Assembly: GCA_000237975.1 (NCBI GenBank)
Contig: CP003179.1
Location: forward strand, 682,001 to 746,000
Direction: 5' to 3'
DNA length: 64,000 bases
From: Sulfobacillus acidophilus DSM 10332
GTDB taxonomy: Bacteria; Bacillota; Sulfobacillia; Sulfobacillales; Sulfobacillaceae
A model generated the notes under the pieces. The model ran no database searches. It was not told the origin of the DNA and saw nothing but the letters and a program-made list of their open reading frames with translations. Below, piece after piece: positions 1-64,000 of this stretch (position 1 is the stretch's first letter; each line of letters opens with the position of its first letter). Both the position numbers and the translations under genes were made by a program.

Positions 1-74
1 ATTGTCAAGACAGATTTTTGACCCCTAAAGTGTGATACTGGCCTCCTTCCTTTGAGTGTCATCGAAACCATTAC

Positions 75-121
75 CCTCCGGTTTGGCGCGGGCTGTTGTC
101 AGCCCGTCGGCAAACCGGAGG
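75..121. repeat. Nested hairpin in the IS3 non-coding end
   Basis: CCTCCGGTTTG at 75-85 pairs perfectly with CAAACCGGAGG at 111-121. Inside it, GGGCTG (90-95) pairs with CAGCCC (100-105) around a TTGT loop. A small adjacent palindrome, AGCCC-GTA-GGGCT, lies at 125-137. The structure sits just downstream of orfB on the minus strand and has no T-run, so it is not a textbook terminator. It may block transcription or translation entering the element. Confidence 0.6.
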
Positions 122-150
122 CCCAGCCCGTAGGGCTGTCTAGGAGGGAT

Positions 151-990
151 TCAATCCCGGGAAACCCCACTCCCGGCGAGGGACGGGAGGGGCGTATACC
201 AGGCCGCGGGTGGCGTGTAGCCTAAGGATTGATGCAGCCGGTGATAGTTATAGAACGTAAAGTATCGGCTCAAGCCTGATCGGGCTTCCCGTGGTGAACG
301 GTAATCGTGTAGATAGACTTCTTCATATTTCACGCTGCGCCACAGCCGTTCCGTCAACACATTGTCCAACGCTCGCCCTTTACTGTCCATGCTGATTTGT
401 ACCTCCTTAGCCAACAACAAGGCCGTGTATTGGGGGCTGGTAAAATGGCTGCCTTGATCATGATTCCAAATGGTCGGAGTGGCGATGGACAACGCCCGCT
501 CCGCGGCCGTGAGCACAAAGGGCAGTTCCAACGTTTCGGAGAGCTCCCACGCCACGACAAACCGGGAATACCAATCAATAATGGCCACCAGGTAAAGCCA
601 ACCATGTACCAACCGGATATAGGTCACGTCAATCCCCCACACATGATTGGGGTACGCCGGCGTGACACCGTTCAATAAATACGGATACACCGGGTGCTGG
701 GGATGGCGAGTGCTGGTCTGGGGGCCCGGCGCGAGCCCCCAGATCCCCATCTCCCGCATATAGCGCTGCACGCGTTTGCGGTTCACGGTGTAACCCTCAC
801 GGTTCAACTGAGCCGTTATTCGCCGGGATCCGTAAAACGGTCGATCGGTGTAAATTTCATCGATGCGATGCTTCAGCGCGATCTCCTCGGCATCCGGCCC
901 GACGGGCCGGTAATAGAGGCTCGAGCGGTTGAGGCTTAACAACGCGGCTTGCGTCGTCAACGGCAGGGTATCCACTCCCCGATCCAGCAA
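151..990 (-). CDS. IS3-family transposase OrfB (DDE catalytic subunit)
   Basis: The 279-aa frame starts at a TTG. It has an N-terminal HTH_21-like region (YYRP, then FYGSRRITAQLNREGY) followed by an rve integrase core. Catalytic residues are visible as D in WGIDVTYI, D in NHDQGSHFTS and E in LTERLWRSVKYEEVY. The same frame is open upstream and reads KKNLASTLTRDERITLL back to the A10 run at 1028-1037, so the active product is probably an OrfAB fusion made by -1 slippage on that run. The TTG is therefore likely not the main start. The gene looks intact. Confidence 0.9.
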   Translation of the reverse strand: MLDRGVDTLPLTTQAALLSLNRSSLYYRPVGPDAEEIALKHRIDEIYTDRPFYGSRRITAQLNREGYTVNRKRVQRYMREMGIWGLAPGPQTSTRHPQHPVYPYLLNGVTPAYPNHVWGIDVTYIRLVHGWLYLVAIIDWYSRFVVAWELSETLELPFVLTAAERALSIATPTIWNHDQGSHFTSPQYTALLLAKEVQISMDSKGRALDNVLTERLWRSVKYEEVYLHDYRSPREARSGLSRYFTFYNYHRLHQSLGYTPPAAWYTPLPSLAGSGVSRD

Positions 991-1010
991 GGTGATCCGT
1001 TCATCGCGGG

Positions 1011-1304
1011 TCAGGGTCGAGGCCAGATTTTTTTTTTAAGCCACTCGACCTGGGTGGTCAGTTTCCCGATTTCCGCATACAGCTCGGTCAGCTGTTGTTG
1101 GTGGGCTTGGGCCTGTTGTTGGAGTACTTGGGACTCGGTAAACAACTGCGGAAAATTCTCGAGCGCCTGGCGCTTCCAGCGATGCAATTGACTGGGATGA
1201 ATGCCGTATTCGGCAGCAATCTGGCTAACGGTTTTTTCTTCCTTGAGCATTTCGAGCACCACTTGGCTCTTGAAGGTAGCGGAATACCGCTTTTGTTTCG
1301 TCAT
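1011..1304 (-). CDS. IS3-family transposase OrfA (HTH DNA-binding subunit)
   Basis: This 97-aa protein binds the element's ends. It has a HTH_Tnp_1 domain near residues 5-55 (YSATFKSQVVLEML, then VSQIAAEYGIHPSQLHRWK), followed by a leucine/glutamine-rich coiled coil of the type that mediates OrfA oligomerisation. Near its end the frame crosses ten consecutive A residues on the coding strand (complement of 1028-1037), the expected slippery site for switching into the orfB frame. The ATG at 1304 begins MTKQKRYS. Intact. Confidence 0.9.
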   Translation of the reverse strand: MTKQKRYSATFKSQVVLEMLKEEKTVSQIAAEYGIHPSQLHRWKRQALENFPQLFTESQVLQQQAQAHQQQLTELYAEIGKLTTQVEWLKKKIWPRP

Positions 1305-1360
1305 CGTGTGTCCAGTGTAACACTTAAGGGCCTCCCAAATTGTCTAGTTTTTGGGGACCA

Positions 1361-2005
1361 CTATAGTTATCCGGCACGACAATACGCGGCACACCCCCAA
1401 AAAAGGCAAAGGCGTGCTGATGCCCCTGAATCCAGGAGGCACGCGTTTCATCGGGGTGCAATTCGAGAAACGTATCATGGCTATACCCGAGCACAGCAAC
1501 AAACAGGTGACCCGAATGCACGTGCCCGGTCTCCGGATCCACAACGGGAACCGGGTCTCCCGCATAGTCGACAAACAGATATTCCCCCGGATGATAAACG
1601 CGATGAAAGACGACCTGCAGCGTCCGAACATATTCCCGGTAGTGGGTGGCGAATTGGGTATATTGGTACCCATCCGGATGCGCGACCTTATATTGCTGCC
1701 AGAGTTGCTCTAAGGTGACGGGCCGTTGGCGCAAGGCGCGATAAATCGCCCCCCAATCGGGTTCGGGACGCTGGCGTGGGGCGCCCGCTGGGTCGAGGAT
1801 ACAGCCATTCTTCCAACGCCGAATCCGTCAGGTTGTCCGGGAGCGGCCATTGCCCCCCGGCGGATTCAAAACGCCGGACAAGTTCCCGCACCGTCGGATG
1901 CGTACACCGCACCGTTCGGGCCACTGCGCGGGCCGGTAATCCGACTTCGTACACCAACCGTAAGATTTCACGAATTTGTCGCATGCTCAGCCTGCGTGTA
2001 CTCAA
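1361..2005 (-). pseudogene. IS21 transposase istA, frameshifted and truncated
   Basis: The 5' part (2005 down to about 1780, TTG start after AGGAGG near 2016-2021) encodes the N-terminal helix-turn-helix MRQIREILRLVYEVGL then CTHPTVRELVRRFES. Near 1775-1790 the frame shifts. The second frame continues RPEPDWGAIYRAL, VTLEQLWQQY and the integrase core (FVDYAGDPVPVVDP, HLFVAVLGYS, VPRIVVPDN) before it is cut by the IS3 insertion. FVDYAG supplies the first catalytic Asp and VPDN the second; the final Glu is lost. Two independent lesions mean this is not a functional gene. Confidence 0.85.
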
Positions 2006-2101
2006 TCATCGGGCCTCCTTGTCCGAGAATCTGAGGGCGACGCCCTCAGATCCCATTGTGCAAGGTGAGGCCCCGACGAGCATCCGGAGAATCCTGCAGG
2101 C

Positions 2102-2216
2102 GGTAAGAAATTTCCGTTTTGCGTGGTAAGACGTTTCCGTTTTCGGTGGTTAGGAATTTCCGACTGCCGTGGTAAGACGTTTCCGAACAGGGTGGTAAAT
2201 TATTTCCGAAATCTGC
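2102..2216. repeat. Five tandem 23-bp repeats (IS21-type terminus)
   Basis: Units begin at 2102, 2125, 2148, 2171 and 2194, an exact 23-bp period. The shared part is GGTAAGANNTTTCCG, with a variable 6-base stretch and a closing GT. Unit 3 starts GGTTAGG and unit 5 is the most diverged. They lie directly upstream of the istA pseudogene and match the expected position of transposase-binding repeats at an IS21 end. There are no unique spacers, so this is not CRISPR. Confidence 0.8.
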
Positions 2217-2331
2217 ACATTGATTGCCCCACGATAATCACGCTGCTAAACCGGTCGGAGCGTAGAAGGGGGTCGCAAAAAAATTTTTCTGGTTTCGGCG
2301 GCGGCATTTCTAAATGAAAGGGGGGATCTGC

Positions 2332-3318
2332 ATGAACTTTTGGCATTACGGCTTCCTGTCCTTTGGAATCGCCCTGACGCTGGCTGGCTGCGGTTCTGCT
2401 ATCCATCCCAGTGGTCCGTCGCCCCATTTCGGGCAGCCCCAATCTATGGCAGCGCCTCGGCCAATGCCGACCAGCCCGTCCCTCGTGTGGGAACCCGGCG
2501 TTGGTGTAACGCCCTGTGTGCGCCTCATCGATCAAGCCCTGACCGGCATTGATCTCAATGCGTATCCGATCGACAATCCGGCGATTCTCACCGCCTTGCG
2601 GCAGGCCGGCCAGCGAGGGGTCCCCATTCATGTCCTTCTCGCGCCCAATCCCTATGGCGATGCCGGGGCCGTTTCGACCGAACGGCAGGCCCTGGCTACT
2701 ATTCCGCATTGCCTCGTGCGGTCCGCACCGCCCCGGTTTGCCGCGGCGAATGCTTACGATCATGCGAAGTATCTCGTCATCAATCCCGGCACGCCGCAGG
2801 CGACGGCGGTCATTGGCACGGCCAACTTGACCGACAGCGCGTTCGACGGGGGCAACCTCGAAGCCGTCGCGGTCGCGACCGGCGCCCCGGCTCAAGCGGC
2901 TACGCAGGTCTTTCAGGCGGACTGGACCGATCGGCCATCCGGCCCCGGCCCCCGCCGGGCCCTTGTCTTATCACCGGGCGCGGCGCCAGCCATCACCTCG
3001 TTGTTGCGTGCGTCCGGGCCGATTCAGATGATGACCGAGGAGGTGGGCGACGATCCCGCTCTCTTGGCTATCATGGCGGCGGACGGCGCACGCTTGCAGC
3101 TGTTAGTCCCGCCGACAACCTCCACGACCACGACCGCCCGACTGGCCGCCCTGGCCGCCGCGGGTGTCCACATTCGGACGCTCTCGACGCCCGACATCCA
3201 TGCCAAAGTGATTGTCATGTCGACGACGGCCTTCCTCGGATCGCAAAATTTGTCGGCGGTGTCGCTTCAAGACAACCCCGAAATGGGCTTGTTGTTCACC
3301 GGGTCTGCGTGGGCATAA
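2332..3318 (+). CDS. Phospholipase D-like lipoprotein
   Basis: The predicted protein is an exported lipoprotein of the PLD phosphodiesterase superfamily. The ATG at 2332 is chosen over one at 2314 because AAAGGGGGG lies 6-7 bases upstream of it. Residues 1-20 form a signal peptide with lipobox LAGC (Cys20). Two HxK half-sites are visible: HAKYLVI with GTANLTD near 144-166 and HAKVIV with GSQNLS near 290-308, both lacking the classical trailing Asp of HKD. Substrate is unknown. The protein stops soon after the second motif (TGSAWA), about 90 residues short of its paralogue at 8637-9359, so its 3' end may have been lost in a rearrangement. Confidence 0.75.
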   Translation: MNFWHYGFLSFGIALTLAGCGSAIHPSGPSPHFGQPQSMAAPRPMPTSPSLVWEPGVGVTPCVRLIDQALTGIDLNAYPIDNPAILTALRQAGQRGVPIHVLLAPNPYGDAGAVSTERQALATIPHCLVRSAPPRFAAANAYDHAKYLVINPGTPQATAVIGTANLTDSAFDGGNLEAVAVATGAPAQAATQVFQADWTDRPSGPGPRRALVLSPGAAPAITSLLRASGPIQMMTEEVGDDPALLAIMAADGARLQLLVPPTTSTTTTARLAALAAAGVHIRTLSTPDIHAKVIVMSTTAFLGSQNLSAVSLQDNPEMGLLFTGSAWA

Positions 3319-3488
3319 CTCGCTGTGTGGTTTACTAACCCAACATACGGGTCATAATGTGTTGGATGCGAGAATACAGGCAATGTTAAAAATAAATTAG
3401 TTATTTTAGACAATATATAACAAATTTCACCAAATTCGATACGGTAGAATTTGCTTCGGACAAACTGAAAAGGAGGGAAGTACACATC

Positions 3489-3839
3489 ATGTTGATTGCT
3501 GAACGTGAAGATTTACAGATGGCTATAGATCCTGTTAGCGTGTATGAGTTCAATATGAAAGCGTATTTAGAGCCCGATTTTTTACACGATTTACAGGAAA
3601 AGCCATTTGATGCTTTGTCGGCGGTAAATGTGGCCCGCTTACCAGAACAAATCCGTTCAATCACCCCATTTACCCCAACCGATAAGGAGATGTTATGGCG
3701 TTTGCAACAACAAGTTCAGCGGCAGGGAGAATTGTCGTTAGTGAACGTGGAAAAAACCCTGCAGCCAGAAGGCTATGGCTTGCCAGCGATTGCGCTGTTA
3801 CTGGTGGTCGTGGCTCTATATGTTTGGGTTGTTGGTTAA
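3489..3839 (+). CDS. Candidate RiPP precursor peptide with hydrophobic C-terminal core
   Basis: The encoded protein has 116 residues and an ATG at 3489 behind AAAGGAGGG (about 3470). The N-terminal two thirds is charged; YLEPDFLHDLQEKPFDAL (26-43) loosely resembles nitrile-hydratase-type leader peptides (dPeFrxxLxxdPxxaL). The C-terminus from about 93 (PEGYGLPA, then a long L/V/A run ending YVWVVG) is strongly hydrophobic with Tyr96, Tyr111 and Trp113 and no Cys. No member of a named family was recognised. Its position just before a radical SAM gene and an ABC exporter suggests the modified substrate. It could instead be a small tail-anchored accessory protein. Base composition is clearly more AT-rich than the flanks. 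Confidence 0.55.
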   Translation: MLIAEREDLQMAIDPVSVYEFNMKAYLEPDFLHDLQEKPFDALSAVNVARLPEQIRSITPFTPTDKEMLWRLQQQVQRQGELSLVNVEKTLQPEGYGLPAIALLLVVVALYVWVVG

Positions 3840-3850
3840 CGACGAATCTA

Positions 3851-3884
3851 ACCGACTCCTGGGTTATATCCCCAGGGGTCGGTT
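3851..3884 (+). terminator. Attenuator-like hairpin between precursor and radical SAM genes
   Basis: ACCGACTCCTGGG (3851-3863) pairs with CCCAGGGGTCGGT (about 3871-3883) with one G-T pair and a short TTATAT-type loop. It is followed only by TTTGG, so termination would be partial. It sits between the small gene and the radical SAM gene and could keep precursor mRNA more abundant than enzyme mRNA. Confidence 0.6.
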
Positions 3885-3905
3885 TGGTAGAAAGGTTGGG
3901 ACATT

Positions 3906-4928
3906 ATGATAGCACGTCTTCTCTCCGTGTTTTTAGATTATAAATGCAATTATCAGTGCGCGCATTGTAGTGTAGAAAGCGGGCCAAGAATATCTAATCC
4001 AATGTCTCGGGCGGTGTTTGAAAAGTTATTGGAAGGTATTCCAGAACTGCCCAACCTAAATGTCGTGGTCTTTACGGGAGGAGAGGCAACATTACGTAAA
4101 CCGCTGTTATTGGAAGGTATCTCGCGTGTTCATCAAATGGGTAAACGAACAAGGCTAGTTACCAACGGATGGTGGGCAAAAAATCCTCAAAAAGCCCGAG
4201 CATTTGTCAAAGAATTGCGCGAGTCGGGGTTAGATGAAATCAATACGAGCTTCGATGATTTTCATGCACCATATACCACAATAGAGCACATTGGAAATCT
4301 CATTTTAGCGGCAATGGACCACGGGCTGACAATCGGGGTTGGTGTCATTGTTGGATCAAATGTTCATTACGATGTCGTTCGTGTTAAACAGGAACTAGCA
4401 GAATATTGCCATTTATCCTTAGAGGATTTAACAACGCATGTTGCCTTTTTAGAAGATTACGCGACGCCAACCGGACGAGGCGAATTGCTATCTATTGATG
4501 ATATTCCCGAGTTGGATAAAACCTATTTATCCTGCCCGGAGATTGTCAAAACCCTTTCTGTTCATCCTAATGGCGATGTGAAAGTATGTTGTGGGCACGC
4601 GATGTTTACCGCAAGAGATTTAACCGCAGGCAACTTATTAAATCATTCGTTGCCGACAATCGTGGAACGTGCCCAGCATAATATATTTTATTGGTGGCTT
4701 CATATGCATGGGCCTCGAAAAATTTTGCACGACATCGGTGTAAATAATCATTATACCAGTATCTGCCATGCATGTAATGATTTGTTAGTTAATCATCTGG
4801 ATGAAGCCGTGGATTATCTTAAAACGCACCAAGAGTACATTTGGGTCAATCAAGTTCTTTTAAGTGATGCGTTCAAACGACAACTGACAGTTATTCAAAA
4901 GTCCCGTCCTGATTTATTATCGTCATAG
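3906..4928 (+). CDS. Radical SAM peptide-modifying enzyme
   Basis: This 340-aa protein carries the CX3CX2C cluster motif at Cys14, Cys18 and Cys21, the GGE SAM-binding motif at 58-60 and the (V)TNGWWA strand near 85-91. A C-terminal cysteine set (Cys210, Cys228/229, Cys287, Cys290 in CHAC) suggests a SPASM/twitch-like auxiliary iron-sulfur cluster. Overall pattern (FTGGEATL, VTNGWWAK, SFDDFH) recalls peptide-modifying radical SAM enzymes such as those of yyd-type epipeptide loci, a resemblance judged by eye. The likely substrate is the adjacent 116-aa product. Chemistry (epimerisation, crosslinking or other) cannot be read from sequence. AT-rich like the small gene, suggesting transfer as a unit. 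Confidence 0.8.
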   Translation: MIARLLSVFLDYKCNYQCAHCSVESGPRISNPMSRAVFEKLLEGIPELPNLNVVVFTGGEATLRKPLLLEGISRVHQMGKRTRLVTNGWWAKNPQKARAFVKELRESGLDEINTSFDDFHAPYTTIEHIGNLILAAMDHGLTIGVGVIVGSNVHYDVVRVKQELAEYCHLSLEDLTTHVAFLEDYATPTGRGELLSIDDIPELDKTYLSCPEIVKTLSVHPNGDVKVCCGHAMFTARDLTAGNLLNHSLPTIVERAQHNIFYWWLHMHGPRKILHDIGVNNHYTSICHACNDLLVNHLDEAVDYLKTHQEYIWVNQVLLSDAFKRQLTVIQKSRPDLLSS

Positions 4929-4980
4929 TTCGAAGAACGATATAATGCAATTGACTTATTGAGGGGATAGCTGGATATCA

Positions 4981-5916
4981 GTGAGCGGTACAGAGAGGAG
5001 AAAAGAATTGCTGGAGTTTCGCCACGTGGATGCCGGGTATGGGAGGCATCGGGTTCTTGTCGATGTGACCATGCATCTCGATGCTGGCTTTCATATTGTG
5101 TTGGGCCCTAATGGCGCGGGAAAAACTACGTTATTCCGGGTGGGGGCCGGCATTTTACCTCCGCAGGCGGGGACGGTTGCCATTGAGGGACGCGATCTTT
5201 TTCAGAATCCGGCGGAAAAACGGCACGTGGCATATTTGTCTCACCGCCCGGCGCTCGCCAGCGACTTGACCGTGCGGGACAACTTGGAGTTTTGGGGGCG
5301 CGTGTTAGGGCTATCGGCTCCAGAACGCCGGGCGGCTGTGGCCGATGTCGCCGAAGCGCTCGACCTGCACGACCTTTTAACCCAAAAAGCGGGGACGTTA
5401 AGCCGGGGGCAAAGCCAGCGAGTTGCCATCGCCCGGGCGCTTTTGGGTCACCCCCGCGTCTTTTTTTTGGATGAGCCGACTACCGGGCTGGATCCGGACG
5501 CAGGGAGGGCGCTTCGGCAACGCCTGCAACAGCTGGGTCGGGACATGGCATTGACGATTATTTTTTCCACGCACAATTTGGCTGAAGCCCAGGAATTGGC
5601 ACAAGATGTTGTGGTGTTACAACAGGGGCGCCTTATCGCCCGAGGCGATCCGAATGAACTCGCGCAAGCTCTGGCATCGGCGCGAAAAATTGGTTTTCGC
5701 CTGGCCGGAGATCCTCGACCAGTGTTTCAGCAATTGGGCTATCAGATAGCCTCTCAAGAAAATGACCAATGGGTGATTGAGGTGCAGTCGGACGACGAAG
5801 TCGGGGCGATTGTGAAGGCGTTGGTGGCCAGCGGGGTAACTGTGTTAAGCGCCGCTCCGTTGGAAAATTCTCTCGAACACATCTATTTTTCCATACGGAG
5901 GAAGGAACATGACTAA
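4981..5916 (+). CDS. ABC transporter ATP-binding protein (putative peptide exporter)
   Basis: The 311-aa ATPase has Walker A GPNGAGKTT (42-50), signature LSRGQSQRVAIARAL, Walker B VFFLDEPTTGLD and a switch His in STHN. A roughly 90-residue C-terminal extension is typical of ABC-2 exporter ATPases. Annotated start is GTG 4981; a TTG at 5008 preceded by AGAGAGGAG (about 4992-5000) is an attractive alternative, giving MLEFRHVD. Its stop overlaps the permease start by 8 bp, so the two form one complex. Position after the radical SAM gene suggests export of the modified peptide or self-immunity. Composition is nearer the genome average than the two preceding genes. Confidence 0.85.
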   Translation: MSGTERRKELLEFRHVDAGYGRHRVLVDVTMHLDAGFHIVLGPNGAGKTTLFRVGAGILPPQAGTVAIEGRDLFQNPAEKRHVAYLSHRPALASDLTVRDNLEFWGRVLGLSAPERRAAVADVAEALDLHDLLTQKAGTLSRGQSQRVAIARALLGHPRVFFLDEPTTGLDPDAGRALRQRLQQLGRDMALTIIFSTHNLAEAQELAQDVVVLQQGRLIARGDPNELAQALASARKIGFRLAGDPRPVFQQLGYQIASQENDQWVIEVQSDDEVGAIVKALVASGVTVLSAAPLENSLEHIYFSIRRKEHD

Positions 5917-6715
5917 TTCGGCGTGGCATTTAGCAGGGGTCTTGCTCTGGCGGCAATGGCGGGAACAAAGCCGGCGGCTAGTATGGATGCCAGTTGGGTT
6001 TGCCCTGGTCCTGGGTGCCATCACGGTGTTGGCCTTTTCGGTCCCCGGCGTATTGACCCCGCTTACGCGGCGCGCCCTCGATACGGCGATGACTTTATAT
6101 TTTCATCGGATTCACGGCGCGGTGGCGCTCGGTCTCGCGTTTCTCGTCTTTCAAAGTCCTTATTTTATCGCTCTCTTCGCCTCGTTAACTGGAAGCCAAA
6201 TTGCCCAAGCCAGTATTGGAGGAGAATGGGTCCGCGGTGGGTTTGAGCTCCTCCTTAGCGCACCGTACCGGCCGCAAGTGTTATATGTGGCCTTTTTGGT
6301 GAGCGACCTTCTGTTGACGATTTGGGGATTCGTGTGGCTAGCTGCGGTGAGCCTTGGGGTGTCTTTGGGGGTGTTAGTCGCGATGGGCGTCCACCTGGTG
6401 AGTTTGCCGCGGCAATATTTTGTGATGGCCTTAGTATTGCCGTTACCGATTGCGCTGTTCGCCAATTTGATTGCACTGACGTTAACGTTCATGTTTCCCA
6501 AGTTGGCGCAGATACGCGCAGGAGGCACGGCTAATGTTATTCAAACCTTGGCAATTTTGCCAGCGGTTTTGCTCATTTTTGTGGTCACGCTTCACCCGGC
6601 CATTCACCCTATGCGGGTTGCTGAATATGCGATCGCAGCCGGAATTATTGGAGCCCTCGGGCTCGTCACCCTTTTGCGGCGATGGTTTAACGTGGAAACC
6701 TTGTTAGAAACCTAA
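5909..6715 (+). CDS. ABC-2-type transporter permease
   Basis: This 268-aa integral membrane protein has about six hydrophobic segments (near residues 22-45, 68-95, 125-150, 160-180, 188-215 and 220-255). It partners the ATPase encoded immediately upstream, with which its ATG overlaps by 8 bp; the GGAGG ribosome binding site lies inside the ATPase gene. The sequence is not specific enough to name the cargo. It resembles bacteriocin/antibiotic-type or CcmB-like permeases in size and topology, but no cytochrome maturation genes are nearby. Confidence 0.78.
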   Translation: MTNSAWHLAGVLLWRQWREQSRRLVWMPVGFALVLGAITVLAFSVPGVLTPLTRRALDTAMTLYFHRIHGAVALGLAFLVFQSPYFIALFASLTGSQIAQASIGGEWVRGGFELLLSAPYRPQVLYVAFLVSDLLLTIWGFVWLAAVSLGVSLGVLVAMGVHLVSLPRQYFVMALVLPLPIALFANLIALTLTFMFPKLAQIRAGGTANVIQTLAILPAVLLIFVVTLHPAIHPMRVAEYAIAAGIIGALGLVTLLRRWFNVETLLET

Positions 6716-7149
6716 ACAACCACGCCTGATACGAACGGATTGGTCCTTTTTGATTAACACGTTCTCTTGGGATTTACTCATCGTTTGTGACCAATTAATT
6801 CTACCGGTGCTAGTGAGGAATAAAGTGGACCTTATTTTCAAGAGGGATTTTTAACCCTCAAATTATGGCTATTTTTTTCCTGTGGGCATCATCGGGGGCT
6901 TTACTATCCTCTTTGGTGAAGGCCTGTTGGTCGTTAAACAAGGTTCAGCCCGAAGGGCCGTTTGAGGAGCAATAAGAATCTCAGGACATATCACCGATAG
7001 TACGGAGACGGCAAGAGTTTGAGATATCATTTTATTCCGTCGATTCGTTACGTAATTCTGACTACCTTACATGGAGCTAGATCAGGTCCTGAAGTTGGTG
7101 TGGGTATGATGGCAATCACGCCCCGGGGTGCGGCGCAGGGGCGTCTTCC
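6716..7149. other. Intergenic stretch, no gene seen
   Basis: No convincing reading frame is present in these 434 bases between the ABC permease and the next insertion sequence. A hairpin GAGGG-atttttaa-CCCTC (about 6841-6858) followed by a T-run near 6870 could terminate transcription from the ABC genes. The rest looks like eroded mobile-element sequence, but I could not assign it. Confidence 0.5.
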
Positions 7150-8532
7150 CTCAAAAATAAAAGTACTTGAACGGGGTTTCGTTGCCTCAAAATAAAAGGT
7201 CTTTGAAAATCGTATCATAGAGGGACCTCGTGCGGGGTTTCGAGGGGCATGGGGTCCCACAACCGGTTTTGGAGCCGTAGCAAATCGCGTCGAATCGCGG
7301 CGGGATTGAGCGACGTGTACTGCGCCGTTAAGACCGCTTTCTGTGCCGGAGACACAAGCGTATCCGGCAGCGCCAGGACCCGTTGGTAGGGAGTTTGGGC
7401 CTGATCATAGCGGCGGTAGGTGCGGGCTCCCCGACGCTCTTTGGCCACGGTCTTTTGTAACGGTTGAAAGAAATGGGTATAGAGGCGGAGGGTGGCATAG
7501 AGGTCGTTCAGCCATTGCACCTGTTCGGCCCCCTCATAGCGTAGATAGCCGACGAAGCGCCGCACCACCGACCAGTTTTTTTGCTCCACATAACAGCCGT
7601 CGTTTTTGTGATAGGCTCGGGCCCGCGTAAACATGATCGGGTGGCTATCGCACCAGGTCAGGAGATGGTGGTTGATGAATTCGCTTCCGTTATCCGAGTC
7701 GATCCCGCGAATCGGGAAGGGAAAGCGCGAGAGCTGGGTATCCAAGGCCTCGATCACCCATTTTCGGGCTTTATTCGGCAAGGCCACGGTTTCCGTCCAC
7801 CCGGTTAAGATATCGACCAAATCCAGGGTCCAGGCAAATTCGCCACGGGCTGCGCCGCCATCGTGGGAGACGAGATCGATTTCGAGAAATCCGGGATGGG
7901 TCGCATCATCCCATTCCGCCCACGTCCGGACCGGGATTTGCTGTTTGAGGAGGGGGCCGGGCTTGGTGCCGCTGCGCCCTTTGACCTCCAACCGCCGCCG
8001 TTCGGCGGCGAGAAAGCGGTCGATTGACGCGGCACTCATCTGCACGAGCTGATCGCGCACGGTAGGCTCTAAATGCCGTTCGCCGTGGGCTTCGAGCCGT
8101 TCCACCAACTCCGGTAAAAAGGGTTGTAACCGTTTGCCGGTGGGGAAGTTGAGAATGGCCCAACAGGTTGTCAAGGCGGCCTTGGCCGCCGCGCCATACA
8201 CCGGTTTACGTCCCCGGCCGGGGCGAACGGCGTGGGGTGTCGCCGACTCCGTGATGGCCGCCGCCCGGAGGGCGCGCGCCGCATAGGACCGGTTGTAACC
8301 ACACAGCGTTTGGAGTTGTTCGATCAGTCGGGCGCGCTGGCCTTTCGTCGCCTGGCGATACTGGGCCGCCAATTCACGAATCACCGCACGACGTTCGGGT
8401 AAGGATAACGGCATCAAGGCATCCTCCTGCCACGCATGATGCCGAGAATTTCGGCTTGCCATCACTGCACTCCTTTTCGAGTACATTTTTTTGTGAGGCA
8501 ACGAAGGGATTTCAAGTACATTTTTTGTGAGT
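7150..8532 (-). mobile_element. Insertion sequence with doubled terminal repeats and an integrase-core transposase
   Basis: Both ends carry two tandem copies of a roughly 22-bp motif, arranged as inverted repeats. On the left, CTCAAAAATAAAAGTACTTGAA (7150-7171) and CTCAAAATAAAAGGTCTTTG (about 7186-7205) flank TTCGTTGC. On the right, read inward, two CTCACAAAAAATGTACTTG-like copies flank the same TTCGTTGC block (8478-8532). The single gene between them reads leftward. No clear target duplication was found. It lies between the AT-rich island and a truncated lipoprotein gene. Confidence 0.82.
7215..8462 (-). CDS. DDE transposase with integrase core (rve)
   Basis: Using ATG 8462 (AAGGAG about 8 bases upstream) gives 415 aa; a longer form from 8501 would start inside the terminal repeat. 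The N-terminus (LPERRAVIRELAAQYRQATK, then LCGYNRSYAARALR) is a DNA-binding helical region. The catalytic core shows D in GFLEIDLVSHDGG, D in IDSDNGSEFIN and E in YVEQKNWSVVRRFVGY. The C-terminus is basic. The family is one of the IS481/ISNCY-like integrase-core transposases; I did not fix the group. The frame is intact, so the element may be active. Confidence 0.85.
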   Translation of the reverse strand: MASRNSRHHAWQEDALMPLSLPERRAVIRELAAQYRQATKGQRARLIEQLQTLCGYNRSYAARALRAAAITESATPHAVRPGRGRKPVYGAAAKAALTTCWAILNFPTGKRLQPFLPELVERLEAHGERHLEPTVRDQLVQMSAASIDRFLAAERRRLEVKGRSGTKPGPLLKQQIPVRTWAEWDDATHPGFLEIDLVSHDGGAARGEFAWTLDLVDILTGWTETVALPNKARKWVIEALDTQLSRFPFPIRGIDSDNGSEFINHHLLTWCDSHPIMFTRARAYHKNDGCYVEQKNWSVVRRFVGYLRYEGAEQVQWLNDLYATLRLYTHFFQPLQKTVAKERRGARTYRRYDQAQTPYQRVLALPDTLVSPAQKAVLTAQYTSLNPAAIRRDLLRLQNRLWDPMPLETPHEVPL

Positions 8533-8636
8533 CAAATCGGGGGTCGGCGGGCGAACCGTCGAACAGCTTAGGACTTCGCGGGTGAGCCGTGTGATGTCGC
8601 GAGGCGAAACGACTTGGTTTTTACGTAGGCCGATGG
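8533..8636. other. Short spacer between IS and truncated lipoprotein paralogue
   Basis: No gene or clear signal is seen. It separates the right end of the insertion sequence from the point at 8637 where similarity to the upstream PLD-like lipoprotein gene begins abruptly, so it marks an old rearrangement joint. Confidence 0.4.
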
Positions 8637-9359
8637 GAAGCCGCCGCAGTCGTCACCGGCGCCCCAGCCCAAGTGGCCGTTCAGGTCTTTCAGGCGGACT
8701 AGTCGGATTGACTGGCCGGTCCTAGCCCAAGGCGGTCTCTGGTCTTGTCGACCGGAGCGACGCAGACTCTCGCGGCGCTGTTCCTCTCGTCCGGGCCAAT
8801 TAAAATGATAACCGAGGAAGTCGGCGACGATCCCGCCCTTTTGGCCCTCATGGCGGCCGCTGGCGCACGCTTGCGGCTGTTGGTGCCGACACCGACCTCC
8901 GCGGCTACGACTGCCCGACTCGCCGCCTTAGCCGCTGCGGGGGTCCACATCCGGACGCTGGCCTCGCCCTATGTGCATGCGAAAATCATTGTGACGCCGA
9001 CAACGGCCTTTCTAGTCTCCCAGAATCTGTCCTCCGTGTCGCTCCAAGACAACGAAACGGGCCTCATGGTCACCGGATCCGCTCGGATGCAACTCGCCAC
9101 GTGGTTTCAACAGTGGTGGGCCCGGGCGACGCCGTGGACATCGGCCGATACGCCGTCCGCGGAACCCTCACCGCCCACAGCTTCTCATCGACCGTGGCTT
9201 CCGGACGGCGCGTCCATGGCGACCGTCCGCCAACTTTGGGGGCCGCCCGCGCGCACGTATCCCACGATCTATCACGGCCAATCCCAAATCGCTTGGGTGT
9301 ATCCGACAGCAACCGTCTATTTCGTTGGCCAGCGGCTCGTGGCGGTGGTTGACCGTTAA
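8637..9359 (+). pseudogene. 5'-truncated PLD-like lipoprotein paralogue
   Basis: From 8637 the sequence follows the gene at 2332-3318 in frame (EAAAVVTGAPAQ against EAVAVATGAPAQ). The signal peptide and the first HxK motif are absent, and in-frame stops occur at 8700 (TAG, Trp in the paralogue) and 8709 (TGA). Beyond them the frame is open from 8745, retaining EEVGDDPALLA, the second motif HAKIIV and SQNLSSVSLQDN. Unlike the upstream copy it continues into a C-terminal region (VRQLWGPPARTYPTIY to VGQRLVAVV) that resembles a small SmpA/BamE-like fold by eye. Probably non-functional, though a short internal product from 8745 is conceivable. Confidence 0.75.
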
Positions 9360-9432
9360 AATTTAGCTCATCCGCCGGACGATCTGTTTGGACCTCTTTG
9401 TTTTTGACAACGCCATTACGCATTAAGAGGAG

Positions 9433-9969
9433 ATGACGATAGCCTTGATTCGGGCCTCCTCCCCAGAGCAGACAGCGTCCGCGATTCTCAAATCGTTAGG
9501 GTGTGGCCAACCGATTCCTGTCCCCTTGGGAGACCTTTGCACGAAACTGGGCATTGACGTTCTTCAAGCTCGCTTCAAAGACGATAACATTTCGGGCATG
9601 ATTCGTCGAATGGACGACGGACACGCGATTATCTACGTCAATCGGAACCAGAGTCCGGCGCGGCAGCGATTTACCACCGCGCATGAGTTGGGTCACTTTT
9701 TGTTACATCTCCGGAGTACCGACAAAGAAGGGCTCATTGAACGGGGTGATATTCAAGAGTGATATCGACGAGACAAGGATTCTTCACGGGAAGAGCGCGA
9801 GGCGAATCGCTTTGCGACCGCATTGCTCATGCCTGATTTTGTGATCCGTGAGTTGGGGGGCAGATACCCTGTGGATCTTTTCGCTCAGTTTTTGGCCGTC
9901 TCACCAGAAATTTTGGCAATCCGATTAAAAAATTTACGAAGGGAGTGCGAGAATGAGCGGTTTCGCTGA
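9433..9969 (+). pseudogene. ImmA/IrrE-type metallopeptidase with one in-frame TGA
   Basis: Residues 1-109 include the zinc-binding HELGH motif (TTAHELGHFLLHL) of the ImmA/IrrE (COG2856) family, preceded by the usual N-terminal helical region. A TGA at 9760-9762 interrupts the frame after DIQE. The same frame continues for 68 codons with the conserved EANRFATALLMP motif and a C-terminal SPEILAIRLKN helix, to a TGA at 9967. A single Trp-to-stop change (TGG to TGA) explains the break. These proteases cleave HTH repressors that control mobile elements; a degraded HTH-like gene follows immediately. AGAGGAG abuts the ATG, so the start may be the TTG at 9445. Confidence 0.8.
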
Positions 9970-10192
9970 CTGGATTCGCTGGGAGCGAGCGGCCCGCGGC
10001 TGGAGCGTCACCGAATTGTTGCCCTTGTAGAGGCTTGGGGCGTCAATGCTGCCGATGTGGTGGGCCTTGCGCTACCGATGGGGCGAAACAGATGGTAACG
10101 CCATTGTGGAAACGCTTGTGCGCCGATGGCCTGCCCTCACAACGGCGCAGAAAGCGGCTATTGATGCATTGTTGACGTCATGGCCGTCATGA
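9953..10192 (+). pseudogene. Small HTH-like partner gene with one in-frame TAG
   Basis: The frame opens with MSGFADWIRWERAARGWSVTEL, resembling the first helices of an XRE-type domain (RxxRGWSVxEL). It hits TAG at 10028-10030, then stays open in the same frame for a further 53 codons (ALRYRWGE, LTTAQKAAIDALL) to TGA at 10190-10192. The ATG at 9953 overlaps the ImmA-like gene by 17 bp, so the two formed a coupled pair. The stop-interrupted state matches that of its neighbour and suggests the module is decaying. The HTH assignment is tentative. Confidence 0.5.
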
Positions 10193-10249
10193 TGTCGCGT
10201 TACCTCACGTTTTCTTAGGGGTCTGGTTCATTCGTACTCTCGCACCCGT

Positions 10250-10270
10250 TCCCGCGGCGCTGCCGCGGGA
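10250..10270. repeat. GC-rich hairpin upstream of phage-type gene
   Basis: TCCCGCGGC (10250-10258) pairs perfectly with GCCGCGGGA (10262-10270) around GCT. It lies about 15 bases before the ribosome binding site of the gene starting at 10296. Comparable hairpins precede the next genes, at 10955-10984, 11812-11824, 12120-12148 (weak) and 12848-12865. Confidence 0.6.
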
Positions 10271-10295
10271 GGACATGGGGGCGGAGGTGAAGTGA

Positions 10296-10955
10296 ATGGG
10301 TCATTATCGTGTCTTGGTGATTTTACCGTCGGAGGCGGAGGAAGACGACGCCGAAGGCTATGTCGAAGACCTGCTGGCCCCTTATGACGAAAATCTGACG
10401 GTGGATCCCTATTGGGAAGATTGTGGGTGCCGCCAACAACGGGCCTGGCTCCAACTGGCCGATGCGACGGCTCAAGCGCATGGCTACGCCCACTGGGAGG
10501 CTTGGCGCGAAGCCATGCGGACGGAAGCAGCGAACCAACCCTCTGACGTCCTCTACCTCGACCACGTCCCGGCGTTTCGATCGATTTTTCAAATGCTCGA
10601 CATTCAAGCGGCTCAGCAGGCCCCTGAAACGCCCGCCGATCCGAATTGCCCGACCTGTCACGGTCGCGGCCGGTACCGCACGATCTACAATCCCGGCGCC
10701 CGCTGGGATTGGTGGGTGATTGGCGGACGGTGGGATGACCCCGCAGGCAATATTCGTCGTCTCCGCGAGTGGCCGGCCGACGCCCCGCCGATCGCCGTCG
10801 TGACACCCGACGGCACGTGGCACGAACAGGCCGAAGTCGGTTGGTTTGGATCCACCCATGCCGTCATGACGGATGCGGAGTGGCAGCAACGGTGGACGGA
10901 CTGGCGGGCGCTCTATGGCGATTACTGGGCGGTCTCCGTCGACTGCCATATTTAG
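10296..10955 (+). CDS. Phage-type hypothetical protein with CxxC zinc-knuckle-like motif
   Basis: This 219-aa acidic protein starts at ATG 10296 behind GGAGGTGAAGTG. It begins MGHYRVLVILP, then has YDENLTVDPY, a single CPTCHGRGRY motif near residues 117-126, and the string NPGARWDWWVIGGRW near 132-146. The combination of DENLxVxPY, a CxxCxGxG motif and KWDWYxIGGRW-like text is familiar from hypothetical proteins of phages and mobile elements; no function is established to my knowledge. It is first of the early-type cluster. Confidence 0.7.
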   Translation: MGHYRVLVILPSEAEEDDAEGYVEDLLAPYDENLTVDPYWEDCGCRQQRAWLQLADATAQAHGYAHWEAWREAMRTEAANQPSDVLYLDHVPAFRSIFQMLDIQAAQQAPETPADPNCPTCHGRGRYRTIYNPGARWDWWVIGGRWDDPAGNIRRLREWPADAPPIAVVTPDGTWHEQAEVGWFGSTHAVMTDAEWQQRWTDWRALYGDYWAVSVDCHI

Positions 10956-10984
10956 CCCGCCCGGCTCCTGCCGGGCCATCGGGC
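10955..10984. repeat. Bulged hairpin between genes
   Basis: CCCGGC (10960-10965) pairs with GCCGGG (10970-10975) around TCCT. The stem extends through GCCCG (10955-10959) with CGGGC (10980-10984), leaving a CCAT bulge. It lies between the stop of the upstream gene and the AGGAGG site of the gene at 11016. Confidence 0.6.
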
Positions 10985-11015
10985 ATCGCCAATCCATCAT
11001 CAGGAGGTCGAAATC

Positions 11016-11831
11016 ATGTCCACTCGTGGATTTGTCGGCATCGGTACGGCAGAGCAATGGACTGCGCGGTATAATCACGCCGATTCGTATCCCACCGGGC
11101 TAGGCCCGGACGTCTGGGCCACCGCGCAACGCTTCTGGCAAGAAGACCATCACTTAGACGGTTTCGCCCAACGCCTGTTGAGTTTCACCGATTGGCGGCA
11201 AATGGCGACCGATGGCGTGTGCGAATATTGCGGCCAACGGACGGGGCAACCGCACTCGATTAGCGGCACGCTATTCGTGCATGCGGAGACGCCAGCCCAG
11301 ACGCTTGAGGACTATCGGGCCGAATTGCAACGCCGCGGATACAAAAAGCGGGCGGCCCAAAAAGCCGCCGCGGAGGAATGGCCCATCATCCAAAATATCC
11401 GCCGTACCGGCTATCCGGATCCTGAGGCCCGCTATCACCCACACGATAGCACCGATCCGGCGGCGATCGACATCACGCCCCAGAATGTGGACTGGCTGTT
11501 CATGGAATGGGGCTATATTGTCGATCCCGATCGTCATGGTCTGCACGTGTTCGTCGGGATGATTCCGACCCCCGTGACCTACACGGTCGAAATTATTCGG
11601 GCCAATGGCACCTGGGAATTATGGACCGACAAAGAACGGTTCACGGGTGCTCTGGTCGGCACCTATGACCTGACCGGGCCCGAGCCTGATTGGGAGGCCG
11701 TCGAACAAGCCGGCTATGCCGTGCGGGACCAGCTCGAAGACGCGTTTGCCGCCAATCCGGATCATCCCCTACTGGCCGCCGTCCGGCGGTTGCCGCCCGT
11801 CGAGGTGTGGGACCGGCGGCCGGTATCGTAA
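11016..11831 (+). CDS. Hypothetical protein of the MSTRGFVGI type (phage/mobile element associated)
   Basis: This 271-aa protein starts at ATG 11016 behind AGGAGG. Its N-terminus (MSTRGFVGIG, then YNHADSYPTGLG) matches a widespread uncharacterised family beginning MGTRGxIG..YNHxDSYPxGLG. A CEYCGQ pair lies near residue 69-72, and a helical Lys/Ala-rich segment (KKRAAQKAAAEEW) near 108-122. The second half is tryptophan-rich with beta character (LFMEWGYIVDP, GLHVFVGMI). No catalytic motif was recognised. It is likely co-transcribed with its neighbours. Confidence 0.7.
   Translation: MSTRGFVGIGTAEQWTARYNHADSYPTGLGPDVWATAQRFWQEDHHLDGFAQRLLSFTDWRQMATDGVCEYCGQRTGQPHSISGTLFVHAETPAQTLEDYRAELQRRGYKKRAAQKAAAEEWPIIQNIRRTGYPDPEARYHPHDSTDPAAIDITPQNVDWLFMEWGYIVDPDRHGLHVFVGMIPTPVTYTVEIIRANGTWELWTDKERFTGALVGTYDLTGPEPDWEAVEQAGYAVRDQLEDAFAANPDHPLLAAVRRLPPVEVWDRRPVS
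11812..11824. repeat. Short hairpin at gene end
   Basis: ACCGG-CGG-CCGGT overlaps the last codons of the gene at 11016-11831. It precedes the AAAGGAGG site (about 11845-11852) of the next small gene. Confidence 0.45.
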
Positions 11832-11864
11832 GCGGTTTCGTTCAAAAGGAGGCACCCCCACCCC

Positions 11865-12119
11865 ATGGTTCGCGTGACGATTCCCCCGTCATTCCATCAG
11901 GCCCTCGATCCCTATTGCCGTCGGCATCCGCGCCGGGTCTGGGCGGACCCGGTTCAACACCACCTGTGGCTGGAGGTCGACTTTCGCGCGCGGACATCGT
12001 GGTACGACGTCCTGAAATGGATCCCACTGGCGTTAAGTGACGCGTTCCCGGCGTATCACGGATGGACATGGTCCTTTGGACAGCCCCCCGCGATTCACGG
12101 AACGTTCCGTCTCCATTAG
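11865..12119 (+). CDS. Small hypothetical protein
   Basis: The product is an 84-aa basic, tryptophan-rich protein with ATG 11865 behind AAAAGGAGGCACCCC. No family was recognised. It lies between two phage-type genes in the same direction with short gaps, and codon usage looks like that of its neighbours, which supports it being a real gene of the mobile element. There is no signal peptide or membrane segment. Confidence 0.6.
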   Translation: MVRVTIPPSFHQALDPYCRRHPRRVWADPVQHHLWLEVDFRARTSWYDVLKWIPLALSDAFPAYHGWTWSFGQPPAIHGTFRLH

Positions 12120-12177
12120 GTGGCGCCCTTCCCGTAACCCTTCGCCACACGTGTAGCGTTTTAAGGAGGAATTCTTC

Positions 12178-12615
12178 ATGTTTCGTTTCGCTCGTGTGAC
12201 ATCCGCACCGGATGCCCGGTTGCCGCACCGCGCCACCGCTCAATCGGCGGGATACGACATTTTCCCTTATATTCCCGAACCGTTGACGATTCAACCCGGT
12301 GCCATGGCGCTCATTCGCACGGGGATTAAAGCCTACATGCCCCCGGGCTGGGTGCTGTTGCTGATGGTCCGTTCGAGCGTCGGGATTAAACGTCGACTCG
12401 TCATTCCGAACAGCGTTGGGGTGATTGATGGCGATTATGCCGATAATCCCGACAACGAGGGCGAAATATTCCTGGCGCTGTGGAACATCGGCGATCAGCC
12501 ACAAACCGTTCATCCGACCGACCGGCTCGCGCAAGGGATCTTTCTGCCGTATGGCGTCGTGGCGGACGATGCCGCGGACTCTGTCCGCGGCGGGGGCATC
12601 GGCAGCACCGGATAA
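12178..12615 (+). CDS. dut: dUTP diphosphatase (deoxyuridine 5'-triphosphate nucleotidohydrolase)
   Basis: The enzyme hydrolyses dUTP to dUMP and pyrophosphate, keeping uracil out of DNA. At 145 aa it has the normal length for a trimeric dUTPase. Conserved motifs are visible: AGYDI (motif 1), RSSVGIK (motif 2), NSVGVIDGDYADN (motif 3, catalytic Asp), a motif-4 region around DRLAQGIFLPY, and C-terminal RGGGIGSTG (motif 5). The strong site TTAAGGAGGAATTCTTC precedes ATG 12178. Placement with a nuclease and a recombination ATPase suggests a phage-style nucleotide and replication module, not the host copy. Confidence 0.92.
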   Translation: MFRFARVTSAPDARLPHRATAQSAGYDIFPYIPEPLTIQPGAMALIRTGIKAYMPPGWVLLLMVRSSVGIKRRLVIPNSVGVIDGDYADNPDNEGEIFLALWNIGDQPQTVHPTDRLAQGIFLPYGVVADDAADSVRGGGIGSTG

Positions 12616-12894
12616 GGCGGGGAAGGAACGACGTGTGTCCGTCTAATTAGATAAAGCTCCTAATTGTCGGGAAGGCATGCCATAAAAGCGTGGCGCTTAC
12701 ACAACAGATGGATTTCACTGGTCCCTATGAGGGGTTGTAACCACTACTATGTGGCCCGCGTCCGCTCGTGTTTGGATTTATGGCGGCCCTACCCGATGGG
12801 CGGAGACCCCGGACACCTTCACCACCTCGCTCCGGCTTCCATCCCATGCCGCCCCCCGGGGCGGCTGTTGTCTATTGCGAAGAGGAGGAATCGT
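12616..12894. other. Leader region of the Cas4-like nuclease gene
   Basis: The 279 bases between dut and the nuclease gene hold no convincing gene. A frame open from 12664 joins the nuclease but lacks a ribosome binding site and has atypical residues. A perfect hairpin, GCCGCCCC (12848-12855) with GGGGCGGC (12858-12865), stands about 18 bases before AGGAGG at 12883-12888. Confidence 0.55.
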
Positions 12895-13977
12895 ATGGAC
12901 GCACCTGCGCCGTTATCGGAGCGGCCCTTGTTGAGCACCCAGGCGCTCTGGCATCAGCATCTGCAACAGCGCTTGATGGAACCGCCGCCGTTTGATCCGA
13001 CCGAAATTCGCCTGTCCGAGGCGGGCCAGTGTCCTCGCCGGCAAACCTTGCGGGCCCTGGGGTATGCGGCCGCGTTGCCGACGCCGCGGGAACTCGCCAT
13101 CTTTGAAACCGGACATTGGGTCGAAGATCGCCTCGCAGCGCTTTGGGAAGCGCGCCATCCCGGTCAGGTGAATCGTCAAGTGACCGTAACGTCACCCTTC
13201 GGCACCGGGCATATCGACCTCTATATCGAGCCGTTAAACCACATTGTGGAATGTAAAACGACGACGGAGAAACGGCGGACCGAACTCCCGCTCAAAAGCC
13301 ACGTCGACCAAGTCACGCTGTATCTCCATTATTGGGGGAATGCCCGCGGGGCGACGGCGGAAATCGCGTACTACATCAAGGAAACCGGCAACATTCTTGC
13401 ATTTCCGGTGACTTATGACGCGGCCCGCGCCCGGGAGCTCATCGTCGGGCTAATGGAGGTTCAGTATGCGATTCAGCTCACTCGCGAGCCCTTGCCGATT
13501 CCCGACGACTACCAAGCCACGCAGTATCCCTGCGCGTGGTATACGGCGGACGGCCTCGCCCGGTGCCCCTATTGGGAGCACTGCTGGGGCAGCTCCGTGA
13601 CCCCGATGCCCGACAAAAAACTCGGCGTGGTCGCCGTCGCGCCCGCCTTAGCCGGCGATGTCGACGAATATGCGACGATCCGGCAAAAGCAGCAAGCCCT
13701 GAAAGGCCAACTCGACATCTTAGCGGTGCGTCGCGAGCAATTGGAAGCCGGCTTTCGCACCTTGTTGGATGAGCGCCGGGCGCAGGCTCTCCGGGCCGGA
13801 GACCTGACCATCAAACGCACGCCGATTGCCGGCCGCACGACGGTCGACCTCAAAGCCGCCATTGCGGATGGCGTCGTCACCGAAGCGCAATTGCAACCCT
13901 ACACCGTGCAACATGAGGGCTATGATCGTTGGACGGTGCAACAGGCGAAACCCCGTCAACACAAACAGGAGGGATAA
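12895..13977 (+). CDS. PD-(D/E)XK nuclease, Cas4/RecB-like
   Basis: Start is ATG 12895, six bases after AGGAGG, giving 360 aa. The nuclease core shows a conserved Glu-containing FETGHWVEDRL helix, Asp in GTGHIDLY, ECK in IVECKT and Gln in HVDQVTLYLHY, fitting the Cas4/AddB-like branch. Cysteines at QCPRR and at PCAWY, ARCPYWEHC suggest a 4Fe-4S cluster. The C-terminal 120 residues form a helical region with likely coiled coil. The gene ends 6 bp before the Sak4-like ATPase gene, so the pair probably cooperate in phage-type recombination. No CRISPR array is nearby. Confidence 0.85.
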   Translation: MDAPAPLSERPLLSTQALWHQHLQQRLMEPPPFDPTEIRLSEAGQCPRRQTLRALGYAAALPTPRELAIFETGHWVEDRLAALWEARHPGQVNRQVTVTSPFGTGHIDLYIEPLNHIVECKTTTEKRRTELPLKSHVDQVTLYLHYWGNARGATAEIAYYIKETGNILAFPVTYDAARARELIVGLMEVQYAIQLTREPLPIPDDYQATQYPCAWYTADGLARCPYWEHCWGSSVTPMPDKKLGVVAVAPALAGDVDEYATIRQKQQALKGQLDILAVRREQLEAGFRTLLDERRAQALRAGDLTIKRTPIAGRTTVDLKAAIADGVVTEAQLQPYTVQHEGYDRWTVQQAKPRQHKQEG

Positions 13978-13983
13978 ATTCTG

Positions 13984-14922
13984 ATGGCTGCGACGATTAC
14001 CTTTGCAAAAGCCGAAAAGTCTCAAGCGAAAGCCCGCATCGGGCTGATTGGCCCGGCTGGGTCCGGCAAAACCTATACCGCGCTGCGGATGGCGTCGGCG
14101 ATGGGCCAGAAAATCGCCGTGATTGACACGGAGCACGGCTCCGCGTCCAAGTACGCCGACGAGTTCACCTTTGATGTCGCGACTTTGCCGGATTTCGATC
14201 CCCGGACCTATATGGCCGCGATTCAGGCGGCGGCCGAGTCGGGCTACGAGGTGTTGGTGATTGACTCGGCCAGTCACGAGTGGTATGCCTGTCTCGAAAT
14301 GGTGGACCGCCAGGCGCCCCGTTTCGGCGGGAACGCTTGGGCTGCGTGGAGCCAAGTGACGCCGTTGCACCGGAAATTTGTCGACACGCTCCTCGATGCG
14401 CCACTCCATGTCATTGCCACGTTTCGGGCCAAGACGGAATACGCTCAAGTGACCGGAGCCAATGGCAAGACCGAAATTCAAAAAGTGGGCGTCGGGGCTG
14501 TGACCCGCGATGGCATGGAGTATGAGCTGGACATCATTGGAGAGCTCGACCTGTCGCATGTGCTGACCATCACCAAGACCCGATACCGCGACATCGCGAA
14601 CAAACAATTTGAACAACCGGGCGAAGATCTGGCGAAGCTGATCTTGCAGTGGCTCCAAGCGGGCGCTCCGACCGAGACGGTCGAGCGGTTAACCACCGAG
14701 CAGGGCAAGCAGCTGTGGGCCTTTGCCCAGCAGCATCAACTGGATGTGCCGGCATTGCTGACGCTGGTCAATAGCCTGCTGGGAACAGCTCACACGTCGT
14801 TGCGGGATCTGAGCCGCGCCGAAGCTGACCGGCTGTTGGCTGATATTGCAAGCGGCATCTTAACGGTTCCGTCGGCGGAACCGATCCCGCCAACAGACGG
14901 GAGTACTGCCAAAGCGCTTTAG
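13984..14922 (+). CDS. Sak4-like phage recombination ATPase
   Basis: This 312-aa P-loop ATPase has Walker A GPAGSGKT (23-30), an acidic DTEHGSASKYAD motif, and a Walker B strand VLVIDSASHEW near 85-95. It matches the AAA_24/RecA-fold proteins of phages, a group that includes Sak4 single-strand-annealing partners. The C-terminal 90 residues are helical and variable. Pairing with a Cas4-like nuclease and dUTPase supports a role in element replication or recombination. The start at ATG 13984 lies behind a weak GGAGGGATAAATTCTG site. Confidence 0.8.
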   Translation: MAATITFAKAEKSQAKARIGLIGPAGSGKTYTALRMASAMGQKIAVIDTEHGSASKYADEFTFDVATLPDFDPRTYMAAIQAAAESGYEVLVIDSASHEWYACLEMVDRQAPRFGGNAWAAWSQVTPLHRKFVDTLLDAPLHVIATFRAKTEYAQVTGANGKTEIQKVGVGAVTRDGMEYELDIIGELDLSHVLTITKTRYRDIANKQFEQPGEDLAKLILQWLQAGAPTETVERLTTEQGKQLWAFAQQHQLDVPALLTLVNSLLGTAHTSLRDLSRAEADRLLADIASGILTVPSAEPIPPTDGSTAKAL

Positions 14923-14929
14923 CCGTCAA

Positions 14930-14980
14930 GTTTACCCGGGTACAGTCCCGTATGCTCATTAAAAGTGTACCCGGGTACAC
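14930..14980. promoter_or_regulatory. Paired palindromic operator
   Basis: Two copies of TACCCGGGTA occur 35 bp apart centre to centre. The first is at 14933-14942 within TTTACCCGGGTACAG; the second, at 14965-14980, is a perfect 16-bp palindrome, GTGTACCCGGGTACAC. They lie in a gene-free stretch just after the ATPase gene. Such pairs are typical binding sites for a dimeric repressor. The cognate regulator is not evident in the window. Confidence 0.6.
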
Positions 14981-15212
14981 AACGCCTTTAGACCGGAGTT
15001 TCGTTGTCCGTCCGAGCTAACAGTGACTCGGACATGTGCCGTCATTCTCGTCATTCCGCAAAAGAAAGCGAAGGGCTAACGTGGGCCGCTTCATGGGACC
15101 AATCCGTTGCTCTTCTCACGCGAACAATGCGTATCTCCGAGTCGGAAGGAGACCGACCAGTTGCTCACCACAATGGCTCCGTAACGGGCGAATGTTCGCC
15201 CATTGTTCCTGT

Positions 15213-15244
15213 GCCCCCATCGGGTTCCGCCGATGGGGGCTTTT
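15213..15244 (+). terminator. Rho-independent terminator
   Basis: GCCCCCATCGG (15213-15223) pairs perfectly over 11 bp with CCGATGGGGGC (15230-15240), followed by TTTT. It would end transcripts from the early module and insulate the recombinase gene. Confidence 0.85.
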
Positions 15245-15301
15245 CGTATGGCAGGTAATTCCATTGGGCATTCTATGTCACAACGAGAGGGGCGCGGTAT
15301 C

Positions 15302-15484
15302 ATGAAGAAGCAGGCACCACCGTTGTCTGGTGACATGCCGTCGGTCCGTCAGGAGTTTACGCCCTTGACACCGGCGGATGGGGCCGAATGGCGTCACACG
15401 TTGCATCGACTATGGGCCGAATTGTTACTAGACGCGTGGATCACGACACAAACGAGGGAGGAAGACTTACGTGGCCCCGAGTAA
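15302..15484 (+). CDS. Small protein overlapping the recombinase start
   Basis: This 60-aa frame begins at ATG 15302 behind GAGAGGGGCGCGG and overlaps the recombinase by 14 bp, which implies translational coupling. The sequence (LTPADGAEWRHTLHRLWAELLLDAWI) predicts an amphipathic helix. No family was recognised. Position directly before a large serine integrase is where recombination directionality factors or regulators may be found, but nothing here proves that. Confidence 0.5.
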   Translation: MKKQAPPLSGDMPSVRQEFTPLTPADGAEWRHTLHRLWAELLLDAWITTQTREEDLRGPE

Positions 15485-17186
15485 TGTCCGATGTGCTGCC
15501 CTGTATCGGGTCAGTACCTTACGCCAGGCGCGACAGCATGACGCGGATGAAGAGACGATCCCCATGCAGCGCCAAGCGGTGCGGCGCTATGTCGAGGCGC
15601 AGCCGGGCTGGCAACTCGTGACCGAATACACCGAAGAAGGCGTATCCGCCTACAAGCACTCGAGCGCGGTTCGCGATGTCTTGCAAGATGCGTTGCGGGA
15701 CGCCCGGGCCCGCGCGTATGATGTTTTGCTCGTGTTTAAAGCCGACCGGTTGTCGCGCCAATCGCTCGAATATCCGGTGATCCTGGCAAAATTCCAGGAA
15801 TATGGCGTCCGGGTGATCAGCGTCGCCGATGAGGCCGGCGGCAAGGAACTGAAGTCCGATGGGCAATTTGACAAATTGCTGCGATTCATTGAGGGGTGGC
15901 AAGCGGAGACCGAATCGTATAATACGTCCATCCGGGTTGCGGAAAAAATGCGCCAGATGGCCGAAAAGGGCCAATGGACCGGCGGCAAGCCGCCCTATGG
16001 GTACCGGATGGATCCGGCGGGGACGCATCCGGCCGCTCCTTTGGTTCCGGATCCGGTCGAAGGGCCCGTCGTGCAGGAAATGTTTCGGCTTTATCTGGAC
16101 GAAGGACTCGGCACGCCGTCGATTACCCGGATGCTGAATGAGCGCGGCACCCTTCAGCGTAACGGTAAACGGTGGACGGACGGGTCCATACGCCGGGTCA
16201 TGCAAAATCCGATTGTGGCGGGACGGCTCGCCTACGGCCGCACGTATCGCGTGGGGCGCAATGCCCGCAAGGCCCGCGGGGCTCATGACTTCCAAGACGT
16301 CATCTTAAGTCCGGTTTATCCGCATCTCGTGTTGGTCGAGGAGGCTCGATGGACCGAGGCGATGGACCGCATGGCGTCCTATAATCAACGCGTGAAAAAT
16401 CCGCACATGATCCGGCATTCACGGGCCGAGACGGGCCCGCTGCTCTTGACCGGTTTCGCAAGGTGCGCCCATTGTGGAGGCCCGCTTTTTTCGAAAAAGA
16501 TCGCGACAAAAAAGCCGACGCTGGCGGGGCCGAAGAAGTATTTTCACATGGCCTATCAATGTGCGACCCAAGCCAGTCAAGGCCCGCAATTTTGCGACGG
16601 GCAGCGGACCTATTCCCAGGTGAAAGTGGAACGGGCGGTGTTGAGTGCTCTTCGGACCGTCTTGGAACACATGGATACGCAAGCGATTGTCCGGCAAGCG
16701 CAAACGCTGGCGGAACAGCGTCTCTGGGCTCAGACGACGCGGCGGCAGGTGATTGAGAAGCAATTGGCGGAGGCCCAGCGCTTACGGCAAGCGTGGCTCG
16801 ACCGGCTCGATCACTATTTCCTCCATCCGGAGACCAGTCTCTATACCGAAGAGGTGTTAGCGGCGAAAGTGCGGGAAGCCAGTGACCGCGTGGCCGCATT
16901 GGAAGCGGAACGGCGTGCGTTGGGGCAGCAGGTGCAAGATCTTGCGAGCCAACGGCGGTCTCTCGAGGCCTTTTTAGCGGTCAAGGATCAGTGGTGGCAA
17001 CAGTTTTTGGCGGCCACACCGGCTCGACAAAAGCGGCTGTTGACGCATTTAATTCAGGAAGTCCAGATTGGCCGGGACGGGTTTACGATTCGCTATCGGT
17101 TTGATCTCGCGGCGCTTTCCGGCGATACGCACGTGCCGCCGCTCGAATGGCAAGCCCACGAAGCCTGGGTGGCCGAAAGCCGCTAA
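15471..17186 (+). CDS. Large serine recombinase (site-specific integrase)
   Basis: This 571-aa enzyme starts at GTG 15471 behind GGGAGGAAGACTTAC. Residues 8-150 form a resolvase catalytic domain with nucleophile Ser15 in YRVSTLRQ and the conserved KADRLSRQSLEYP. It is followed by a Recombinase domain (KPPYGYRMDP, GLGTPSITRMLNERG, RRVMQNPIVAGRLAYG), a zinc ribbon (CAHCGGPLF, then cysteines in YQCAT and FCDG) and a C-terminal coiled coil near 410-510. Such enzymes integrate and excise phages and ICEs. It ends 57 bp before a symmetric sequence inside a broken DUF421 gene, as expected for an integrase next to its att site. Intact. Confidence 0.92.
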   Translation: MAPSNVRCAALYRVSTLRQARQHDADEETIPMQRQAVRRYVEAQPGWQLVTEYTEEGVSAYKHSSAVRDVLQDALRDARARAYDVLLVFKADRLSRQSLEYPVILAKFQEYGVRVISVADEAGGKELKSDGQFDKLLRFIEGWQAETESYNTSIRVAEKMRQMAEKGQWTGGKPPYGYRMDPAGTHPAAPLVPDPVEGPVVQEMFRLYLDEGLGTPSITRMLNERGTLQRNGKRWTDGSIRRVMQNPIVAGRLAYGRTYRVGRNARKARGAHDFQDVILSPVYPHLVLVEEARWTEAMDRMASYNQRVKNPHMIRHSRAETGPLLLTGFARCAHCGGPLFSKKIATKKPTLAGPKKYFHMAYQCATQASQGPQFCDGQRTYSQVKVERAVLSALRTVLEHMDTQAIVRQAQTLAEQRLWAQTTRRQVIEKQLAEAQRLRQAWLDRLDHYFLHPETSLYTEEVLAAKVREASDRVAALEAERRALGQQVQDLASQRRSLEAFLAVKDQWWQQFLAATPARQKRLLTHLIQEVQIGRDGFTIRYRFDLAALSGDTHVPPLEWQAHEAWVAESR

Positions 17187-17227
17187 GACTTCTGCGTTCA
17201 TCTCTCCTGCGTGACATTCCATACCCT

Positions 17228-17378
17228 TAAGGACCATGATAGGGTCCCCTATCATTATCGCGACCGCAAAGTCAAACGGCCCCATTTTACCGAGCGTTCG
17301 CTTCCCCATGAGACGAAACACGATTAGGGCGGTTAGCCATAAAACGGCCGTACGGCCGATTAATATCAGGGCTTCCAA
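17228..17378 (-). pseudogene. DUF421 (YetF-like) membrane protein, 5' fragment
   Basis: From TTG 17378 (GGGAGG eight bases upstream) the frame encodes the start of a DUF421 protein: one membrane segment (LIGRTAVLWLTALIVFRL), the conserved RLMGKRTLGKMGPFDF and AIMIGDP. Family-like sequence ends around 17230; the frame then drifts into the recombinase 3' region. The remaining two thirds of the gene are absent. I infer that the serine recombinase element integrated into this gene and that the rest lies at the other end of the element, left of the window. Confidence 0.75.
17234..17253. other. Candidate attachment-site core
   Basis: Two 9-bp arms, ATGATAGGG (17234-17242) and CCCTATCAT (17245-17253), are perfect inverted repeats around a TC dinucleotide. 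Large serine recombinases act at imperfect palindromes with a non-palindromic central dinucleotide. This one lies where the DUF421 reading frame breaks off and 47 bp after the recombinase gene. The symmetry is seen; the att role is inferred. Confidence 0.45.
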
Positions 17379-17510
17379 TGAACACGCCTCCCAATGACGG
17401 ATTTAGCGATAGCATGATCACGGGAACGTATGGGCATACCTCGGCTTACTCGGTAAAAAATAGCTTTGGGTGCGAGTTTTGGTAGAATTTAAGGGAAAGA
17501 GGAGGGCACA

Positions 17511-18833
17511 ATGACTAAACAAGAGGTTTTAGAACGCGCTCGGGAATTAGGCGTCCAGTTTGTTCGGTTACAATTTACCGATATTTTGGGTGTAATGAAA
17601 AATGTGGCGATCCCTGTGCAATCCTTGCCGAAAGCACTCAACGGGGAAATCATGTTTGACGGCTCCTCCATTGAGGGGTTTGTCCGGATTGAAGAAGAAG
17701 ATATGTATCTCGATCCCGACCCGGACACCTTTCAAGTTTTTCCCTGGTCTCAACCCGAGGCTCGGACGGCTCGCTTAATGTGTGATATTAAAAACCCGGA
17801 CGGCTCGCCCTTTGCCGGGTGTCCGCGGAGCGCCCTAAAGCGGGTATTACAAGAAGCGCGGGACATGGGTTATCAAGTTATGGTGGGCCCCGAACCGGAA
17901 TTTTTCCTGTTTCAGTATGACAAGGAAGGGAAACCGACCGTAAAAACCACGGATGAAGCGGGCTATTTTGACTTATCGCCGGTGGATTTAGGGGAAGATG
18001 CCCGGCGGGAAATTGTGTTGGCGCTCGAGGCAATGGGCTTCGAAATTGAGGCGACTCACCATGAAGTGGCACCCGGTCAGCATGAAATCGATTTTCGGCA
18101 AGCGGACGCATTGGTAACGGCCGACAATATTGCGACATTCCGGTTTGTTGTCCGAACCGTCGCCCGAAAAAACGGCTTTCATGCGACGTTTATGCCGAAA
18201 CCGATTGCAGGGGTCAATGGGTCCGGTCTTCATTTGCATCAATCGTTATATCAAGGGGGAGACAACGCGTTTTCCGACCCCAAACAGCCGAATGGTCTCA
18301 GCCGAGTAATGCTACGGTATATCTCCGGGCTTATGGCGCATGCCAAAGCATTTACGGCGATTACAAACCCCTTAATCAACAGCTATAAACGGCTTGTACC
18401 CGGCTATGAGGCGCCGGTCTATATTGCGTGGTCGATGGCGAATCGGAGTCCCATGATCCGGGTGCCGGCATCACGAGGAGCCGGGACACGGATTGAGTTG
18501 CGATCGCCCGATCCCTCCTGTAACCCCTATTTGGCGCTGGCGGTAACCATTCGGGCCGGCTTGGACGGATTAAAGCATAAGTATGAGATTCCCGCCCCGA
18601 TTACCCGCAACATCTACCGCATGCATGAATCGGAGCGACGCGAACTGGGGATCGAAAACTTGCCGGAAAGTTTGGCGGAAGCCTTAGACCATTTAGAAAA
18701 CGACCCGGTGGTTTGGGAAGCGTTAGGGGATCACATTGCCAGCCGGTTTATTGAAGCCAAACGGGTCGAGTGGGACGTCTATCGGCATGAAGTTCATGAT
18801 TGGGAATTGGAGCAATATCTTAGCGTGTATTAA
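17511..18833 (+). CDS. glnA: Glutamine synthetase, type I
   Basis: The enzyme forms glutamine from glutamate, ammonia and ATP. At 440 aa it matches the short GSI-alpha type of Firmicutes and lacks an obvious adenylylation-loop insertion. Conserved features are FDGSSIEGFVRIEEEDMYL near 45-64, GPEPEFFLF with the metal-binding Glu residues, NGSGLHLHQSL, PLINSYKRLVPGYEAP and RIELRSPDPSCNPYLALA. ATG 17511 follows AGAGGAGGGCACA. It is monocistronic: a hairpin follows and the next gene is convergent. It marks the first intact chromosomal gene outside the integrated element. Confidence 0.97.
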   Translation: MTKQEVLERARELGVQFVRLQFTDILGVMKNVAIPVQSLPKALNGEIMFDGSSIEGFVRIEEEDMYLDPDPDTFQVFPWSQPEARTARLMCDIKNPDGSPFAGCPRSALKRVLQEARDMGYQVMVGPEPEFFLFQYDKEGKPTVKTTDEAGYFDLSPVDLGEDARREIVLALEAMGFEIEATHHEVAPGQHEIDFRQADALVTADNIATFRFVVRTVARKNGFHATFMPKPIAGVNGSGLHLHQSLYQGGDNAFSDPKQPNGLSRVMLRYISGLMAHAKAFTAITNPLINSYKRLVPGYEAPVYIAWSMANRSPMIRVPASRGAGTRIELRSPDPSCNPYLALAVTIRAGLDGLKHKYEIPAPITRNIYRMHESERRELGIENLPESLAEALDHLENDPVVWEALGDHIASRFIEAKRVEWDVYRHEVHDWELEQYLSVY

Positions 18834-18849
18834 ACGGCAGGTGTTTTAT

Positions 18850-18879
18850 CGGCGGTGGAGCTTTCATGTCCACCGCCGT
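18850..18879 (+). terminator. Terminator hairpin after glnA
   Basis: CGGCGGTGGA (18850-18859) pairs with TCCACCGCCG (18869-18878) around CTTTCATG-type loop sequence, followed by a weak TTCGT tail. It lies 16 bases after the glnA stop codon. Confidence 0.65.
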
Positions 18880-19028
18880 TCGTATGTTGTCCTTGCCTTT
18901 AAAAGGCACATGACCAGTGTCAGCGTACCGGACGAGAGATGGATTCGTTCGGTGCATGCTCATGCCTATTCGAATACCTCACGGCAGTGCTCATCGTTTT
19001 CGGCCCTGCCTGGGTGTTCCAATGTTTC

Positions 19029-20033
19029 CTAATGCCCGGTAAACGCCGGTTCGGTTTCCAGAATGCCGGCACTCGGCCCCTTTATGCCGAGGCCGCCCAT
19101 CCAAATCAGATGGTTGTGAAAGAAGACGAGGGCGCCATCGGCGCGGGGAGCCGGCAAGGCGGGGGCCGGGAGCCAACGACGGGTTTCGGTATCATATTGG
19201 TATGCGCGGTCTGTAGGGCCCGACGCGGTTTCGCCGCCCACCACCCACAGCCGGCCGTTAACCCATGCCGCCGCCGCTTGGGATACGGCTAGCGGGTACG
19301 GTGGCAACGGGATCCGATGGCGATTCTTTAGATTAAAGGCAACGGCTTGGCGGGAAAATCCCCGGCGGGTTTCGCCCCCAATGACATAAAGCGTGGTTGG
19401 GGAAGCCGAAACGGCCGGATAGCGTACGCCCATCGGTAATTGCGCCCACACGGCGGCACCGCGGGCCGCTTGATACCGCCAGATGGTTGACCACGGGGCA
19501 CCATAATCATGGCCTCCAACCAGTAGCAGTCCGGCGCGGGTAGACACCGCCACGGCGTCGGACACCGGAACCGGGAGGGAGGGCAGTGAGAGCCACTCGG
19601 TGCCTTCAGGCCACCGGAGACGGTATACGAGGTTATCGGAACTGACCGTCCCACCCCCCAGAAGAACCAGGGACGATGAACGGTACGTTAAGGCCGCATC
19701 GTGGATCGGGACGGCGAGGTTCGGCAACGAGATAATTGTGGAGGGAGTCCATTGGTACACCGTGTCGACGCTTTGACCGGCTACCAAGCCCCCGGCGACG
19801 ACAACGCCTTCGGGCGTGGCGACCGCACCGAACCCGTTCATCGGATAGGGTAACGATAGGGCGACGGGATGCCACTCGTAGCGCGGAACCACCGTGTGCG
19901 GGGCCCATGCCGCCGGACGGGGATGTCCCGTTTGGATCAGTCCGAACCCGATGAGCCCGATGAAGAAAACCGTGATCAGGTAAAATCGTATGGTGGGACG
20001 CCGTCGGATCCGTCTTCGAGCCATGGTGAACAT
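19029..20033 (-). CDS. Membrane-anchored Kelch-repeat protein
   Basis: This 334-aa protein has a very basic N-terminus (MARRRIRRRPTIRF) and one signal-anchor segment (YLITVFFIGLIGFGLI, about 19-34). Six or so Kelch-like blades follow, each with a GG motif and a downstream aromatic residue (VVVAGG, LVLLGGG, LLLVGGHDYG, LYVIGGETRRG, LWVVGGETASG, LIWMGGLGI), predicting an extracytoplasmic beta-propeller. ATG 20033 follows AGAAAGGG. No catalytic residues of galactose oxidase were recognised; function unknown. It is transcribed toward glnA, with a hairpin between. Confidence 0.75.
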   Translation of the reverse strand: MFTMARRRIRRRPTIRFYLITVFFIGLIGFGLIQTGHPRPAAWAPHTVVPRYEWHPVALSLPYPMNGFGAVATPEGVVVAGGLVAGQSVDTVYQWTPSTIISLPNLAVPIHDAALTYRSSSLVLLGGGTVSSDNLVYRLRWPEGTEWLSLPSLPVPVSDAVAVSTRAGLLLVGGHDYGAPWSTIWRYQAARGAAVWAQLPMGVRYPAVSASPTTLYVIGGETRRGFSRQAVAFNLKNRHRIPLPPYPLAVSQAAAAWVNGRLWVVGGETASGPTDRAYQYDTETRRWLPAPALPAPRADGALVFFHNHLIWMGGLGIKGPSAGILETEPAFTGH

Positions 20034-20114
20034 CCGTACCCTTTCTGACCTTTGCCTCAGTATAGCAAATGGGACGGGGAATGCGTGATATGATGAAAGG
20101 CGAAAGGCGGCGAC

Positions 20115-20780
20115 GTGGTGGTTCTTTTATTTGACTTGGACGGCACCATATTGGACACGACCCGATTAATTCTGGAAAGCTTTAAATATAGCTTTATCCA
20201 CGGACTCCAACAGGTCGTGACCGACGAGGAGTTACTTCCCCATTTCGGGCGTCCGCTCGAGGAGCAGTTTCGCTTGATGCTCCCTGACGCATCGGATGCG
20301 ACCATTGAGAACCTCCTCAAAATTTATCGTGAACATAATCATCGCGAACACGATCGGTTGACCTGGGTGGTGCCCGGGGCCCCGGAAGCCCTTCGGGAGT
20401 TGGCCCGTCAAGGTTTTATTTTAGGCGTGGTGACGTCGAAACGACTGCCGTTAACGGAGCGGGGACTGGTGCAATTTGGTCTTCGCGAGTTGTTCCAAGT
20501 GGTGGTGCACGCCGATTCGACGGCTCGTCATAAACCGCATCCGGAACCCATTCAGCATGCGTTGGCGCTATTAGGGGCGGAGGCGGTCGCTGCGTCTTAC
20601 ACCGGCGACAGTCCCTATGACATGATGGCGGCCAAGGCTGCGGGTGTGCAAGCAATCGGGTTGGTATACAATACGTTTACCGATGACGAGTTATGGCGCG
20701 CAGGGGCTGATGCCGTGTTTCATACCTGGGACGCGTTGGCTTCATATTTCTTGATGGGCGCCAAGACGCGGGAACGCTAA
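20115..20780 (+). CDS. HAD-superfamily hydrolase, PpaX/phosphoglycolate phosphatase-like
   Basis: This 221-aa protein starts at GTG 20115. HAD motif I is LFDLDGTILDTT near residues 5-16, motif II the VVTSKR strand, motif III the Lys in RHKPHPEP and motif IV GDSPYDMMAAKAAG. A helical cap lies between motifs I and II, giving HAD subfamily IA. Length and motifs fit pyrophosphatase PpaX, which hydrolyses pyrophosphate from HPr-Ser-P dephosphorylation, but phosphoglycolate phosphatase activity cannot be excluded. It has its own short upstream region, divergent from the Kelch gene. Confidence 0.85.
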   Translation: MVVLLFDLDGTILDTTRLILESFKYSFIHGLQQVVTDEELLPHFGRPLEEQFRLMLPDASDATIENLLKIYREHNHREHDRLTWVVPGAPEALRELARQGFILGVVTSKRLPLTERGLVQFGLRELFQVVVHADSTARHKPHPEPIQHALALLGAEAVAASYTGDSPYDMMAAKAAGVQAIGLVYNTFTDDELWRAGADAVFHTWDALASYFLMGAKTRER

Positions 20781-20842
20781 ACAGATTATCATTTGGTACC
20801 ATAGAAGAGAGGCTATGGATCCGTTATCGAAGGAGGGGTTAC

Positions 20843-21553
20843 ATGCAACTCGAAGGGACAAAAGTGACCTGGCTTGGCCATGCCACCTTTTTATTGGAGA
20901 CACCCGGTCAAAAACGCATCGTGATTGATCCCTGGCTGGAAGGGAATCCTAAATGTCCCCCTGCTTTTTATCAGCTGGATCGAGCGGATATCATTTTGAT
21001 TACCCATGGGCATTTTGACCATATGGGCAGTGCGGCCGATTTAGCGAAGCGGACAGGCGCCACGGTTGTCAGCAATTTTGAAATCGCGCCCTATCTTCAG
21101 GCACAAGGCGTGGAGAATACGGTCGGCATGAATAAGGGGGGAACCGTGACCGTCGGGGATATTAAGATTACCATGGTGCATGCCGATCATTCGTCCGGTA
21201 TTACCACCGCCGACGGGCAAACCGTTTATGGCGGGGAAGCCAGCGGGTTTGTCGTGACGCTCGAAAACGGGTTGACGTTCTATCATGCGGGCGACACCAA
21301 CGTGTTTGGCGACATGGAACATATTCGTCATCTTTATGCTCCCGATGTGGCCATGCTGCCCATTGGCGGCCACTTTACCATGGCTCCCAAAGAAGCGGCC
21401 TATGCCGTTCGGCTATTAAAGCCTAAAGTGGTGGTCCCCATGCATTATGGGACGTTTCCGGCGTTGACCGGCACCCCCGAGGCCCTTAAAGACCTTCTGG
21501 CGGGCGAAGCCGTCGAAGTCATCGCCCTTGAGCCCGGGAGCACATGGCAATAA
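20843..21553 (+). CDS. UPF0173 metal-dependent hydrolase (metallo-beta-lactamase fold)
   Basis: The 236-aa product matches the YtkL/UPF0173 family: VTWLGHATFLLE at the N-terminus, metal-binding THGHFDHMG near residues 53-61, further His in MVHADHSSG, YHAGDTNVFGDM, and PMHYGTFPALTG at the C-terminus. Substrate is unknown. ATG 20843 follows GAAGGAGGGGTTAC. The gene end overlaps the next start by 10 bp, indicating co-translation with the Cas4-like nuclease gene. Confidence 0.9.
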   Translation: MQLEGTKVTWLGHATFLLETPGQKRIVIDPWLEGNPKCPPAFYQLDRADIILITHGHFDHMGSAADLAKRTGATVVSNFEIAPYLQAQGVENTVGMNKGGTVTVGDIKITMVHADHSSGITTADGQTVYGGEASGFVVTLENGLTFYHAGDTNVFGDMEHIRHLYAPDVAMLPIGGHFTMAPKEAAYAVRLLKPKVVVPMHYGTFPALTGTPEALKDLLAGEAVEVIALEPGSTWQ

Positions 21554-22269
21554 CCGGCGAAAACGCCCGCAAAAAGCGTCGTCCGAAGACGTTTTCGCCG
21601 TCTCTCGCCGGCCACTGTCTGCGCTATGCGACGATGGAAATGCTAGGATTTGGTCGGGCGCTCGATGAAGAAACTCGTGACGCAATGTCGCAGGGAAGCC
21701 GACGCCATAAAGCGTTTCAGGCCGAATTAGGCGCACGGTTCCCGATGGCGAAGGCCGAAGTGGCGTTAAAAGACGACGTGTGGGGCGTCTCGGGGCGTTT
21801 GGATGTTCTGCTGGAAACCGCCCGGGGACCGGAAATCATTGAATATAAAACCGTCGGCGGGGATATTTTTGACGTGATCCAATCGACGGGACCGTTGGTG
21901 TCCCATTGGGCGCAACTTCAATTATATCTCGCCGTCAGTGCCATTGAGCACGGGCTCTTAGTGGTGGAAAACCGGGCCCGGGATGGGCGGGTATGGTATC
22001 GCGGTCGTCGCGATCCGGCCTGGGAAGCTTGGTTAAAAGAGCGGATACAGCGGGTAAACCAGGCGGTGGCGACCCGTCGGCTGCCGTCTCGGGAAATCAG
22101 TTTTCGCTGCTTATCCTGTGATCGGTGGCAGCGGTGTTTTCCGACGGAAGAGGCGCGTCAACACGCGGTTGAAGAACATCCGGCCTGGGAACCGGTACCT
22201 CCGGTTCCGCCTATCCGATATGATCACGTGTCTCACGAGGATGAACCAGGCGCCGAGTTTCTGGCCTAA
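21544..22269 (+). CDS. PD-(D/E)XK nuclease, Cas4-like, chromosomal copy
   Basis: This 241-aa protein has the Cas4/RecB nuclease core: Cys in GHCLRYATM, a GSRRHKAFQAEL helix, Asp in GVSGRLDVLLE, EYK in IIEYKT and Gln in WAQLQLYLAV. The C-terminal CLSCDRWQRC supplies three more cysteines for a probable 4Fe-4S cluster. It differs strongly from the mobile-element nuclease at 12895. There is no CRISPR array or other cas gene around it. Overlap with the UPF0173 gene suggests a shared transcript; biological role unknown. Confidence 0.8.
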   Translation: MAITGENARKKRRPKTFSPSLAGHCLRYATMEMLGFGRALDEETRDAMSQGSRRHKAFQAELGARFPMAKAEVALKDDVWGVSGRLDVLLETARGPEIIEYKTVGGDIFDVIQSTGPLVSHWAQLQLYLAVSAIEHGLLVVENRARDGRVWYRGRRDPAWEAWLKERIQRVNQAVATRRLPSREISFRCLSCDRWQRCFPTEEARQHAVEEHPAWEPVPPVPPIRYDHVSHEDEPGAEFLA

Positions 22270-22301
22270 CCGCGGAGCGGAGAATTCTGGGAGGTGTTTC
22301 A

Positions 22302-22748
22302 GTGCCAAAAGCAACCGTTACCTTTCAAGGTCATATGTTGTTCGAGGGAGTCAGTGATTCGGGGCACCGCGTCGTCATGGATTCGGCACCGGATGTTGGC
22401 GGGCAAAATCAAGGCATCCGCCCGATGGAGATGGTGCTGGTCGCATTAGGCGGCTGCACGGGAATGGATGTCGTGTCCATTCTCAATAAGATGCGCGTAT
22501 CGTATACCCATTTCCGGATGGAAGCGGAGGGCCAGCGAGCCGACGAGCATCCGAAAGTGTATCGACACATTACCCTCAAGTATATTTTTGAAGGCGATGG
22601 GGACGCCAAGGATAAGTTCATGCGGGCGGTGACCCTGAGTCAGGAAAAATATTGCAGCGTCTCGGCGATGCTGGCCAAGAGTGCCACGATTCAAGCGGAC
22701 GTGATTCTTAACGGCGAGACCATTGGAAGCTTGGTCAGTCAAGGCTGA
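22302..22748 (+). CDS. OsmC/Ohr-family thiol peroxidase
   Basis: This 148-aa protein of the OsmC-like family reduces organic hydroperoxides using two cysteines. These are seen in ALGGCTGMDVVSIL (about residue 52) and EKYCSVSAML (about 127), the standard positions. GTG 22302 follows GGGAGGTGTTTCA. It follows the Cas4-like gene by 32 bp and may be on the same transcript. The exact substrate (lipid or organic peroxide) is not determined by sequence. Confidence 0.88.
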   Translation: MPKATVTFQGHMLFEGVSDSGHRVVMDSAPDVGGQNQGIRPMEMVLVALGGCTGMDVVSILNKMRVSYTHFRMEAEGQRADEHPKVYRHITLKYIFEGDGDAKDKFMRAVTLSQEKYCSVSAMLAKSATIQADVILNGETIGSLVSQG

Positions 22749-22799
22749 CGGATTTTTGTCGAGAAACGGGCATGCTAATCTCCCGAAGGGGGGACATGC

Positions 22800-22964
22800 A
22801 TGGCTGAACAGAAGAAAACGATGCGCCAGCTGACCCAGGAAAAATTTCAGGAAGAAGTGGCGCGCGAACTCGGTATCGATTTAACAGCCACACCGAAAAA
22901 ACCCGCCGATATCCGCGGCTTGGAACAGGACACGACGCCGGAGCCGACCGATACGGGAGAGTAA
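22800..22964 (+). CDS. Small protein with spore-protein-like helix
   Basis: This 54-aa protein starts at ATG 22800 behind GAAGGGGGG. The N-terminal half reads MRQLTQEKFQEEVARELGIDL, which recalls the first conserved helix of alpha/beta-type small acid-soluble spore proteins (K.EIA.ELGv.L). The second half (KKPADIRG, then an acidic TPEPTDTGE tail) lacks the second SASP motif. It is followed by a strong terminator, so it is a genuine transcription-unit end. The SASP relation is only a suggestion. Confidence 0.6.
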   Translation: MAEQKKTMRQLTQEKFQEEVARELGIDLTATPKKPADIRGLEQDTTPEPTDTGE

Positions 22965-22981
22965 TCGGTGACCGATTATCC

Positions 22982-23019
22982 ACTCGCCTGGGGGAGCACC
23001 CTGTCAGGCGAGTTTTTTT
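22982..23019 (+). terminator. Rho-independent terminator
   Basis: ACTCGCCTG (22982-22990) pairs with CAGGCGAGT (23005-23013), followed by a run of seven T residues. It closes the 20.8-23 kb transcription unit. Confidence 0.9.
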
Positions 23020-23036
23020 GCCCTGGTGGGGGTTTC

Positions 23037-23065
23037 TTGTTTGGTCGGAACGGCTTCAGTATAAT
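23037..23065 (+). promoter_or_regulatory. Promoter of the ychF gene
   Basis: TTGTTT (23037-23042), a 17-bp spacer and a perfect TATAAT (23060-23065) lie 24 bases before the GTG start and directly after the preceding terminator. Confidence 0.6.
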
Positions 23066-23089
23066 CGGGACAGGAAATGGGGGACTTTG

Positions 23090-24151
23090 GTGGATATCGG
23101 ATTAATTGGGTTGCCACGTTCGGGCAAAACCACGATTTTTAATCTTCTAACCCAGCAAAACGTAGACACCCACGCGTTTGGCGGACGTGCCGAGTCGCGT
23201 CGGGCATTGGCCCCGGTTCCGGATACGCGTCTGGATCGGTTAGCCGCATTATATCATCCGCGGAAGGTCACACCGGCCCAACTGCAGGTGGTGGATGTAC
23301 CGGGATTGAGTCGACAAGAAACTGGGGGGCCGAACCGGTTTTTGAATGATGTCCGCTTGGTGGATGCCTTGGTCCATGTCGTCCGAGGCTTTTCGTCCGA
23401 ATTGGGGGAGCCGACACCGCTAAAAGATATTGAGGATATGGAACTGGAACTTAGTTTGTCGGACTTGGATTTGGTGGAAAAACGAAAGGATCGGATCACC
23501 GGCGGGAAGAAGACGACCAAAGAGCAGCAAGCGGAATTGGCGATCATCGACCGACTGCATGAAGCCTTGGAAAACGGTCAACGGCTTGATCAGCTCGATC
23601 TGGACGACGATGCCAAAAAGCTGATTAGCGGATATCAGTTTTTGACCTTGAAACCGATGATTTGGGTCATCAATTTAGATGACGAGGCCTTTCGGGCAGG
23701 CGAATTTCCCGATCGGGAGAAAATTCTTCAGTTAGCCGAGACGCATCGGATTCCGGTTGTCCTGATGGCCGGCGCGTTAGAACAAGAGATGCAAGAGCTC
23801 GACCCCGCCGATCGCCTCGAATTCATGCAAGATTTAGGTATCACGGAAACCGGCACGGCACGAGTAGCCACGGCGATTTATGGGCATTTGGGCTATATTT
23901 CGTTTTTGACCGCCGGGGAGGACGAAGTCCGGGCCTGGCCTATTCTGCAAGGCACGCGGGCGAAAGAGGCCGCCGGAAAGATCCACTCGGATATTGAACG
24001 GGGGTTTATTCGGGCGGAAATTGTGCCCTTTGAGGCCTTGATCGAAGCTGGCTCCATGGCCCGTGCACGCGAACGGGGATTAGTCCGGTTGGAAGGGAAG
24101 GACTACGTCATGCAGGACGGGGACGTCGTCAACTTTCGGTTTAACGTCTAG
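23090..24151 (+). CDS. ychF: YchF-family GTPase/ATPase
   Basis: This Obg-related P-loop protein binds ribosomes and, in E. coli, prefers ATP. GTG 23090 behind ATGGGGGAC gives VDIGLIGLPRSGKTT at the very N-terminus, as in the family; an earlier in-frame ATG at 23018 would lie inside the terminator. About 353 aa. Seen are G1 GLPRSGKTT, G3 DVPGL, the coiled-coil insertion (VEKRKDRITGGKKTTKEQ), and a C-terminal TGS-type domain (FLTAGEDEVRAWPI to YVMQDGDVVNFRFNV). Mild deviation: the G4 region reads VINLDDE where NxxE is usual. Confidence 0.88.
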   Translation: MDIGLIGLPRSGKTTIFNLLTQQNVDTHAFGGRAESRRALAPVPDTRLDRLAALYHPRKVTPAQLQVVDVPGLSRQETGGPNRFLNDVRLVDALVHVVRGFSSELGEPTPLKDIEDMELELSLSDLDLVEKRKDRITGGKKTTKEQQAELAIIDRLHEALENGQRLDQLDLDDDAKKLISGYQFLTLKPMIWVINLDDEAFRAGEFPDREKILQLAETHRIPVVLMAGALEQEMQELDPADRLEFMQDLGITETGTARVATAIYGHLGYISFLTAGEDEVRAWPILQGTRAKEAAGKIHSDIERGFIRAEIVPFEALIEAGSMARARERGLVRLEGKDYVMQDGDVVNFRFNV

Positions 24152-24171
24152 TCGTCGGGAGGAGGGGGAAT

Positions 24172-25443
24172 ATGGGAGACACATTATGGGAGCGGGCCCA
24201 ACGCGTTTTGCCCGGGGGGGTCAACTCCCCCGTCCGTTCGTTTCGCGGGGTGGACGGTCAGCCTTTTTTTGCTGACCGGGGCGAAGGCCCTTATTTAATC
24301 AGTGAAGACGGGACCCCATATATCGATTATGTCATGGGTTATGGTCCCCTCATTTTAGGGCACGCCCATCCGGCCGTAGTGGACGCGGTAGAACGCCAGG
24401 CAGCCCGGGGTATCGGTTACGGGGTCCCCACTCGGCGCGAAGTGGAGATGGCGGAGTTCTTAACCCACCATATCCCCGGTCTCGACATGGTCCGTCTGGT
24501 CAATTCCGGTACGGAAGCGACCATGACGGCGCTGCGGATTGCCCGAGCCGCCACGGGACGGCCTCGGGTCGTGAAATTTGCGGGTTCTTACCACGGCCAC
24601 CACGATTCGTTACTGATCAAGGCGGGCTCGGGAGCCGCGACACTCGGGGTACCGGATTCTGCGGGGGTACCGTCCGAGATTGCGGCTCTCACCATTACCG
24701 TGCCGTATAACGATGTCGAAGCCCTTGAAGACGCCTTTCGGCAATACGGGTCCGAGATCGCGGCGGTTATTGCCGAACCGGTGGCGGGCAATATGGGGAC
24801 CGTTGTTCCGGATGAGGATTTTTTACCGGCGATTCGATCGATTACCGAACGTTATGGCGCCTTATGGATTTCGGACGAAGTGATGACCGGTTTTCGGGTG
24901 GGATTGGGCACGGTGGCCTCCCAAAGAGGGTTGACACCCGATTTGGTGACCTTGGCCAAGGTCATCGGGGCCGGGATGCCGGTCGGGGCTTACGGCGGCA
25001 AGCGGGAATACCTCTCGTTGGTGGCGCCCGCGGGTCCCGTTTATCAAGCCGGAACGTTTTCAGGCAACCCGATTGCGACGGCGGCCGGATTGGCTCAGTT
25101 GCACGAAGTGGTCCAACCCGACTTTTATTCTGTCCTGGTGATGCGAACGGAGCAGTTGGCGAAAGGATTAGTGGAGCGGGCACGGCGCCATAACATTCCG
25201 GTTTCGGTCCATCAGGCGGGTGCCATGTTTACGTTGTTTTTCCGCGACACCCCGCCCCGCAATTTTGACGAGGTGAATCGGAGCGATACGGAGGGCTACC
25301 GCCGCTATTTTCACCTCATGTTGGAACGTGGCGTGTTTATGCCGCCCTCGCCGTTCGAGTCCGTGTTTGTGTCCAGTCGGCATGATGCGGAAGTCATCGA
25401 AAAAACGTTGGCGGTGGCGGAAGAGGTGTTTCAAAAGCTTTAA
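24172..25443 (+). CDS. hemL: Glutamate-1-semialdehyde 2,1-aminomutase
   Basis: This PLP enzyme of the C5 tetrapyrrole pathway converts glutamate-1-semialdehyde to 5-aminolevulinate. The 423-aa protein has the family start (LPGGVNSPVRSFRGV), GTEATMTALRIARA, FAGSYHGHHD, ISDEVMTGFRVG with the PLP Asp, and the Schiff-base lysine in LAKVIGAGMPVGAYGG. ATG 24172 follows GGAGGAGGGG. It lies 20 bp after ychF, probably on the same transcript. No other hem genes are in view. Confidence 0.93.
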   Translation: MGDTLWERAQRVLPGGVNSPVRSFRGVDGQPFFADRGEGPYLISEDGTPYIDYVMGYGPLILGHAHPAVVDAVERQAARGIGYGVPTRREVEMAEFLTHHIPGLDMVRLVNSGTEATMTALRIARAATGRPRVVKFAGSYHGHHDSLLIKAGSGAATLGVPDSAGVPSEIAALTITVPYNDVEALEDAFRQYGSEIAAVIAEPVAGNMGTVVPDEDFLPAIRSITERYGALWISDEVMTGFRVGLGTVASQRGLTPDLVTLAKVIGAGMPVGAYGGKREYLSLVAPAGPVYQAGTFSGNPIATAAGLAQLHEVVQPDFYSVLVMRTEQLAKGLVERARRHNIPVSVHQAGAMFTLFFRDTPPRNFDEVNRSDTEGYRRYFHLMLERGVFMPPSPFESVFVSSRHDAEVIEKTLAVAEEVFQKL

Positions 25444-25475
25444 CGGTTCGTTATTTCTAAGTAGAGAGGTGACCT

Positions 25476-26273
25476 ATGCTCATAACCAGGCTTAGTCCGT
25501 ATGCGTTTCATATTGGGCCGATTGGAGTCCATTGGTACGGGATCTTTATGGTGTTGGCGATCTTAGGTGGCGGTTGGTACCTGATGGAACGTGGCGAGCA
25601 GCTTGGTGAAGACCCGGACTTCCTCTCCCGAGTGACCATTTGGACCGTGATCTGGGGGATTATCGGTGCCCGTGTCGTTTTTGTCCTGGCCAACGATCCG
25701 CAATGGATTTGGACCGATCCGGTCCAAGCGTTAAAAATTTGGCAAGGCGGGCTGGCATATGACGGAGCGGTGGGCTTTGGCGTGTTGGCCCTTTGGATCC
25801 AACTCCGAAAAAAGCCGTTAGTCTTTAACCACATTGTGGATTGGACGGTACCGGGAATTGGTCTGGGCATCTTCATGGTCCGCATCGGGAACATCTTTAA
25901 CCATGAAGTCTTGGGCCGAATGACCCAACTCGGATTTGGCCGATGGCCCGAACAGCTCATCGGCTCGTCGATCGGGGTTATTCTGATCATCCGCTACTTC
26001 TGGATTGAACGCTATCGGACGCCTCCGCCGGGCTATCAATTCTGGTCGGCCATGTTTTATTATGCCATCATCCGAGGTTTCATCGGGGAAACCACCCGAG
26101 ACAATCCCCTCTATCTGATTCATTATATTAATCCCCATTGGGGCATCGGATTTACCACCTTAATGCAGCTTTTTACTCCGCCTATTTTAATATTTACCGG
26201 ATTAATGATGCGCCGAACCTGGCGGAAGTCGGCCCGAGAGGGCTTGGTGACGGATACGGCAACGGCTTTGTAG
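25476..26273 (+). CDS. lgt: Prolipoprotein diacylglyceryl transferase
   Basis: This 265-aa membrane enzyme moves a diacylglyceryl group from phosphatidylglycerol to the lipobox cysteine of prolipoproteins. About seven membrane segments are visible. The signature appears as FMVRIGNIFNHEVLGR, and the C-terminal RGFIGETTR retains the usual Arg/Glu/Arg. One oddity: where most Lgt proteins have GG(L/M)xxHGG, this one reads GGLAYDGAV, so the important His is Asp. The 3' end overlaps the convergent L,D-transpeptidase gene by 80 bp. Several lipoproteins in the window would need this enzyme. Confidence 0.88.
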   Translation: MLITRLSPYAFHIGPIGVHWYGIFMVLAILGGGWYLMERGEQLGEDPDFLSRVTIWTVIWGIIGARVVFVLANDPQWIWTDPVQALKIWQGGLAYDGAVGFGVLALWIQLRKKPLVFNHIVDWTVPGIGLGIFMVRIGNIFNHEVLGRMTQLGFGRWPEQLIGSSIGVILIIRYFWIERYRTPPPGYQFWSAMFYYAIIRGFIGETTRDNPLYLIHYINPHWGIGFTTLMQLFTPPILIFTGLMMRRTWRKSAREGLVTDTATAL

Positions 26274-26796
26274 TCGGTGTGGGGGGTGTCTTGCCCATGA
26301 TAATCACCGGCGTGCCCACCTGAGCAAATTGCCATAGCCACTCGGCATCGGCTGGCTGTCCGGTGGGGCCTTGGGGACTTTTGTCGGTCGGGACCTGGAT
26401 ACAGCCGTGACTTTTCGGCACGCCAAATCGATGATTCCACCAAGCCCCGTGGATGGCGATGCCTCCATAGAAGTATTGGGCATACGGCACGTGATCCACG
26501 TCCCAATGGTCGGGCGTGCCGGGCTGTCCTCCCACCATGTGATCGTCTCGTACGCGACGGTAAATCCAAAAGATTCCGGTCGGGGTCACCCATTTAGGGG
26601 ATACACCGGTCGATACGGGGATGGTGTGGATGAGTACGCCCTGATCGAGGGCATACAATTTTTGGTGCGTCAAGTCGATAATCAATTCTTTGCGGTCATC
26701 CTCGGTCGGTTCGGTCCGGGCAGCCCGTATGCTAAGATGAAAGGGAAAAGCGGGGATGACGTGAGCTGCAAAACCCCACAGCGGGACGAACCACAT
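26194..26796 (-). CDS. L,D-transpeptidase (YkuD domain)
   Basis: The product crosslinks peptidoglycan through 3-3 bonds or attaches proteins outside the membrane. ATG 26796 is chosen because GGGAGGTG lies six bases upstream and the following 20 residues (MWFVPLWGFAAHVIPAFPF) look like a signal peptide; about 200 aa. The YkuD domain begins ELIIDLTHQKLYAL and has STGVSPKWVTPTG, then IAIHGAWW and the catalytic SHGCIQVP. The C-terminal tail is Pro/Thr-rich. It overlaps lgt at the 3' end and has a divergent neighbour moaD. Confidence 0.88.
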   Translation of the reverse strand: MWFVPLWGFAAHVIPAFPFHLSIRAARTEPTEDDRKELIIDLTHQKLYALDQGVLIHTIPVSTGVSPKWVTPTGIFWIYRRVRDDHMVGGQPGTPDHWDVDHVPYAQYFYGGIAIHGAWWNHRFGVPKSHGCIQVPTDKSPQGPTGQPADAEWLWQFAQVGTPVIIMGKTPPTPTTKPLPYPSPSPLGPTSARFGASLIR

Positions 26797-26838
26797 GAAA
26801 TTCACCTCCCGAGGGGAAATGGATGAGGAGTGAGATCG

Positions 26839-27093
26839 ATGGCCCAATCTCCGGCACCGATAACGGTCTTATTCTTTTCGTTTGCTGCCGATCGTATGAA
26901 TGCTCGGCAAAAAACATTTGACGTGGACGCTCCGGTATCCTTGGGAACGTTCTACGAGGAATGGTTGAAGCCCCAGTTACACGAGCCTTTTTCACGATGG
27001 CTGTTCAGCGTCAATCAAGAATGGGCCGATGCCGACACCCCGGTAAAAGGCGGCGATGAGGTGGCGGTTATTCCCCCGGTGAGTGGAGGTTAG
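26839..27093 (+). CDS. moaD: Molybdopterin synthase small subunit, MoaD/ThiS family
   Basis: This sulfur carrier for molybdenum cofactor synthesis is about 84 aa from ATG 26839, preceded by GAGGAG; a GTG at 26830 is less likely. The beta-grasp sequence (ITVLFFSFAADRMN to VKGGDEVAVIPPVSGG) ends in the diagnostic Gly-Gly that is thiocarboxylated. The stop is one base before the moaE start, so the two subunits are made together. Confidence 0.9.
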   Translation: MAQSPAPITVLFFSFAADRMNARQKTFDVDAPVSLGTFYEEWLKPQLHEPFSRWLFSVNQEWADADTPVKGGDEVAVIPPVSGG

Positions 27094-27094
27094 C

Positions 27095-27541
27095 ATGGAC
27101 ATCTATCGAATAACGACGGAACCCATCGTCATTCAAGAGGCGCTGGATGCCATACAGGACCCGGCGTGCGGAGGACAAGCGATATTTTTAGGGACGGTAC
27201 GCAACGAATATGAGGGCCGACCCAGCCATGGCTTAATTTACGATGCGTACCGGCCGCTGGCGGAAAAAGAAATGGCCCGCATCGGGGACGAATTACGACG
27301 CCGTCACGATATTCGCCATATTGTCATGATCCATCGAATCGGCCATTTGGCGGTGACAGACATGGCGGTCGTCGTCGCCGTATCGGCGGCTCATCGCGAA
27401 GCCGCTATGGCGGCGGCACGGGAAGGCATTGACGAAATAAAACGCCGGGCACCGATTTGGAAAAAAGAACTGTTCGACGACGGCGATGAGGCGTGGCACC
27501 ATGATCCCGATCATTTTCCGTCTAACGAGGAGACGGTTTAA
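27095..27541 (+). CDS. moaE: Molybdopterin synthase catalytic subunit
   Basis: MoaE uses MoaD thiocarboxylate to convert precursor Z (cPMP) to molybdopterin. The 148-aa product starts at ATG 27095 with GGAGG inside the moaD end. Conserved segments are GAIFLGTVRN-like (GQAIFLGTVRNEYEG), YDAYRPLAEKEM, HRIGHLAVTDMAVVVAVSAAHR and RAPIWKKELFDDG with the active-site lysine. It pairs with moaD; the Mo/W-type transporter operon at 38.7-42.4 kb would supply the metal. Its end overlaps a convergent ABC gene by 20 bp. Confidence 0.93.
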   Translation: MDIYRITTEPIVIQEALDAIQDPACGGQAIFLGTVRNEYEGRPSHGLIYDAYRPLAEKEMARIGDELRRRHDIRHIVMIHRIGHLAVTDMAVVVAVSAAHREAAMAAAREGIDEIKRRAPIWKKELFDDGDEAWHHDPDHFPSNEETV

Positions 27542-28319
27542 CGTGTATCCATGGTCGGTTGTCCACCCATTGAAGCGCAACCGGCACGTCTAAAACGCGA
27601 CTGAGTAAAGGCTCGGTCAACACGGTAGCTTTCGGACCTTCCGCCAACACTTGCCCGTCTTTTAACATCAAGACATGGCTAAATCCGGGCAGTATTTCTT
27701 CCGTATGATGGGTGACATAGAGAATGCCGGGCGTCGATGCGGGGGCTAAAAGCCCCTCAATGAGGCTCAGCAACTGTTCTCGGCCTTTTAAATCCAATCC
27801 GGAACAGGGTTCGTCGAGGATAATCAGCTGGCTGTCCGCCATCCAGGCCCGAGCCAACAAGACGCGGGTTTTTTCTCCCTGGGACAGGTGTTGATAGGGA
27901 GCTTGTGCCCGGTGATGGATGTCGAATCGTTCCAGTGCCGCCCAGACACTGTCGGCGGACACGTTGGATCCCTGGTGTTCTCGGCCGATAATGGCTTGGC
28001 GTCCCGCGGCTACCACGTCGTATACGCGCGTTCCGGGATGATGAGCGGTCAGCCATTCGCCTAGTTGATGGCTAACAAATCCGATGCGCTTTCGAATTTC
28101 CCGCAAGTCGACGGTACCGTAGGGATGGCCCAGAACTTCCACAAGTCCCTCCGTAGGCCATTGGTAGCCCAAAATTAAACTTAAGAGAGTGGTTTTACCG
28201 GATCCGTTCGCGCCTAAAATAACCCAATGATCGCCGGATTTCATCTGCCACTGGATGTTATCCAAAATCACGCGTGATCCACGCACATACCGGATATTTT
28301 GTAAGCGGACAAGATGCAT
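27522..28319 (-). CDS. ABC transporter ATP-binding protein
   Basis: This stand-alone 265-aa ATPase starts at ATG 28319 after AAGGAG. It has Walker A GANGSGKTT near 34-42, Q-loop VSHQ, signature LSQGEKTRVLLARA, Walker B LIILDEPCSGLD and switch THHTE. No permease is adjacent. The overall look (HWVILGANGSGKTTLLSLILGYQWPTEG, DLREIRKRIGFVSHQL) resembles YlmA/ModF-like ATPases, which suggests but does not establish a link to the neighbouring molybdopterin genes. Confidence 0.83.
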   Translation of the reverse strand: MHLVRLQNIRYVRGSRVILDNIQWQMKSGDHWVILGANGSGKTTLLSLILGYQWPTEGLVEVLGHPYGTVDLREIRKRIGFVSHQLGEWLTAHHPGTRVYDVVAAGRQAIIGREHQGSNVSADSVWAALERFDIHHRAQAPYQHLSQGEKTRVLLARAWMADSQLIILDEPCSGLDLKGREQLLSLIEGLLAPASTPGILYVTHHTEEILPGFSHVLMLKDGQVLAEGPKATVLTEPLLSRVLDVPVALQWVDNRPWIHVKPSPR

Positions 28320-28353
28320 GATGAGAGGACTCCTTTGACGGGCGATTTCATGA

Positions 28354-28575
28354 TTATTCGTGCTCCGCCGATGCTTTTCCTGCCGTCCGGGCTTGAATGC
28401 GCAGGGCATAGCGCATCCATGCGGCGATTGCAGCGAACCCCTTACGCCGGCGCGTATCCTCCATGAAAGCAAACGGTGTCCGGGTCGGTGACGGTCCGCG
28501 GGTCAATCCAAGCGGGCCGCTGCCTCTTTGATTGCGGATCGCCCAGCATTCTTGTTCAAGAGGCTTTTTCATCAT
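28354..28575 (-). CDS. Possible small basic protein
   Basis: A roughly 73-aa frame (MKKPLEQECWAIRNQRGSG to ARTAGKASAEHE) lies in the 440-bp gap between the ABC ATPase and the MMPL transporter. It is rich in Arg, Lys and Ala with one helix-like stretch (FAAIAAWMRYALRIQA). The ribosome binding site is weak and no family was recognised, so it may be spurious. Confidence 0.25.
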   Translation of the reverse strand: MMKKPLEQECWAIRNQRGSGPLGLTRGPSPTRTPFAFMEDTRRRKGFAAIAAWMRYALRIQARTAGKASAEHE

Positions 28576-28703
28576 CCCACAATGATTGCCGACTCGTCGA
28601 GAGGTCGGCAACGGATCCTCCCGTGTTCGTCCCGTCAACCGCCTCTACCGGACATCAGCGTTTTTTGGCCTCGTTTAGACCTAAGGCCAATCGGGAGTGT
28701 CGA

Positions 28704-28731
28704 TTGCGTCTTGCCGAAAATTCGTTATGAT
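28704..28731 (+). promoter_or_regulatory. Promoter of the MMPL transporter gene
   Basis: TTGCGT (28704-28709), a 16-bp spacer and TATGAT (28726-28731) lie about 33 bases before the GTG start. No other promoter-like pair stands out in the gap. Confidence 0.45.
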
Positions 28732-28763
28732 AAAACGAATAGCCCGGAAAGTGGGGGGACTTG

Positions 28764-30878
28764 GTGAAGACCGGTTGGATTGCGTGGCTCGTTCGGCACC
28801 CGTGGACGGTGATCATCGGCTGGCTTTTTCTTGTGGGGCTGGCGCTGCCGAGTGCGATGCAGGTGTCCCGGCATTTGACGGCCAACGGCCTGGATAATCC
28901 CCAAAGTCAAGCGGTGTGGGCGACGAATCAGTTGGCCGACTTCTCGCATCCGCCTTCACCCGTATCGTTGGTTGTAAGCCACGTACCGAATCGACAAATA
29001 CCGATCTTGACCCGAAGCTTACGGCCCGGGGCCCAAATCCTGTACCCCTTGACCCGTGATCCTGGATATCGGGTGGCGTTGTCGCGTTCGTTTACTTCGG
29101 TAGCCGCGGAACACGCCTGGGAAATTCGTGTGCGGGCGGTAGGCGGCACGATTCAGCCTTTGACTGACGAGGCCATTGGCCAGGTCGTCACTCAAGACAG
29201 TACGAAAACGCTGGCACTGAGCGGTATCGTGGCGGCGCCCGTCTTTCTGATTTTATTATTGGCCGTTTTTGGATCTTTGGCAGCGGTCGGACTTCCGTTC
29301 ATCATTGCGCTAGCGGGATCGGAATTGGCCTTGGCTGCCGTATCGGTTATCGCCCGGTACATTCCGCTTTCGGTTTTTTTGACCGATGTCGTCAGTTTTT
29401 TGGCCTTAGGGGTGGGAATCGATTACGCCTTATTTATCAGTACGCGCTTTCGGACCGAATTGGCAGAGGGGAAATCCGTACCCGAAGCGGTAGTCCGCGC
29501 CATGCAACATGCCGGCCGATCGGTTTTCTATTCGGGACTCGCGGTAGGAATTGCCGTTTTGGGGTTAAGTCTGGGCGGGAACCCCTATTGGCGTGGGTTG
29601 GCGGTGGGGGGCGCAGTCGCCATTTTTGCGGTGCTGCTGGCGACCCATAGTCTTTTACCCGCCATCATGACCGTCATGGGGCGCAAGATCCATTGGGGAA
29701 CCGTCAAACACCGGTTTAATACGGGATTTTGGCATGGTTGGGGGCGTTGGGCGTCCCATTATCCCTGGCGGGCGGTGGGCGTCGGACTTCTGTTATTAGC
29801 CCCTTTGGCGTATTTTGGGCCGGCCATGACTATGGGGAGTCCCGCCAATACGGCGGCTATGTTACCCCCGAGTAACGTCTTACGGCAGGCGGTTACGGTG
29901 GAACAGCGGGTGAATGGTGCCGGCAGTATTGCTCCTTTAGCGGTGGTATTGCAGTTTCGTCCGCCACTATCCCGGCCTGCCATCTGGCAATCGGTGGCAC
30001 GGGTGACTCAAAAGCTTCGCCAAGAGCAGGACGTGGCAACCGTTTCGAGTTTGACGGGAAACGGGCTATCCCTTCCGATGATTGCGCGCATGACGGCAAA
30101 AGAGACGCCTACGGCGTTTCGGGCCTTTGAGAATCCGGCCCACGGGATGGTTGTCATTTATCTGACGGCGGCCAGCGGGCCGGACAGTCCCCAAACCTCC
30201 GCGTTAATTGCGCGAATTACCCGCGGTCTTCCGGCTTGGGCGCCCCTGGCCGAACGGGCGGCGGTAGGGGGCAGCGTGGCGTATCAAAACAGTTTCAATC
30301 AATTGACGGCGGGGCGGCTTCCCTGGATGATCGGTTCGGCCGTGTTCGTGGCTTTTTTGGTCTTGGCCTGGGCGACGGGCTCCTGGGTACAGGCCTTCCT
30401 CGGGGTACTGCTGGACGGGTTGGTGGCGCTCGCCACTGCCGGAGTGCTGAATTTGGTGGTCCAACATGGCGCGTGGGGATTTCAGCCCGCCCCGGTTGAC
30501 AGCGCGATTACGCCCCTCATCTTCGTCTTGTTATTTGGTCTATCGATGGATTATGAAGTCATTCTGCTGCATCGGATTCAAGAACACCTCAAATGGGGGC
30601 ATTCCATCCGGCATGCCGCCTGGCTCGGGATGGCGGGAACCGGGGCCATGATTACCGGAGCCGGCATGATTATGGCTACCGCGTTTTTATCTTTGGTGAT
30701 TAGTCCGCTGGAAATCATGAAAACGTTGGCCTTGGGGTTAGCGGTCGCAGTCATCCTGGACACCTGGGTGGTTCGGAGTCTATTGGTTCCCGGGGCCAGC
30801 GTGTTATTGGGACGTTTGGCTTACTGGCCCTGGCGGCCTGGGCCCGAGACGAAATGGGCGGCCGGGGATCCCGTTTAA
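28764..30878 (+). CDS. MMPL/RND-family transporter
   Basis: This integral membrane protein of about 704 aa is of the MmpL/YdgH type, exporting lipids or hydrophobic compounds by proton exchange. GTG 28764 lies five bases after GGGGGG; a TTG at 28761 is the alternative. The two RND halves each show one segment, a large external domain, then five or six segments. Key motifs are SFLALGVGIDYALFISTRF in the first half and LLFGLSMDYEVILLHRIQE in the second, with charged Asp residues for proton relay. The substrate is unknown. The 3' end overlaps the convergent HD-GYP gene by 4 bp. Confidence 0.9.
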   Translation: MKTGWIAWLVRHPWTVIIGWLFLVGLALPSAMQVSRHLTANGLDNPQSQAVWATNQLADFSHPPSPVSLVVSHVPNRQIPILTRSLRPGAQILYPLTRDPGYRVALSRSFTSVAAEHAWEIRVRAVGGTIQPLTDEAIGQVVTQDSTKTLALSGIVAAPVFLILLLAVFGSLAAVGLPFIIALAGSELALAAVSVIARYIPLSVFLTDVVSFLALGVGIDYALFISTRFRTELAEGKSVPEAVVRAMQHAGRSVFYSGLAVGIAVLGLSLGGNPYWRGLAVGGAVAIFAVLLATHSLLPAIMTVMGRKIHWGTVKHRFNTGFWHGWGRWASHYPWRAVGVGLLLLAPLAYFGPAMTMGSPANTAAMLPPSNVLRQAVTVEQRVNGAGSIAPLAVVLQFRPPLSRPAIWQSVARVTQKLRQEQDVATVSSLTGNGLSLPMIARMTAKETPTAFRAFENPAHGMVVIYLTAASGPDSPQTSALIARITRGLPAWAPLAERAAVGGSVAYQNSFNQLTAGRLPWMIGSAVFVAFLVLAWATGSWVQAFLGVLLDGLVALATAGVLNLVVQHGAWGFQPAPVDSAITPLIFVLLFGLSMDYEVILLHRIQEHLKWGHSIRHAAWLGMAGTGAMITGAGMIMATAFLSLVISPLEIMKTLALGLAVAVILDTWVVRSLLVPGASVLLGRLAYWPWRPGPETKWAAGDPV

Positions 30879-32239
30879 GCGGTCGGAACGAACCGCTCGG
30901 GCTGGTTCAAGAGGCCCCACTCAAGCGCATCAAACACATCCGGGGACAATTTGGTCGTACGGTCGGAACGCATGATCGCTAACACGTCTTCCGTACTGAG
31001 GGCGCGCCGGTAGGGGCGGGCGTGGGCTAATGCGTCGTGGACATCGGCGACGGCGACAATTTGGCCGAGATACGGAATGTGGGGGCCCTTAAGGTGCCGA
31101 TAATATCCTGTGCCGTCGAGTCGCTCGTGGTGCGCGGCAGCACCTTCGGCAATCATGTGTAACGGAACGAGCGGCTCCAACAGCGTATACGTCATCTGGG
31201 GGTGCGTTTCGATGGCGGCCCTTTCGGCCGGAGATAACGGACCCGGTTTATCCAGAATTAAATTACTGACGCCAAGTTTCCCCAGGTCATGAAAGAGCCC
31301 GGCCAGCAAGGCGGCCTCTTGCAGGGCCGGCGGTTCGCCCAAAATTTCGGTTAGGGATTTCGCATAGTGAGCTGTTCGCCAGGAGTGACTCGCCGTCCAG
31401 GAGGATTTTGTGTCCACAATGTCGGCGAAGACTTGAGCAATGGGCAAGAGCACCGCATGATCATCCCAAGGCAGGCTACGGGGCTTGGGATCATATGAAG
31501 CGATTTGATGCGGCAGGTTGAGCGCGGCTAGTTGGGTAAACAGGGTATCGTCCGCGCTCATGGATAGCCAGGCGTCAACCAGTTCCGGATCGAACCAGCT
31601 GCCCCGGCGGGAGCGGGCTACGTCCCGGGCCGCCTCCGGTCCAAAACGGCTCCAAAACATTTCTACCGTCTGGGCGAGAGATAAAATACGGCCTAAAAGG
31701 GGAATTTCGTGTCCGCGAAGGCCTCGCGGCTGGCCCGACCCATCCCAGTGCTCGTCAAGATTTAACACGGCATCCGGCGCGAGCGAGACCCATCCCAGTT
31801 CCCGTACCAAGTCCGCGCCGCGTGTGCAGCGCATTTCCACCAATGTTCGCGCGGCTTGGGGGCCACGGCGGGCTATGTTGGCGATTGCCGTCAGGCGTTC
31901 TCGCCAGGGGGCACCCGGTTTGGTTTGCGCGACGGCATAACGCACGGCGTGCGATAAGCGTGACCAGTTGACGGATTTTAACTCATACTTGGCCGACCGA
32001 TCATCGGTGCCGAACCATTCGCTGACTTGATGACTGTTGGCGGAGCACCCGGCATCTTTTAACAACAGCGCATAAAAGAGCTCGTGACGCTCATCCTCGC
32101 CTAACGAGAGGGCTTCCCCCAATTGCATTCCGATCCAACAGCTACGGATGGCGTGGCCTAACGGCTCGCCTTCGGTTAAATCGAGGGCGCGAGACAATGT
32201 GGCAATCAGCGTGGCCAATGACAAGGAGCGAGTATTCAC
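30875..32239 (-). CDS. Tandem HD-GYP-type phosphodiesterase
   Basis: This 454-aa cytosolic protein starts at GTG 32239 behind AGGGTGACACC. The second half is a clear HD-GYP domain, normally a cyclic-di-GMP hydrolase: LAGLFHDLGKLGVSNLIL, HHERLDGTGYYR and VAVADVHDALAHARPYR. The GYP motif reads GYY instead. The first half resembles a degenerate HD domain (ELFYALLLKDAGCS, HWDGSGQPRGLRGHEIPLLGRILSLA), giving a two-domain arrangement seen in other Firmicutes. No sensory or receiver domain is present. The catalytic HD pair in the second half is intact, so it may be active. Confidence 0.85.
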   Translation of the reverse strand: MNTRSLSLATLIATLSRALDLTEGEPLGHAIRSCWIGMQLGEALSLGEDERHELFYALLLKDAGCSANSHQVSEWFGTDDRSAKYELKSVNWSRLSHAVRYAVAQTKPGAPWRERLTAIANIARRGPQAARTLVEMRCTRGADLVRELGWVSLAPDAVLNLDEHWDGSGQPRGLRGHEIPLLGRILSLAQTVEMFWSRFGPEAARDVARSRRGSWFDPELVDAWLSMSADDTLFTQLAALNLPHQIASYDPKPRSLPWDDHAVLLPIAQVFADIVDTKSSWTASHSWRTAHYAKSLTEILGEPPALQEAALLAGLFHDLGKLGVSNLILDKPGPLSPAERAAIETHPQMTYTLLEPLVPLHMIAEGAAAHHERLDGTGYYRHLKGPHIPYLGQIVAVADVHDALAHARPYRRALSTEDVLAIMRSDRTTKLSPDVFDALEWGLLNQPERFVPTA

Positions 32240-32302
32240 GGTGTCACCCTGGTGTTTTGATGTGACTAAAGTTTACCGGGAAGTCTCGCCCGACATCAAA
32301 AA

Positions 32303-33037
32303 TTACGCGATATTAAAGATTTCTTTGACCCGTCGAACGTTCGATCGGCTGACAATCACTTCCGACTGGGCTTTGTCTTTCATTTTCAGCAGGTACGTGC
32401 CGTTAAAATACGGCATGATTTCACGGACCTGACGCAAATTGGCAATAAAACTGCGATGGGTTCGCATAAAGTGGTCCGGTAATCGCTCTTCTAGCTCTCC
32501 GAGCGTAAACCGGGTCGGGTATCGGTTATCCGTGGTACATACGTAGATGGTTTCCCGTTCCGCCACCACATAAATAATGTCGCTGACGGCAATCGGGGCC
32601 GTGTGGCCGTGAAATTCACAAGGCACCCATTCCAGGGGAGGCTGGGCTGTGCGCGCCGGACGGGCATTGTCGCCTGACACTTCCAGCAGCCGACGGACCG
32701 TTTCGCCCATGCGTTCAGGGCTGACCGGTTTTAATAGATAATCAACCGCCTGCACGGAAAAGGCTTCCACCGCATAATGGTCATAGGCCGACACGAACAC
32801 GATTTTGAGTTCGGGGTGCTTTTCTTTCAGCTCGGCCCCCAAATCCATTCCGGTGGCCCCCGGCATCGAGACATCCAGAAAGACGACGTCATAATCGATG
32901 GCATCAATCAGGGCTTTGGCTTCCGGCACATTGGTGGCTTCGCCGACGATTTGAATCCGGTCTTGATAGGGTTGAAGGAGGTACCGCAGTTCTAGGCGAG
33001 CGGGCGCCTCATCTTCCACGATTAATGCTTTCAGCAT
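32303..33037 (-). CDS. LytTR-family response regulator
   Basis: The 244-aa protein has an N-terminal receiver domain (LIVEDEAPARLELRYLL, phospho-acceptor Asp in VVFLDVSMPGATGMD, conserved Lys in YLLKPVSPERM). A C-terminal LytTR DNA-binding domain follows, with IIYVVAERETIYVCT, FTLGELEERLP and FMRTHRSFIANL. Such regulators (LytR/AgrA) often control cell-wall, lysis or pyruvate uptake genes. It overlaps the sensor kinase gene by 29 bp and is its evident partner. An internal start cannot be excluded. Confidence 0.92.
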   Translation of the reverse strand: MLKALIVEDEAPARLELRYLLQPYQDRIQIVGEATNVPEAKALIDAIDYDVVFLDVSMPGATGMDLGAELKEKHPELKIVFVSAYDHYAVEAFSVQAVDYLLKPVSPERMGETVRRLLEVSGDNARPARTAQPPLEWVPCEFHGHTAPIAVSDIIYVVAERETIYVCTTDNRYPTRFTLGELEERLPDHFMRTHRSFIANLRQVREIMPYFNGTYLLKMKDKAQSEVIVSRSNVRRVKEIFNIA

Positions 33038-34364
33038 GGTTGGTCAGCACAGCCTCCTTTTTGGATTTTGGCATAGGAAACACCAGGCGAACCGTTGTGC
33101 CGACGCCTTCGCGGGATCGTAACCGTAAATGATAGGCCGGGCCATAAAGGCCCATGATTCGTTCTGCAACGTTCGATAGGCCCAGCCCCATCCCGGAGCC
33201 GGATCCCATTTCGAAAATTTCGTACTGCTTAGATTTAGGAATGCCCACGCCGTTATCCGATACATAAATGACCAGGCGATCTTTAATAGGTTTCGCGGTT
33301 ACGCTTACCATTCCCGGTTTATCTTTGTTGATTAGCCCATGAATGACGGCATTTTCCACCAGCGGTTGCAAGGTCAGGACCGGAACCGGTACGTCCAGGG
33401 CTTCCGGTGCTACACGGATGCGATATCGCAGACGGTCGCCAAAGCGAGCGCTTTCGAGAGTCAGATAGGTGTTGACATACTCGATTTCGTCTTTTAAGGC
33501 AATCGTCGGTCCATGATGGGCTAGGGACCGCCGGAAAAAGCTGGCCAACTGAATCAACAGATCGCGGGCCCGATCGGCATCGGTATGGGAAAAGGCAATA
33601 ATCGTGTTGAGCACGTTAAAAAGAAAGTGGGGGCGAATTTGGGCTTGAAGCGCCTCCAGCCGGGCATCGGCCGCCAGTGAACGCTGCCGGTCGGCTTCCA
33701 CCACCTCCATGAGCAGCGAGAGCATTTGCGCCAGACCCTCCGCCAATTGGACAATCCGATTCGGTAGCAGTGCCTCGGAGGCCACATAAAGTTTAATGGA
33801 GCCGACCGATTGATCATGGGAGACCAATGGCGCAATGACCACGGTGCCGAGACTGCATTCGTCGTAGGCACCTTGGAGCTCGTCGGTTTTTAAGGTGCGA
33901 ATGACGCGGTCTTGCATAACGCGTCGGGTCGTTTCGGATAATAAACTGCCGGGACCATGTTGAGGGCAACTCTTACCGGCCCAACCCAAGACTTGCATCG
34001 TATCGGTAATCGCGACGGCATCCACTTCGGCCGTGCGTTGGATGATATCGGCGAGGGACTGCGCGGCTTGCCGGTTCAGCCCTTGACGCAGGTGCGGTAG
34101 CGCTTGGGTACCGATTTGAAACGTGGTTTCCGCCGGATCGGGATGAGAGGGCCCGGATGGTTCCGATTCCACGATAACCGCCTGCGGGGGCGTTTGAAAG
34201 ACGACAACCATCTGCCGCCATGCCCAAACCGCCAGAAAAACCGCCACTGTCCAGGCGAGTGCCCGCCATCCGTGACGAATCGGGATCATGGCGGTGACTA
34301 AGAGAATGATGATCGAGAGAGCCCATAACGTGGTGACGACCCAAAGTTTCGGGGAATTCTTCAT
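33009..34364 (-). CDS. LytS-type sensor histidine kinase
   Basis: This 451-aa kinase has two short N-terminal membrane segments (LWVVTTLWALSIIILLV and ALAWTVAVFLAVWAW) with almost no external loop. A GAF-like domain near 90-215 (VDAVAITDTMQVLGWAGKSC) is followed by a His_kinase domain (RPHFLFNVLNTI) and a HATPase core (LQPLVENAVIHGL, VSDNGVGIP, GSGMGLGLSNV). Sensing is probably cytoplasmic through the GAF domain. It sits between pncA and the LytTR regulator with overlaps of 4 and 29 bp, so the three are one operon. Confidence 0.9.
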   Translation of the reverse strand: MKNSPKLWVVTTLWALSIIILLVTAMIPIRHGWRALAWTVAVFLAVWAWRQMVVVFQTPPQAVIVESEPSGPSHPDPAETTFQIGTQALPHLRQGLNRQAAQSLADIIQRTAEVDAVAITDTMQVLGWAGKSCPQHGPGSLLSETTRRVMQDRVIRTLKTDELQGAYDECSLGTVVIAPLVSHDQSVGSIKLYVASEALLPNRIVQLAEGLAQMLSLLMEVVEADRQRSLAADARLEALQAQIRPHFLFNVLNTIIAFSHTDADRARDLLIQLASFFRRSLAHHGPTIALKDEIEYVNTYLTLESARFGDRLRYRIRVAPEALDVPVPVLTLQPLVENAVIHGLINKDKPGMVSVTAKPIKDRLVIYVSDNGVGIPKSKQYEIFEMGSGSGMGLGLSNVAERIMGLYGPAYHLRLRSREGVGTTVRLVFPMPKSKKEAVLTNHAESINRGR

Positions 34365-34942
34365 AGCATCCGAGCACCTTTTTCCTGCATTTCGGTCAAT
34401 GCGCGGGCACTGTCGCCGGGTGTGATATCAACCCCCCGGATGCCCTGTTGAATCACGTAGGTCGCGAATCCCTCCCGCAAGGCATCCAACACGGTGGCCC
34501 GGACACAATAGTCGGTGGCTAAACCGGCGACATAGATTGTCGTCACGTCGTGTTGGCGTAACCATTGAGCGAGACCGATGGAAGAATGTTGACCGGACGC
34601 ATCGACCAACACGCCTTCAAACCCACTATAGGCATCGCGATCGGGATGAAATCCCTTATCAAAAATGGCGGCGTCGGCTGGAATATGAAGATTCGGGTGA
34701 AAGGCAAACCCTGGGGTGCCCGGTACACAATGGGGCGGCCAGGGACCGCCACGGGCCTGAAATGAAATATGATTGGCCGGATGCGCATCCCGCGTGAGCA
34801 CGATCGGTTGACCGGCGTTTTGCATGCGGGCAATCCAGGCATTTACCGTGGGAATGATCGCATCCCCCTGGGGCACCGCGAGTGATCCGCCGGGGCAGAA
34901 ATCGTTTTGTAGGTCGACGATGATTAAGGCCTCCGCCGGCAT
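34361..34942 (-). CDS. pncA: Nicotinamidase / isochorismatase-family hydrolase
   Basis: The 193-aa enzyme hydrolyses nicotinamide to nicotinate in NAD salvage. The catalytic triad of the family is present: Asp in IIVDLQNDF, Lys in FDKGFHPDRDAYSGF and Cys in GLATDYCVRATVLDA. The metal-binding Asp/His set appears as TRDAHPANHISF. First gene of a minus-strand operon with the LytS/LytR pair, an unusual combination. The substrate assignment is by motif only but PncA-type spacing is very good. Confidence 0.9.
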   Translation of the reverse strand: MPAEALIIVDLQNDFCPGGSLAVPQGDAIIPTVNAWIARMQNAGQPIVLTRDAHPANHISFQARGGPWPPHCVPGTPGFAFHPNLHIPADAAIFDKGFHPDRDAYSGFEGVLVDASGQHSSIGLAQWLRQHDVTTIYVAGLATDYCVRATVLDALREGFATYVIQQGIRGVDITPGDSARALTEMQEKGARML

Positions 34943-35421
34943 AATAGGCGTGTCCCTCCTTGTGATTCCGATAGCGGTCGCTGTCAGAATAGCCTTGACC
35001 TCGATGGTATTAGGTTGATCATACCAAATTTACAGGCTTAGATGAACCGATTAAACACTCGGGCGTTATCACAGATTCCGGTAACCCTGGAGGTTATGAC
35101 TGAAAAATATAATTTTTGGCGCCGCGATGAGGTTTTGACAGGGTTTTCATCGTTGTGGCCGAACTATGTGAGGGACTGCTTGACATACAGGTAGAATACG
35201 TCATATTCTATGGCGTGATTTTATTGTAGATGTCAGTCCTCTGACGGACTTGCCACGTTTTGGCGGTGAACGGCAAAACAGGTAGAGATTAGACGTCTTG
35301 CAACCGTTGCAGGAATTTTGACGTGCATGTCGAATAATCAAGCGGGTTCAGCCCGTTACGATTCTTCGTACTACTTTGTGTTTGTATTTTCTTACTTTTT
35401 TCCGAGAGAGGGAGGATTCCT
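34943..35421 (+). promoter_or_regulatory. Intergenic region with promoter and long leader for the APC permease
   Basis: The 479-bp gap has no gene. TTGACA (35180-35185) with ATATTC/TATTCT (35203-35209) 17-18 bp downstream is a good promoter, leaving a leader of roughly 200 bases. The leader contains short inverted repeats such as GCAAC-CG-TTGC near 35301 and CGGG-TTCAG-CCCG near 35344, then a T-rich stretch near 35382-35402 before the GAGGGAGG site. No known riboswitch consensus was recognised. The minus-strand pncA promoter must also lie here. Confidence 0.5.
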
Positions 35422-37026
35422 TTGAATAAGGGGCTTAAAAAGGAACTGCGCATGGTCGATCTCCTTATGGCCTCCCTAGGGGGAATTATCGGTTCGGGAT
35501 GGTTGTTTGGATCGCTCTATGCGGCGCAAATAGCCGGACCGTCCGCCATTTTCGCCTGGGTGATCGGCGGGATTGCCGTGCTATTGATTGGATTGGTGTA
35601 TGCCGAGTTGGGCGCAATGATACCCGAGTCCGGGTCCATTGCCCGTTATCCGCATTATTCGCATGGTCATTTGACCAGTTTCATAATGGGGTGGGCGGCC
35701 TGGATTGCGTATGCGTCGGTCCCTGCGGTTGAAGCGGAAGGTGTGATGCAATACGCGTCTCACTGGTTCCCTGCTTTGTGGAATTCGAAGACCAGTCTTT
35801 TAAGCGGAGCGGGTCTTTTTGTGGCGGCGCTTTTGATGCTGGCCTTTTTCTTGATCAACTATTTTGGCGTGCGTTCGTTTGCTCGGGTGAACACGTTCAT
35901 TACCTGGTTGAAATTTATCATGCCGTCCTTGACGATTATCGTGTTTTTGGCGGCCGGGCTGCATTGGATTAATTTTTCCCATTACGGCGGGTTCGCGCCG
36001 GGCGGGACTTCGGGCGTGCTGGTGGCCTTAGCTACCTCGGGGGTTATTTTCACCTATCTCGGATTTCGGCAAGCCGTGGACTTGGCCGGGGAAGCGAAAA
36101 ACCCGCAACGGGATGTGCCGCGGGCGTTGATTCTCTCGATTTTGATCGGGATCGTCTTATACGTGTTGTTGCAAGTGGTGTTTGTGGGAGCCGTGCCGGG
36201 ATCGATGTTGGCGAAAGGATGGGCAGCCGTCAGTTTGTCCTCGCCTTTTGCTCAAGTGGCCGCCAGCTTAAACCTCGGATTTTTTGTCACCTTGCTGTAC
36301 GCCGACGCGGTGTTGTCGCCGGCAGGTACCGGGAACGTTTACATGGCCTCCACCACCCGAGTCATCTATGCGTTGGCGGAGAACGGCTATTTCCCACGGG
36401 CCTTGGCGAAGGTGGATCCGCGGACCGGTATTCCCGTTGGCGCTTTGTTGTTGGCGTTCATTTTGGGCCTCGTATTTTTGCTGCCATTCCCGTCGTGGCA
36501 GTCGTTGGTCGGTCTCGTGTCGTCGGCGACCGTGTTTACCTACATCATCGGTCCCGTGTCTTTGGCGGTCTTACGCCGTACCGCGCCGGAAGCCAAGCGG
36601 CCTTTTGTTCTGGGCGGAGCGGGGATTATTGCGCCGGTTGCGTTTGTCATCGGAGCGCTCATCGTGTACTTTACCGGTTGGAACGTGGATCACAAGCTCC
36701 TCATTACGCTATTAGTCGGTGTGATCTTGTACGCGATTTTCTCGGCGGCCATGCCCGACCAAATTCGCCGACCGGACGGGCAAGCCCTGAAAAGCGGTAT
36801 TTGGCTCGTCGTCTTCTTGCTGGCCATGTTGGTCATGACCTACGCAGGTTCCAAGAACTTGGGCGAATTGAAAAACCTCATTCCTTACCCATGGGACCTG
36901 GTGGTCGTCATCGTGCTCAGCTTGATTTTCTATTACTGGGGTGTGGCGAGCGGATATCGCACCAAAGAAGTGGGCGAAGCGCTGGAAAGTGTGGCCATCG
37001 AAGCCACCGAAGAGCCGGGCGCGTAA
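35422..37026 (+). CDS. APC-family amino acid permease
   Basis: This 534-aa transporter starts at TTG 35422 behind GAGAGGGAGGATTCC. It has 12 or more hydrophobic segments and the APC hallmark in the first one (LLMASLGGIIGSGWLFGSLYAAQIAGP), followed by GLVYAELGAMIPESGS and FRQAVDLAGEAKNPQRDVPRA. It would import amino acids or related compounds by cation symport; the substrate cannot be read from sequence. Single-gene unit with its own promoter and a terminator. Confidence 0.92.
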   Translation: MNKGLKKELRMVDLLMASLGGIIGSGWLFGSLYAAQIAGPSAIFAWVIGGIAVLLIGLVYAELGAMIPESGSIARYPHYSHGHLTSFIMGWAAWIAYASVPAVEAEGVMQYASHWFPALWNSKTSLLSGAGLFVAALLMLAFFLINYFGVRSFARVNTFITWLKFIMPSLTIIVFLAAGLHWINFSHYGGFAPGGTSGVLVALATSGVIFTYLGFRQAVDLAGEAKNPQRDVPRALILSILIGIVLYVLLQVVFVGAVPGSMLAKGWAAVSLSSPFAQVAASLNLGFFVTLLYADAVLSPAGTGNVYMASTTRVIYALAENGYFPRALAKVDPRTGIPVGALLLAFILGLVFLLPFPSWQSLVGLVSSATVFTYIIGPVSLAVLRRTAPEAKRPFVLGGAGIIAPVAFVIGALIVYFTGWNVDHKLLITLLVGVILYAIFSAAMPDQIRRPDGQALKSGIWLVVFLLAMLVMTYAGSKNLGELKNLIPYPWDLVVVIVLSLIFYYWGVASGYRTKEVGEALESVAIEATEEPGA

Positions 37027-37061
37027 TCTCCGTCAAACGCTTCACGAGAGTTGCCCCAATG

Positions 37062-37089
37062 AACCCGCGGTGGTTTTTCACCGCGGGTT
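37062..37089. terminator. Bidirectional-type terminator hairpin
   Basis: AACCCGCGGTG (37062-37072) pairs perfectly with CACCGCGGGTT (37079-37089) around a GTTTTT loop. It lies between the convergent permease and malic enzyme genes. The flanking T tract is poor on the plus strand. Confidence 0.75.
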
Positions 37090-37147
37090 ATTCCATTCCT
37101 GGTGGTTCCGCCTGCTGGGGCCGAACACACGGGCTTTGATATTTTTC

Positions 37148-38575
37148 TTAGGGCATGAGGGCACTGACGCTGGGCGGGGTCCGCCGTGCCACGCCGCTTT
37201 GATTGGCGGCTCGAATCACGGCTTCGGCAACCGCCCCGGCTACCCGGCGGTTAAAGACCCCGGGGATAATGTAGTCGGGCGCCAGCTCGTCCGGTTGGAC
37301 CACTTGGGCTAACGCGTCGGCTGCCGCCAATTTCATCTCCATCGTAATTTGGCTGGCTCGGCAATCCAGGACGCCGCGGAAAAGTCCCGGAAAACACAGC
37401 ACGTTGTTGACTTGGTTGGGATAGTCGGATCGGCCGGTGGCAACAATGCGGGCATATTGCCAAGCCGCATCGGGATCGACTTCCGGGGTGGGATTGGCCA
37501 TGGCGAAGACGATGGGATCACGGGCCATGATTTTCAGCTCTTCCGCCTGTAATAAGTTGCCGGCGGACAGCCCGATAAACACATCGGCCCCGGCCAATAC
37601 CTGTTTAAGGCTGCCGGCGCGGTTGTGGGGATTGGTGATGGCAGCATAGCGGGCCCAGGCCGGATGGCTCTCATAATTGCGGTCCCGGGTGAGGGCGCCG
37701 TCCCGGTCGACACCGACAATGTCTTGAATCCCCGAAGCCAAGAGCAGTTCCGTGGTAGCGGTTCCGGCCGCACCGACCCCGGCAATGACAACCCGCAAGC
37801 TTTCCCACGGCTTTTTAACAATTTTGGCCGCGTTTTTGAGGGCGGCTAAAATGACCACAGCGGTCCCGTGTTGGTCGTCATGAAAAACGGGGATGGAGAG
37901 CCGTTCTTGTAACCGCCGTTCGATTTCGAAGCAGCGGGGCGCGGCGATGTCTTCAAGGTTAATCCCGCCAAAAGACGGAGCGATCCGCACGACGGTTTCG
38001 ATAATCGCCTCGACATCCTGGGTATCGAGACAAATCGGAAACGCATCGACGCCGGCCAACGTTTTAAACAGGACGGCTTTGCCTTCCATCACGGGCAGGG
38101 CGGCTTGGGCGCCCAGGTTGCCTAAGCCTAAAATCGCGCTACCGTCGGTAACAATGGCCACCGTATTGCGTTTTATGGTTAATTGGAAAGCCTTCATGGG
38201 GTCTTGGGCGATGGCTTCCACCACGCGCGCCACCCCTGGAGTATACACGTGAGAAAGGTCTTCTCGGGTCTTCACTTGGACTCGGGGCGTCACTTCGATT
38301 TTTCCGCCCAGGTGGGTTAAAAATGTGCGATCGGAGACATTATCCACGTGGACCCCTGGTAATTGGTTGAACAAGTGAACTAACGGCTCGAGCAGATCCG
38401 CGGAGGGTAACACGACGGTTAAGTCCCGTACGGTGACCCGTTCGTCGGATCGGACCAGGTCGAGCCCAATCACATCGCCTCCTTGCTGTTCGACTTGCCG
38501 CAGGAGATCTCCAAACGCGATTTCCTCTCGCCGGATGGTCAGGCGAAACACGTATTGAATGCCGGATTTGGCCAT
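37148..38575 (-). CDS. NAD-type malic enzyme with N-terminal ACT domain
   Basis: The enzyme decarboxylates malate to pyruvate with NAD(P) reduction. ATG 38575 (AAAGGGGAA upstream) gives about 475 aa starting MAKSGIQYVFRLTI. Residues 1-80 form an ACT regulatory domain (GGDVIGLDLVRSDE, RDLTVVLP), then the malic core: SHVYTPGVARVVEAI, KRNTVAIVTDGSAILGLGNLGAQAALPVMEGK, VFHDDQHGTAVVILAAL and Rossmann VVIAGVGAAGTATTELLL. The C-terminal NNVLCFPGLFRGVLD is conserved. ACT fusion suggests amino-acid feedback. It is divergent from the metal transporter operon. Confidence 0.92.
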   Translation of the reverse strand: MAKSGIQYVFRLTIRREEIAFGDLLRQVEQQGGDVIGLDLVRSDERVTVRDLTVVLPSADLLEPLVHLFNQLPGVHVDNVSDRTFLTHLGGKIEVTPRVQVKTREDLSHVYTPGVARVVEAIAQDPMKAFQLTIKRNTVAIVTDGSAILGLGNLGAQAALPVMEGKAVLFKTLAGVDAFPICLDTQDVEAIIETVVRIAPSFGGINLEDIAAPRCFEIERRLQERLSIPVFHDDQHGTAVVILAALKNAAKIVKKPWESLRVVIAGVGAAGTATTELLLASGIQDIVGVDRDGALTRDRNYESHPAWARYAAITNPHNRAGSLKQVLAGADVFIGLSAGNLLQAEELKIMARDPIVFAMANPTPEVDPDAAWQYARIVATGRSDYPNQVNNVLCFPGLFRGVLDCRASQITMEMKLAAADALAQVVQPDELAPDYIIPGVFNRRVAGAVAEAVIRAANQSGVARRTPPSVSALMP

Positions 38576-38713
38576 CGAATAAGGTTCCCCTTTCGTGTGC
38601 ATTAACCCCTTATGTTCACCAGGGCCGTAAAAATCTCCTGCTATGAGGGAGGCAAGCCGCCTCAAGAATGTTACACTATCGTTACATTAATGTTTCATAA
38701 AGGAGACAACAAG

Positions 38714-39694
38714 ATGAGTGGGAAACATACGGTATTGGCCTCAACATTAGCCCTGATCGTGCTCGGTGGGCTCGCGGGGTGCGGTGCGTCGGGAACCCCT
38801 CCGGCGGCCAAGCCTGTCGGACAGGTATCCGTCGCCTATGCCGGCTCTCTTCAATGGGTCAACGATCAGGAGATAGGTCCCGCCTTCACCCAGGCCACCA
38901 GAAATCGGTATGAAGGGCGCGGCGGCGGGTCTTTTGGGATCGCCCAGGAAATCCGGTCGGGTACGATTCAAGCCAATGTCTTTGAAAGTTTGGGGTACGC
39001 GCCCATTCGATTGTTGGAACCGCGCTTAACGACCTGGGCGGTGTCGTTTGCCGCCAGCCCCTTAGTCGTGGCCTATAATCCGAAAAGTCCGTTTGCCCCG
39101 CAGCTGAATGCCATTCGGGACGGTCGCCTGCCGCTTAAGGAGCTTTTTCTTCTCATGGCGAACCCGACCTTTCATTTGGGACGTACCAATCCCAATACGG
39201 ATCCGCAAGGGCAGGCTTTCTATTGGATGATGGAGTTGGCGGCCAAACATTATGGACTGGGTGCCGACTGGGCTCAAAATGTTTTAGGGCCGCTAGACAA
39301 CCCACGCCAAGTCTACTCTGAAGAAGGGATTTTAACGGTGTTGCAAGCCGGCGGATTGGATGCTTCGAGTGCCTTTTTATCCGAGGCGAAGGAACGGCAC
39401 CTGGACTATATCGTTTTACCCAACTGGCTCAATTTTGCCGATCCGTCCGAAAATTCATGGTATCATCAAGCGACAATCACGTTAAATAATGGGAAAACCG
39501 TTCAGGGGCAGGCGTTGACCGTGGATATTACGACGGTCGGGCGGCCAACCGCCGCGGCTCAATCATTCGTTCGTTTTGTTCTGGGTTCCCGCGGACGGGC
39601 GCTAATGCAACGTGCCGGATTTGACACGTTTACCCCCTCGGTGTTGGGGAATCCAAAAGCCGTGCCGTCGGGGGTCAGGGCGATGGTCCGGTGA
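38714..39694 (+). CDS. Substrate-binding lipoprotein of a molybdate/tungstate-type ABC transporter
   Basis: The 326-aa product starts at ATG 38714, with AAAGGAGA nine bases upstream. A signal peptide ends in lipobox LAGC, so it is anchored outside the membrane. The body has the two-lobe oxyanion-binding pattern (VSVAYAGSLQWVNDQEIGPAF, then SGTIQANVFESL), resembling WtpA/ModA proteins that bind molybdate or tungstate. Assignment by pattern and by the regulator and cofactor genes in the same region; other anions such as sulfate remain possible. It overlaps the permease start by 4 bp. Confidence 0.78.
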   Translation: MSGKHTVLASTLALIVLGGLAGCGASGTPPAAKPVGQVSVAYAGSLQWVNDQEIGPAFTQATRNRYEGRGGGSFGIAQEIRSGTIQANVFESLGYAPIRLLEPRLTTWAVSFAASPLVVAYNPKSPFAPQLNAIRDGRLPLKELFLLMANPTFHLGRTNPNTDPQGQAFYWMMELAAKHYGLGADWAQNVLGPLDNPRQVYSEEGILTVLQAGGLDASSAFLSEAKERHLDYIVLPNWLNFADPSENSWYHQATITLNNGKTVQGQALTVDITTVGRPTAAAQSFVRFVLGSRGRALMQRAGFDTFTPSVLGNPKAVPSGVRAMVR

Positions 39695-40440
39695 CCCGCG
39701 GGGTAACCTATACGGCGTTTTTGTTGAGTGCCGTACTGTTATTAGGGCCGGTAGGCGTCTTGGTCTGGCATGCCGGGTCTCTTGGGGGCGCCTGGCATCA
39801 GTTCCTGGTTCGGTCGGCGATTCGTACGACGCTAGGGTCCGGCGTTATCGCACTAGCGCTGGTGGTCGGGCTCGGAATGCCGATGAGTTGGGTGCTGGCC
39901 CGGAACGTGGCACCCGGTTGGAAAAAAATCTGGGGGGTCCTCTTGGTGATTCCCCTATTGATGCCGCCTCTGGTGGTGGGATTGGTTGTGGCGTATGTGT
40001 TGGGGCCCGTGTCGAATTGGTGGCCTCAGGTCGGCGATAATACGTGGACGGCCCTCATAGTGGCCGAGGTGGTCGAAGCTTTACCCTATTTCGTGATTGC
40101 CGCCTGGGGAACATTGGGGGCGATCTCCCGGCATTGGGAAGAAGATGTGTGGGTGTTGGGAAAGACGCCCGCCCAAACCGCTCGATACGTGATCTGGCCT
40201 CTGGCCCGACCGGGCCTTTTAGTCGCCGCGTCAATGGCCTGGGCGCGGATTGTGGGGGCGTTCGGGGCGCCCATCGTGGTTGCCTATCATCCTACCGCCT
40301 TACCGGTGGCCATCTGGATTACCCTCGAAGAACAAGGGCTACCGGCCGCCTTAGCGTTGTCGCTGTGGTTATTGTTGGTGAGTTTACCGTTGCCGGTCGC
40401 GGTCAATGGATGGTGGAATCATGTTGACGGTCAGCATTAA
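39691..40440 (+). CDS. ABC transporter permease, molybdate/tungstate type
   Basis: This 249-aa protein starts at GTG 39691, overlapping the binding-protein gene. Five or six membrane segments and a typical EAA-loop region (LGKTPAQTARYVIWPLARPGLLVAASMAWARIVGAFGAP) match ModB/WtpB-like permeases of the BPD_transp_1 family. It forms the channel with the ATPase, whose start lies 20 bp inside this gene. Confidence 0.85.
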   Translation: MTRGVTYTAFLLSAVLLLGPVGVLVWHAGSLGGAWHQFLVRSAIRTTLGSGVIALALVVGLGMPMSWVLARNVAPGWKKIWGVLLVIPLLMPPLVVGLVVAYVLGPVSNWWPQVGDNTWTALIVAEVVEALPYFVIAAWGTLGAISRHWEEDVWVLGKTPAQTARYVIWPLARPGLLVAASMAWARIVGAFGAPIVVAYHPTALPVAIWITLEEQGLPAALALSLWLLLVSLPLPVAVNGWWNHVDGQH

Positions 40441-41338
40441 CGGGGGGCGTGTCCGGGGCCGGACGGAGATTCTTCCCGGCCGGACGGCCGTCTTTGGGCC
40501 GTCAGGTGCCGGAAAGACATCGTGGTTTCGTATTCTGGCCGGCCTGGATCGGCCGGATTCGGCGGAAATGACCTTCTGCGGGGTATCGTGGGGGAAGGGA
40601 TCTTCTCTTTGGCCGCCTTATGCGCGGCCGATTGCCTATGTTCCCCAACGTCCGAGCTTATTACCTCACCGAACCGTCGCCGAACAAATCGAGTGGATTG
40701 CCGCGGGGCATGCGGACGACTGGCGAGCCTGGATTGAACGGTTAGAGCTGACCGATCTCTGGCATCGCTTTCCGCATCAGCTTTCCGGGGGAGAGCAACA
40801 GCGGGCGGCACTTTTGCGAGCCTTAGCCGCCGATCCGCGGATTTTATTGTTGGATGAAGCGCTGTCACAGCTGGACCGTTGGCGACGACAACGGATTTTT
40901 GAGGCCTTGATGACCGATTGGCCGTCCGAACGCTGGTTGATGTTCAGCACCCATAACTGGGAGGAAGTCGAGCGACACGCCCAATTGGTGTTATATATCG
41001 AAGACGGTCAATTTGGTGCGGTTCAGCCGATACGGCAGGCAGTTCCTCCCACGTTGACGCTGGCCCGGTTGTCGGGATTTTTAGGCACGGCCCGTCTTCC
41101 CCAAGGAACCCTGTTGGTGCATCCGCGTTGTCTAAAGCCGGGGCGCCATCCCGGCGGTCAGGTGATACCAGGGCGGCTCGGGCAAGACATGTTAACGCCT
41201 TGGGTGGCGCGCTATCGGTTCGAGGGACCGGACGGAATGTGGGAATGGATCGGGGACGGCCAACCGGTGGTCGATCCCACCGCCATCACGCTGATGCCGC
41301 CCTGGATTAAGGTACCGTGGGAAGGAGAGCCGTCATGA
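40421..41338 (+). CDS. ABC transporter ATPase, molybdate/tungstate type
   Basis: ATG 40421 gives about 305 aa. Walker A GPSGAGKTS (near 27-35), signature LSGGEQQRAALLRALAADP and Walker B ILLLDEALSQLD are present, with a switch His in FSTHNWEEV. A C-terminal extension of about 80 residues (GTLLVHPRCLKPGRH to AITLMPPWIKVPW) is a TOBE-like regulatory domain of the kind found in ModC. It powers import with the upstream permease. The 3' end overlaps the regulator start by 4 bp. Confidence 0.88.
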   Translation: MLTVSINGGRVRGRTEILPGRTAVFGPSGAGKTSWFRILAGLDRPDSAEMTFCGVSWGKGSSLWPPYARPIAYVPQRPSLLPHRTVAEQIEWIAAGHADDWRAWIERLELTDLWHRFPHQLSGGEQQRAALLRALAADPRILLLDEALSQLDRWRRQRIFEALMTDWPSERWLMFSTHNWEEVERHAQLVLYIEDGQFGAVQPIRQAVPPTLTLARLSGFLGTARLPQGTLLVHPRCLKPGRHPGGQVIPGRLGQDMLTPWVARYRFEGPDGMWEWIGDGQPVVDPTAITLMPPWIKVPWEGEPS

Positions 41339-42363
41339 GTTTCGGGAAGGCCCTCAGTTACTGGCGGCATGCGCGTGGCTTGACACAGGCCGAGCTCGCG
41401 CGGGCCGTGGGAGTGAGTCGCCAAACGCTGATTGCCGTTGAACAGAATCATCGCCTGCCGCAATTGGAACTGGCGGTGAATTTGGCGCGGGTATTAGAGG
41501 TATCGCTCGACCAGTTGACCGCTTCTCTCGGTCAATCGGCGGGCTCGGTCCCCCATGAATGGACCTTTTTGCCGGAGGAGCCCCTTTATTCGGGTCCGGT
41601 GGTGTGGTCGCGGGTCGGTGGGCGGGGAGTCGCCGTACCGTGGTCCCTGGTATCGTCGCCTGGCCGCTTGCCGGATGCCTGGTGGGACGCCGAACGGCGG
41701 CATATGGTCCCTTTGCCTCAGCATCGGCCGCCTGAACGCGTCATTTTATTGGGAGGATGTGATCCGTTTACCGGCTGGTTGGAAGAGCTCTATCAGCGGG
41801 CTTGGCCCGGTTATTGGCTGCAAGGGGTGGCCTTATCCAGCACCAAAGCGGTGGAGGCGTTTCGCTACGGGTTGATTCACGTGGCGGGTACCCATTGGCG
41901 GGATCCGGCCACCGGTGAATATAACCGGCTGACCGACCAACTTGGCGGCGCGGTCCGCCGCTACCATTATGTCCGCTGGCAAGAGGGCTGGGTAGGGAAC
42001 CGGGAAGCCCCCAAAACCGGCCTTTGGGCGGTCCGGGAGCCCGGTAGCGAAGCCCATGCCCTCTTTTTGCGCCAACAAGGCCAAGCGCCGGTGCGAGAAA
42101 CCCGCACGTTTACCACCCATACCGTGTTGGTGCGCTTTTTAAAAGACAACCCTCGGTGGGCGGGAGTCACCATCGGCGCCTTAGCGGCGCTCGACGGGTT
42201 GGCGTTTAGCCCTTGGGCGGAAGAACCGTATGATTTATGGATTCGCCGGTCGGATGAGGATCGTCGGTGGGCACAGCAATTATGGGCGGTGCTGGAATCC
42301 TCGGACTTGGCGGCAGCCTTGGCTAAAGTCCCGTTTTTGACCCTTACCGGACGCTGGGCATAG
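41335..42363 (+). CDS. HTH regulator with periplasmic-binding-like domain
   Basis: ATG 41335 after GAAGGAGAGCC gives about 342 aa. Residues 4-66 are an XRE-type HTH (LSYWRHARGLTQAELARAVGVSRQTLIAVEQNHRLP). The remainder is a substrate-binding-like domain (VILLGGCDPFTGWLEELYQR, GLIHVAGTHWRDPATGEYNR, FALAVREPGS-type text) of the PBP-like group often fused to HTH domains in molybdate regulation. Last gene of the transporter operon, so probably an autoregulated oxyanion sensor. The 3' end overlaps a convergent gene by 20 bp. Confidence 0.85.
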   Translation: MSFGKALSYWRHARGLTQAELARAVGVSRQTLIAVEQNHRLPQLELAVNLARVLEVSLDQLTASLGQSAGSVPHEWTFLPEEPLYSGPVVWSRVGGRGVAVPWSLVSSPGRLPDAWWDAERRHMVPLPQHRPPERVILLGGCDPFTGWLEELYQRAWPGYWLQGVALSSTKAVEAFRYGLIHVAGTHWRDPATGEYNRLTDQLGGAVRRYHYVRWQEGWVGNREAPKTGLWAVREPGSEAHALFLRQQGQAPVRETRTFTTHTVLVRFLKDNPRWAGVTIGALAALDGLAFSPWAEEPYDLWIRRSDEDRRWAQQLWAVLESSDLAAALAKVPFLTLTGRWA

Positions 42364-43261
42364 TCAACGGCACCGTCAACCGGGACGACCCGGCGGGCGC
42401 CTCGGACCATAATTGCCGCCATGCCTCGGAATAGGCGAGATAAAAGCCGGTAAGACAATCTTCGGAGGGTCCTTTGGATCGGGGCGGGTCATACCAAAAG
42501 GCCTTCTGGCCGCTGGGCAAGTGATGGGGCGAGGTCGCATTGGTAATACCCCATCCGGCCTCCGGCAGAATGATATGGTCGATGGCGGCCGGATCCAGCG
42601 TATCATGGTAAAACTCGACCCGGTATCCCTGACATAAGGCGATTTCTCCCAGGCGTCGAATGACTTGAAACTTATCCCACGATCGCCATCCGCCCAAATG
42701 AATGGTCACGGCCAATTCGGCAAAGCGATCCGGTAAAAAACTTTGGGGTCCGTGGCCGGTCAACGGGCTGCCAAAATAGTGTTCGTCCCGACCGGGCACC
42801 GATTGGGGCGGTAATTGGCGAACCATCTGTTCGAGGGCGGGCGCCCGCTCGAACCAGCCGTCATCTCCCCAGTCGGTTAAAAAGGCATGGGCGGCCTGAA
42901 GAAAGCGGGATACGGCGGAGCGTTCCACATAATCCGGATAGGGGGTTGCCGGTCGGCTCGAGGATACGTGAACCACCTCCGGGCCGTAAGCCGGGGCATA
43001 ATGGCGCCAGATTTCTGGGTCCACCCAGGCTTCCCGCAGGGAAGGAAACCACACGCCCCGGAGAGACGCCCCGGGAACCGCACTATGCCAGGCAATCACC
43101 GGTGTTTCCGCCGTCTGGGAAATAATGCGTGATAAGAGGCCGTCTATGCCGTCGTGGACAACCACCAGACGGGTGACTTGACCCAAATAACCGCTATAAA
43201 AGGCTCGGGGACCCCGAGCGGTCGTCGCCTCCACAAATTGATGAACCACGTGAGCCGTCAT
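42344..43261 (-). CDS. Degenerate P-loop protein resembling the PRK06851 family
   Basis: The 305-aa product reads like one half of the duplicated PRK06851-type ATPases of Firmicutes: AHVVHQFVEATTARGPRAFYSGYLG at the start, and VEFYHDTLDPAAIDHIILPEAGWGITNATSPHH with the expected Asp-Pro and Pro-Glu pattern. The Walker A position reads LVVVHDGIDGLLSRII and lacks the GxxxxGK[ST] residues, so nucleotide binding is doubtful. No function is known. Judged by memory of the family, not by alignment. ATG 43261 lies 112 bp from the divergent CAP-domain gene. Confidence 0.55.
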   Translation of the reverse strand: MTAHVVHQFVEATTARGPRAFYSGYLGQVTRLVVVHDGIDGLLSRIISQTAETPVIAWHSAVPGASLRGVWFPSLREAWVDPEIWRHYAPAYGPEVVHVSSSRPATPYPDYVERSAVSRFLQAAHAFLTDWGDDGWFERAPALEQMVRQLPPQSVPGRDEHYFGSPLTGHGPQSFLPDRFAELAVTIHLGGWRSWDKFQVIRRLGEIALCQGYRVEFYHDTLDPAAIDHIILPEAGWGITNATSPHHLPSGQKAFWYDPPRSKGPSEDCLTGFYLAYSEAWRQLWSEAPAGSSRLTVPLTMPSVR

Positions 43262-43373
43262 ACGGGTGCCTCCTTGGCAGTCGGTGCCCTCATCTTACGT
43301 CGGCGCGGCAATGAACGTGAATTCTTCTCCGGTGACACGGTATACTCAGCGTAGAGGACTGAGGCGGTGGAAT

Positions 43374-44942
43374 ATGCGAAGACGGCAGCGAAAAGCCCTC
43401 GGATGGGTGTTCCTCCTGGGAATATTAGGACTGTGGGCAGTTCCGCTTGACCGGTCACCGGATCGGATTCACTTATGGGAGATGCCGATCCGGCAATTTG
43501 GCCCTTGGGCGACGGCGGCCCATTATGGGTACGAAAGCGGCGATTTGATAAGCCCCATCGTCCCGCCGCCGGTCGTCAACCAGGTGTCGCCCCGGTGGCT
43601 GGGCGTGCAATTTATCGGCGATTCCCGACAACACTTATTGCATGACGACCTGCGGTTGACCGTGGCGAAGGCCGGTCAACTGGTGGTGGATCACCGGTTG
43701 ACCGAGGAATATAACGGGTTTGTCGGGTTTCGCCTCCGCCATCCCTTGGCGCCGGGCACCTATCGCGCCAGCCTGGTAGCCCCGGGATTTTCGGGATCAC
43801 CGGAGACCTGGTCGTTCACCGTGCGAGACAACCCGATTGCCCTGAAGAGGACGCCGTCGACCAACGCGGATCGGGCCTTGGCGGCGCTTAATACGTTACG
43901 AACGGTGATGGGGCTTGCCCCGGTTGCATATAACGCGTCGCTCGCGGCGGCGAGCGAGGCGCATGTTCTCTATTTAGCGCGCCACGGATATGACACGCCG
44001 TCTTTTCACGAAGAATCGCCTGGGCAAACAGGATTCACGGGGGTTAATCCGTGGGATCGTGATTTGGCGTTTGGATGGCCGGAACCGGTGGCCGGTGAGG
44101 TCGGGATTGAGTCAGGGTCTCCCATTCCGCCGGAATTTCTGGTGCAGGATTTAATCGACACCGTGTATCATCGGTTGGCATTGCTGTCCGATAATCTGGA
44201 ATCTCTGGGGCTAGGCGAGTATTGGGGAGACAATGGATCGGTGGTCATGGATTTAGGCTTCGGCTATCGATCGACATTGCCGTCCGCGATCGTCTACCCG
44301 TATCCCGGACAACCGGGGGTGCCGACCCGGTGGGTTGACTGGGAATCGCCGGATCCGGCGGGATCCGCCGAGGGGCAAACCTTCGGATATCCCATAACGG
44401 TGGATTTGCCGACCGTAGACCGCGTCATGTCTTGGCATTTGACCTTATGGAAATCCGGCCGGCCTGTACCGGGAATCACGGATGCTCCGGGAACGGGGGA
44501 TTTGGATCCCAATCAAGCGGGTTTTATTCCCCAAAATCCGCTGGCACCCGACACCCCCTATACCGTCGTCGTCCGGGGGCGTGCACGATATAACGGGGGA
44601 GTCACCCGCGCTTTTCAGTATACGTGGACCTTTGCCACGGGCGAGGGCGGTCTTTCGGTATCGGCCGCCGTCGAGCCGCCCCAGGTGATTTTGGGGGTAA
44701 GCCAAACCGGGACCGGTAATCCCGTACCGGGGATGACGATTCGCGTCTTCCGACGGGTGGCGCCCAACCAACTGATTCCGGTGGCGACCGGGCGGAGCGA
44801 CCAATCGGGCATGGGGGTTTTCTCGTTGGTCGGCGATCCGCCGGGCCTTTATGAAGCCGTCACCTCGACCGGCAATGCGGTATTGTTTTCCTGGAGGGCC
44901 AACCATGGACAATCGTCTGGGTCACAGTTCCGTCCTTTTTAA
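43374..44942 (+). CDS. Secreted CAP/SCP-domain protein
   Basis: ATG 43374 gives about 522 aa beginning MRRRQRKALGWVFLLGILGLWAV, a signal anchor. A beta-rich domain (about 50-150) precedes a CAP domain of the YkwD type (ADRALAALNTLRTVMGLAPVAYNASLAAASEAHVLYLARHG, GVNPWDRDLAFGW, TVYHRLALLSDNLESLGLG). Two further Ig/fibronectin-like regions complete it (YTVVVRGRARYNGGVT; VPGMTIRVFRRV). Likely cell-surface; function unknown. The end overlaps the alpha/beta hydrolase by 38 bp. A possible -10 box TATACT lies at about 43340. Confidence 0.8.
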   Translation: MRRRQRKALGWVFLLGILGLWAVPLDRSPDRIHLWEMPIRQFGPWATAAHYGYESGDLISPIVPPPVVNQVSPRWLGVQFIGDSRQHLLHDDLRLTVAKAGQLVVDHRLTEEYNGFVGFRLRHPLAPGTYRASLVAPGFSGSPETWSFTVRDNPIALKRTPSTNADRALAALNTLRTVMGLAPVAYNASLAAASEAHVLYLARHGYDTPSFHEESPGQTGFTGVNPWDRDLAFGWPEPVAGEVGIESGSPIPPEFLVQDLIDTVYHRLALLSDNLESLGLGEYWGDNGSVVMDLGFGYRSTLPSAIVYPYPGQPGVPTRWVDWESPDPAGSAEGQTFGYPITVDLPTVDRVMSWHLTLWKSGRPVPGITDAPGTGDLDPNQAGFIPQNPLAPDTPYTVVVRGRARYNGGVTRAFQYTWTFATGEGGLSVSAAVEPPQVILGVSQTGTGNPVPGMTIRVFRRVAPNQLIPVATGRSDQSGMGVFSLVGDPPGLYEAVTSTGNAVLFSWRANHGQSSGSQFRPF

Positions 44943-45756
44943 GGGACGGACGCTTCGAATCCGTTACGAAGAGGCGGGGGCTCACGATCCTCCGACGCTA
45001 TGGATTCATGGCATGGGGGCATACCGTAAGACGTTTGCCCGCTTGTGGCAATCGCCCTGGTTTCGCGGGCGTCGGATTGTTGTCGATCTCCCCGGATTCG
45101 GGGATTCCGATGCGTTTCCTGCCCGCGCTACGTTAGAGGATTATCCCGCCGTATTGGAAAAATTCTTGGATAGTTTGGGAATAGCGTCGGTCATATTAGT
45201 CGGGCATTCGTTCGGCGGCATGGTGGCGGGGCAATTGGCCGAGCACATACCTGATCGGGTCCGTGGGGTCATTTTTGTGGCTTCGGCAGGATTTTTGGAT
45301 CCCGTGAACGCGCTTTCGCCCACGCCTTGGGTGTGGGTGAATCGCATCGGTATCTGGATTACCGGCATGGACTGGTTTGGTCGACGCATGTTAACCGCAT
45401 TAGGGGTAGATCCCCGCCGGCTGTCGCCGACGGAACGCCGCTGGTTTCGTTACGGCTGGCGGCGGGCGCGAGAAATGGCCCGCATGGGCACCTTCTATCA
45501 GAGCCCGCATTTTGCCGAGCGGATGCGACGGTTAAGTGCATGTGTGCCGATGGCGCTCATTCACGGGACCCGGGACATCCTGTTTCCGTTGGACGCCCTA
45601 AAGGCCGTAACGGCCCCCGAACTGCCGCTGTTTAGCGTGCCCGATGCAGGCCACCTGCCTTTCGTATCCCATGAGGAGCTTTTTCGGACGGCTTTTGTCC
45701 AGGCGTGGCAGGCGATTGGTGGGCCCAGGGATGTCCTGCATATCGAACGCCGGTAA
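44905..45756 (+). CDS. Alpha/beta hydrolase
   Basis: ATG 44905 (GGAGGGCC upstream) gives 283 aa. The fold is clear: oxyanion-hole HGMGAYRKT, nucleophile elbow GHSFGG, catalytic Asp in HGTRDILFPL and His in DAGHLPFVSHEE. No signal peptide. Substrate unknown; similar proteins are esterases or C-C hydrolases. Its last 125 bases overlap the convergent flavoprotein gene, the largest such overlap in the window. Confidence 0.88.
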   Translation: MDNRLGHSSVLFKGRTLRIRYEEAGAHDPPTLWIHGMGAYRKTFARLWQSPWFRGRRIVVDLPGFGDSDAFPARATLEDYPAVLEKFLDSLGIASVILVGHSFGGMVAGQLAEHIPDRVRGVIFVASAGFLDPVNALSPTPWVWVNRIGIWITGMDWFGRRMLTALGVDPRRLSPTERRWFRYGWRRAREMARMGTFYQSPHFAERMRRLSACVPMALIHGTRDILFPLDALKAVTAPELPLFSVPDAGHLPFVSHEELFRTAFVQAWQAIGGPRDVLHIERR

Positions 45757-47098
45757 TCCGAGCGATTTCGGGATCGAGACTGGACAAGTCTTGGGGATTC
45801 AGCTGATGAACAGACGTATGGCCCATGGTCCGTATCGCGATGGTCATTTCAGTGCGGCAGCTTTCCAAAAAGTTGCTCAGTCCGCGGGCGGCTTTTTCCA
45901 CATCGAGGGGAATTCGGGGGTTGGCCCGATAAAAGACCAGATCGGTGGGGGGATAAAGAGGGACGGCTTCGGTAATTTGATAATGGGCCAGGGCAAACAT
46001 GGCGATCGTCCCAATGCCGACCGCATCCGCACCCAAGGCATAGGCTTTTAAAAAGTCCCCCGGCTCCCGGAATCCGCCCGAAATCACCAGATCCACATCA
46101 TCCCGGGTATGGGTGATGCGGAGGTGCCGTTCAGCCCGCACCAAGGCCATCAGACTGGGAATCCCGAAGTGGTCCGATAACGTAATCGGCGCGTTGCCGG
46201 TGGCTCCTTCCGTGCCGTCAATGACAATCACGTCGACCCCGGCGTCCAAGGCGACATCCAAATCCCGTTCGAGTTCGTTTCCGGCCCCCATTTTTAAGGC
46301 GATTGGCACTTCGGGATGGATCTGCCGTAGATAGTCGACGACGTCCCGGAGGGCGGCCGGTTCGTCCGGACGGGTTAAATAGAGATCCGCATGGATAATC
46401 GGGGCTTGATCGGGGCCGAGCCGCATCAGCCGTTTAATTTCTGGACCCACTTCGCCTGGCGTCGCAATGACCGCATTGCCCGGCATCGCACCTTGGCCGA
46501 CTTGGATTTCAATCATGTCCGCCTGCCGAAGAATGTCGGGGTCCCGGTTCCAGTCCCATCGGCCAAATTGCAAAATATAGCGGTAGGCTAACGCCCGTTC
46601 TTCGGTGAGAAAAGGCCCTTGGCCTGAATTGAGGGGGATGCGGGCTTCACCGGATGCGGTGGCGAGCGCGAGCCGCGCCTCTTTCGTCAACGCGAGCCCA
46701 TAAGCCATTCCCGACAAAAAAAGCGGCATGGAAAAGGTCAGTGGGCGTGGTCGGTGGCGGCCTAAGGTGACGGCCAGTTCTACGGGTTCCGTTTCGAGCA
46801 CCGGACGCCGGGCTAATTGGGCCGGCACGAACGCCAAATCATCCAACCCATGAGCCGGCCGGGCCGAACCCAATGGCCGGATCACCTTATCACCGGTATT
46901 GGCTCGTAACGAGGAGTAGAGAAAATCCACGGGGGGTGTCGAACGCATCGATAAATATAATTCGGCCCAGGTGTCGGACATGGGTCGGGTTAGCAGGTGG
47001 TGAATCATCCGGCGGGATAGCCATGGAATCGACCACCACACCAGAATGCCGGCGAGGGCCAGGACGACCAATCCGGCTCCTAATATCACCCAAAACAT
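45632..47098 (-). CDS. Membrane-anchored glutamate-synthase-like FMN protein
   Basis: ATG 47098 gives 488 aa with an N-terminal membrane segment (FWVILGAGLVVLALAGILVWW). A GltB-type FMN/TIM-barrel domain follows: SMPLFLSGMAYGLALTKEARLALATAS, NSGQGPFLTEERALAYRYILQFGRWDW, IEIQVGQGAMPG, VIVIDGTEGATGNAPITLSDHFGIP and VDLVISGGFREPGDFLKAYALGADAVGIGT. These single-domain glutamate-synthase relatives lack the glutaminase part; activity is unproven. Convergent with the alpha/beta hydrolase gene. Confidence 0.82.
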   Translation of the reverse strand: MFWVILGAGLVVLALAGILVWWSIPWLSRRMIHHLLTRPMSDTWAELYLSMRSTPPVDFLYSSLRANTGDKVIRPLGSARPAHGLDDLAFVPAQLARRPVLETEPVELAVTLGRHRPRPLTFSMPLFLSGMAYGLALTKEARLALATASGEARIPLNSGQGPFLTEERALAYRYILQFGRWDWNRDPDILRQADMIEIQVGQGAMPGNAVIATPGEVGPEIKRLMRLGPDQAPIIHADLYLTRPDEPAALRDVVDYLRQIHPEVPIALKMGAGNELERDLDVALDAGVDVIVIDGTEGATGNAPITLSDHFGIPSLMALVRAERHLRITHTRDDVDLVISGGFREPGDFLKAYALGADAVGIGTIAMFALAHYQITEAVPLYPPTDLVFYRANPRIPLDVEKAARGLSNFLESCRTEMTIAIRTMGHTSVHQLNPQDLSSLDPEIARITGVRYAGHPWAHQSPATPGQKPSEKAPHGIRKAGGLHRAR

Positions 47099-47252
47099 CG
47101 TCGTCTCATCCTTTTTTGTCTCGTGATATACCGCTAGCATTACCGGACGAAAGACATTTCACGCGTGATTGTCATCATCGAGTCATCTTTTCTGGGTACG
47201 CTAAAGACAACATCCCAAGGAATCCCAATTCAGGGACAAAGGAGCGAGATCG

Positions 47253-47528
47253 ATGGCAGCGCAGCAGGAATTTCCCGATATGGTCACTACGGCGTTTGAA
47301 ACCCGGCAATACCGGCATTTGACCGTGATTCGCACGGACGGCCATTCTCGCCGTCCACGGCTGATTGCCGGTAGCTTTTGGGTCGCGTCAACCGTTCTTT
47401 TGATTGGCCTCACACTTTTTGGCTTGTGGTTTCCCACCACGCCGGTGACGGGGGCAGGACCGGCTCCGCAATTTCCCGGAATGTCCCGGGGGATCCAAGA
47501 GCCCTTCGGCCATGCCGGTCTGCGGTAA
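47253..47528 (+). CDS. Small single-pass membrane protein
   Basis: The encoded protein has 91 residues with one membrane segment (SFWVASTVLLIGLTLFGLWF, about 42-61) and a Pro/Gly-rich external tail ending FGHAGLR. ATG 47253 follows AAAGGAGCGAGATCG. No family was recognised. It lies 41 bp before a two-component system and may be its accessory or target. Confidence 0.65.
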   Translation: MAAQQEFPDMVTTAFETRQYRHLTVIRTDGHSRRPRLIAGSFWVASTVLLIGLTLFGLWFPTTPVTGAGPAPQFPGMSRGIQEPFGHAGLR

Positions 47529-47569
47529 TATGGGGCGTGGGGGAGGGTAAACCGGGGAGGGATCCCAGG

Positions 47570-48250
47570 GTGAAAGTCTTGTTAGTTGAGGATGACCAGC
47601 GGATTGCGACATTACTGCAAAAAGGGCTGACTAAAAACGGCCATGTGGCCGAAACGGCTCTCACGGCCCGGGAGGCCTACCGGCGACTCGCGGACGGGGT
47701 ATTTGACGTGATGGTATTGGATGTCAAATTGCCCGATGATGACGGATTTGCCGTGTTAGAACGCGTGCGGCGGGACGGTTTGGAAATTCCGGTCTTGATG
47801 CTGACCGCCCGCGATAGTGTGGACGACAAGGTCCGTGGGCTCAGTTCGGGTGCCGACGACTATTTGACGAAGCCGTTTGTCTTTGACGAACTGCTGGCCC
47901 GGCTCCAAGCCTTGGTGCGCCGAGCCCCGTTAAAAGGGGCCTGGTCGGCCCGACTCGAAGCGGGGCCATTGGTATTGGATACCCTACGCGGGCAAGTATG
48001 GTATCGGGAGACGCCGGTGAACTTAACGGCTCGCCAACTGGCCTTGCTGGAATTTTTTCTGCGTCACCGCGGCCAGATTGTGACGCGCGACATGTTGCTC
48101 GATCGGGTGTGGGACAGTGATTTTGAGCCGATGGCGAATGTGGTGGATGCCCAAATTGCGCGGCTTCGGGCCAAATTGGACCCTCTGACGGGGCGGAAGG
48201 AGTCCATTATCCAAACGGTCCGCGGACGGGGCTATCGTTTGACGCTATGA
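47570..48250 (+). CDS. OmpR-family response regulator
   Basis: GTG 47570 gives 226 aa: receiver (KVLLVEDDQRIATLLQKGL, Asp in VMVLDVKLPDDDG, Lys in YLTKPFVFDELLARL) plus winged-helix DNA-binding domain (VNLTARQLALLEFFLRHRGQIVTRDMLLDRVW, IQTVRGRGYRL). Partner of the sensor gene that overlaps its stop by 4 bp. Confidence 0.92.
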   Translation: MKVLLVEDDQRIATLLQKGLTKNGHVAETALTAREAYRRLADGVFDVMVLDVKLPDDDGFAVLERVRRDGLEIPVLMLTARDSVDDKVRGLSSGADDYLTKPFVFDELLARLQALVRRAPLKGAWSARLEAGPLVLDTLRGQVWYRETPVNLTARQLALLEFFLRHRGQIVTRDMLLDRVWDSDFEPMANVVDAQIARLRAKLDPLTGRKESIIQTVRGRGYRLTL

Positions 48251-49611
48251 AGCGACGCGAGCGTTGGAGGCCCACGCGGGTTTTACGGCGGGTCCATTGG
48301 CGGCTTTGGGCGTGGTATCTCGGCATGTTCTTGGCCTTTGAGGTGTTGTTAGGGGGCATGACGTATGAAGTCATGCGCTATCGGCTGATTCAAGCCTCGT
48401 ATAACCAAATACAACAGGAATGGTCTCAGAAAGCGCCCGACGCGCTGGAACAACTGGAACAATTGAAAGACGATCATTGTTCCGACTGTCATCCGGGTGC
48501 TGCGGTCGACCGCACCCCGGAACCGGTTGCCACCACCATCATCGCGCCCTCGGGGCAAATTCTGCAGGAAGACGTGGTGGTGTTAGGGGCTCCCGGGACG
48601 ATCGAGCGGGCAGTGGCGGCGATGCGGCAAGTGCCCCCCGCTCGGACCAATCCGGTGCATTGGGCCATTCTGACTTATGGGCGCCAACATTTGTTGGCGG
48701 GTCGCCGCGACCTATACCAAGCCGGCCAATACCAGGGCGCTTTGATTAGTGTCTTGTCGTTGACGCCGGTGGAGCAAACCTCACGGGAACTGGCTCGAAC
48801 GGAAATGGAATTGGCTGTGGCCAGTCTTCTCTTATTAATGCCCTTTTCCTATTTGTTGTCCCTGACCGCGATGCGGCCCTTTCGGGAAGCTCTTGAGCAA
48901 CAACGGCATTTCGTTAATGATGCCGCCCATGAGCTTCGGACACCGTTGACCATTTTACGGGGGACGCTCGATTTGGCCCAAAAGGACACCGAGCCCGAAA
49001 CCCTGCAGGCGGCCATTGCGGAAGCTTTGACCGAAACCGATTACATCACGCGACTGGTGCGGGATTTAGGAGCGCTAGCCCGTTTGGAATCGCGTGAACC
49101 GGGGTTACAAATGCAAGCGATTGCGCTCGACCGATTCGTTGCCGAACTCGTGCGCCGATTAGAACCCTTAGCGGCGGCTCAAGGGATGACGCTAGAGTGG
49201 CACGGGGAGGAGAGCCGGGTGGCCTGGATTTGGGGGGATCCGGAACAAATTCGTCAGCTGATGACCATTTTGATTGACAATGCGCTGAAATATAACCGTG
49301 TCGGCGGGTGGGTGCGGGTTACGGTGAGAACCGTCGATCACGAGGTGGTCGTCGAGGTACGGGATAGCGGGATGGGCATTTCGGAGGACGACCAACGGCG
49401 GATTTTTCAACGCTTTTACCGGGGACGCAATGCGGAAAAAGCCCGACCCGGCTCGGGGATCGGGCTCGCATTGGCCGCCGTGATTGTCCGGCTTCACAAA
49501 GGGCGGATGCATGTGGCGAGCGTACTGGATCAAGGAACAACCTTTACGGTGACGTTTCCTCGGTATTTGTTTCGTCGGACGACGGTAAAAACGCCCCCAG
49601 CCACTCGGTAA
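48247..49611 (+). CDS. Sensor histidine kinase with extracytoplasmic CXXCH motif
   Basis: This 454-aa kinase has a first membrane segment near 20-42, an external domain of about 130 residues and a second segment near 185-205. HisKA (HFVNDAAHELRTPLTIL) and HATPase (MTILIDNALKYN, VRDSGMGISEDDQ, GSGIGLALAAVIV) follow. The external domain contains Cys78-Ser-Asp-Cys81-His82 (CSDCH), the CXXCH pattern used for covalent c-type heme, after an acidic helix. Heme attachment is plausible but not shown. The 3' end overlaps the S9 peptidase gene by 68 bp on the other strand. Confidence 0.88.
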   Translation: MKRRERWRPTRVLRRVHWRLWAWYLGMFLAFEVLLGGMTYEVMRYRLIQASYNQIQQEWSQKAPDALEQLEQLKDDHCSDCHPGAAVDRTPEPVATTIIAPSGQILQEDVVVLGAPGTIERAVAAMRQVPPARTNPVHWAILTYGRQHLLAGRRDLYQAGQYQGALISVLSLTPVEQTSRELARTEMELAVASLLLLMPFSYLLSLTAMRPFREALEQQRHFVNDAAHELRTPLTILRGTLDLAQKDTEPETLQAAIAEALTETDYITRLVRDLGALARLESREPGLQMQAIALDRFVAELVRRLEPLAAAQGMTLEWHGEESRVAWIWGDPEQIRQLMTILIDNALKYNRVGGWVRVTVRTVDHEVVVEVRDSGMGISEDDQRRIFQRFYRGRNAEKARPGSGIGLALAAVIVRLHKGRMHVASVLDQGTTFTVTFPRYLFRRTTVKTPPATR

Positions 49612-51577
49612 ACGTGTCCAGGCGGTAAATCCGATGCCAAGGTTTGCCGTCGCGGCTCATGCCATGAAACTCGTCCGGATACCGGATGAATTTCACCGGG
49701 GCCCGGTTGAAGTACTTCATAGCCGTAAAGAGGATTTCCGCTTGTTCGATCGGGCAGCGCAAGTCACCTTCCTGGTGTTCGATGAGGAGCGGGGTGGTGA
49801 TTTGGTCGACGTAGGTAATGGGGCTCTGTTCCCGGTACCAGCTGTCCTCGTCGGTCCACGGCCAGCGGTTTTGAGCCCGCTCGATCCAATGCCATCCCAA
49901 GTCACCGGTGCCGACCATCGTCCGCCAGTCCACCACGGACCGCATGGTAATGGCGGCCCGGAACCGGTGGGTGTGGCTAATGATCCAGTTGGTCATATAT
50001 CCCCCGTAAGATCCCCCCATGACCGCCAACCGCTCGGGATCAATCCACTCGTAGCGGGCGAGGGCGGTGTCGAGTGCCGCCATCAGATCTTGATAGTCGA
50101 GATGACCCCATCGGGGTAAAATGGCACGACAAAATTCGCGTCCATAGCCTTGCGACCCGCGAGGATTACTGTAAATCACGCCATAGCCGTTGGCGGCCAA
50201 CCACTGGAATTCGAAAAAGAATGCCTCCGCGTACATCATCATAGGGCCGCCGTGGATTTCCAGCGCGGCCGGATACCGGGCGCCGGGCCGGGCATCCAGG
50301 GGCGGCATGACCCAGCCGTCGACGGGAGGACCGTCCGGAGCTTGGGCGGTAAACCGCTCGGGGACCGCAAGCGTCAGTTCGCGCAAGATCTCCTGATTGG
50401 GATCGGCGAGCACGCGCCGTTGCCGATCGGGGAGACTCAACCAGACGATTTGGCCGGGGTTAAGCGGGGTGGTGGTGCCGAACACGATGCCGGTTTCGTC
50501 GGGAGATACGGCAAAGCTGTATATCACCTGGGGGCCTTCGGTCAACAGGGTCACTTGACCGGTGGCCAACTCCACCTGGGCGACTTGAGTGGTTCCGTTG
50601 ACCGAGGTGAGAAGGGTTAGGGTTTGGCCGTTTGAACCGAACGTGAGGGGATTTGACGCCGGGGCCGGCATATCGGACAAGGCGACGTCTCCCCAGGGAC
50701 GATCCCAGTCGGGCGTTACCCGGACCGGTTCGCGGCCTTCCCGATCCGTTTGATATAAGCTCGTGTTGTCATAGCCTAGATCGGCGACTTGTTGGGCGAG
50801 AAAATAGATCCGGTGGCCGTCCGGATGAAAGGCGAACGATTCCACCGTTAACCATTCCGGGGTCAGGGCACGCGGTTCACTGGGATTTCCTAGGTCAATA
50901 CCATAAATTTGCCGGATGAAGGCCTGTCGGTCATAGTTGGGTCCATAACGGGACGCGGTTAACAGATAGCGGCCGTCCGGACTGACGGCCAACCCGTGAT
51001 GGCGCATGGGGCCTTGGGTCAATTGTCGAGGGGGGACGGCCGGATCGAGCGGGATCCAGACGACATGGGGTCTTTTTTCGTCGAAATACCCTTCTCCGTC
51101 CAGTTTATGGCTGATTTCGGTGATGACTTTCACATCCCGGGTGTAGCGTCGGCGGGGATCGTCGGGCTCCGGTCGGCGTTCGTCCTCAATGCCTTCCGGG
51201 CCGATCAAGGCCAGTCCGACCAAGGCCCGGCTGTCCGGCAACCACTCAAAATCTTTCACGCCCCCGGTGAAAAAGGAAATCTGGTGCGCTTCGCCGCCAT
51301 CCGTCGGCATCACCCAGATTTGCGGCCGGCCGCTACGTTTGGACAAAAATGCCACCCATTGTCCATTGGGCGAAAATCGCGGCATGGCGTCACTGGGACC
51401 GGCGGTAAACGGCCGCGGCGGCGTATCGAGAGTCACGCGCATGATGCGGGATCGATAATCGTTGGTGTCGGAATCGGCCATCCGCTCTTGATAGAGGATT
51501 TCGGGCCGATGGGGATGAACGGCCAGATGGCCCACCAGCGTAAAGCGAAACAGGTCTTCGGGCGTGATATGACGCAT
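49544..51577 (-). CDS. S9-family prolyl oligopeptidase-type peptidase
   Basis: The 677-aa enzyme has an N-terminal WD40/TolB-like beta-propeller (repeated SPNGQWVAFLSKRSG, SPDGRYLLTASRYG patterns, residues about 30-420). A C-terminal alpha/beta hydrolase domain carries Ser in VMGGSYGGYMTNW, Asp in EHQEGDLRCP and His in YPDEFHGMSR. No signal peptide, so it is cytoplasmic. Acylaminoacyl- or dipeptidyl-peptidase activity is likely. The start at ATG 51577 overlaps the divergent Nudix start by about 9 bp if both are right. Confidence 0.92.
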   Translation of the reverse strand: MRHITPEDLFRFTLVGHLAVHPHRPEILYQERMADSDTNDYRSRIMRVTLDTPPRPFTAGPSDAMPRFSPNGQWVAFLSKRSGRPQIWVMPTDGGEAHQISFFTGGVKDFEWLPDSRALVGLALIGPEGIEDERRPEPDDPRRRYTRDVKVITEISHKLDGEGYFDEKRPHVVWIPLDPAVPPRQLTQGPMRHHGLAVSPDGRYLLTASRYGPNYDRQAFIRQIYGIDLGNPSEPRALTPEWLTVESFAFHPDGHRIYFLAQQVADLGYDNTSLYQTDREGREPVRVTPDWDRPWGDVALSDMPAPASNPLTFGSNGQTLTLLTSVNGTTQVAQVELATGQVTLLTEGPQVIYSFAVSPDETGIVFGTTTPLNPGQIVWLSLPDRQRRVLADPNQEILRELTLAVPERFTAQAPDGPPVDGWVMPPLDARPGARYPAALEIHGGPMMMYAEAFFFEFQWLAANGYGVIYSNPRGSQGYGREFCRAILPRWGHLDYQDLMAALDTALARYEWIDPERLAVMGGSYGGYMTNWIISHTHRFRAAITMRSVVDWRTMVGTGDLGWHWIERAQNRWPWTDEDSWYREQSPITYVDQITTPLLIEHQEGDLRCPIEQAEILFTAMKYFNRAPVKFIRYPDEFHGMSRDGKPWHRIYRLDTFTEWLGAFLPSSDETNTEETSP

Positions 51578-52201
51578 GCGGCACCTCCGTATGATACCAT
51601 TCTAGTAGGGATTCGCCGTCCGGAAGACGGGTTCCTGTCAGTGAAGGGGGCGGGCACGGCGAATTTTTTTCGGCAACGAGAACCGCAATTTCACACGTGG
51701 GCGAAACCGGCGGCGGTTATGGTGTTGATAGCCGACGTGGATCAGTCGCCCTCGGTCCTTTTAATCCGACGGCCGTCGGAATTGGCCGAGCATGCGGGTC
51801 AGGTGGCGTGTCCGGGCGGACGTTACGATTCGACGCTGGATCACAGCCTTTGGGATACCGCCCGTCGTGAAACCGTCGAGGAAGTCGGGATTGCGGTAAC
51901 GGCGAGGGAACGTCTCGGATTTTTGGACCCGGTATTTATACCCGTGACCGGTTATACCATTTTGCCGGCCGTGGCTCGTCTCACGGGCGTGCCCACCGTC
52001 GTGCCGGCGGTCGCCGAGGTGGCCGATTGGGCATGGATCAGCCTGGCCGAATTGCGCCGGGTTCGACGCATGGCACTGGTAGACTCGGTACGAGGCCGGT
52101 TTTGGATGCCGGAATTTCCGACCGGTTGGGCGCGGGTATGGGGTGCTACGGCCCGGATTCTGGATCAGCTGCTGCACCGACCGGAAGGAGCGTGGGCGTG
52201 A
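51569..52201 (+). CDS. Nudix hydrolase, CoA-pyrophosphatase-like
   Basis: The Nudix box reads GGRYDSTLDHSLWDTARRETVEEVGI, close to the CoA-diphosphatase version (PGGxxdxxDxxxxxTAxRExxEEvG). The preceding KPAAVMVLIADVD and LLIRRP support the fold. About 210 aa from ATG 51569, but the N-terminal 30 residues are uncertain and a GTG at 51641 is an alternative, since the ATG overlaps the divergent peptidase gene. TGATG overlap with the GNAT gene indicates coupling. Confidence 0.8.
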   Translation: MTHAAPPYDTILVGIRRPEDGFLSVKGAGTANFFRQREPQFHTWAKPAAVMVLIADVDQSPSVLLIRRPSELAEHAGQVACPGGRYDSTLDHSLWDTARRETVEEVGIAVTARERLGFLDPVFIPVTGYTILPAVARLTGVPTVVPAVAEVADWAWISLAELRRVRRMALVDSVRGRFWMPEFPTGWARVWGATARILDQLLHRPEGAWA

Positions 52202-52851
52202 TGGAAGTGATCATCCGACCGTTAACGACGCCGGCCGAACTTGACGTGGTCTCGACGGTCGAGGAGGTGCTCTGGGGTCCGACCGATCGGACGCCTCGGC
52301 CGCTGTTGACGGTGTTTGTTCATGGCGGGGGACAAGTGCTCGGAGCTTGGCATCAAGAACGGCTGGTCGGGGTGCAAATCGCCTTTCCCGCGTTGGACGC
52401 GGACCGGACCCTCTATTTGCATTCCCATATCACCGGTGTCCTCCCCGAATTTCAAGGATTGGGGATTGGAATCCAATTAAAGCAAGCGCAGCGGGCGTTT
52501 GCTGAACGGCACGGCTTTTCTTATATCGGGTGGACGTTTGATCCGCTCTCGTCGCGCCATGTTTGGTTTAATTTAGGGGTGCTAAGGGCTTCTATCGTGG
52601 CGCTGTGGCCGAATTTTTACGGGCAATGGGGGACATCCGCCCGGCCAACCCATCGGGCGTGGGTCCGATGGGGGTTTTCCGGAACAACGCGAGAGCCCAC
52701 GGGTTCTCCGCGCCTCTTGGCCGTCGAATCGGCCACATTCGAACAACTGGTCGATTGGTGGCAAGACGGTTACCGTATTCAAGGAGCGGTCCGTGAAAAT
52801 GGTGTCGTCAGTTACGTCTGGTATCCCGAGGAGTCAGGCCATGCAGATTGA
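52201..52851 (+). CDS. GNAT-family N-acyltransferase (putative amino acid N-succinyltransferase)
   Basis: ATG 52201 gives 216 aa. The acetyl-CoA-type binding motif appears as HITGVLPEFQGLGIGIQLKQAQRAFA, followed by IGWTFDPLSSRHVWFNLGVLRA, a string typical of this predicted GNAT group. It overlaps the enolase-superfamily gene by 11 bp. In Geobacillus-type clusters this pair carries out N-succinylation and racemisation of amino acids; the acyl donor here is inferred from that context. Confidence 0.75.
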   Translation: MEVIIRPLTTPAELDVVSTVEEVLWGPTDRTPRPLLTVFVHGGGQVLGAWHQERLVGVQIAFPALDADRTLYLHSHITGVLPEFQGLGIGIQLKQAQRAFAERHGFSYIGWTFDPLSSRHVWFNLGVLRASIVALWPNFYGQWGTSARPTHRAWVRWGFSGTTREPTGSPRLLAVESATFEQLVDWWQDGYRIQGAVRENGVVSYVWYPEESGHAD

Positions 52852-54022
52852 GCTGATCGATTTGGATTTTGTGGAACTCCCCTTAAAGGCGCCTTTTGAA
52901 ACGTCCATGGGGCGGGAGTCGGTGAAATCGGCCTGGTTGGTCACGCTATGGGCGGAGGGTATTCCCGGTTATGCGGAGTGCGTGGCCGATGCCCATCCGT
53001 TCTATACGGAAGAGACCCATGCAACCGTCTATTACGCCTGGAAAAACGATTTGGTCCCCCGCCTGGCGGCCCAACCGATTGGGGATCCCGAGACGGTATC
53101 GACTCGCTGGACCGGAGTCCGGGGGCACCGGATGGCCAAGGCCGCTCTCGAAATGGCCGTGTGGGATTGGTTTGGTCGTGCGCGGGGAATCCCGCTCTGG
53201 CGCCTTTTGGGAGGGGACCCAGGGCGTCGGCAAATTCCGGTGGGCGTATCGATCGGCATTCAGCCCTCGCTCGAGGCCTTAAAAGACCTCGCGATTCAAT
53301 ATCAGGCGGAAGGCTATCAACGCATAAAAATTAAAATTAAGCCCGGTTGGGATGTCCTGCCGGTAAAGACGCTACGGGAGGCCCTAGGCGCTTCGATGCC
53401 GATGATGGCCGATGCCAACTCGGCCTATCGGCCGGATGATGCCGAGGATTTGGCCCGGCTGGATGATTTTCGTCTCATGATGTTGGAACAGCCGCTCGCC
53501 TATGACGATTTGGTCGACCATCAACAGTTGGCGCGCCGCCTACGCACCCCGATCTGTCTGGACGAATCTATTCGCTCGGCCGAGGATGCCCGTCGGGCAT
53601 TTCAAATGGGGGCCTGCTCGGTGATTAATATCAAACCGGGGCGGGTCGGGGGCTACCAGGAAGCCAAGCGAATTCATGACATCGCCATGGAGCGAGGATA
53701 CGGCGTCTGGTGCGGCGGGATGTTGGAAACCGGGATTGGCCGGGCCCATAACCTGCACTTGAGTACGCTGCCGAATTTCCGTTGGCCGGGTGACACCTCG
53801 GCGAGTGATCGGTATTTTGTGGAGGATCTCGTCGATCCCCCTTTTCAGTTAAATCCGGACGGGACCTTATCGGTGCCCGAGGGCCCTGGAATTGGGGTCT
53901 ATCCGGATCCGGATCGGTTGCGACGGTTCAGACGCTATCATGAAACGTGGCGCGGGCAAACGTTACGGATTTCCGGCGGCATACCGGACGACCTTTTTAG
54001 GGGAAGGGGAGTTCAGCGGTGA
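52841..54022 (+). CDS. Enolase-superfamily enzyme: N-succinylamino acid racemase / o-succinylbenzoate synthase
   Basis: ATG 52841, seven bases after GAGGAG, gives 393 aa. Muconate-lactonising-type active site residues are visible: KIKIKPGW (KxK base), MADANSAY (metal Asp), MLEQPL (metal Glu), CLDESI (metal Asp/Glu) and NIKPGRVGGY (second Lys base). MenC and NSAR activities share one family. No other menaquinone genes are present while a coupled GNAT gene is, so NSAR is favoured. The desuccinylase needed to finish the pathway is not in this window. Confidence 0.83.
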   Translation: MQIELIDLDFVELPLKAPFETSMGRESVKSAWLVTLWAEGIPGYAECVADAHPFYTEETHATVYYAWKNDLVPRLAAQPIGDPETVSTRWTGVRGHRMAKAALEMAVWDWFGRARGIPLWRLLGGDPGRRQIPVGVSIGIQPSLEALKDLAIQYQAEGYQRIKIKIKPGWDVLPVKTLREALGASMPMMADANSAYRPDDAEDLARLDDFRLMMLEQPLAYDDLVDHQQLARRLRTPICLDESIRSAEDARRAFQMGACSVINIKPGRVGGYQEAKRIHDIAMERGYGVWCGGMLETGIGRAHNLHLSTLPNFRWPGDTSASDRYFVEDLVDPPFQLNPDGTLSVPEGPGIGVYPDPDRLRRFRRYHETWRGQTLRISGGIPDDLFRGRGVQR

Positions 54023-54942
54023 TTGCGACCTATCTTGAGCCAAAAACCCACCAAAAATTTGTCGACGAAGTGGCCCGGCGAGGACTTGAGGAACCGATTC
54101 GGGCGTGGGCCACGTTGTCTCCGGAGGAGCGGGCCGAGGTCACCATCTTGTTCGGCTGGAAAATCCCCCAGTCCGTAATCGACCACTGTCCCCGCCTGAG
54201 GTGGATTCAAGGAGCCGGGGCGGGAGTGGATTGGTTGTTACCGCTCACGATTCCCCCGACCGTCACCATTTCCCGGATAGTCGATCAATTCGGCCCGGAC
54301 ATGGCGGAATTTGCTCTCTTGGGTGCTTTGGCCTGGGTGAAAAATTGGCCGCGCATCCATTCGGCGCAAAGGCGCCATCAGTGGGATCCGTTTTTAGTCG
54401 GACGGTTAGCGGATAAAGTGGTGGGCGTATTGGGGGCCGGATCGATCGGCGAAACCATTGCCGTGCGTTTTCGCCCCTGGGTGGCCGAGGTGCGCGCCTT
54501 AGGTCGGCATCGTCCTCGGCTGCCCGAGATTGTCGGGTATTCGATGACGGAACAAGCGGCATTTTTTGAAGGACTTGACCTCCTGATCATGGTGTTGCCG
54601 CTGACTCCGGAAACGTACCATGGCGTGGGGCAGGAGGCCTTGTCGCGGATGAAGGCGGGTGGGTATGTCATCAACTTGGGTCGGGGGGCGATTCTCGATA
54701 CCCAAGCACTGGTTTCCGCCGTTCGTTCCGGACAGCTGAGCGGAGCCCTGTTAGACGTGCACGAAGACGAGCCGTTGCCGCCCGATTCCGAGCTCTGGGA
54801 TTTACCGGGGGTGACGATTAGTCCCCACATTTCCGGTCCCAGTCGGGTTGAAGGCATGGCCGCCGTTTTTGTGGACAACTACCGCCGGTTTTTGGCGGGG
54901 GAGGCGTTACGAGGAGTGGTGGATCGTGTCCGTGGATATTAG
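54019..54942 (+). CDS. D-isomer specific 2-hydroxyacid dehydrogenase
   Basis: GTG 54019 overlaps the previous stop. The 307-aa protein has the Rossmann motif GVLGAGSIGETIAVRF, substrate Arg in INLGRGAILDT, and the catalytic Glu and His in LDVHEDEPLPPDSELWDLPGVTISPHISG. It would reduce 2-oxoacids with NAD(P)H. Co-location with the racemase-like enzyme fits D-amino-acid or D-hydroxyacid metabolism, an inference only. Confidence 0.87.
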   Translation: MIATYLEPKTHQKFVDEVARRGLEEPIRAWATLSPEERAEVTILFGWKIPQSVIDHCPRLRWIQGAGAGVDWLLPLTIPPTVTISRIVDQFGPDMAEFALLGALAWVKNWPRIHSAQRRHQWDPFLVGRLADKVVGVLGAGSIGETIAVRFRPWVAEVRALGRHRPRLPEIVGYSMTEQAAFFEGLDLLIMVLPLTPETYHGVGQEALSRMKAGGYVINLGRGAILDTQALVSAVRSGQLSGALLDVHEDEPLPPDSELWDLPGVTISPHISGPSRVEGMAAVFVDNYRRFLAGEALRGVVDRVRGY

Positions 54943-55816
54943 TCAAGAAAACGTGCAACCCCTCATTTATGCCTTTATCGGGCCCAGCGGCACCGGTAAG
55001 AGTCATCGTGCCTCGTTGGTGGCCGTCGATAAAGGGGTCGATACCATTATTGATGACGGGCTTTTGATTCATCAAGGGCGCATTTTGGCCGGCTATTCGG
55101 CCAAACGGGAAGCGACCCGCATGGGCGCGGTGCGACGGGCCATTATGCAAGATCCGCAGCATGCCGAGGAAGTGCGCCAAGCCTTACGCGCGTTGGAGCC
55201 GAAGGCGATCTTAATTCTCGGGACATCCCGCAATATGATTTTTCGGATTCAGGATGCCTTAGGATTAAGCGATGCGCCGATTGAGTGGATTTTTATCGAA
55301 GAGATTGCCACCGAAGCCGAACGGCAACTCGCCCGACGGATCCGGACGGAAGAGGGAAAACACGTGATTCCGGCCCCCACGATGGAGGTGCAAAAATCTT
55401 TCTCCGGCTATTTAGTCGACCCGTTGCGATTTATTTTTCGGCGTAAAGGACGGCAAGTCGAGGTGGAGAAGTCGATTGTACGACCCACCTATTCGAGTTT
55501 GGGCCGATTTTACATCGCCGACTCGGCGTTGACGTCCATTATTCAGTTGAGTCTTCAGCCGATGCCGGAAATCGCGAAAATTTCCCGGATCGTGGTACAA
55601 TCCGCTTCAGAAGGGATTTTGGTCGACTTGGAGGTTGCTCTCAGGTCCCGCCAGCAGCTTTTTCGGATCCTCGAGCGGGCCCAGCAGGAAGTGGAGCGTC
55701 AACTGGAATATATGACGTCGTTAAACGTGTTAAGCGTGCGAATTACGGCGAAAGGGATCAGTTGCCAAGCGGAATGGTCCGCCCCCAAATCCCGCATCGC
55801 ACGGATGCCGACCTGA
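54926..55816 (+). CDS. P-loop ATPase with Asp23-like C-terminus
   Basis: GTG 54926 behind GAGGAG gives about 296 aa. Residues 15-25 hold a Walker A (IGPSGTGKSH) opening a kinase-like P-loop domain (VDTIIDDGLLI, AILILGTSRNM). From about 200 onward the sequence (VVQSASEGILVDLEVALR to VLSVRITAKGISC) resembles an Asp23/DUF322-like envelope-stress domain. The fusion type is known from Firmicutes but uncharacterised. It overlaps the preceding gene by 17 bp and precedes phoP by 24 bp. Confidence 0.7.
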   Translation: MSVDISQENVQPLIYAFIGPSGTGKSHRASLVAVDKGVDTIIDDGLLIHQGRILAGYSAKREATRMGAVRRAIMQDPQHAEEVRQALRALEPKAILILGTSRNMIFRIQDALGLSDAPIEWIFIEEIATEAERQLARRIRTEEGKHVIPAPTMEVQKSFSGYLVDPLRFIFRRKGRQVEVEKSIVRPTYSSLGRFYIADSALTSIIQLSLQPMPEIAKISRIVVQSASEGILVDLEVALRSRQQLFRILERAQQEVERQLEYMTSLNVLSVRITAKGISCQAEWSAPKSRIARMPT

Positions 55817-55840
55817 CATCACTCTAAAGGATGCGAGACC

Positions 55841-56518
55841 GTGCCGAGAATTTTAGTAGTCGACGATGAGCCGGCGATTTTAGAATTGGTCTCTTATAAT
55901 TTGGTGCGCGAAGGGTTTGAGGTGATCTCCGAACAGGACGGTGAGATGGGCCTCACGCGGGCGATGAACGAATCGTTTGATCTCGTGGTGCTCGATGTGA
56001 TGCTACCCGGGCGCTCGGGCCTGGACGTCTGTCGCGCCATTCGCCAAACCAAGGACATACCGATCATCATGCTGACCGCCCGCAAAGATGAAGTGGACCG
56101 GGTCCTGGGGCTGGAATTGGGGGCAGATGATTATGTGACCAAACCCTTTTCGCCCCGGGAACTTGTGGCCCGCGTCAAAGCCATTTTACGCCGGAGCGCC
56201 AAGGGGCGCGATACCGGGGATGAAATTCGGTTTCCCGGCTTGACGATTAATCTTGAGCGCCGGATGGTTACGGTGGACGGTCAGCCGGTTAATCTCACGT
56301 TTACGGAATTTGAACTCCTCACGATTTTGGCCCGTCATCCCGGGCGGGCTTTTTCCCGCGAGGAGTTACTGGTGCGGGTGTGGGGTGACGATTTTTACGG
56401 CGATTCCCGTACTGTTGACGTGCATGTCCGCCATTTGAGGGAAAAGTTAAAAGAGGATCCGTCGTCCCCTCGGTTTATTGAAACCGTGAGAGGAGTAGGC
56501 TACCGCTTTTGCGACTAA
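55841..56518 (+). CDS. phoP: PhoP-type response regulator
   Basis: This 225-aa OmpR-family regulator starts at GTG 55841. Receiver: ILVVDDEPAILELVSYNL, Asp in LVVLDVMLPGRSGLDV, Lys in YVTKPFSPRELVARV. DNA-binding winged helix: LTFTEFELLTILARHPGRAFSREELLVRVWGDDFYGDSRTVDVHVRHLREKL. It is assigned to phosphate control by its position directly before the PhoR-like kinase and the pst genes. The overlap with phoR is 10 bp. Confidence 0.88.
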   Translation: MPRILVVDDEPAILELVSYNLVREGFEVISEQDGEMGLTRAMNESFDLVVLDVMLPGRSGLDVCRAIRQTKDIPIIMLTARKDEVDRVLGLELGADDYVTKPFSPRELVARVKAILRRSAKGRDTGDEIRFPGLTINLERRMVTVDGQPVNLTFTEFELLTILARHPGRAFSREELLVRVWGDDFYGDSRTVDVHVRHLREKLKEDPSSPRFIETVRGVGYRFCD

Positions 56519-57906
56519 CTCATCATAAAGGGGTGCGATTGTGGCCGGTGGTGGGCGCCTTAATCGCACTGAGTTTGGCCATATGGATAGTCACGTTGCC
56601 CAAGGGCCTTTTAATCGCCGGGCTTCTGTTGGGTTTGGCCTGGATTTGGTTTTTCCGGTTTGTGTGGGAGTGGCGGCGGGATCGGCGGCTCTTAGCCGAG
56701 TCGGTCGTTCAGTTGAAAGATACGGTGGACCGTTGGGCATCGGGGGATTTATGGGCCCGGGTCTATTTGGATCAGGAAGATCCGTTGGACTCGCTGGCCC
56801 ACGGCATGAATCGGGTGGCGGAAGTGCTCATGGAGCGGACGCGGGATTTGGAGCAAGACAAGCAGCAGCTGGAAGCGATTCTGACCAGTATGGCCAACGG
56901 CATCATTATTTTAAATCCCGGGTTGACGGTCACGCTGATCAATCAGGCGGCCAAAGAGATGTTTCGTATCCCGGATTCCGATGTGGTGGGCCGTCACTTG
57001 TTGGAGGTGATTCGGGACGTGCGGATTGACGACGCCGTACACGAAGTCACCCGCTCCCACGGCACTCGCACGGTTAATTGGAGTCCGCCGGATAACGAAA
57101 ATTTGATGATAGAAGTGACGGTCGCGCCGCTCGCCCATCAAATGGGCGGATTAGGCGTGGTGATGGTCTGTCGGGACGTATCGGCGCAACGGCAAGTCGA
57201 CCGTATGCGACAGGATTTTGTCGCGAACGTCAGTCATGAACTGCAAACCCCGCTCACCATTATCCGGGGATTTACCGAGACCCTAATGGACGATATTGAC
57301 AGCGAGTCCCGGGAGCGGTTCATCCGTCTCATCCATGATGAAGCGAATCGGATGAGCCGACTGGTCGACGATTTGCTGACGCTGTCACGCATGGATCATC
57401 ATACGTTGCCGGTTGCCGTGACCGGTGTCGATATTCCCATTTTAGTGGAATCGATTTTTGCCAAATTAGGGCCGCGGGCCCGCGAAGGGCAATTGTCACT
57501 GGTGAACCAATTGCCCACGCCCATGCCGTTGGTGGCGGGTGACGCCGATTTGCTGGCCGAAGTATTTTTAAACTTGGTTCAAAATGCCATTCAATATACC
57601 CCGGCCGGAGGGCAGGTGACGATTTCCGGTCATGCCCATGTCAGCCATCAAATGGTCGCCGTTTGGGTGGAGGACACCGGAATCGGCATTCCCGCCCAAG
57701 ATCTTCCGCGAATCTTTGAACGATTTTACCGCGTGGATAAAGCGCGATCGCGCGCATCAGGAGGGACAGGACTCGGCCTGGCAATTGTCAAGCATATCAT
57801 TGAACTCCACCACGGACGCATAGAAGTAAAGAGTACGGTGGGACAAGGTACGCGATTTACCCTGTGGTTACCGGAATTCCAAACCGGGCAGGAGAAAGGG
57901 TCGTAA
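56509..57906 (+). CDS. phoR: PhoR-type sensor histidine kinase
   Basis: TTG 56509 gives 465 aa. Two adjacent membrane segments near 10-28 and 32-52 leave almost no external loop, as in E. coli PhoR, which senses through PstSCAB-PhoU and not directly. A HAMP-like stretch, a PAS domain (ILTSMANGIIILNPGLTVTLINQAAKEMF), HisKA (FVANVSHELQTPLTII) and HATPase (NLVQNAIQYTP, VEDTGIGIPAQD, GTGLGLAIVKHI) follow. It is coupled to phoP by overlap. Confidence 0.9.
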   Translation: MRLTHHKGVRLWPVVGALIALSLAIWIVTLPKGLLIAGLLLGLAWIWFFRFVWEWRRDRRLLAESVVQLKDTVDRWASGDLWARVYLDQEDPLDSLAHGMNRVAEVLMERTRDLEQDKQQLEAILTSMANGIIILNPGLTVTLINQAAKEMFRIPDSDVVGRHLLEVIRDVRIDDAVHEVTRSHGTRTVNWSPPDNENLMIEVTVAPLAHQMGGLGVVMVCRDVSAQRQVDRMRQDFVANVSHELQTPLTIIRGFTETLMDDIDSESRERFIRLIHDEANRMSRLVDDLLTLSRMDHHTLPVAVTGVDIPILVESIFAKLGPRAREGQLSLVNQLPTPMPLVAGDADLLAEVFLNLVQNAIQYTPAGGQVTISGHAHVSHQMVAVWVEDTGIGIPAQDLPRIFERFYRVDKARSRASGGTGLGLAIVKHIIELHHGRIEVKSTVGQGTRFTLWLPEFQTGQEKGS

Positions 57907-57909
57907 AGC

Positions 57910-58698
57910 ATGTGGGCATGGGTCATGAGTCTCTGGGGTGCCGTGCTGGGGATGGCCTTAGCCCCCGGTGAGCCCGCTCACATTACGATTGTGGGGGCAA
58001 CGTCCTGTTTAAGTTACATTAAAGCGGTGTTGCCCGATTTTGAACGGGATCATCCGGGAGTGACGGTGGCGGTCGCCGGCGGGGGATCGGTTGCCGGGCT
58101 CATCGAGGCCGGTCGGGGGCGAGCCGATCTGGGCCTATCCGATATTCCTCCCGAACCCCAATGGACGGGGGGGATCTCCATGACGTCTTATCCGTTAGGG
58201 CGGTTACCGATCCTGTTTGTGGTCAACCGGGCGGATGGGGTCCAACACGTTACGGAAGCCCAGTTGCGGGGGCTTTTGGGCGGGACGATTCGGCGATGGA
58301 ATCAGCTGGGAGGACGATCGTGGCCGGTCATTGTGGTCAGCCGACCGCTGGCGTCCGGCGCTCGTTACGTCGTCGAACACCGCATTCTTCAGGGACGCCC
58401 GATGAGTTCGCACGCGTTGATTGAGTTAAGTAACGGGGCTTTGTTGCGGGCGGTGGCCGAAACTCCGGGGGCCATCGGCTATGTCGAGGGTCCCCAAGTG
58501 ATTCCCCATATCATTCGGCTTCGCGTGAACGGACAAACGTTTTCGACGCAACACCCCTTACGCTGGCCCTACTTCGCTACCCCCCGGCTTTATGCGCGGA
58601 CGCCGGTGTCGAACCTGGTGCGAAGCCTGGCGCGATATTTAACGACACGGCCCCAACGGGTTCAGTTTGGGATTTATCCCGAGGAGTCTTCGTCATGA
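57910..58698 (+). CDS. pstS: Phosphate ABC transporter substrate-binding protein
   Basis: This exported 262-aa protein has signal peptide MWAWVMSLWGAVLGMALAPGEPAH and no lipobox cysteine, unlike most Gram-positive PstS proteins. Phosphate-binding pattern: ITIVGATSCLSYIKAVLPDFER, AVAGGGSVAGLIEAGRGRADLGLSDIPPEP, SRPLASGARYVVEHRIL and AIGYVEGPQ. Three bases after phoR; overlaps pstC by 4 bp. Confidence 0.88.
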   Translation: MWAWVMSLWGAVLGMALAPGEPAHITIVGATSCLSYIKAVLPDFERDHPGVTVAVAGGGSVAGLIEAGRGRADLGLSDIPPEPQWTGGISMTSYPLGRLPILFVVNRADGVQHVTEAQLRGLLGGTIRRWNQLGGRSWPVIVVSRPLASGARYVVEHRILQGRPMSSHALIELSNGALLRAVAETPGAIGYVEGPQVIPHIIRLRVNGQTFSTQHPLRWPYFATPRLYARTPVSNLVRSLARYLTTRPQRVQFGIYPEESSS

Positions 58699-59558
58699 AG
58701 TCGGCAGAAGTCACCCTCGAGAGATGGTCTCGTTGGCAGGGGGCCGTTTTCGGCGGGCTCGCCCTCCTCTTTATTATGGGGGGGATGTGGCTCGTGGTGC
58801 TGCTCGGCCTGGGGGCCGCCCCGTTTTTATCGATTCCCGGCTTGAATGCCCTCTTGTCGGCGTACTGGCAGCCGTTAGCGGGCCACTTCGGCATCTTGCC
58901 GATGGTGGTCGGTAGCGTTCTGGTCACTCTGTTGGCGCTGGGACTGGCAATCCCTTTTGCGCTGGGTGTAGCGGTAAGCGTGCAATTCGGGTTGGCAGCC
59001 CGGTTTCGGGCGCCGGCGATTGACGGGTTAACCGTACTGACGGCGGTGCCGTCGGTCGTATTCGGCTGGTGGGGGCTGGACCTCGTGGTGCCCACCATCC
59101 GGCAGGTGTTCGGCGGCCCCGGTTTTAGCGTGTTGGCCGCGGGAATTGTGCTTGCGACCATGCTGATTCCGACCCTCGGTTTACTGTTTCGCATGGCGCT
59201 GGCGGCGGTTCCGACCGCATGGGTGGAAGGGTCGCTGGCGCTGGGCGCGACGGAGGATCAAACCCTCTGGCATATCATTTTTCGATGCCAAGTCGGTGCG
59301 CTTGGACGAGCGGTGATGATGGCGGTCGCGCGTGCCATGGGGGAAACCATGGCGGTACAGATGGTGATTGGGGGTCAGCCTCTGTGGCCTCATTCCCTGA
59401 CGGCTCCGGGCGCGACATTAACCACGACGCTCTTGACCGATATGGCGGTCTTTCCTCCGGGGGTCGCGGGACATGCCGCCATCGACGCACTGGCCTTGGC
59501 GTTGTTGGTGTTAATGGGTCTCTGGGTATACTTCAGCGAACGCTGGGGGGGAATCTAA
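58695..59558 (+). CDS. pstC: Phosphate ABC transporter permease PstC
   Basis: The 287-aa permease has six membrane segments; the family motifs ALGLAIPFALGVAVSVQF, TAVPSVVFGWWGL and the EAA loop LALGATEDQTLWHIIFRCQVGALGRAVMMAVARAMGETMAVQMVIG are clear. It overlaps pstS by 4 bp and pstA by one base (TAATG). Confidence 0.9.
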   Translation: MKSAEVTLERWSRWQGAVFGGLALLFIMGGMWLVVLLGLGAAPFLSIPGLNALLSAYWQPLAGHFGILPMVVGSVLVTLLALGLAIPFALGVAVSVQFGLAARFRAPAIDGLTVLTAVPSVVFGWWGLDLVVPTIRQVFGGPGFSVLAAGIVLATMLIPTLGLLFRMALAAVPTAWVEGSLALGATEDQTLWHIIFRCQVGALGRAVMMAVARAMGETMAVQMVIGGQPLWPHSLTAPGATLTTTLLTDMAVFPPGVAGHAAIDALALALLVLMGLWVYFSERWGGI

Positions 59559-60358
59559 TGGGGCACCGGCTATTTTATGTGTTGGGGGGGATAGCGGCCC
59601 TTTGGCTCACGGCCATTGTCGGTAGCTTGCTGGTGACCGGGCTTTCCCATGTCAATTGGACTTTTCTCACTGCATTTCCCCAAGAGTCGGGCGCCGGCGG
59701 CATTATGCCCGAGCTGGTCAATTCCTTAGTGATGGTAGGGTTGGCGATGTTGGTGAGCGGACCCTTGGCTTTGGGGGCCGCAATCTACCGGCGGGAATAC
59801 ATTCAATCCCCCCGCTGGGGCCGCTGGTGGGATCGCTATCGCCAAGTGTTTTTGAGTGTTCCGTCGGTGGTTGTCGGGCTCTTTATATATCAAGTGGCGA
59901 TTGACTGGTGGCGGTGGCCGGTTTCCGTAATGACGGGGACGTTGGCATTAATTTGGATTAATTGGCCTTGGGCGGTGACGGTAGCGGATGAGGCGATCCG
60001 TCAGGTCGCGGATTCGTACCGGGACGCGTCATTGGCGTTAGGGGCGAATCGGGTTCAGATGCTGCGGACTGTGGTGCTGCCGGTGGCCATGCCGAACTTG
60101 ATTCAGGCGGCGGGCATGGCGGCCGCTCGACTATTGGGCGAGTCGGCGGCGTTAATCATGACGGCCGGGGTGAATGTCTCGCCCCATTTCAGTCTTTGGG
60201 GTCCGGGGGAGACGTTGGCGGTCCATCTCTGGTATATTCGTAGCGAAGGGTTAATGCCTAACCGGGATGCCCTGGCGGCCGCCACCGGAATTGTATTGCT
60301 GGGGTTGATTGGCGTGTTGTTGTGGAGCAGTCGGCGTATCGCCCGGTGGTTTGAATGA
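59558..60358 (+). CDS. pstA: Phosphate ABC transporter permease PstA
   Basis: ATG 59558 gives 266 aa with six segments. Motifs: [46 protein letters not shown] and the EAA loop [51 protein letters not shown]. It forms the heterodimeric channel with PstC. Stop and pstB start overlap as ATGA. Confidence 0.92.
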
Positions 60359-61143
60359 GTCAGGGAGGGCCGGTGCCACCAAGCATTGAAGTGGATAAAC
60401 TGTCTGTGTGGTATGGGTCGCAGCGGGCGTTGGCAAAAGTCTCTCTAAGGATTCCGGCAGGCCATGTGCTGGCGTTGATTGGGCCGTCCGGTTGTGGAAA
60501 AACCACCTTTTTACGTACGTTAAACCGCATGGTGGATCGTACGCCCGGGGTACGCATCGCGGGTCGGGTCACCATCGGGTCAATGGACGTGTTGGCGCCC
60601 GGCTTGGATTTGCCCGCCCTACGGCGTAAAGTGGGCATGGTCTTTCAGTCCCCTAATCCGTTCCCGTTTACGATTTTTGACAACGTGGCGTATGGGCCGC
60701 GAATCGCGGGGATGACCGAGCCGCACGCTTTACGGCTGATTGTCGAAAAAAGTCTGAAGCAAGCGTCTTTATGGGACGAAGTGCGGGGCAAATTGCGGCG
60801 CTCGGCCCTCACGCTCTCCGGGGGGCAGCAGCAACGGCTTTGTATTGCACGGGCGCTGGCGGTAGAGCCCGACGTGTTGTTGATGGATGAACCGACGGCG
60901 GCCTTGGACCCGGTTTCGACGGCCAAAATCGAGGAGTTAATCCGTGTACTCCGATCGCGTTACACGATCGTGGTGGTGACTCACAACCTCCAACAGGCGG
61001 CACGAATTTCAGACTATACCGCATTTTTTGCCGGGGGCGAATTGATTGAGGTGGGCCCTACCCGTAAAATGTTTACCGCGCCCGATGATCCCCGTACCGA
61101 AGCATATTTGACCGGGCGCTATGAAGGATATGATGGCCGATGA
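60355..61143 (+). CDS. pstB: Phosphate ABC transporter ATPase PstB
   Basis: The 262-aa ATPase has Walker [10 protein letters not shown] near 42-50, the PstB-typical [20 protein letters not shown] and [25 protein letters not shown], signature [16 protein letters not shown] and Walker [14 protein letters not shown]. Overlaps both neighbours by 4 bp. Confidence 0.95.
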
Positions 61144-61787
61144 TCCGGCGGTTTTACCGTGACGAGTTGACCGAACTCGAGCAGGAATTGTTACGGATGG
61201 GGGCCTTGGTGGAGGATCAAATTCGCGCCTCCGTCCGCTCGCTCACCGAACAAAATTTGGCGTTGGCCAAAAAAGTGATTGCCGAGGACGATCGCGTCGA
61301 TCACATGGAGATGGACATTGAGCAACGCTGCCTGACGTTGTTTGCGCTGGAGCAACCGTTGGCCGGCGATCTGAGGACGGTGTCGACGGCGCTCAAGATC
61401 ATCACCGATCTTGAACGGATGGCCGACCATGCCACGGATATTGCGCGGATTACTTTACGTCTAGAACACGAGCCGCTGATTAAGCCCCTGGTCGACATTC
61501 CCGAAATGGGGCGGCTGGCTAGCAGCATGGTGCGATTGGCGCTCAATGCGTACGTCCATCGCTCTCTGGAAGAAGCGGCGACCATGATTCGACTCGATGA
61601 TGACGTGGATCATCTCTATGCGGCGATTTTCCGTGATTTGTTGGAAATTATGCGCGACCGGCCGGATACGGTCGGTCAAGCGACTCATTTGTTGTTTGTT
61701 GCCAATTATTTGGAGCGGATTGCGGATCATGCGACCAATATCGGCGAATGGGTGATTTATATTGTTACCGGCGAACGCAGGAAATAA
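61140..61787 (+). CDS. phoU: Phosphate-specific transport system accessory protein PhoU
   Basis: This 215-aa all-helical protein with two PhoU repeats relays phosphate status to PhoR and limits Pst uptake. Conserved metal-cluster strings are seen twice: [20 protein letters not shown] and [23 protein letters not shown]. It closes the phosphate operon; a separate promoter lies downstream for gap. Confidence 0.95.
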
Positions 61788-61798
61788 TCCCCAGGGTC

Positions 61799-64000
<2,202 letters not shown>

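Follow-up and report, generated by a model that had tools for sequence, protein, structure and literature searches.

D-residues in ribosomally made peptides are known from few systems. Gramicidin A, a channel antibiotic of 15 residues built of Val, Ala and Leu with a Trp-rich C-terminal half, is NRPS-made. EpeE, the epimerase of the epipeptide locus of Bacillus subtilis (yydFGHIJ, or epeXEPAB), abstracts C-alpha hydrogens of Val and Ile; the epipeptide is epimerised at Val36 and Ile44 and permeabilises membranes (PMC8326336, PMC7026026). Cys223 of EpeE is the proposed hydrogen donor, and two-cluster epimerases of this type have no significant homology to the epimerases of proteusins (PMC8326336). 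In polytheonamides, an alternating D/L pattern makes channels (PMC8183687).

We describe a cassette of four genes in Sulfobacillus acidophilus DSM 10332 that is related to the epipeptide locus. It lies in a window of 64,000 nucleotides, the whole stretch of DNA analysed (contig CP003179.1, 682001-746000), and encodes, in order, a precursor peptide, a radical SAM enzyme, an ABC ATPase and an ABC-2-type permease, all in intact frames. The cassette is compact: a precursor, one enzyme and one transporter. Like the epipeptide locus, it has a precursor followed by a hairpin in the gap, a YydG/EpeE-type enzyme with the catalytic cysteines including the donor position, and an ABC ATPase and permease, alike in fold and placed at the operon end. 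Unlike EpeX, which is short (a 32-aa leader and a 17-aa core), the window precursor is 116 aa with a long leader and is unrelated in sequence. The enzyme is distant, under the family cut-off, and the relatives of the cassette have tandem precursors. The M50 peptidase EpeP is also absent, and we detected no peptidase gene between 3489 and 6715, as the sequence-only reading had stated. That reading had proposed a RiPP pathway related to yydFGHIJ and distinct from it, which our results support. That reading is mostly right: the cassette is probably a RiPP cassette of the epimerase kind, related to epipeptides but departing from them in precursor, protease and family score.

The radical SAM enzyme (340 aa; 3906..4928, forward strand) is a predicted peptide epimerase and, judged by family, structure, cysteines and tree, a divergent relative of YydG/EpeE. 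Its top NCBIfam family is the YydG epimerase TIGR04078 (E = 1.9e-35, near full length), with the next family at 2e-12; the PoyD-type epimerase family is absent among the best 25 NCBIfam matches, where YydG is far ahead. The TIGR04078 score of 122.8 bits (122.2 on repeat) lies under the curated cut-off of 300 bits, and thus a function equivalent to that of YydG is not assured. The best PDB relatives are the EpeE structures 8ai6, 8ai1 and 8ai3 (E about 1e-20), aligned over residues 4-310. We recovered the CX3CX2C motif and the five C-terminal cysteines reported from the sequence, as C14-X3-C18-X2-C21 and C210, C228, C229, C287 and C290. Among 42 relatives, which include a Macrococcus YydG annotated so, C14/C18/C21, C210, C228, C287 and C290 are invariant (42/42), and C229 is retained in 41/42, with one Ser. 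At the CC pair, window Cys229 aligns with EpeE Cys223, the numbering offset of EpeE being read off the alignment from a position that differs between the 8ai6 and 8ai1 constructs. In a maximum-likelihood tree, the protein groups with those of Thermogemmatispora and Halocatena (99/97) and next with a Clostridia/Caldicoprobacter pair (97/95), all within a single family that is separate from the four radical SAM proteins used as outgroup. By family, structure and tree, the enzyme groups with the peptide epimerase YydG and not with non-peptide enzymes. The branch of Macrococcus YydG is very long, and its exact placement is unsure.

The precursor gene (116 aa; 3489..3839, forward strand) follows a strong ribosome-binding site, AAGGAGGG (3470..3477, forward strand), and is defined by its ORF and by alignment with four tandem Thermogemmatispora precursors, to which the protein is 27-37% identical. 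The charged N-terminus and hydrophobic, Cys-free C-terminus first noticed in this protein hold up, with a GRAVY of 2.8 for the C-terminus AIALLLVVVALYVWVVG. Alignment and leader/core comparison suggest a leader of aa 1-99 (3489..3785, forward strand) with a putative boundary at a conserved GYGLP. The putative core, aa 100-116 (3786..3836, forward strand), corresponds to a segment that in relatives is hypervariable among paralogues and conserved among orthologues. Across five precursors, those of the window and of T. aurantia, P15, YEFN, P29, L32, Q36-E37-x-P39 and the GYGLP preceding the core are invariant. The window core holds no Cys, Ser or Thr. Sactipeptide chemistry, already disfavoured in the sequence-only reading for want of Cys, and lanthipeptide chemistry were both rejected on this ground.

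The window precursor matches none of the families in NCBIfam or Pfam at E up to 1, and it is not YydF/EpeX-like. The nitrile-hydratase-like leader (TIGR03793) that had been suggested for it was not borne out, as neither the window precursor nor Thermogemmatispora P3 matches at E up to 1; the precursor of an archaeal relative gives 13.2 bits (E 0.06), a weak match below the cut-off, and such matches occur in distant relatives only. Precursor homologues sought in 40 relatives yielded chance-level matches only (E 0.06-1). A profile of the precursor family recovers the window precursor, itself a member of the profile, at 2.6e-50. In a low-confidence AlphaFold model of the precursor (pLDDT 61), the core is helical, as a plain membrane anchor would be.

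The same cassette is present in two further phyla. Precursor(s), radical SAM enzyme, ABC ATPase and ABC-2 permease occur in this order in four Thermogemmatispora species (Chloroflexota) and in a Thermoplasmata archaeon. Since gene order and homologous proteins recur in Chloroflexota and an archaeon, the cassette is not a chance assembly. These relatives were found in genome contigs with an alignment query; an earlier single-protein query gave no match. In Thermogemmatispora aurantia, four tandem precursors precede a radical SAM gene whose product is 50% identical to the window enzyme, and genes for an ABC ATPase and a permease follow; the locus is also found in three further genomes of the class, where the number of precursors varies. 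The Thermoplasmata bin encodes a 115-aa precursor ending NRLAVAVVIAVAVAAA, a radical SAM gene, an ATPase and an overlapping permease. Its radical SAM frame is broken.

Precursor and enzyme co-occur. In the class of Thermogemmatispora, searches of 47 genomes with the precursor profile and with the radical SAM protein lead to the identical four genomes and no other (4/4 versus 0/43, p = 6e-6, the four genomes being of one genus). Among 299 genomes of the window's phylum, the precursor profile matches its own genome only. Precursor homologues lacking a radical SAM gene, which would have spoken against a RiPP, were found in neither set. Two further genomes of this phylum carry a 38%-identical radical SAM gene, near which lies a different hydrophobic precursor candidate of 72-76 aa.

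Leaders and cores evolve differently. The cores of the window and Thermogemmatispora cassettes comprise 17-26 residues and are rich in Val, Ala and Leu, some with Tyr or Trp; those of T. aurantia are LLVSPTIIAVIMITLLW (P1), AVAVLVLLLVVVVCICVA (P2), AVAALALAVAVAVYLWVYLWG (P3) and AVAVVCVAVTVVTCMSLFIFLWLTGA (P4). Paralogues within one Thermogemmatispora genome share 79-96% identity in the leader and only 6-38% in the core. Between orthologues of different species, identity is 90-99% in the leader and 94-100% in the core. Codon changes across species are almost all silent in the core, and both silent and non-silent in the leader. On these comparisons, conserved leaders with cores that diverge within a genome and are fixed across species are a hallmark of RiPPs. 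The pattern agrees with as many as four different peptides, each under selection for its own sequence, and with a common leader that would feed them to one enzyme. The leaders of one genome are about as alike as orthologous leaders, as if evolving in concert.

The ABC pair, to judge from its conservation, is part of the cassette. The ATPase (4981..5916, forward strand) matches PF00005 at 3.5e-29 and has adjacent ABC ATPase counterparts in the relatives. A TTG at 5008 sits behind a better ribosome-binding site and may be its real start. The frames of the ATPase and of the 268-aa permease (5909..6715, forward strand) overlap by 8 bases, in agreement with the overlapping pair of the sequence-only reading. 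The permease shares 42% identity with the Thermogemmatispora permease and 25% with the archaeal one, and its single match in the archaeal genome (2.8e-13) falls within the archaeal cassette. Its fold resembles NosY, CcmB and PmtCD (ABC-2) with VIA-align Z of 10-13.7, close to the background level of helical bundles, and Foldseek gave no match with E < 0.001; sequence homology to the permeases of other cassettes backs these weak structural scores in the ABC-2 assignment. The GC content of the ATPase (56.9%) and permease (54.3%) is near the genome value. We considered the pair as an unrelated bystander on account of this GC content and rejected the idea, since three phyla retain the pair. EpeAB of B. 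subtilis has been described as a means of self-protection (PMC12871923), an effect that was minor in one study (PMC7026026). The ABC-2 pair most likely serves to export the peptide or to make the producer resistant; the fold does not tell the direction.

The intergenic stretch between the precursor and radical SAM genes folds at -31.2 kcal/mol (z = -4.7; equalled by 0/200 shuffles), so the hairpin seen there earlier is real. It is GC-rich, with 13 bp (3851..3883, forward strand), and has merely a short T run, which does not support a strong terminator. The epeX-epeE gap of B. subtilis also has a terminator hairpin, involved in regulation of the epimerase (PMC12871923). Known RNA families have no match in window positions 1-14000.

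The locus, or at least its precursor and radical SAM half, was probably acquired. GC is 45.0% in the precursor gene and 41.9% in the radical SAM gene, versus 57.2% in the window; transposase genes flank the cassette on both sides (1011-1304 and 7215-8501); and the radical SAM gene is absent from 24/24 other genomes of the same family. Together, these point to acquisition. Phage origin was rejected, as PHROGs matches are to generic radical SAM proteins only and viral contigs contain no relative. No precursor homologues were found in plasmids.

The cassette probably encodes a RiPP in which an EpeE-like enzyme makes D-residues in a greasy, membrane-permeabilising core peptide. We infer a pathway that covers epimerisation, the number and place of D-residues, leader cleavage, transport direction and toxicity. 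The leader of the 116-aa precursor would end at GYGLP, leaving the last 17 residues as core. The enzyme would use C14/C18/C21 for the radical SAM cluster, C210/C228/C287/C290 for the auxiliary cluster and C229 as hydrogen donor, as in EpeE, taking the C-alpha hydrogen off chosen hydrophobic core residues and returning one on the opposite face to give D-residues. A protease encoded outside the cassette would then cut near GYGLP and free the core. B. subtilis still made some product when its dedicated protease was lost (PMC10885120). The ABC-2 pair would export the peptide or shield the producer, and the hydrophobic D-residue peptide would insert into and permeabilise membranes of competitors or siblings. 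The product is most likely a D-amino-acid-containing, membrane-active peptide.

Other readings share parts of this evidence. The same RiPP cassette could owe its product to a different bond, a Tyr/Trp cross-link or a Val side-chain change, given that SPASM-type enzymes carry out many reactions, that conversion of Val to cyclopropylglycine is known (PMC9062424) and that the window core has both Tyr and Trp. We regard this as unlikely, as the E-value of YydG is over 20 orders of magnitude better than that of any other family, the CC motif including the donor Cys is retained, and several relatives' cores contain no Tyr or Trp, among them LAVAVVIAVAVAAA of the Thermoplasmata archaeon and P2 of T. 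aurantia. Among the chemistries first put forward, epimerisation has a clear lead over Tyr/Trp cross-links.

That the hydrophobic end serves as a common C-terminal anchor in the membrane, and that the enzyme has another substrate, is very unlikely. A stretch of 17-22 uncharged residues suffices for an anchor, and the low-confidence model draws a helix, but anchors are not expected to diverge so far beside highly similar leaders and yet be fixed across species. Co-occurrence and tandem precursors, too, point to substrates of the enzyme. Least probable, by a little, is that the cassette is the silent remnant of a recently acquired mobile island and has no product: low GC, neighbouring transposases and absence from the family genomes would suit a remnant, whereas four intact frames, a strong ribosome-binding site and intact catalytic residues would not.

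Hydrophobic precursors may accompany YydG-like enzymes more widely. A protein with an Ala/Val/Ile/Asn-rich core adjoins 28/44 YydG-like genes and 0/24 outgroup radical SAM genes, under a rule set post hoc, after the sequences were known (adjacent ORF of no more than 400 aa containing 14 or more uncharged residues in a row, of which at least 62% are Ala/Val/Ile/Asn). At arbitrary window genes the rule holds for 2/28, some perhaps neighbours of the cassette itself. Such cores include NALALANANAVANANALANANIMANVN in Klebsiella, NVNTNLNVSTNANFNYNANYNYN in Thermus, AACSVAAACVAVVAVAVYNTAGAAVNVVAAVAV in Halocatena and a long (NA)n run in Acidobacterium; S. acidophilus has a second YydG-like locus with RVNVNLGYDVNVYVGYEVGAVVVVVAAIALVIPV. 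In the literature searched, we found no description of a YydG-like/hydrophobic-core family, which is no proof that none exists. Polytheonamide-type proteusins (PoyA/PoyD) are alike in combining a ribosomal, hydrophobic Val/Ala(/Asn)-rich core with a radical SAM epimerase, and wider YydG-like relatives have VNVN or NANANA runs. In contrast to proteusins, the window cassette has no NHLP leader match, methyltransferase or C1A protease.

The window core and the P3 core of Thermogemmatispora are like gramicidin A in make-up and length, with the difference that they are ribosomally encoded. Gramicidin-like D/L alternation in such cores is possible. A full ribosomal gramicidin, in which the enzyme would epimerise every second residue of a 17-26-residue core to give a D/L beta-helix ion channel, is rather doubtful. 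A period-2 side-chain test was not significant for the near-family cores (combined p = 0.21; gramicidin A itself gives p = 0.37). In the wider set it was significant (combined p 4e-6 by Fisher's method), but the test is weak: one of four ordinary permease transmembrane segments also reaches p = 0.01.

The distribution of these loci suggests that EpeE-type epimerases may serve a far wider range of hydrophobic precursors than epipeptides, in acidophiles, thermophiles and halophilic archaea. If their cores alternate D/L, a textbook type of NRPS product would gain a ribosomal equivalent, of which one genome could naturally supply as many as four peptides. A second, independent and widespread route to polytheonamide-like channels, in both Bacteria and Archaea, would then lie in the YydG-like loci that encode Val/Ala/Asn cores, NANANA and VNVN runs among them.

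The cassette encoding the precursor, the YydG/EpeE-like radical SAM protein and the ABC transporter (window positions 3489-6715) is sharply divided in base composition. The precursor and radical SAM genes have a GC content of 42-45%, and the ABC genes 54-57%. Together with a transposase, the cassette is bracketed by two related copies of a PLD-like lipoprotein gene. One lies 5' of the cassette (2314-3318); the other, 3' of it (8625-9359), is a degenerate partial copy of the C-terminal half, with stops.

The S. acidophilus genome carries a second YydG-like locus (stretch L121, G000:C1:2102500-2113500; positions 2309-7033, minus strand). Besides its radical SAM gene, this locus encodes a 231-aa protein with a VNVN/Val-rich core, an ABC exporter, and small membrane proteins.

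Proteins with Ala/Val/Ile/Asn-rich cores adjoin YydG-like radical SAM genes across many phyla (L018-L073). The set totals 44 loci. Their leaders are of several unrelated types, one of which is marked by an NRLLFSLLSN pattern, and some loci have SdpI-like or methyltransferase neighbors. At an acidobacterial locus (L051), the protein next to the YydG-like gene (7154-7828 for the protein) contains a perfect NANANANA run of ~30 residues. At a locus on a Halocatena plasmid (L018), a 1082-aa TPR/STAND-like protein (7202-10450) is encoded 3' of the radical SAM gene, in place of the ABC pair.

In Thermogemmatispora aurantia, another YydG-like gene, the second in this genome, is accompanied by a 238-aa candidate precursor with the core NIAIAANAGGIVNAGAVVNAVVYANAAVATLAVVVLAVV (L046, 5089-7041). 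Among Thermogemmatispora genomes (L112, L118, L119, and L120), precursor copy number differs. Inside each genome, the precursor leaders appear homogenized, while the four cores remain distinct. This looks like concerted evolution of the leaders.
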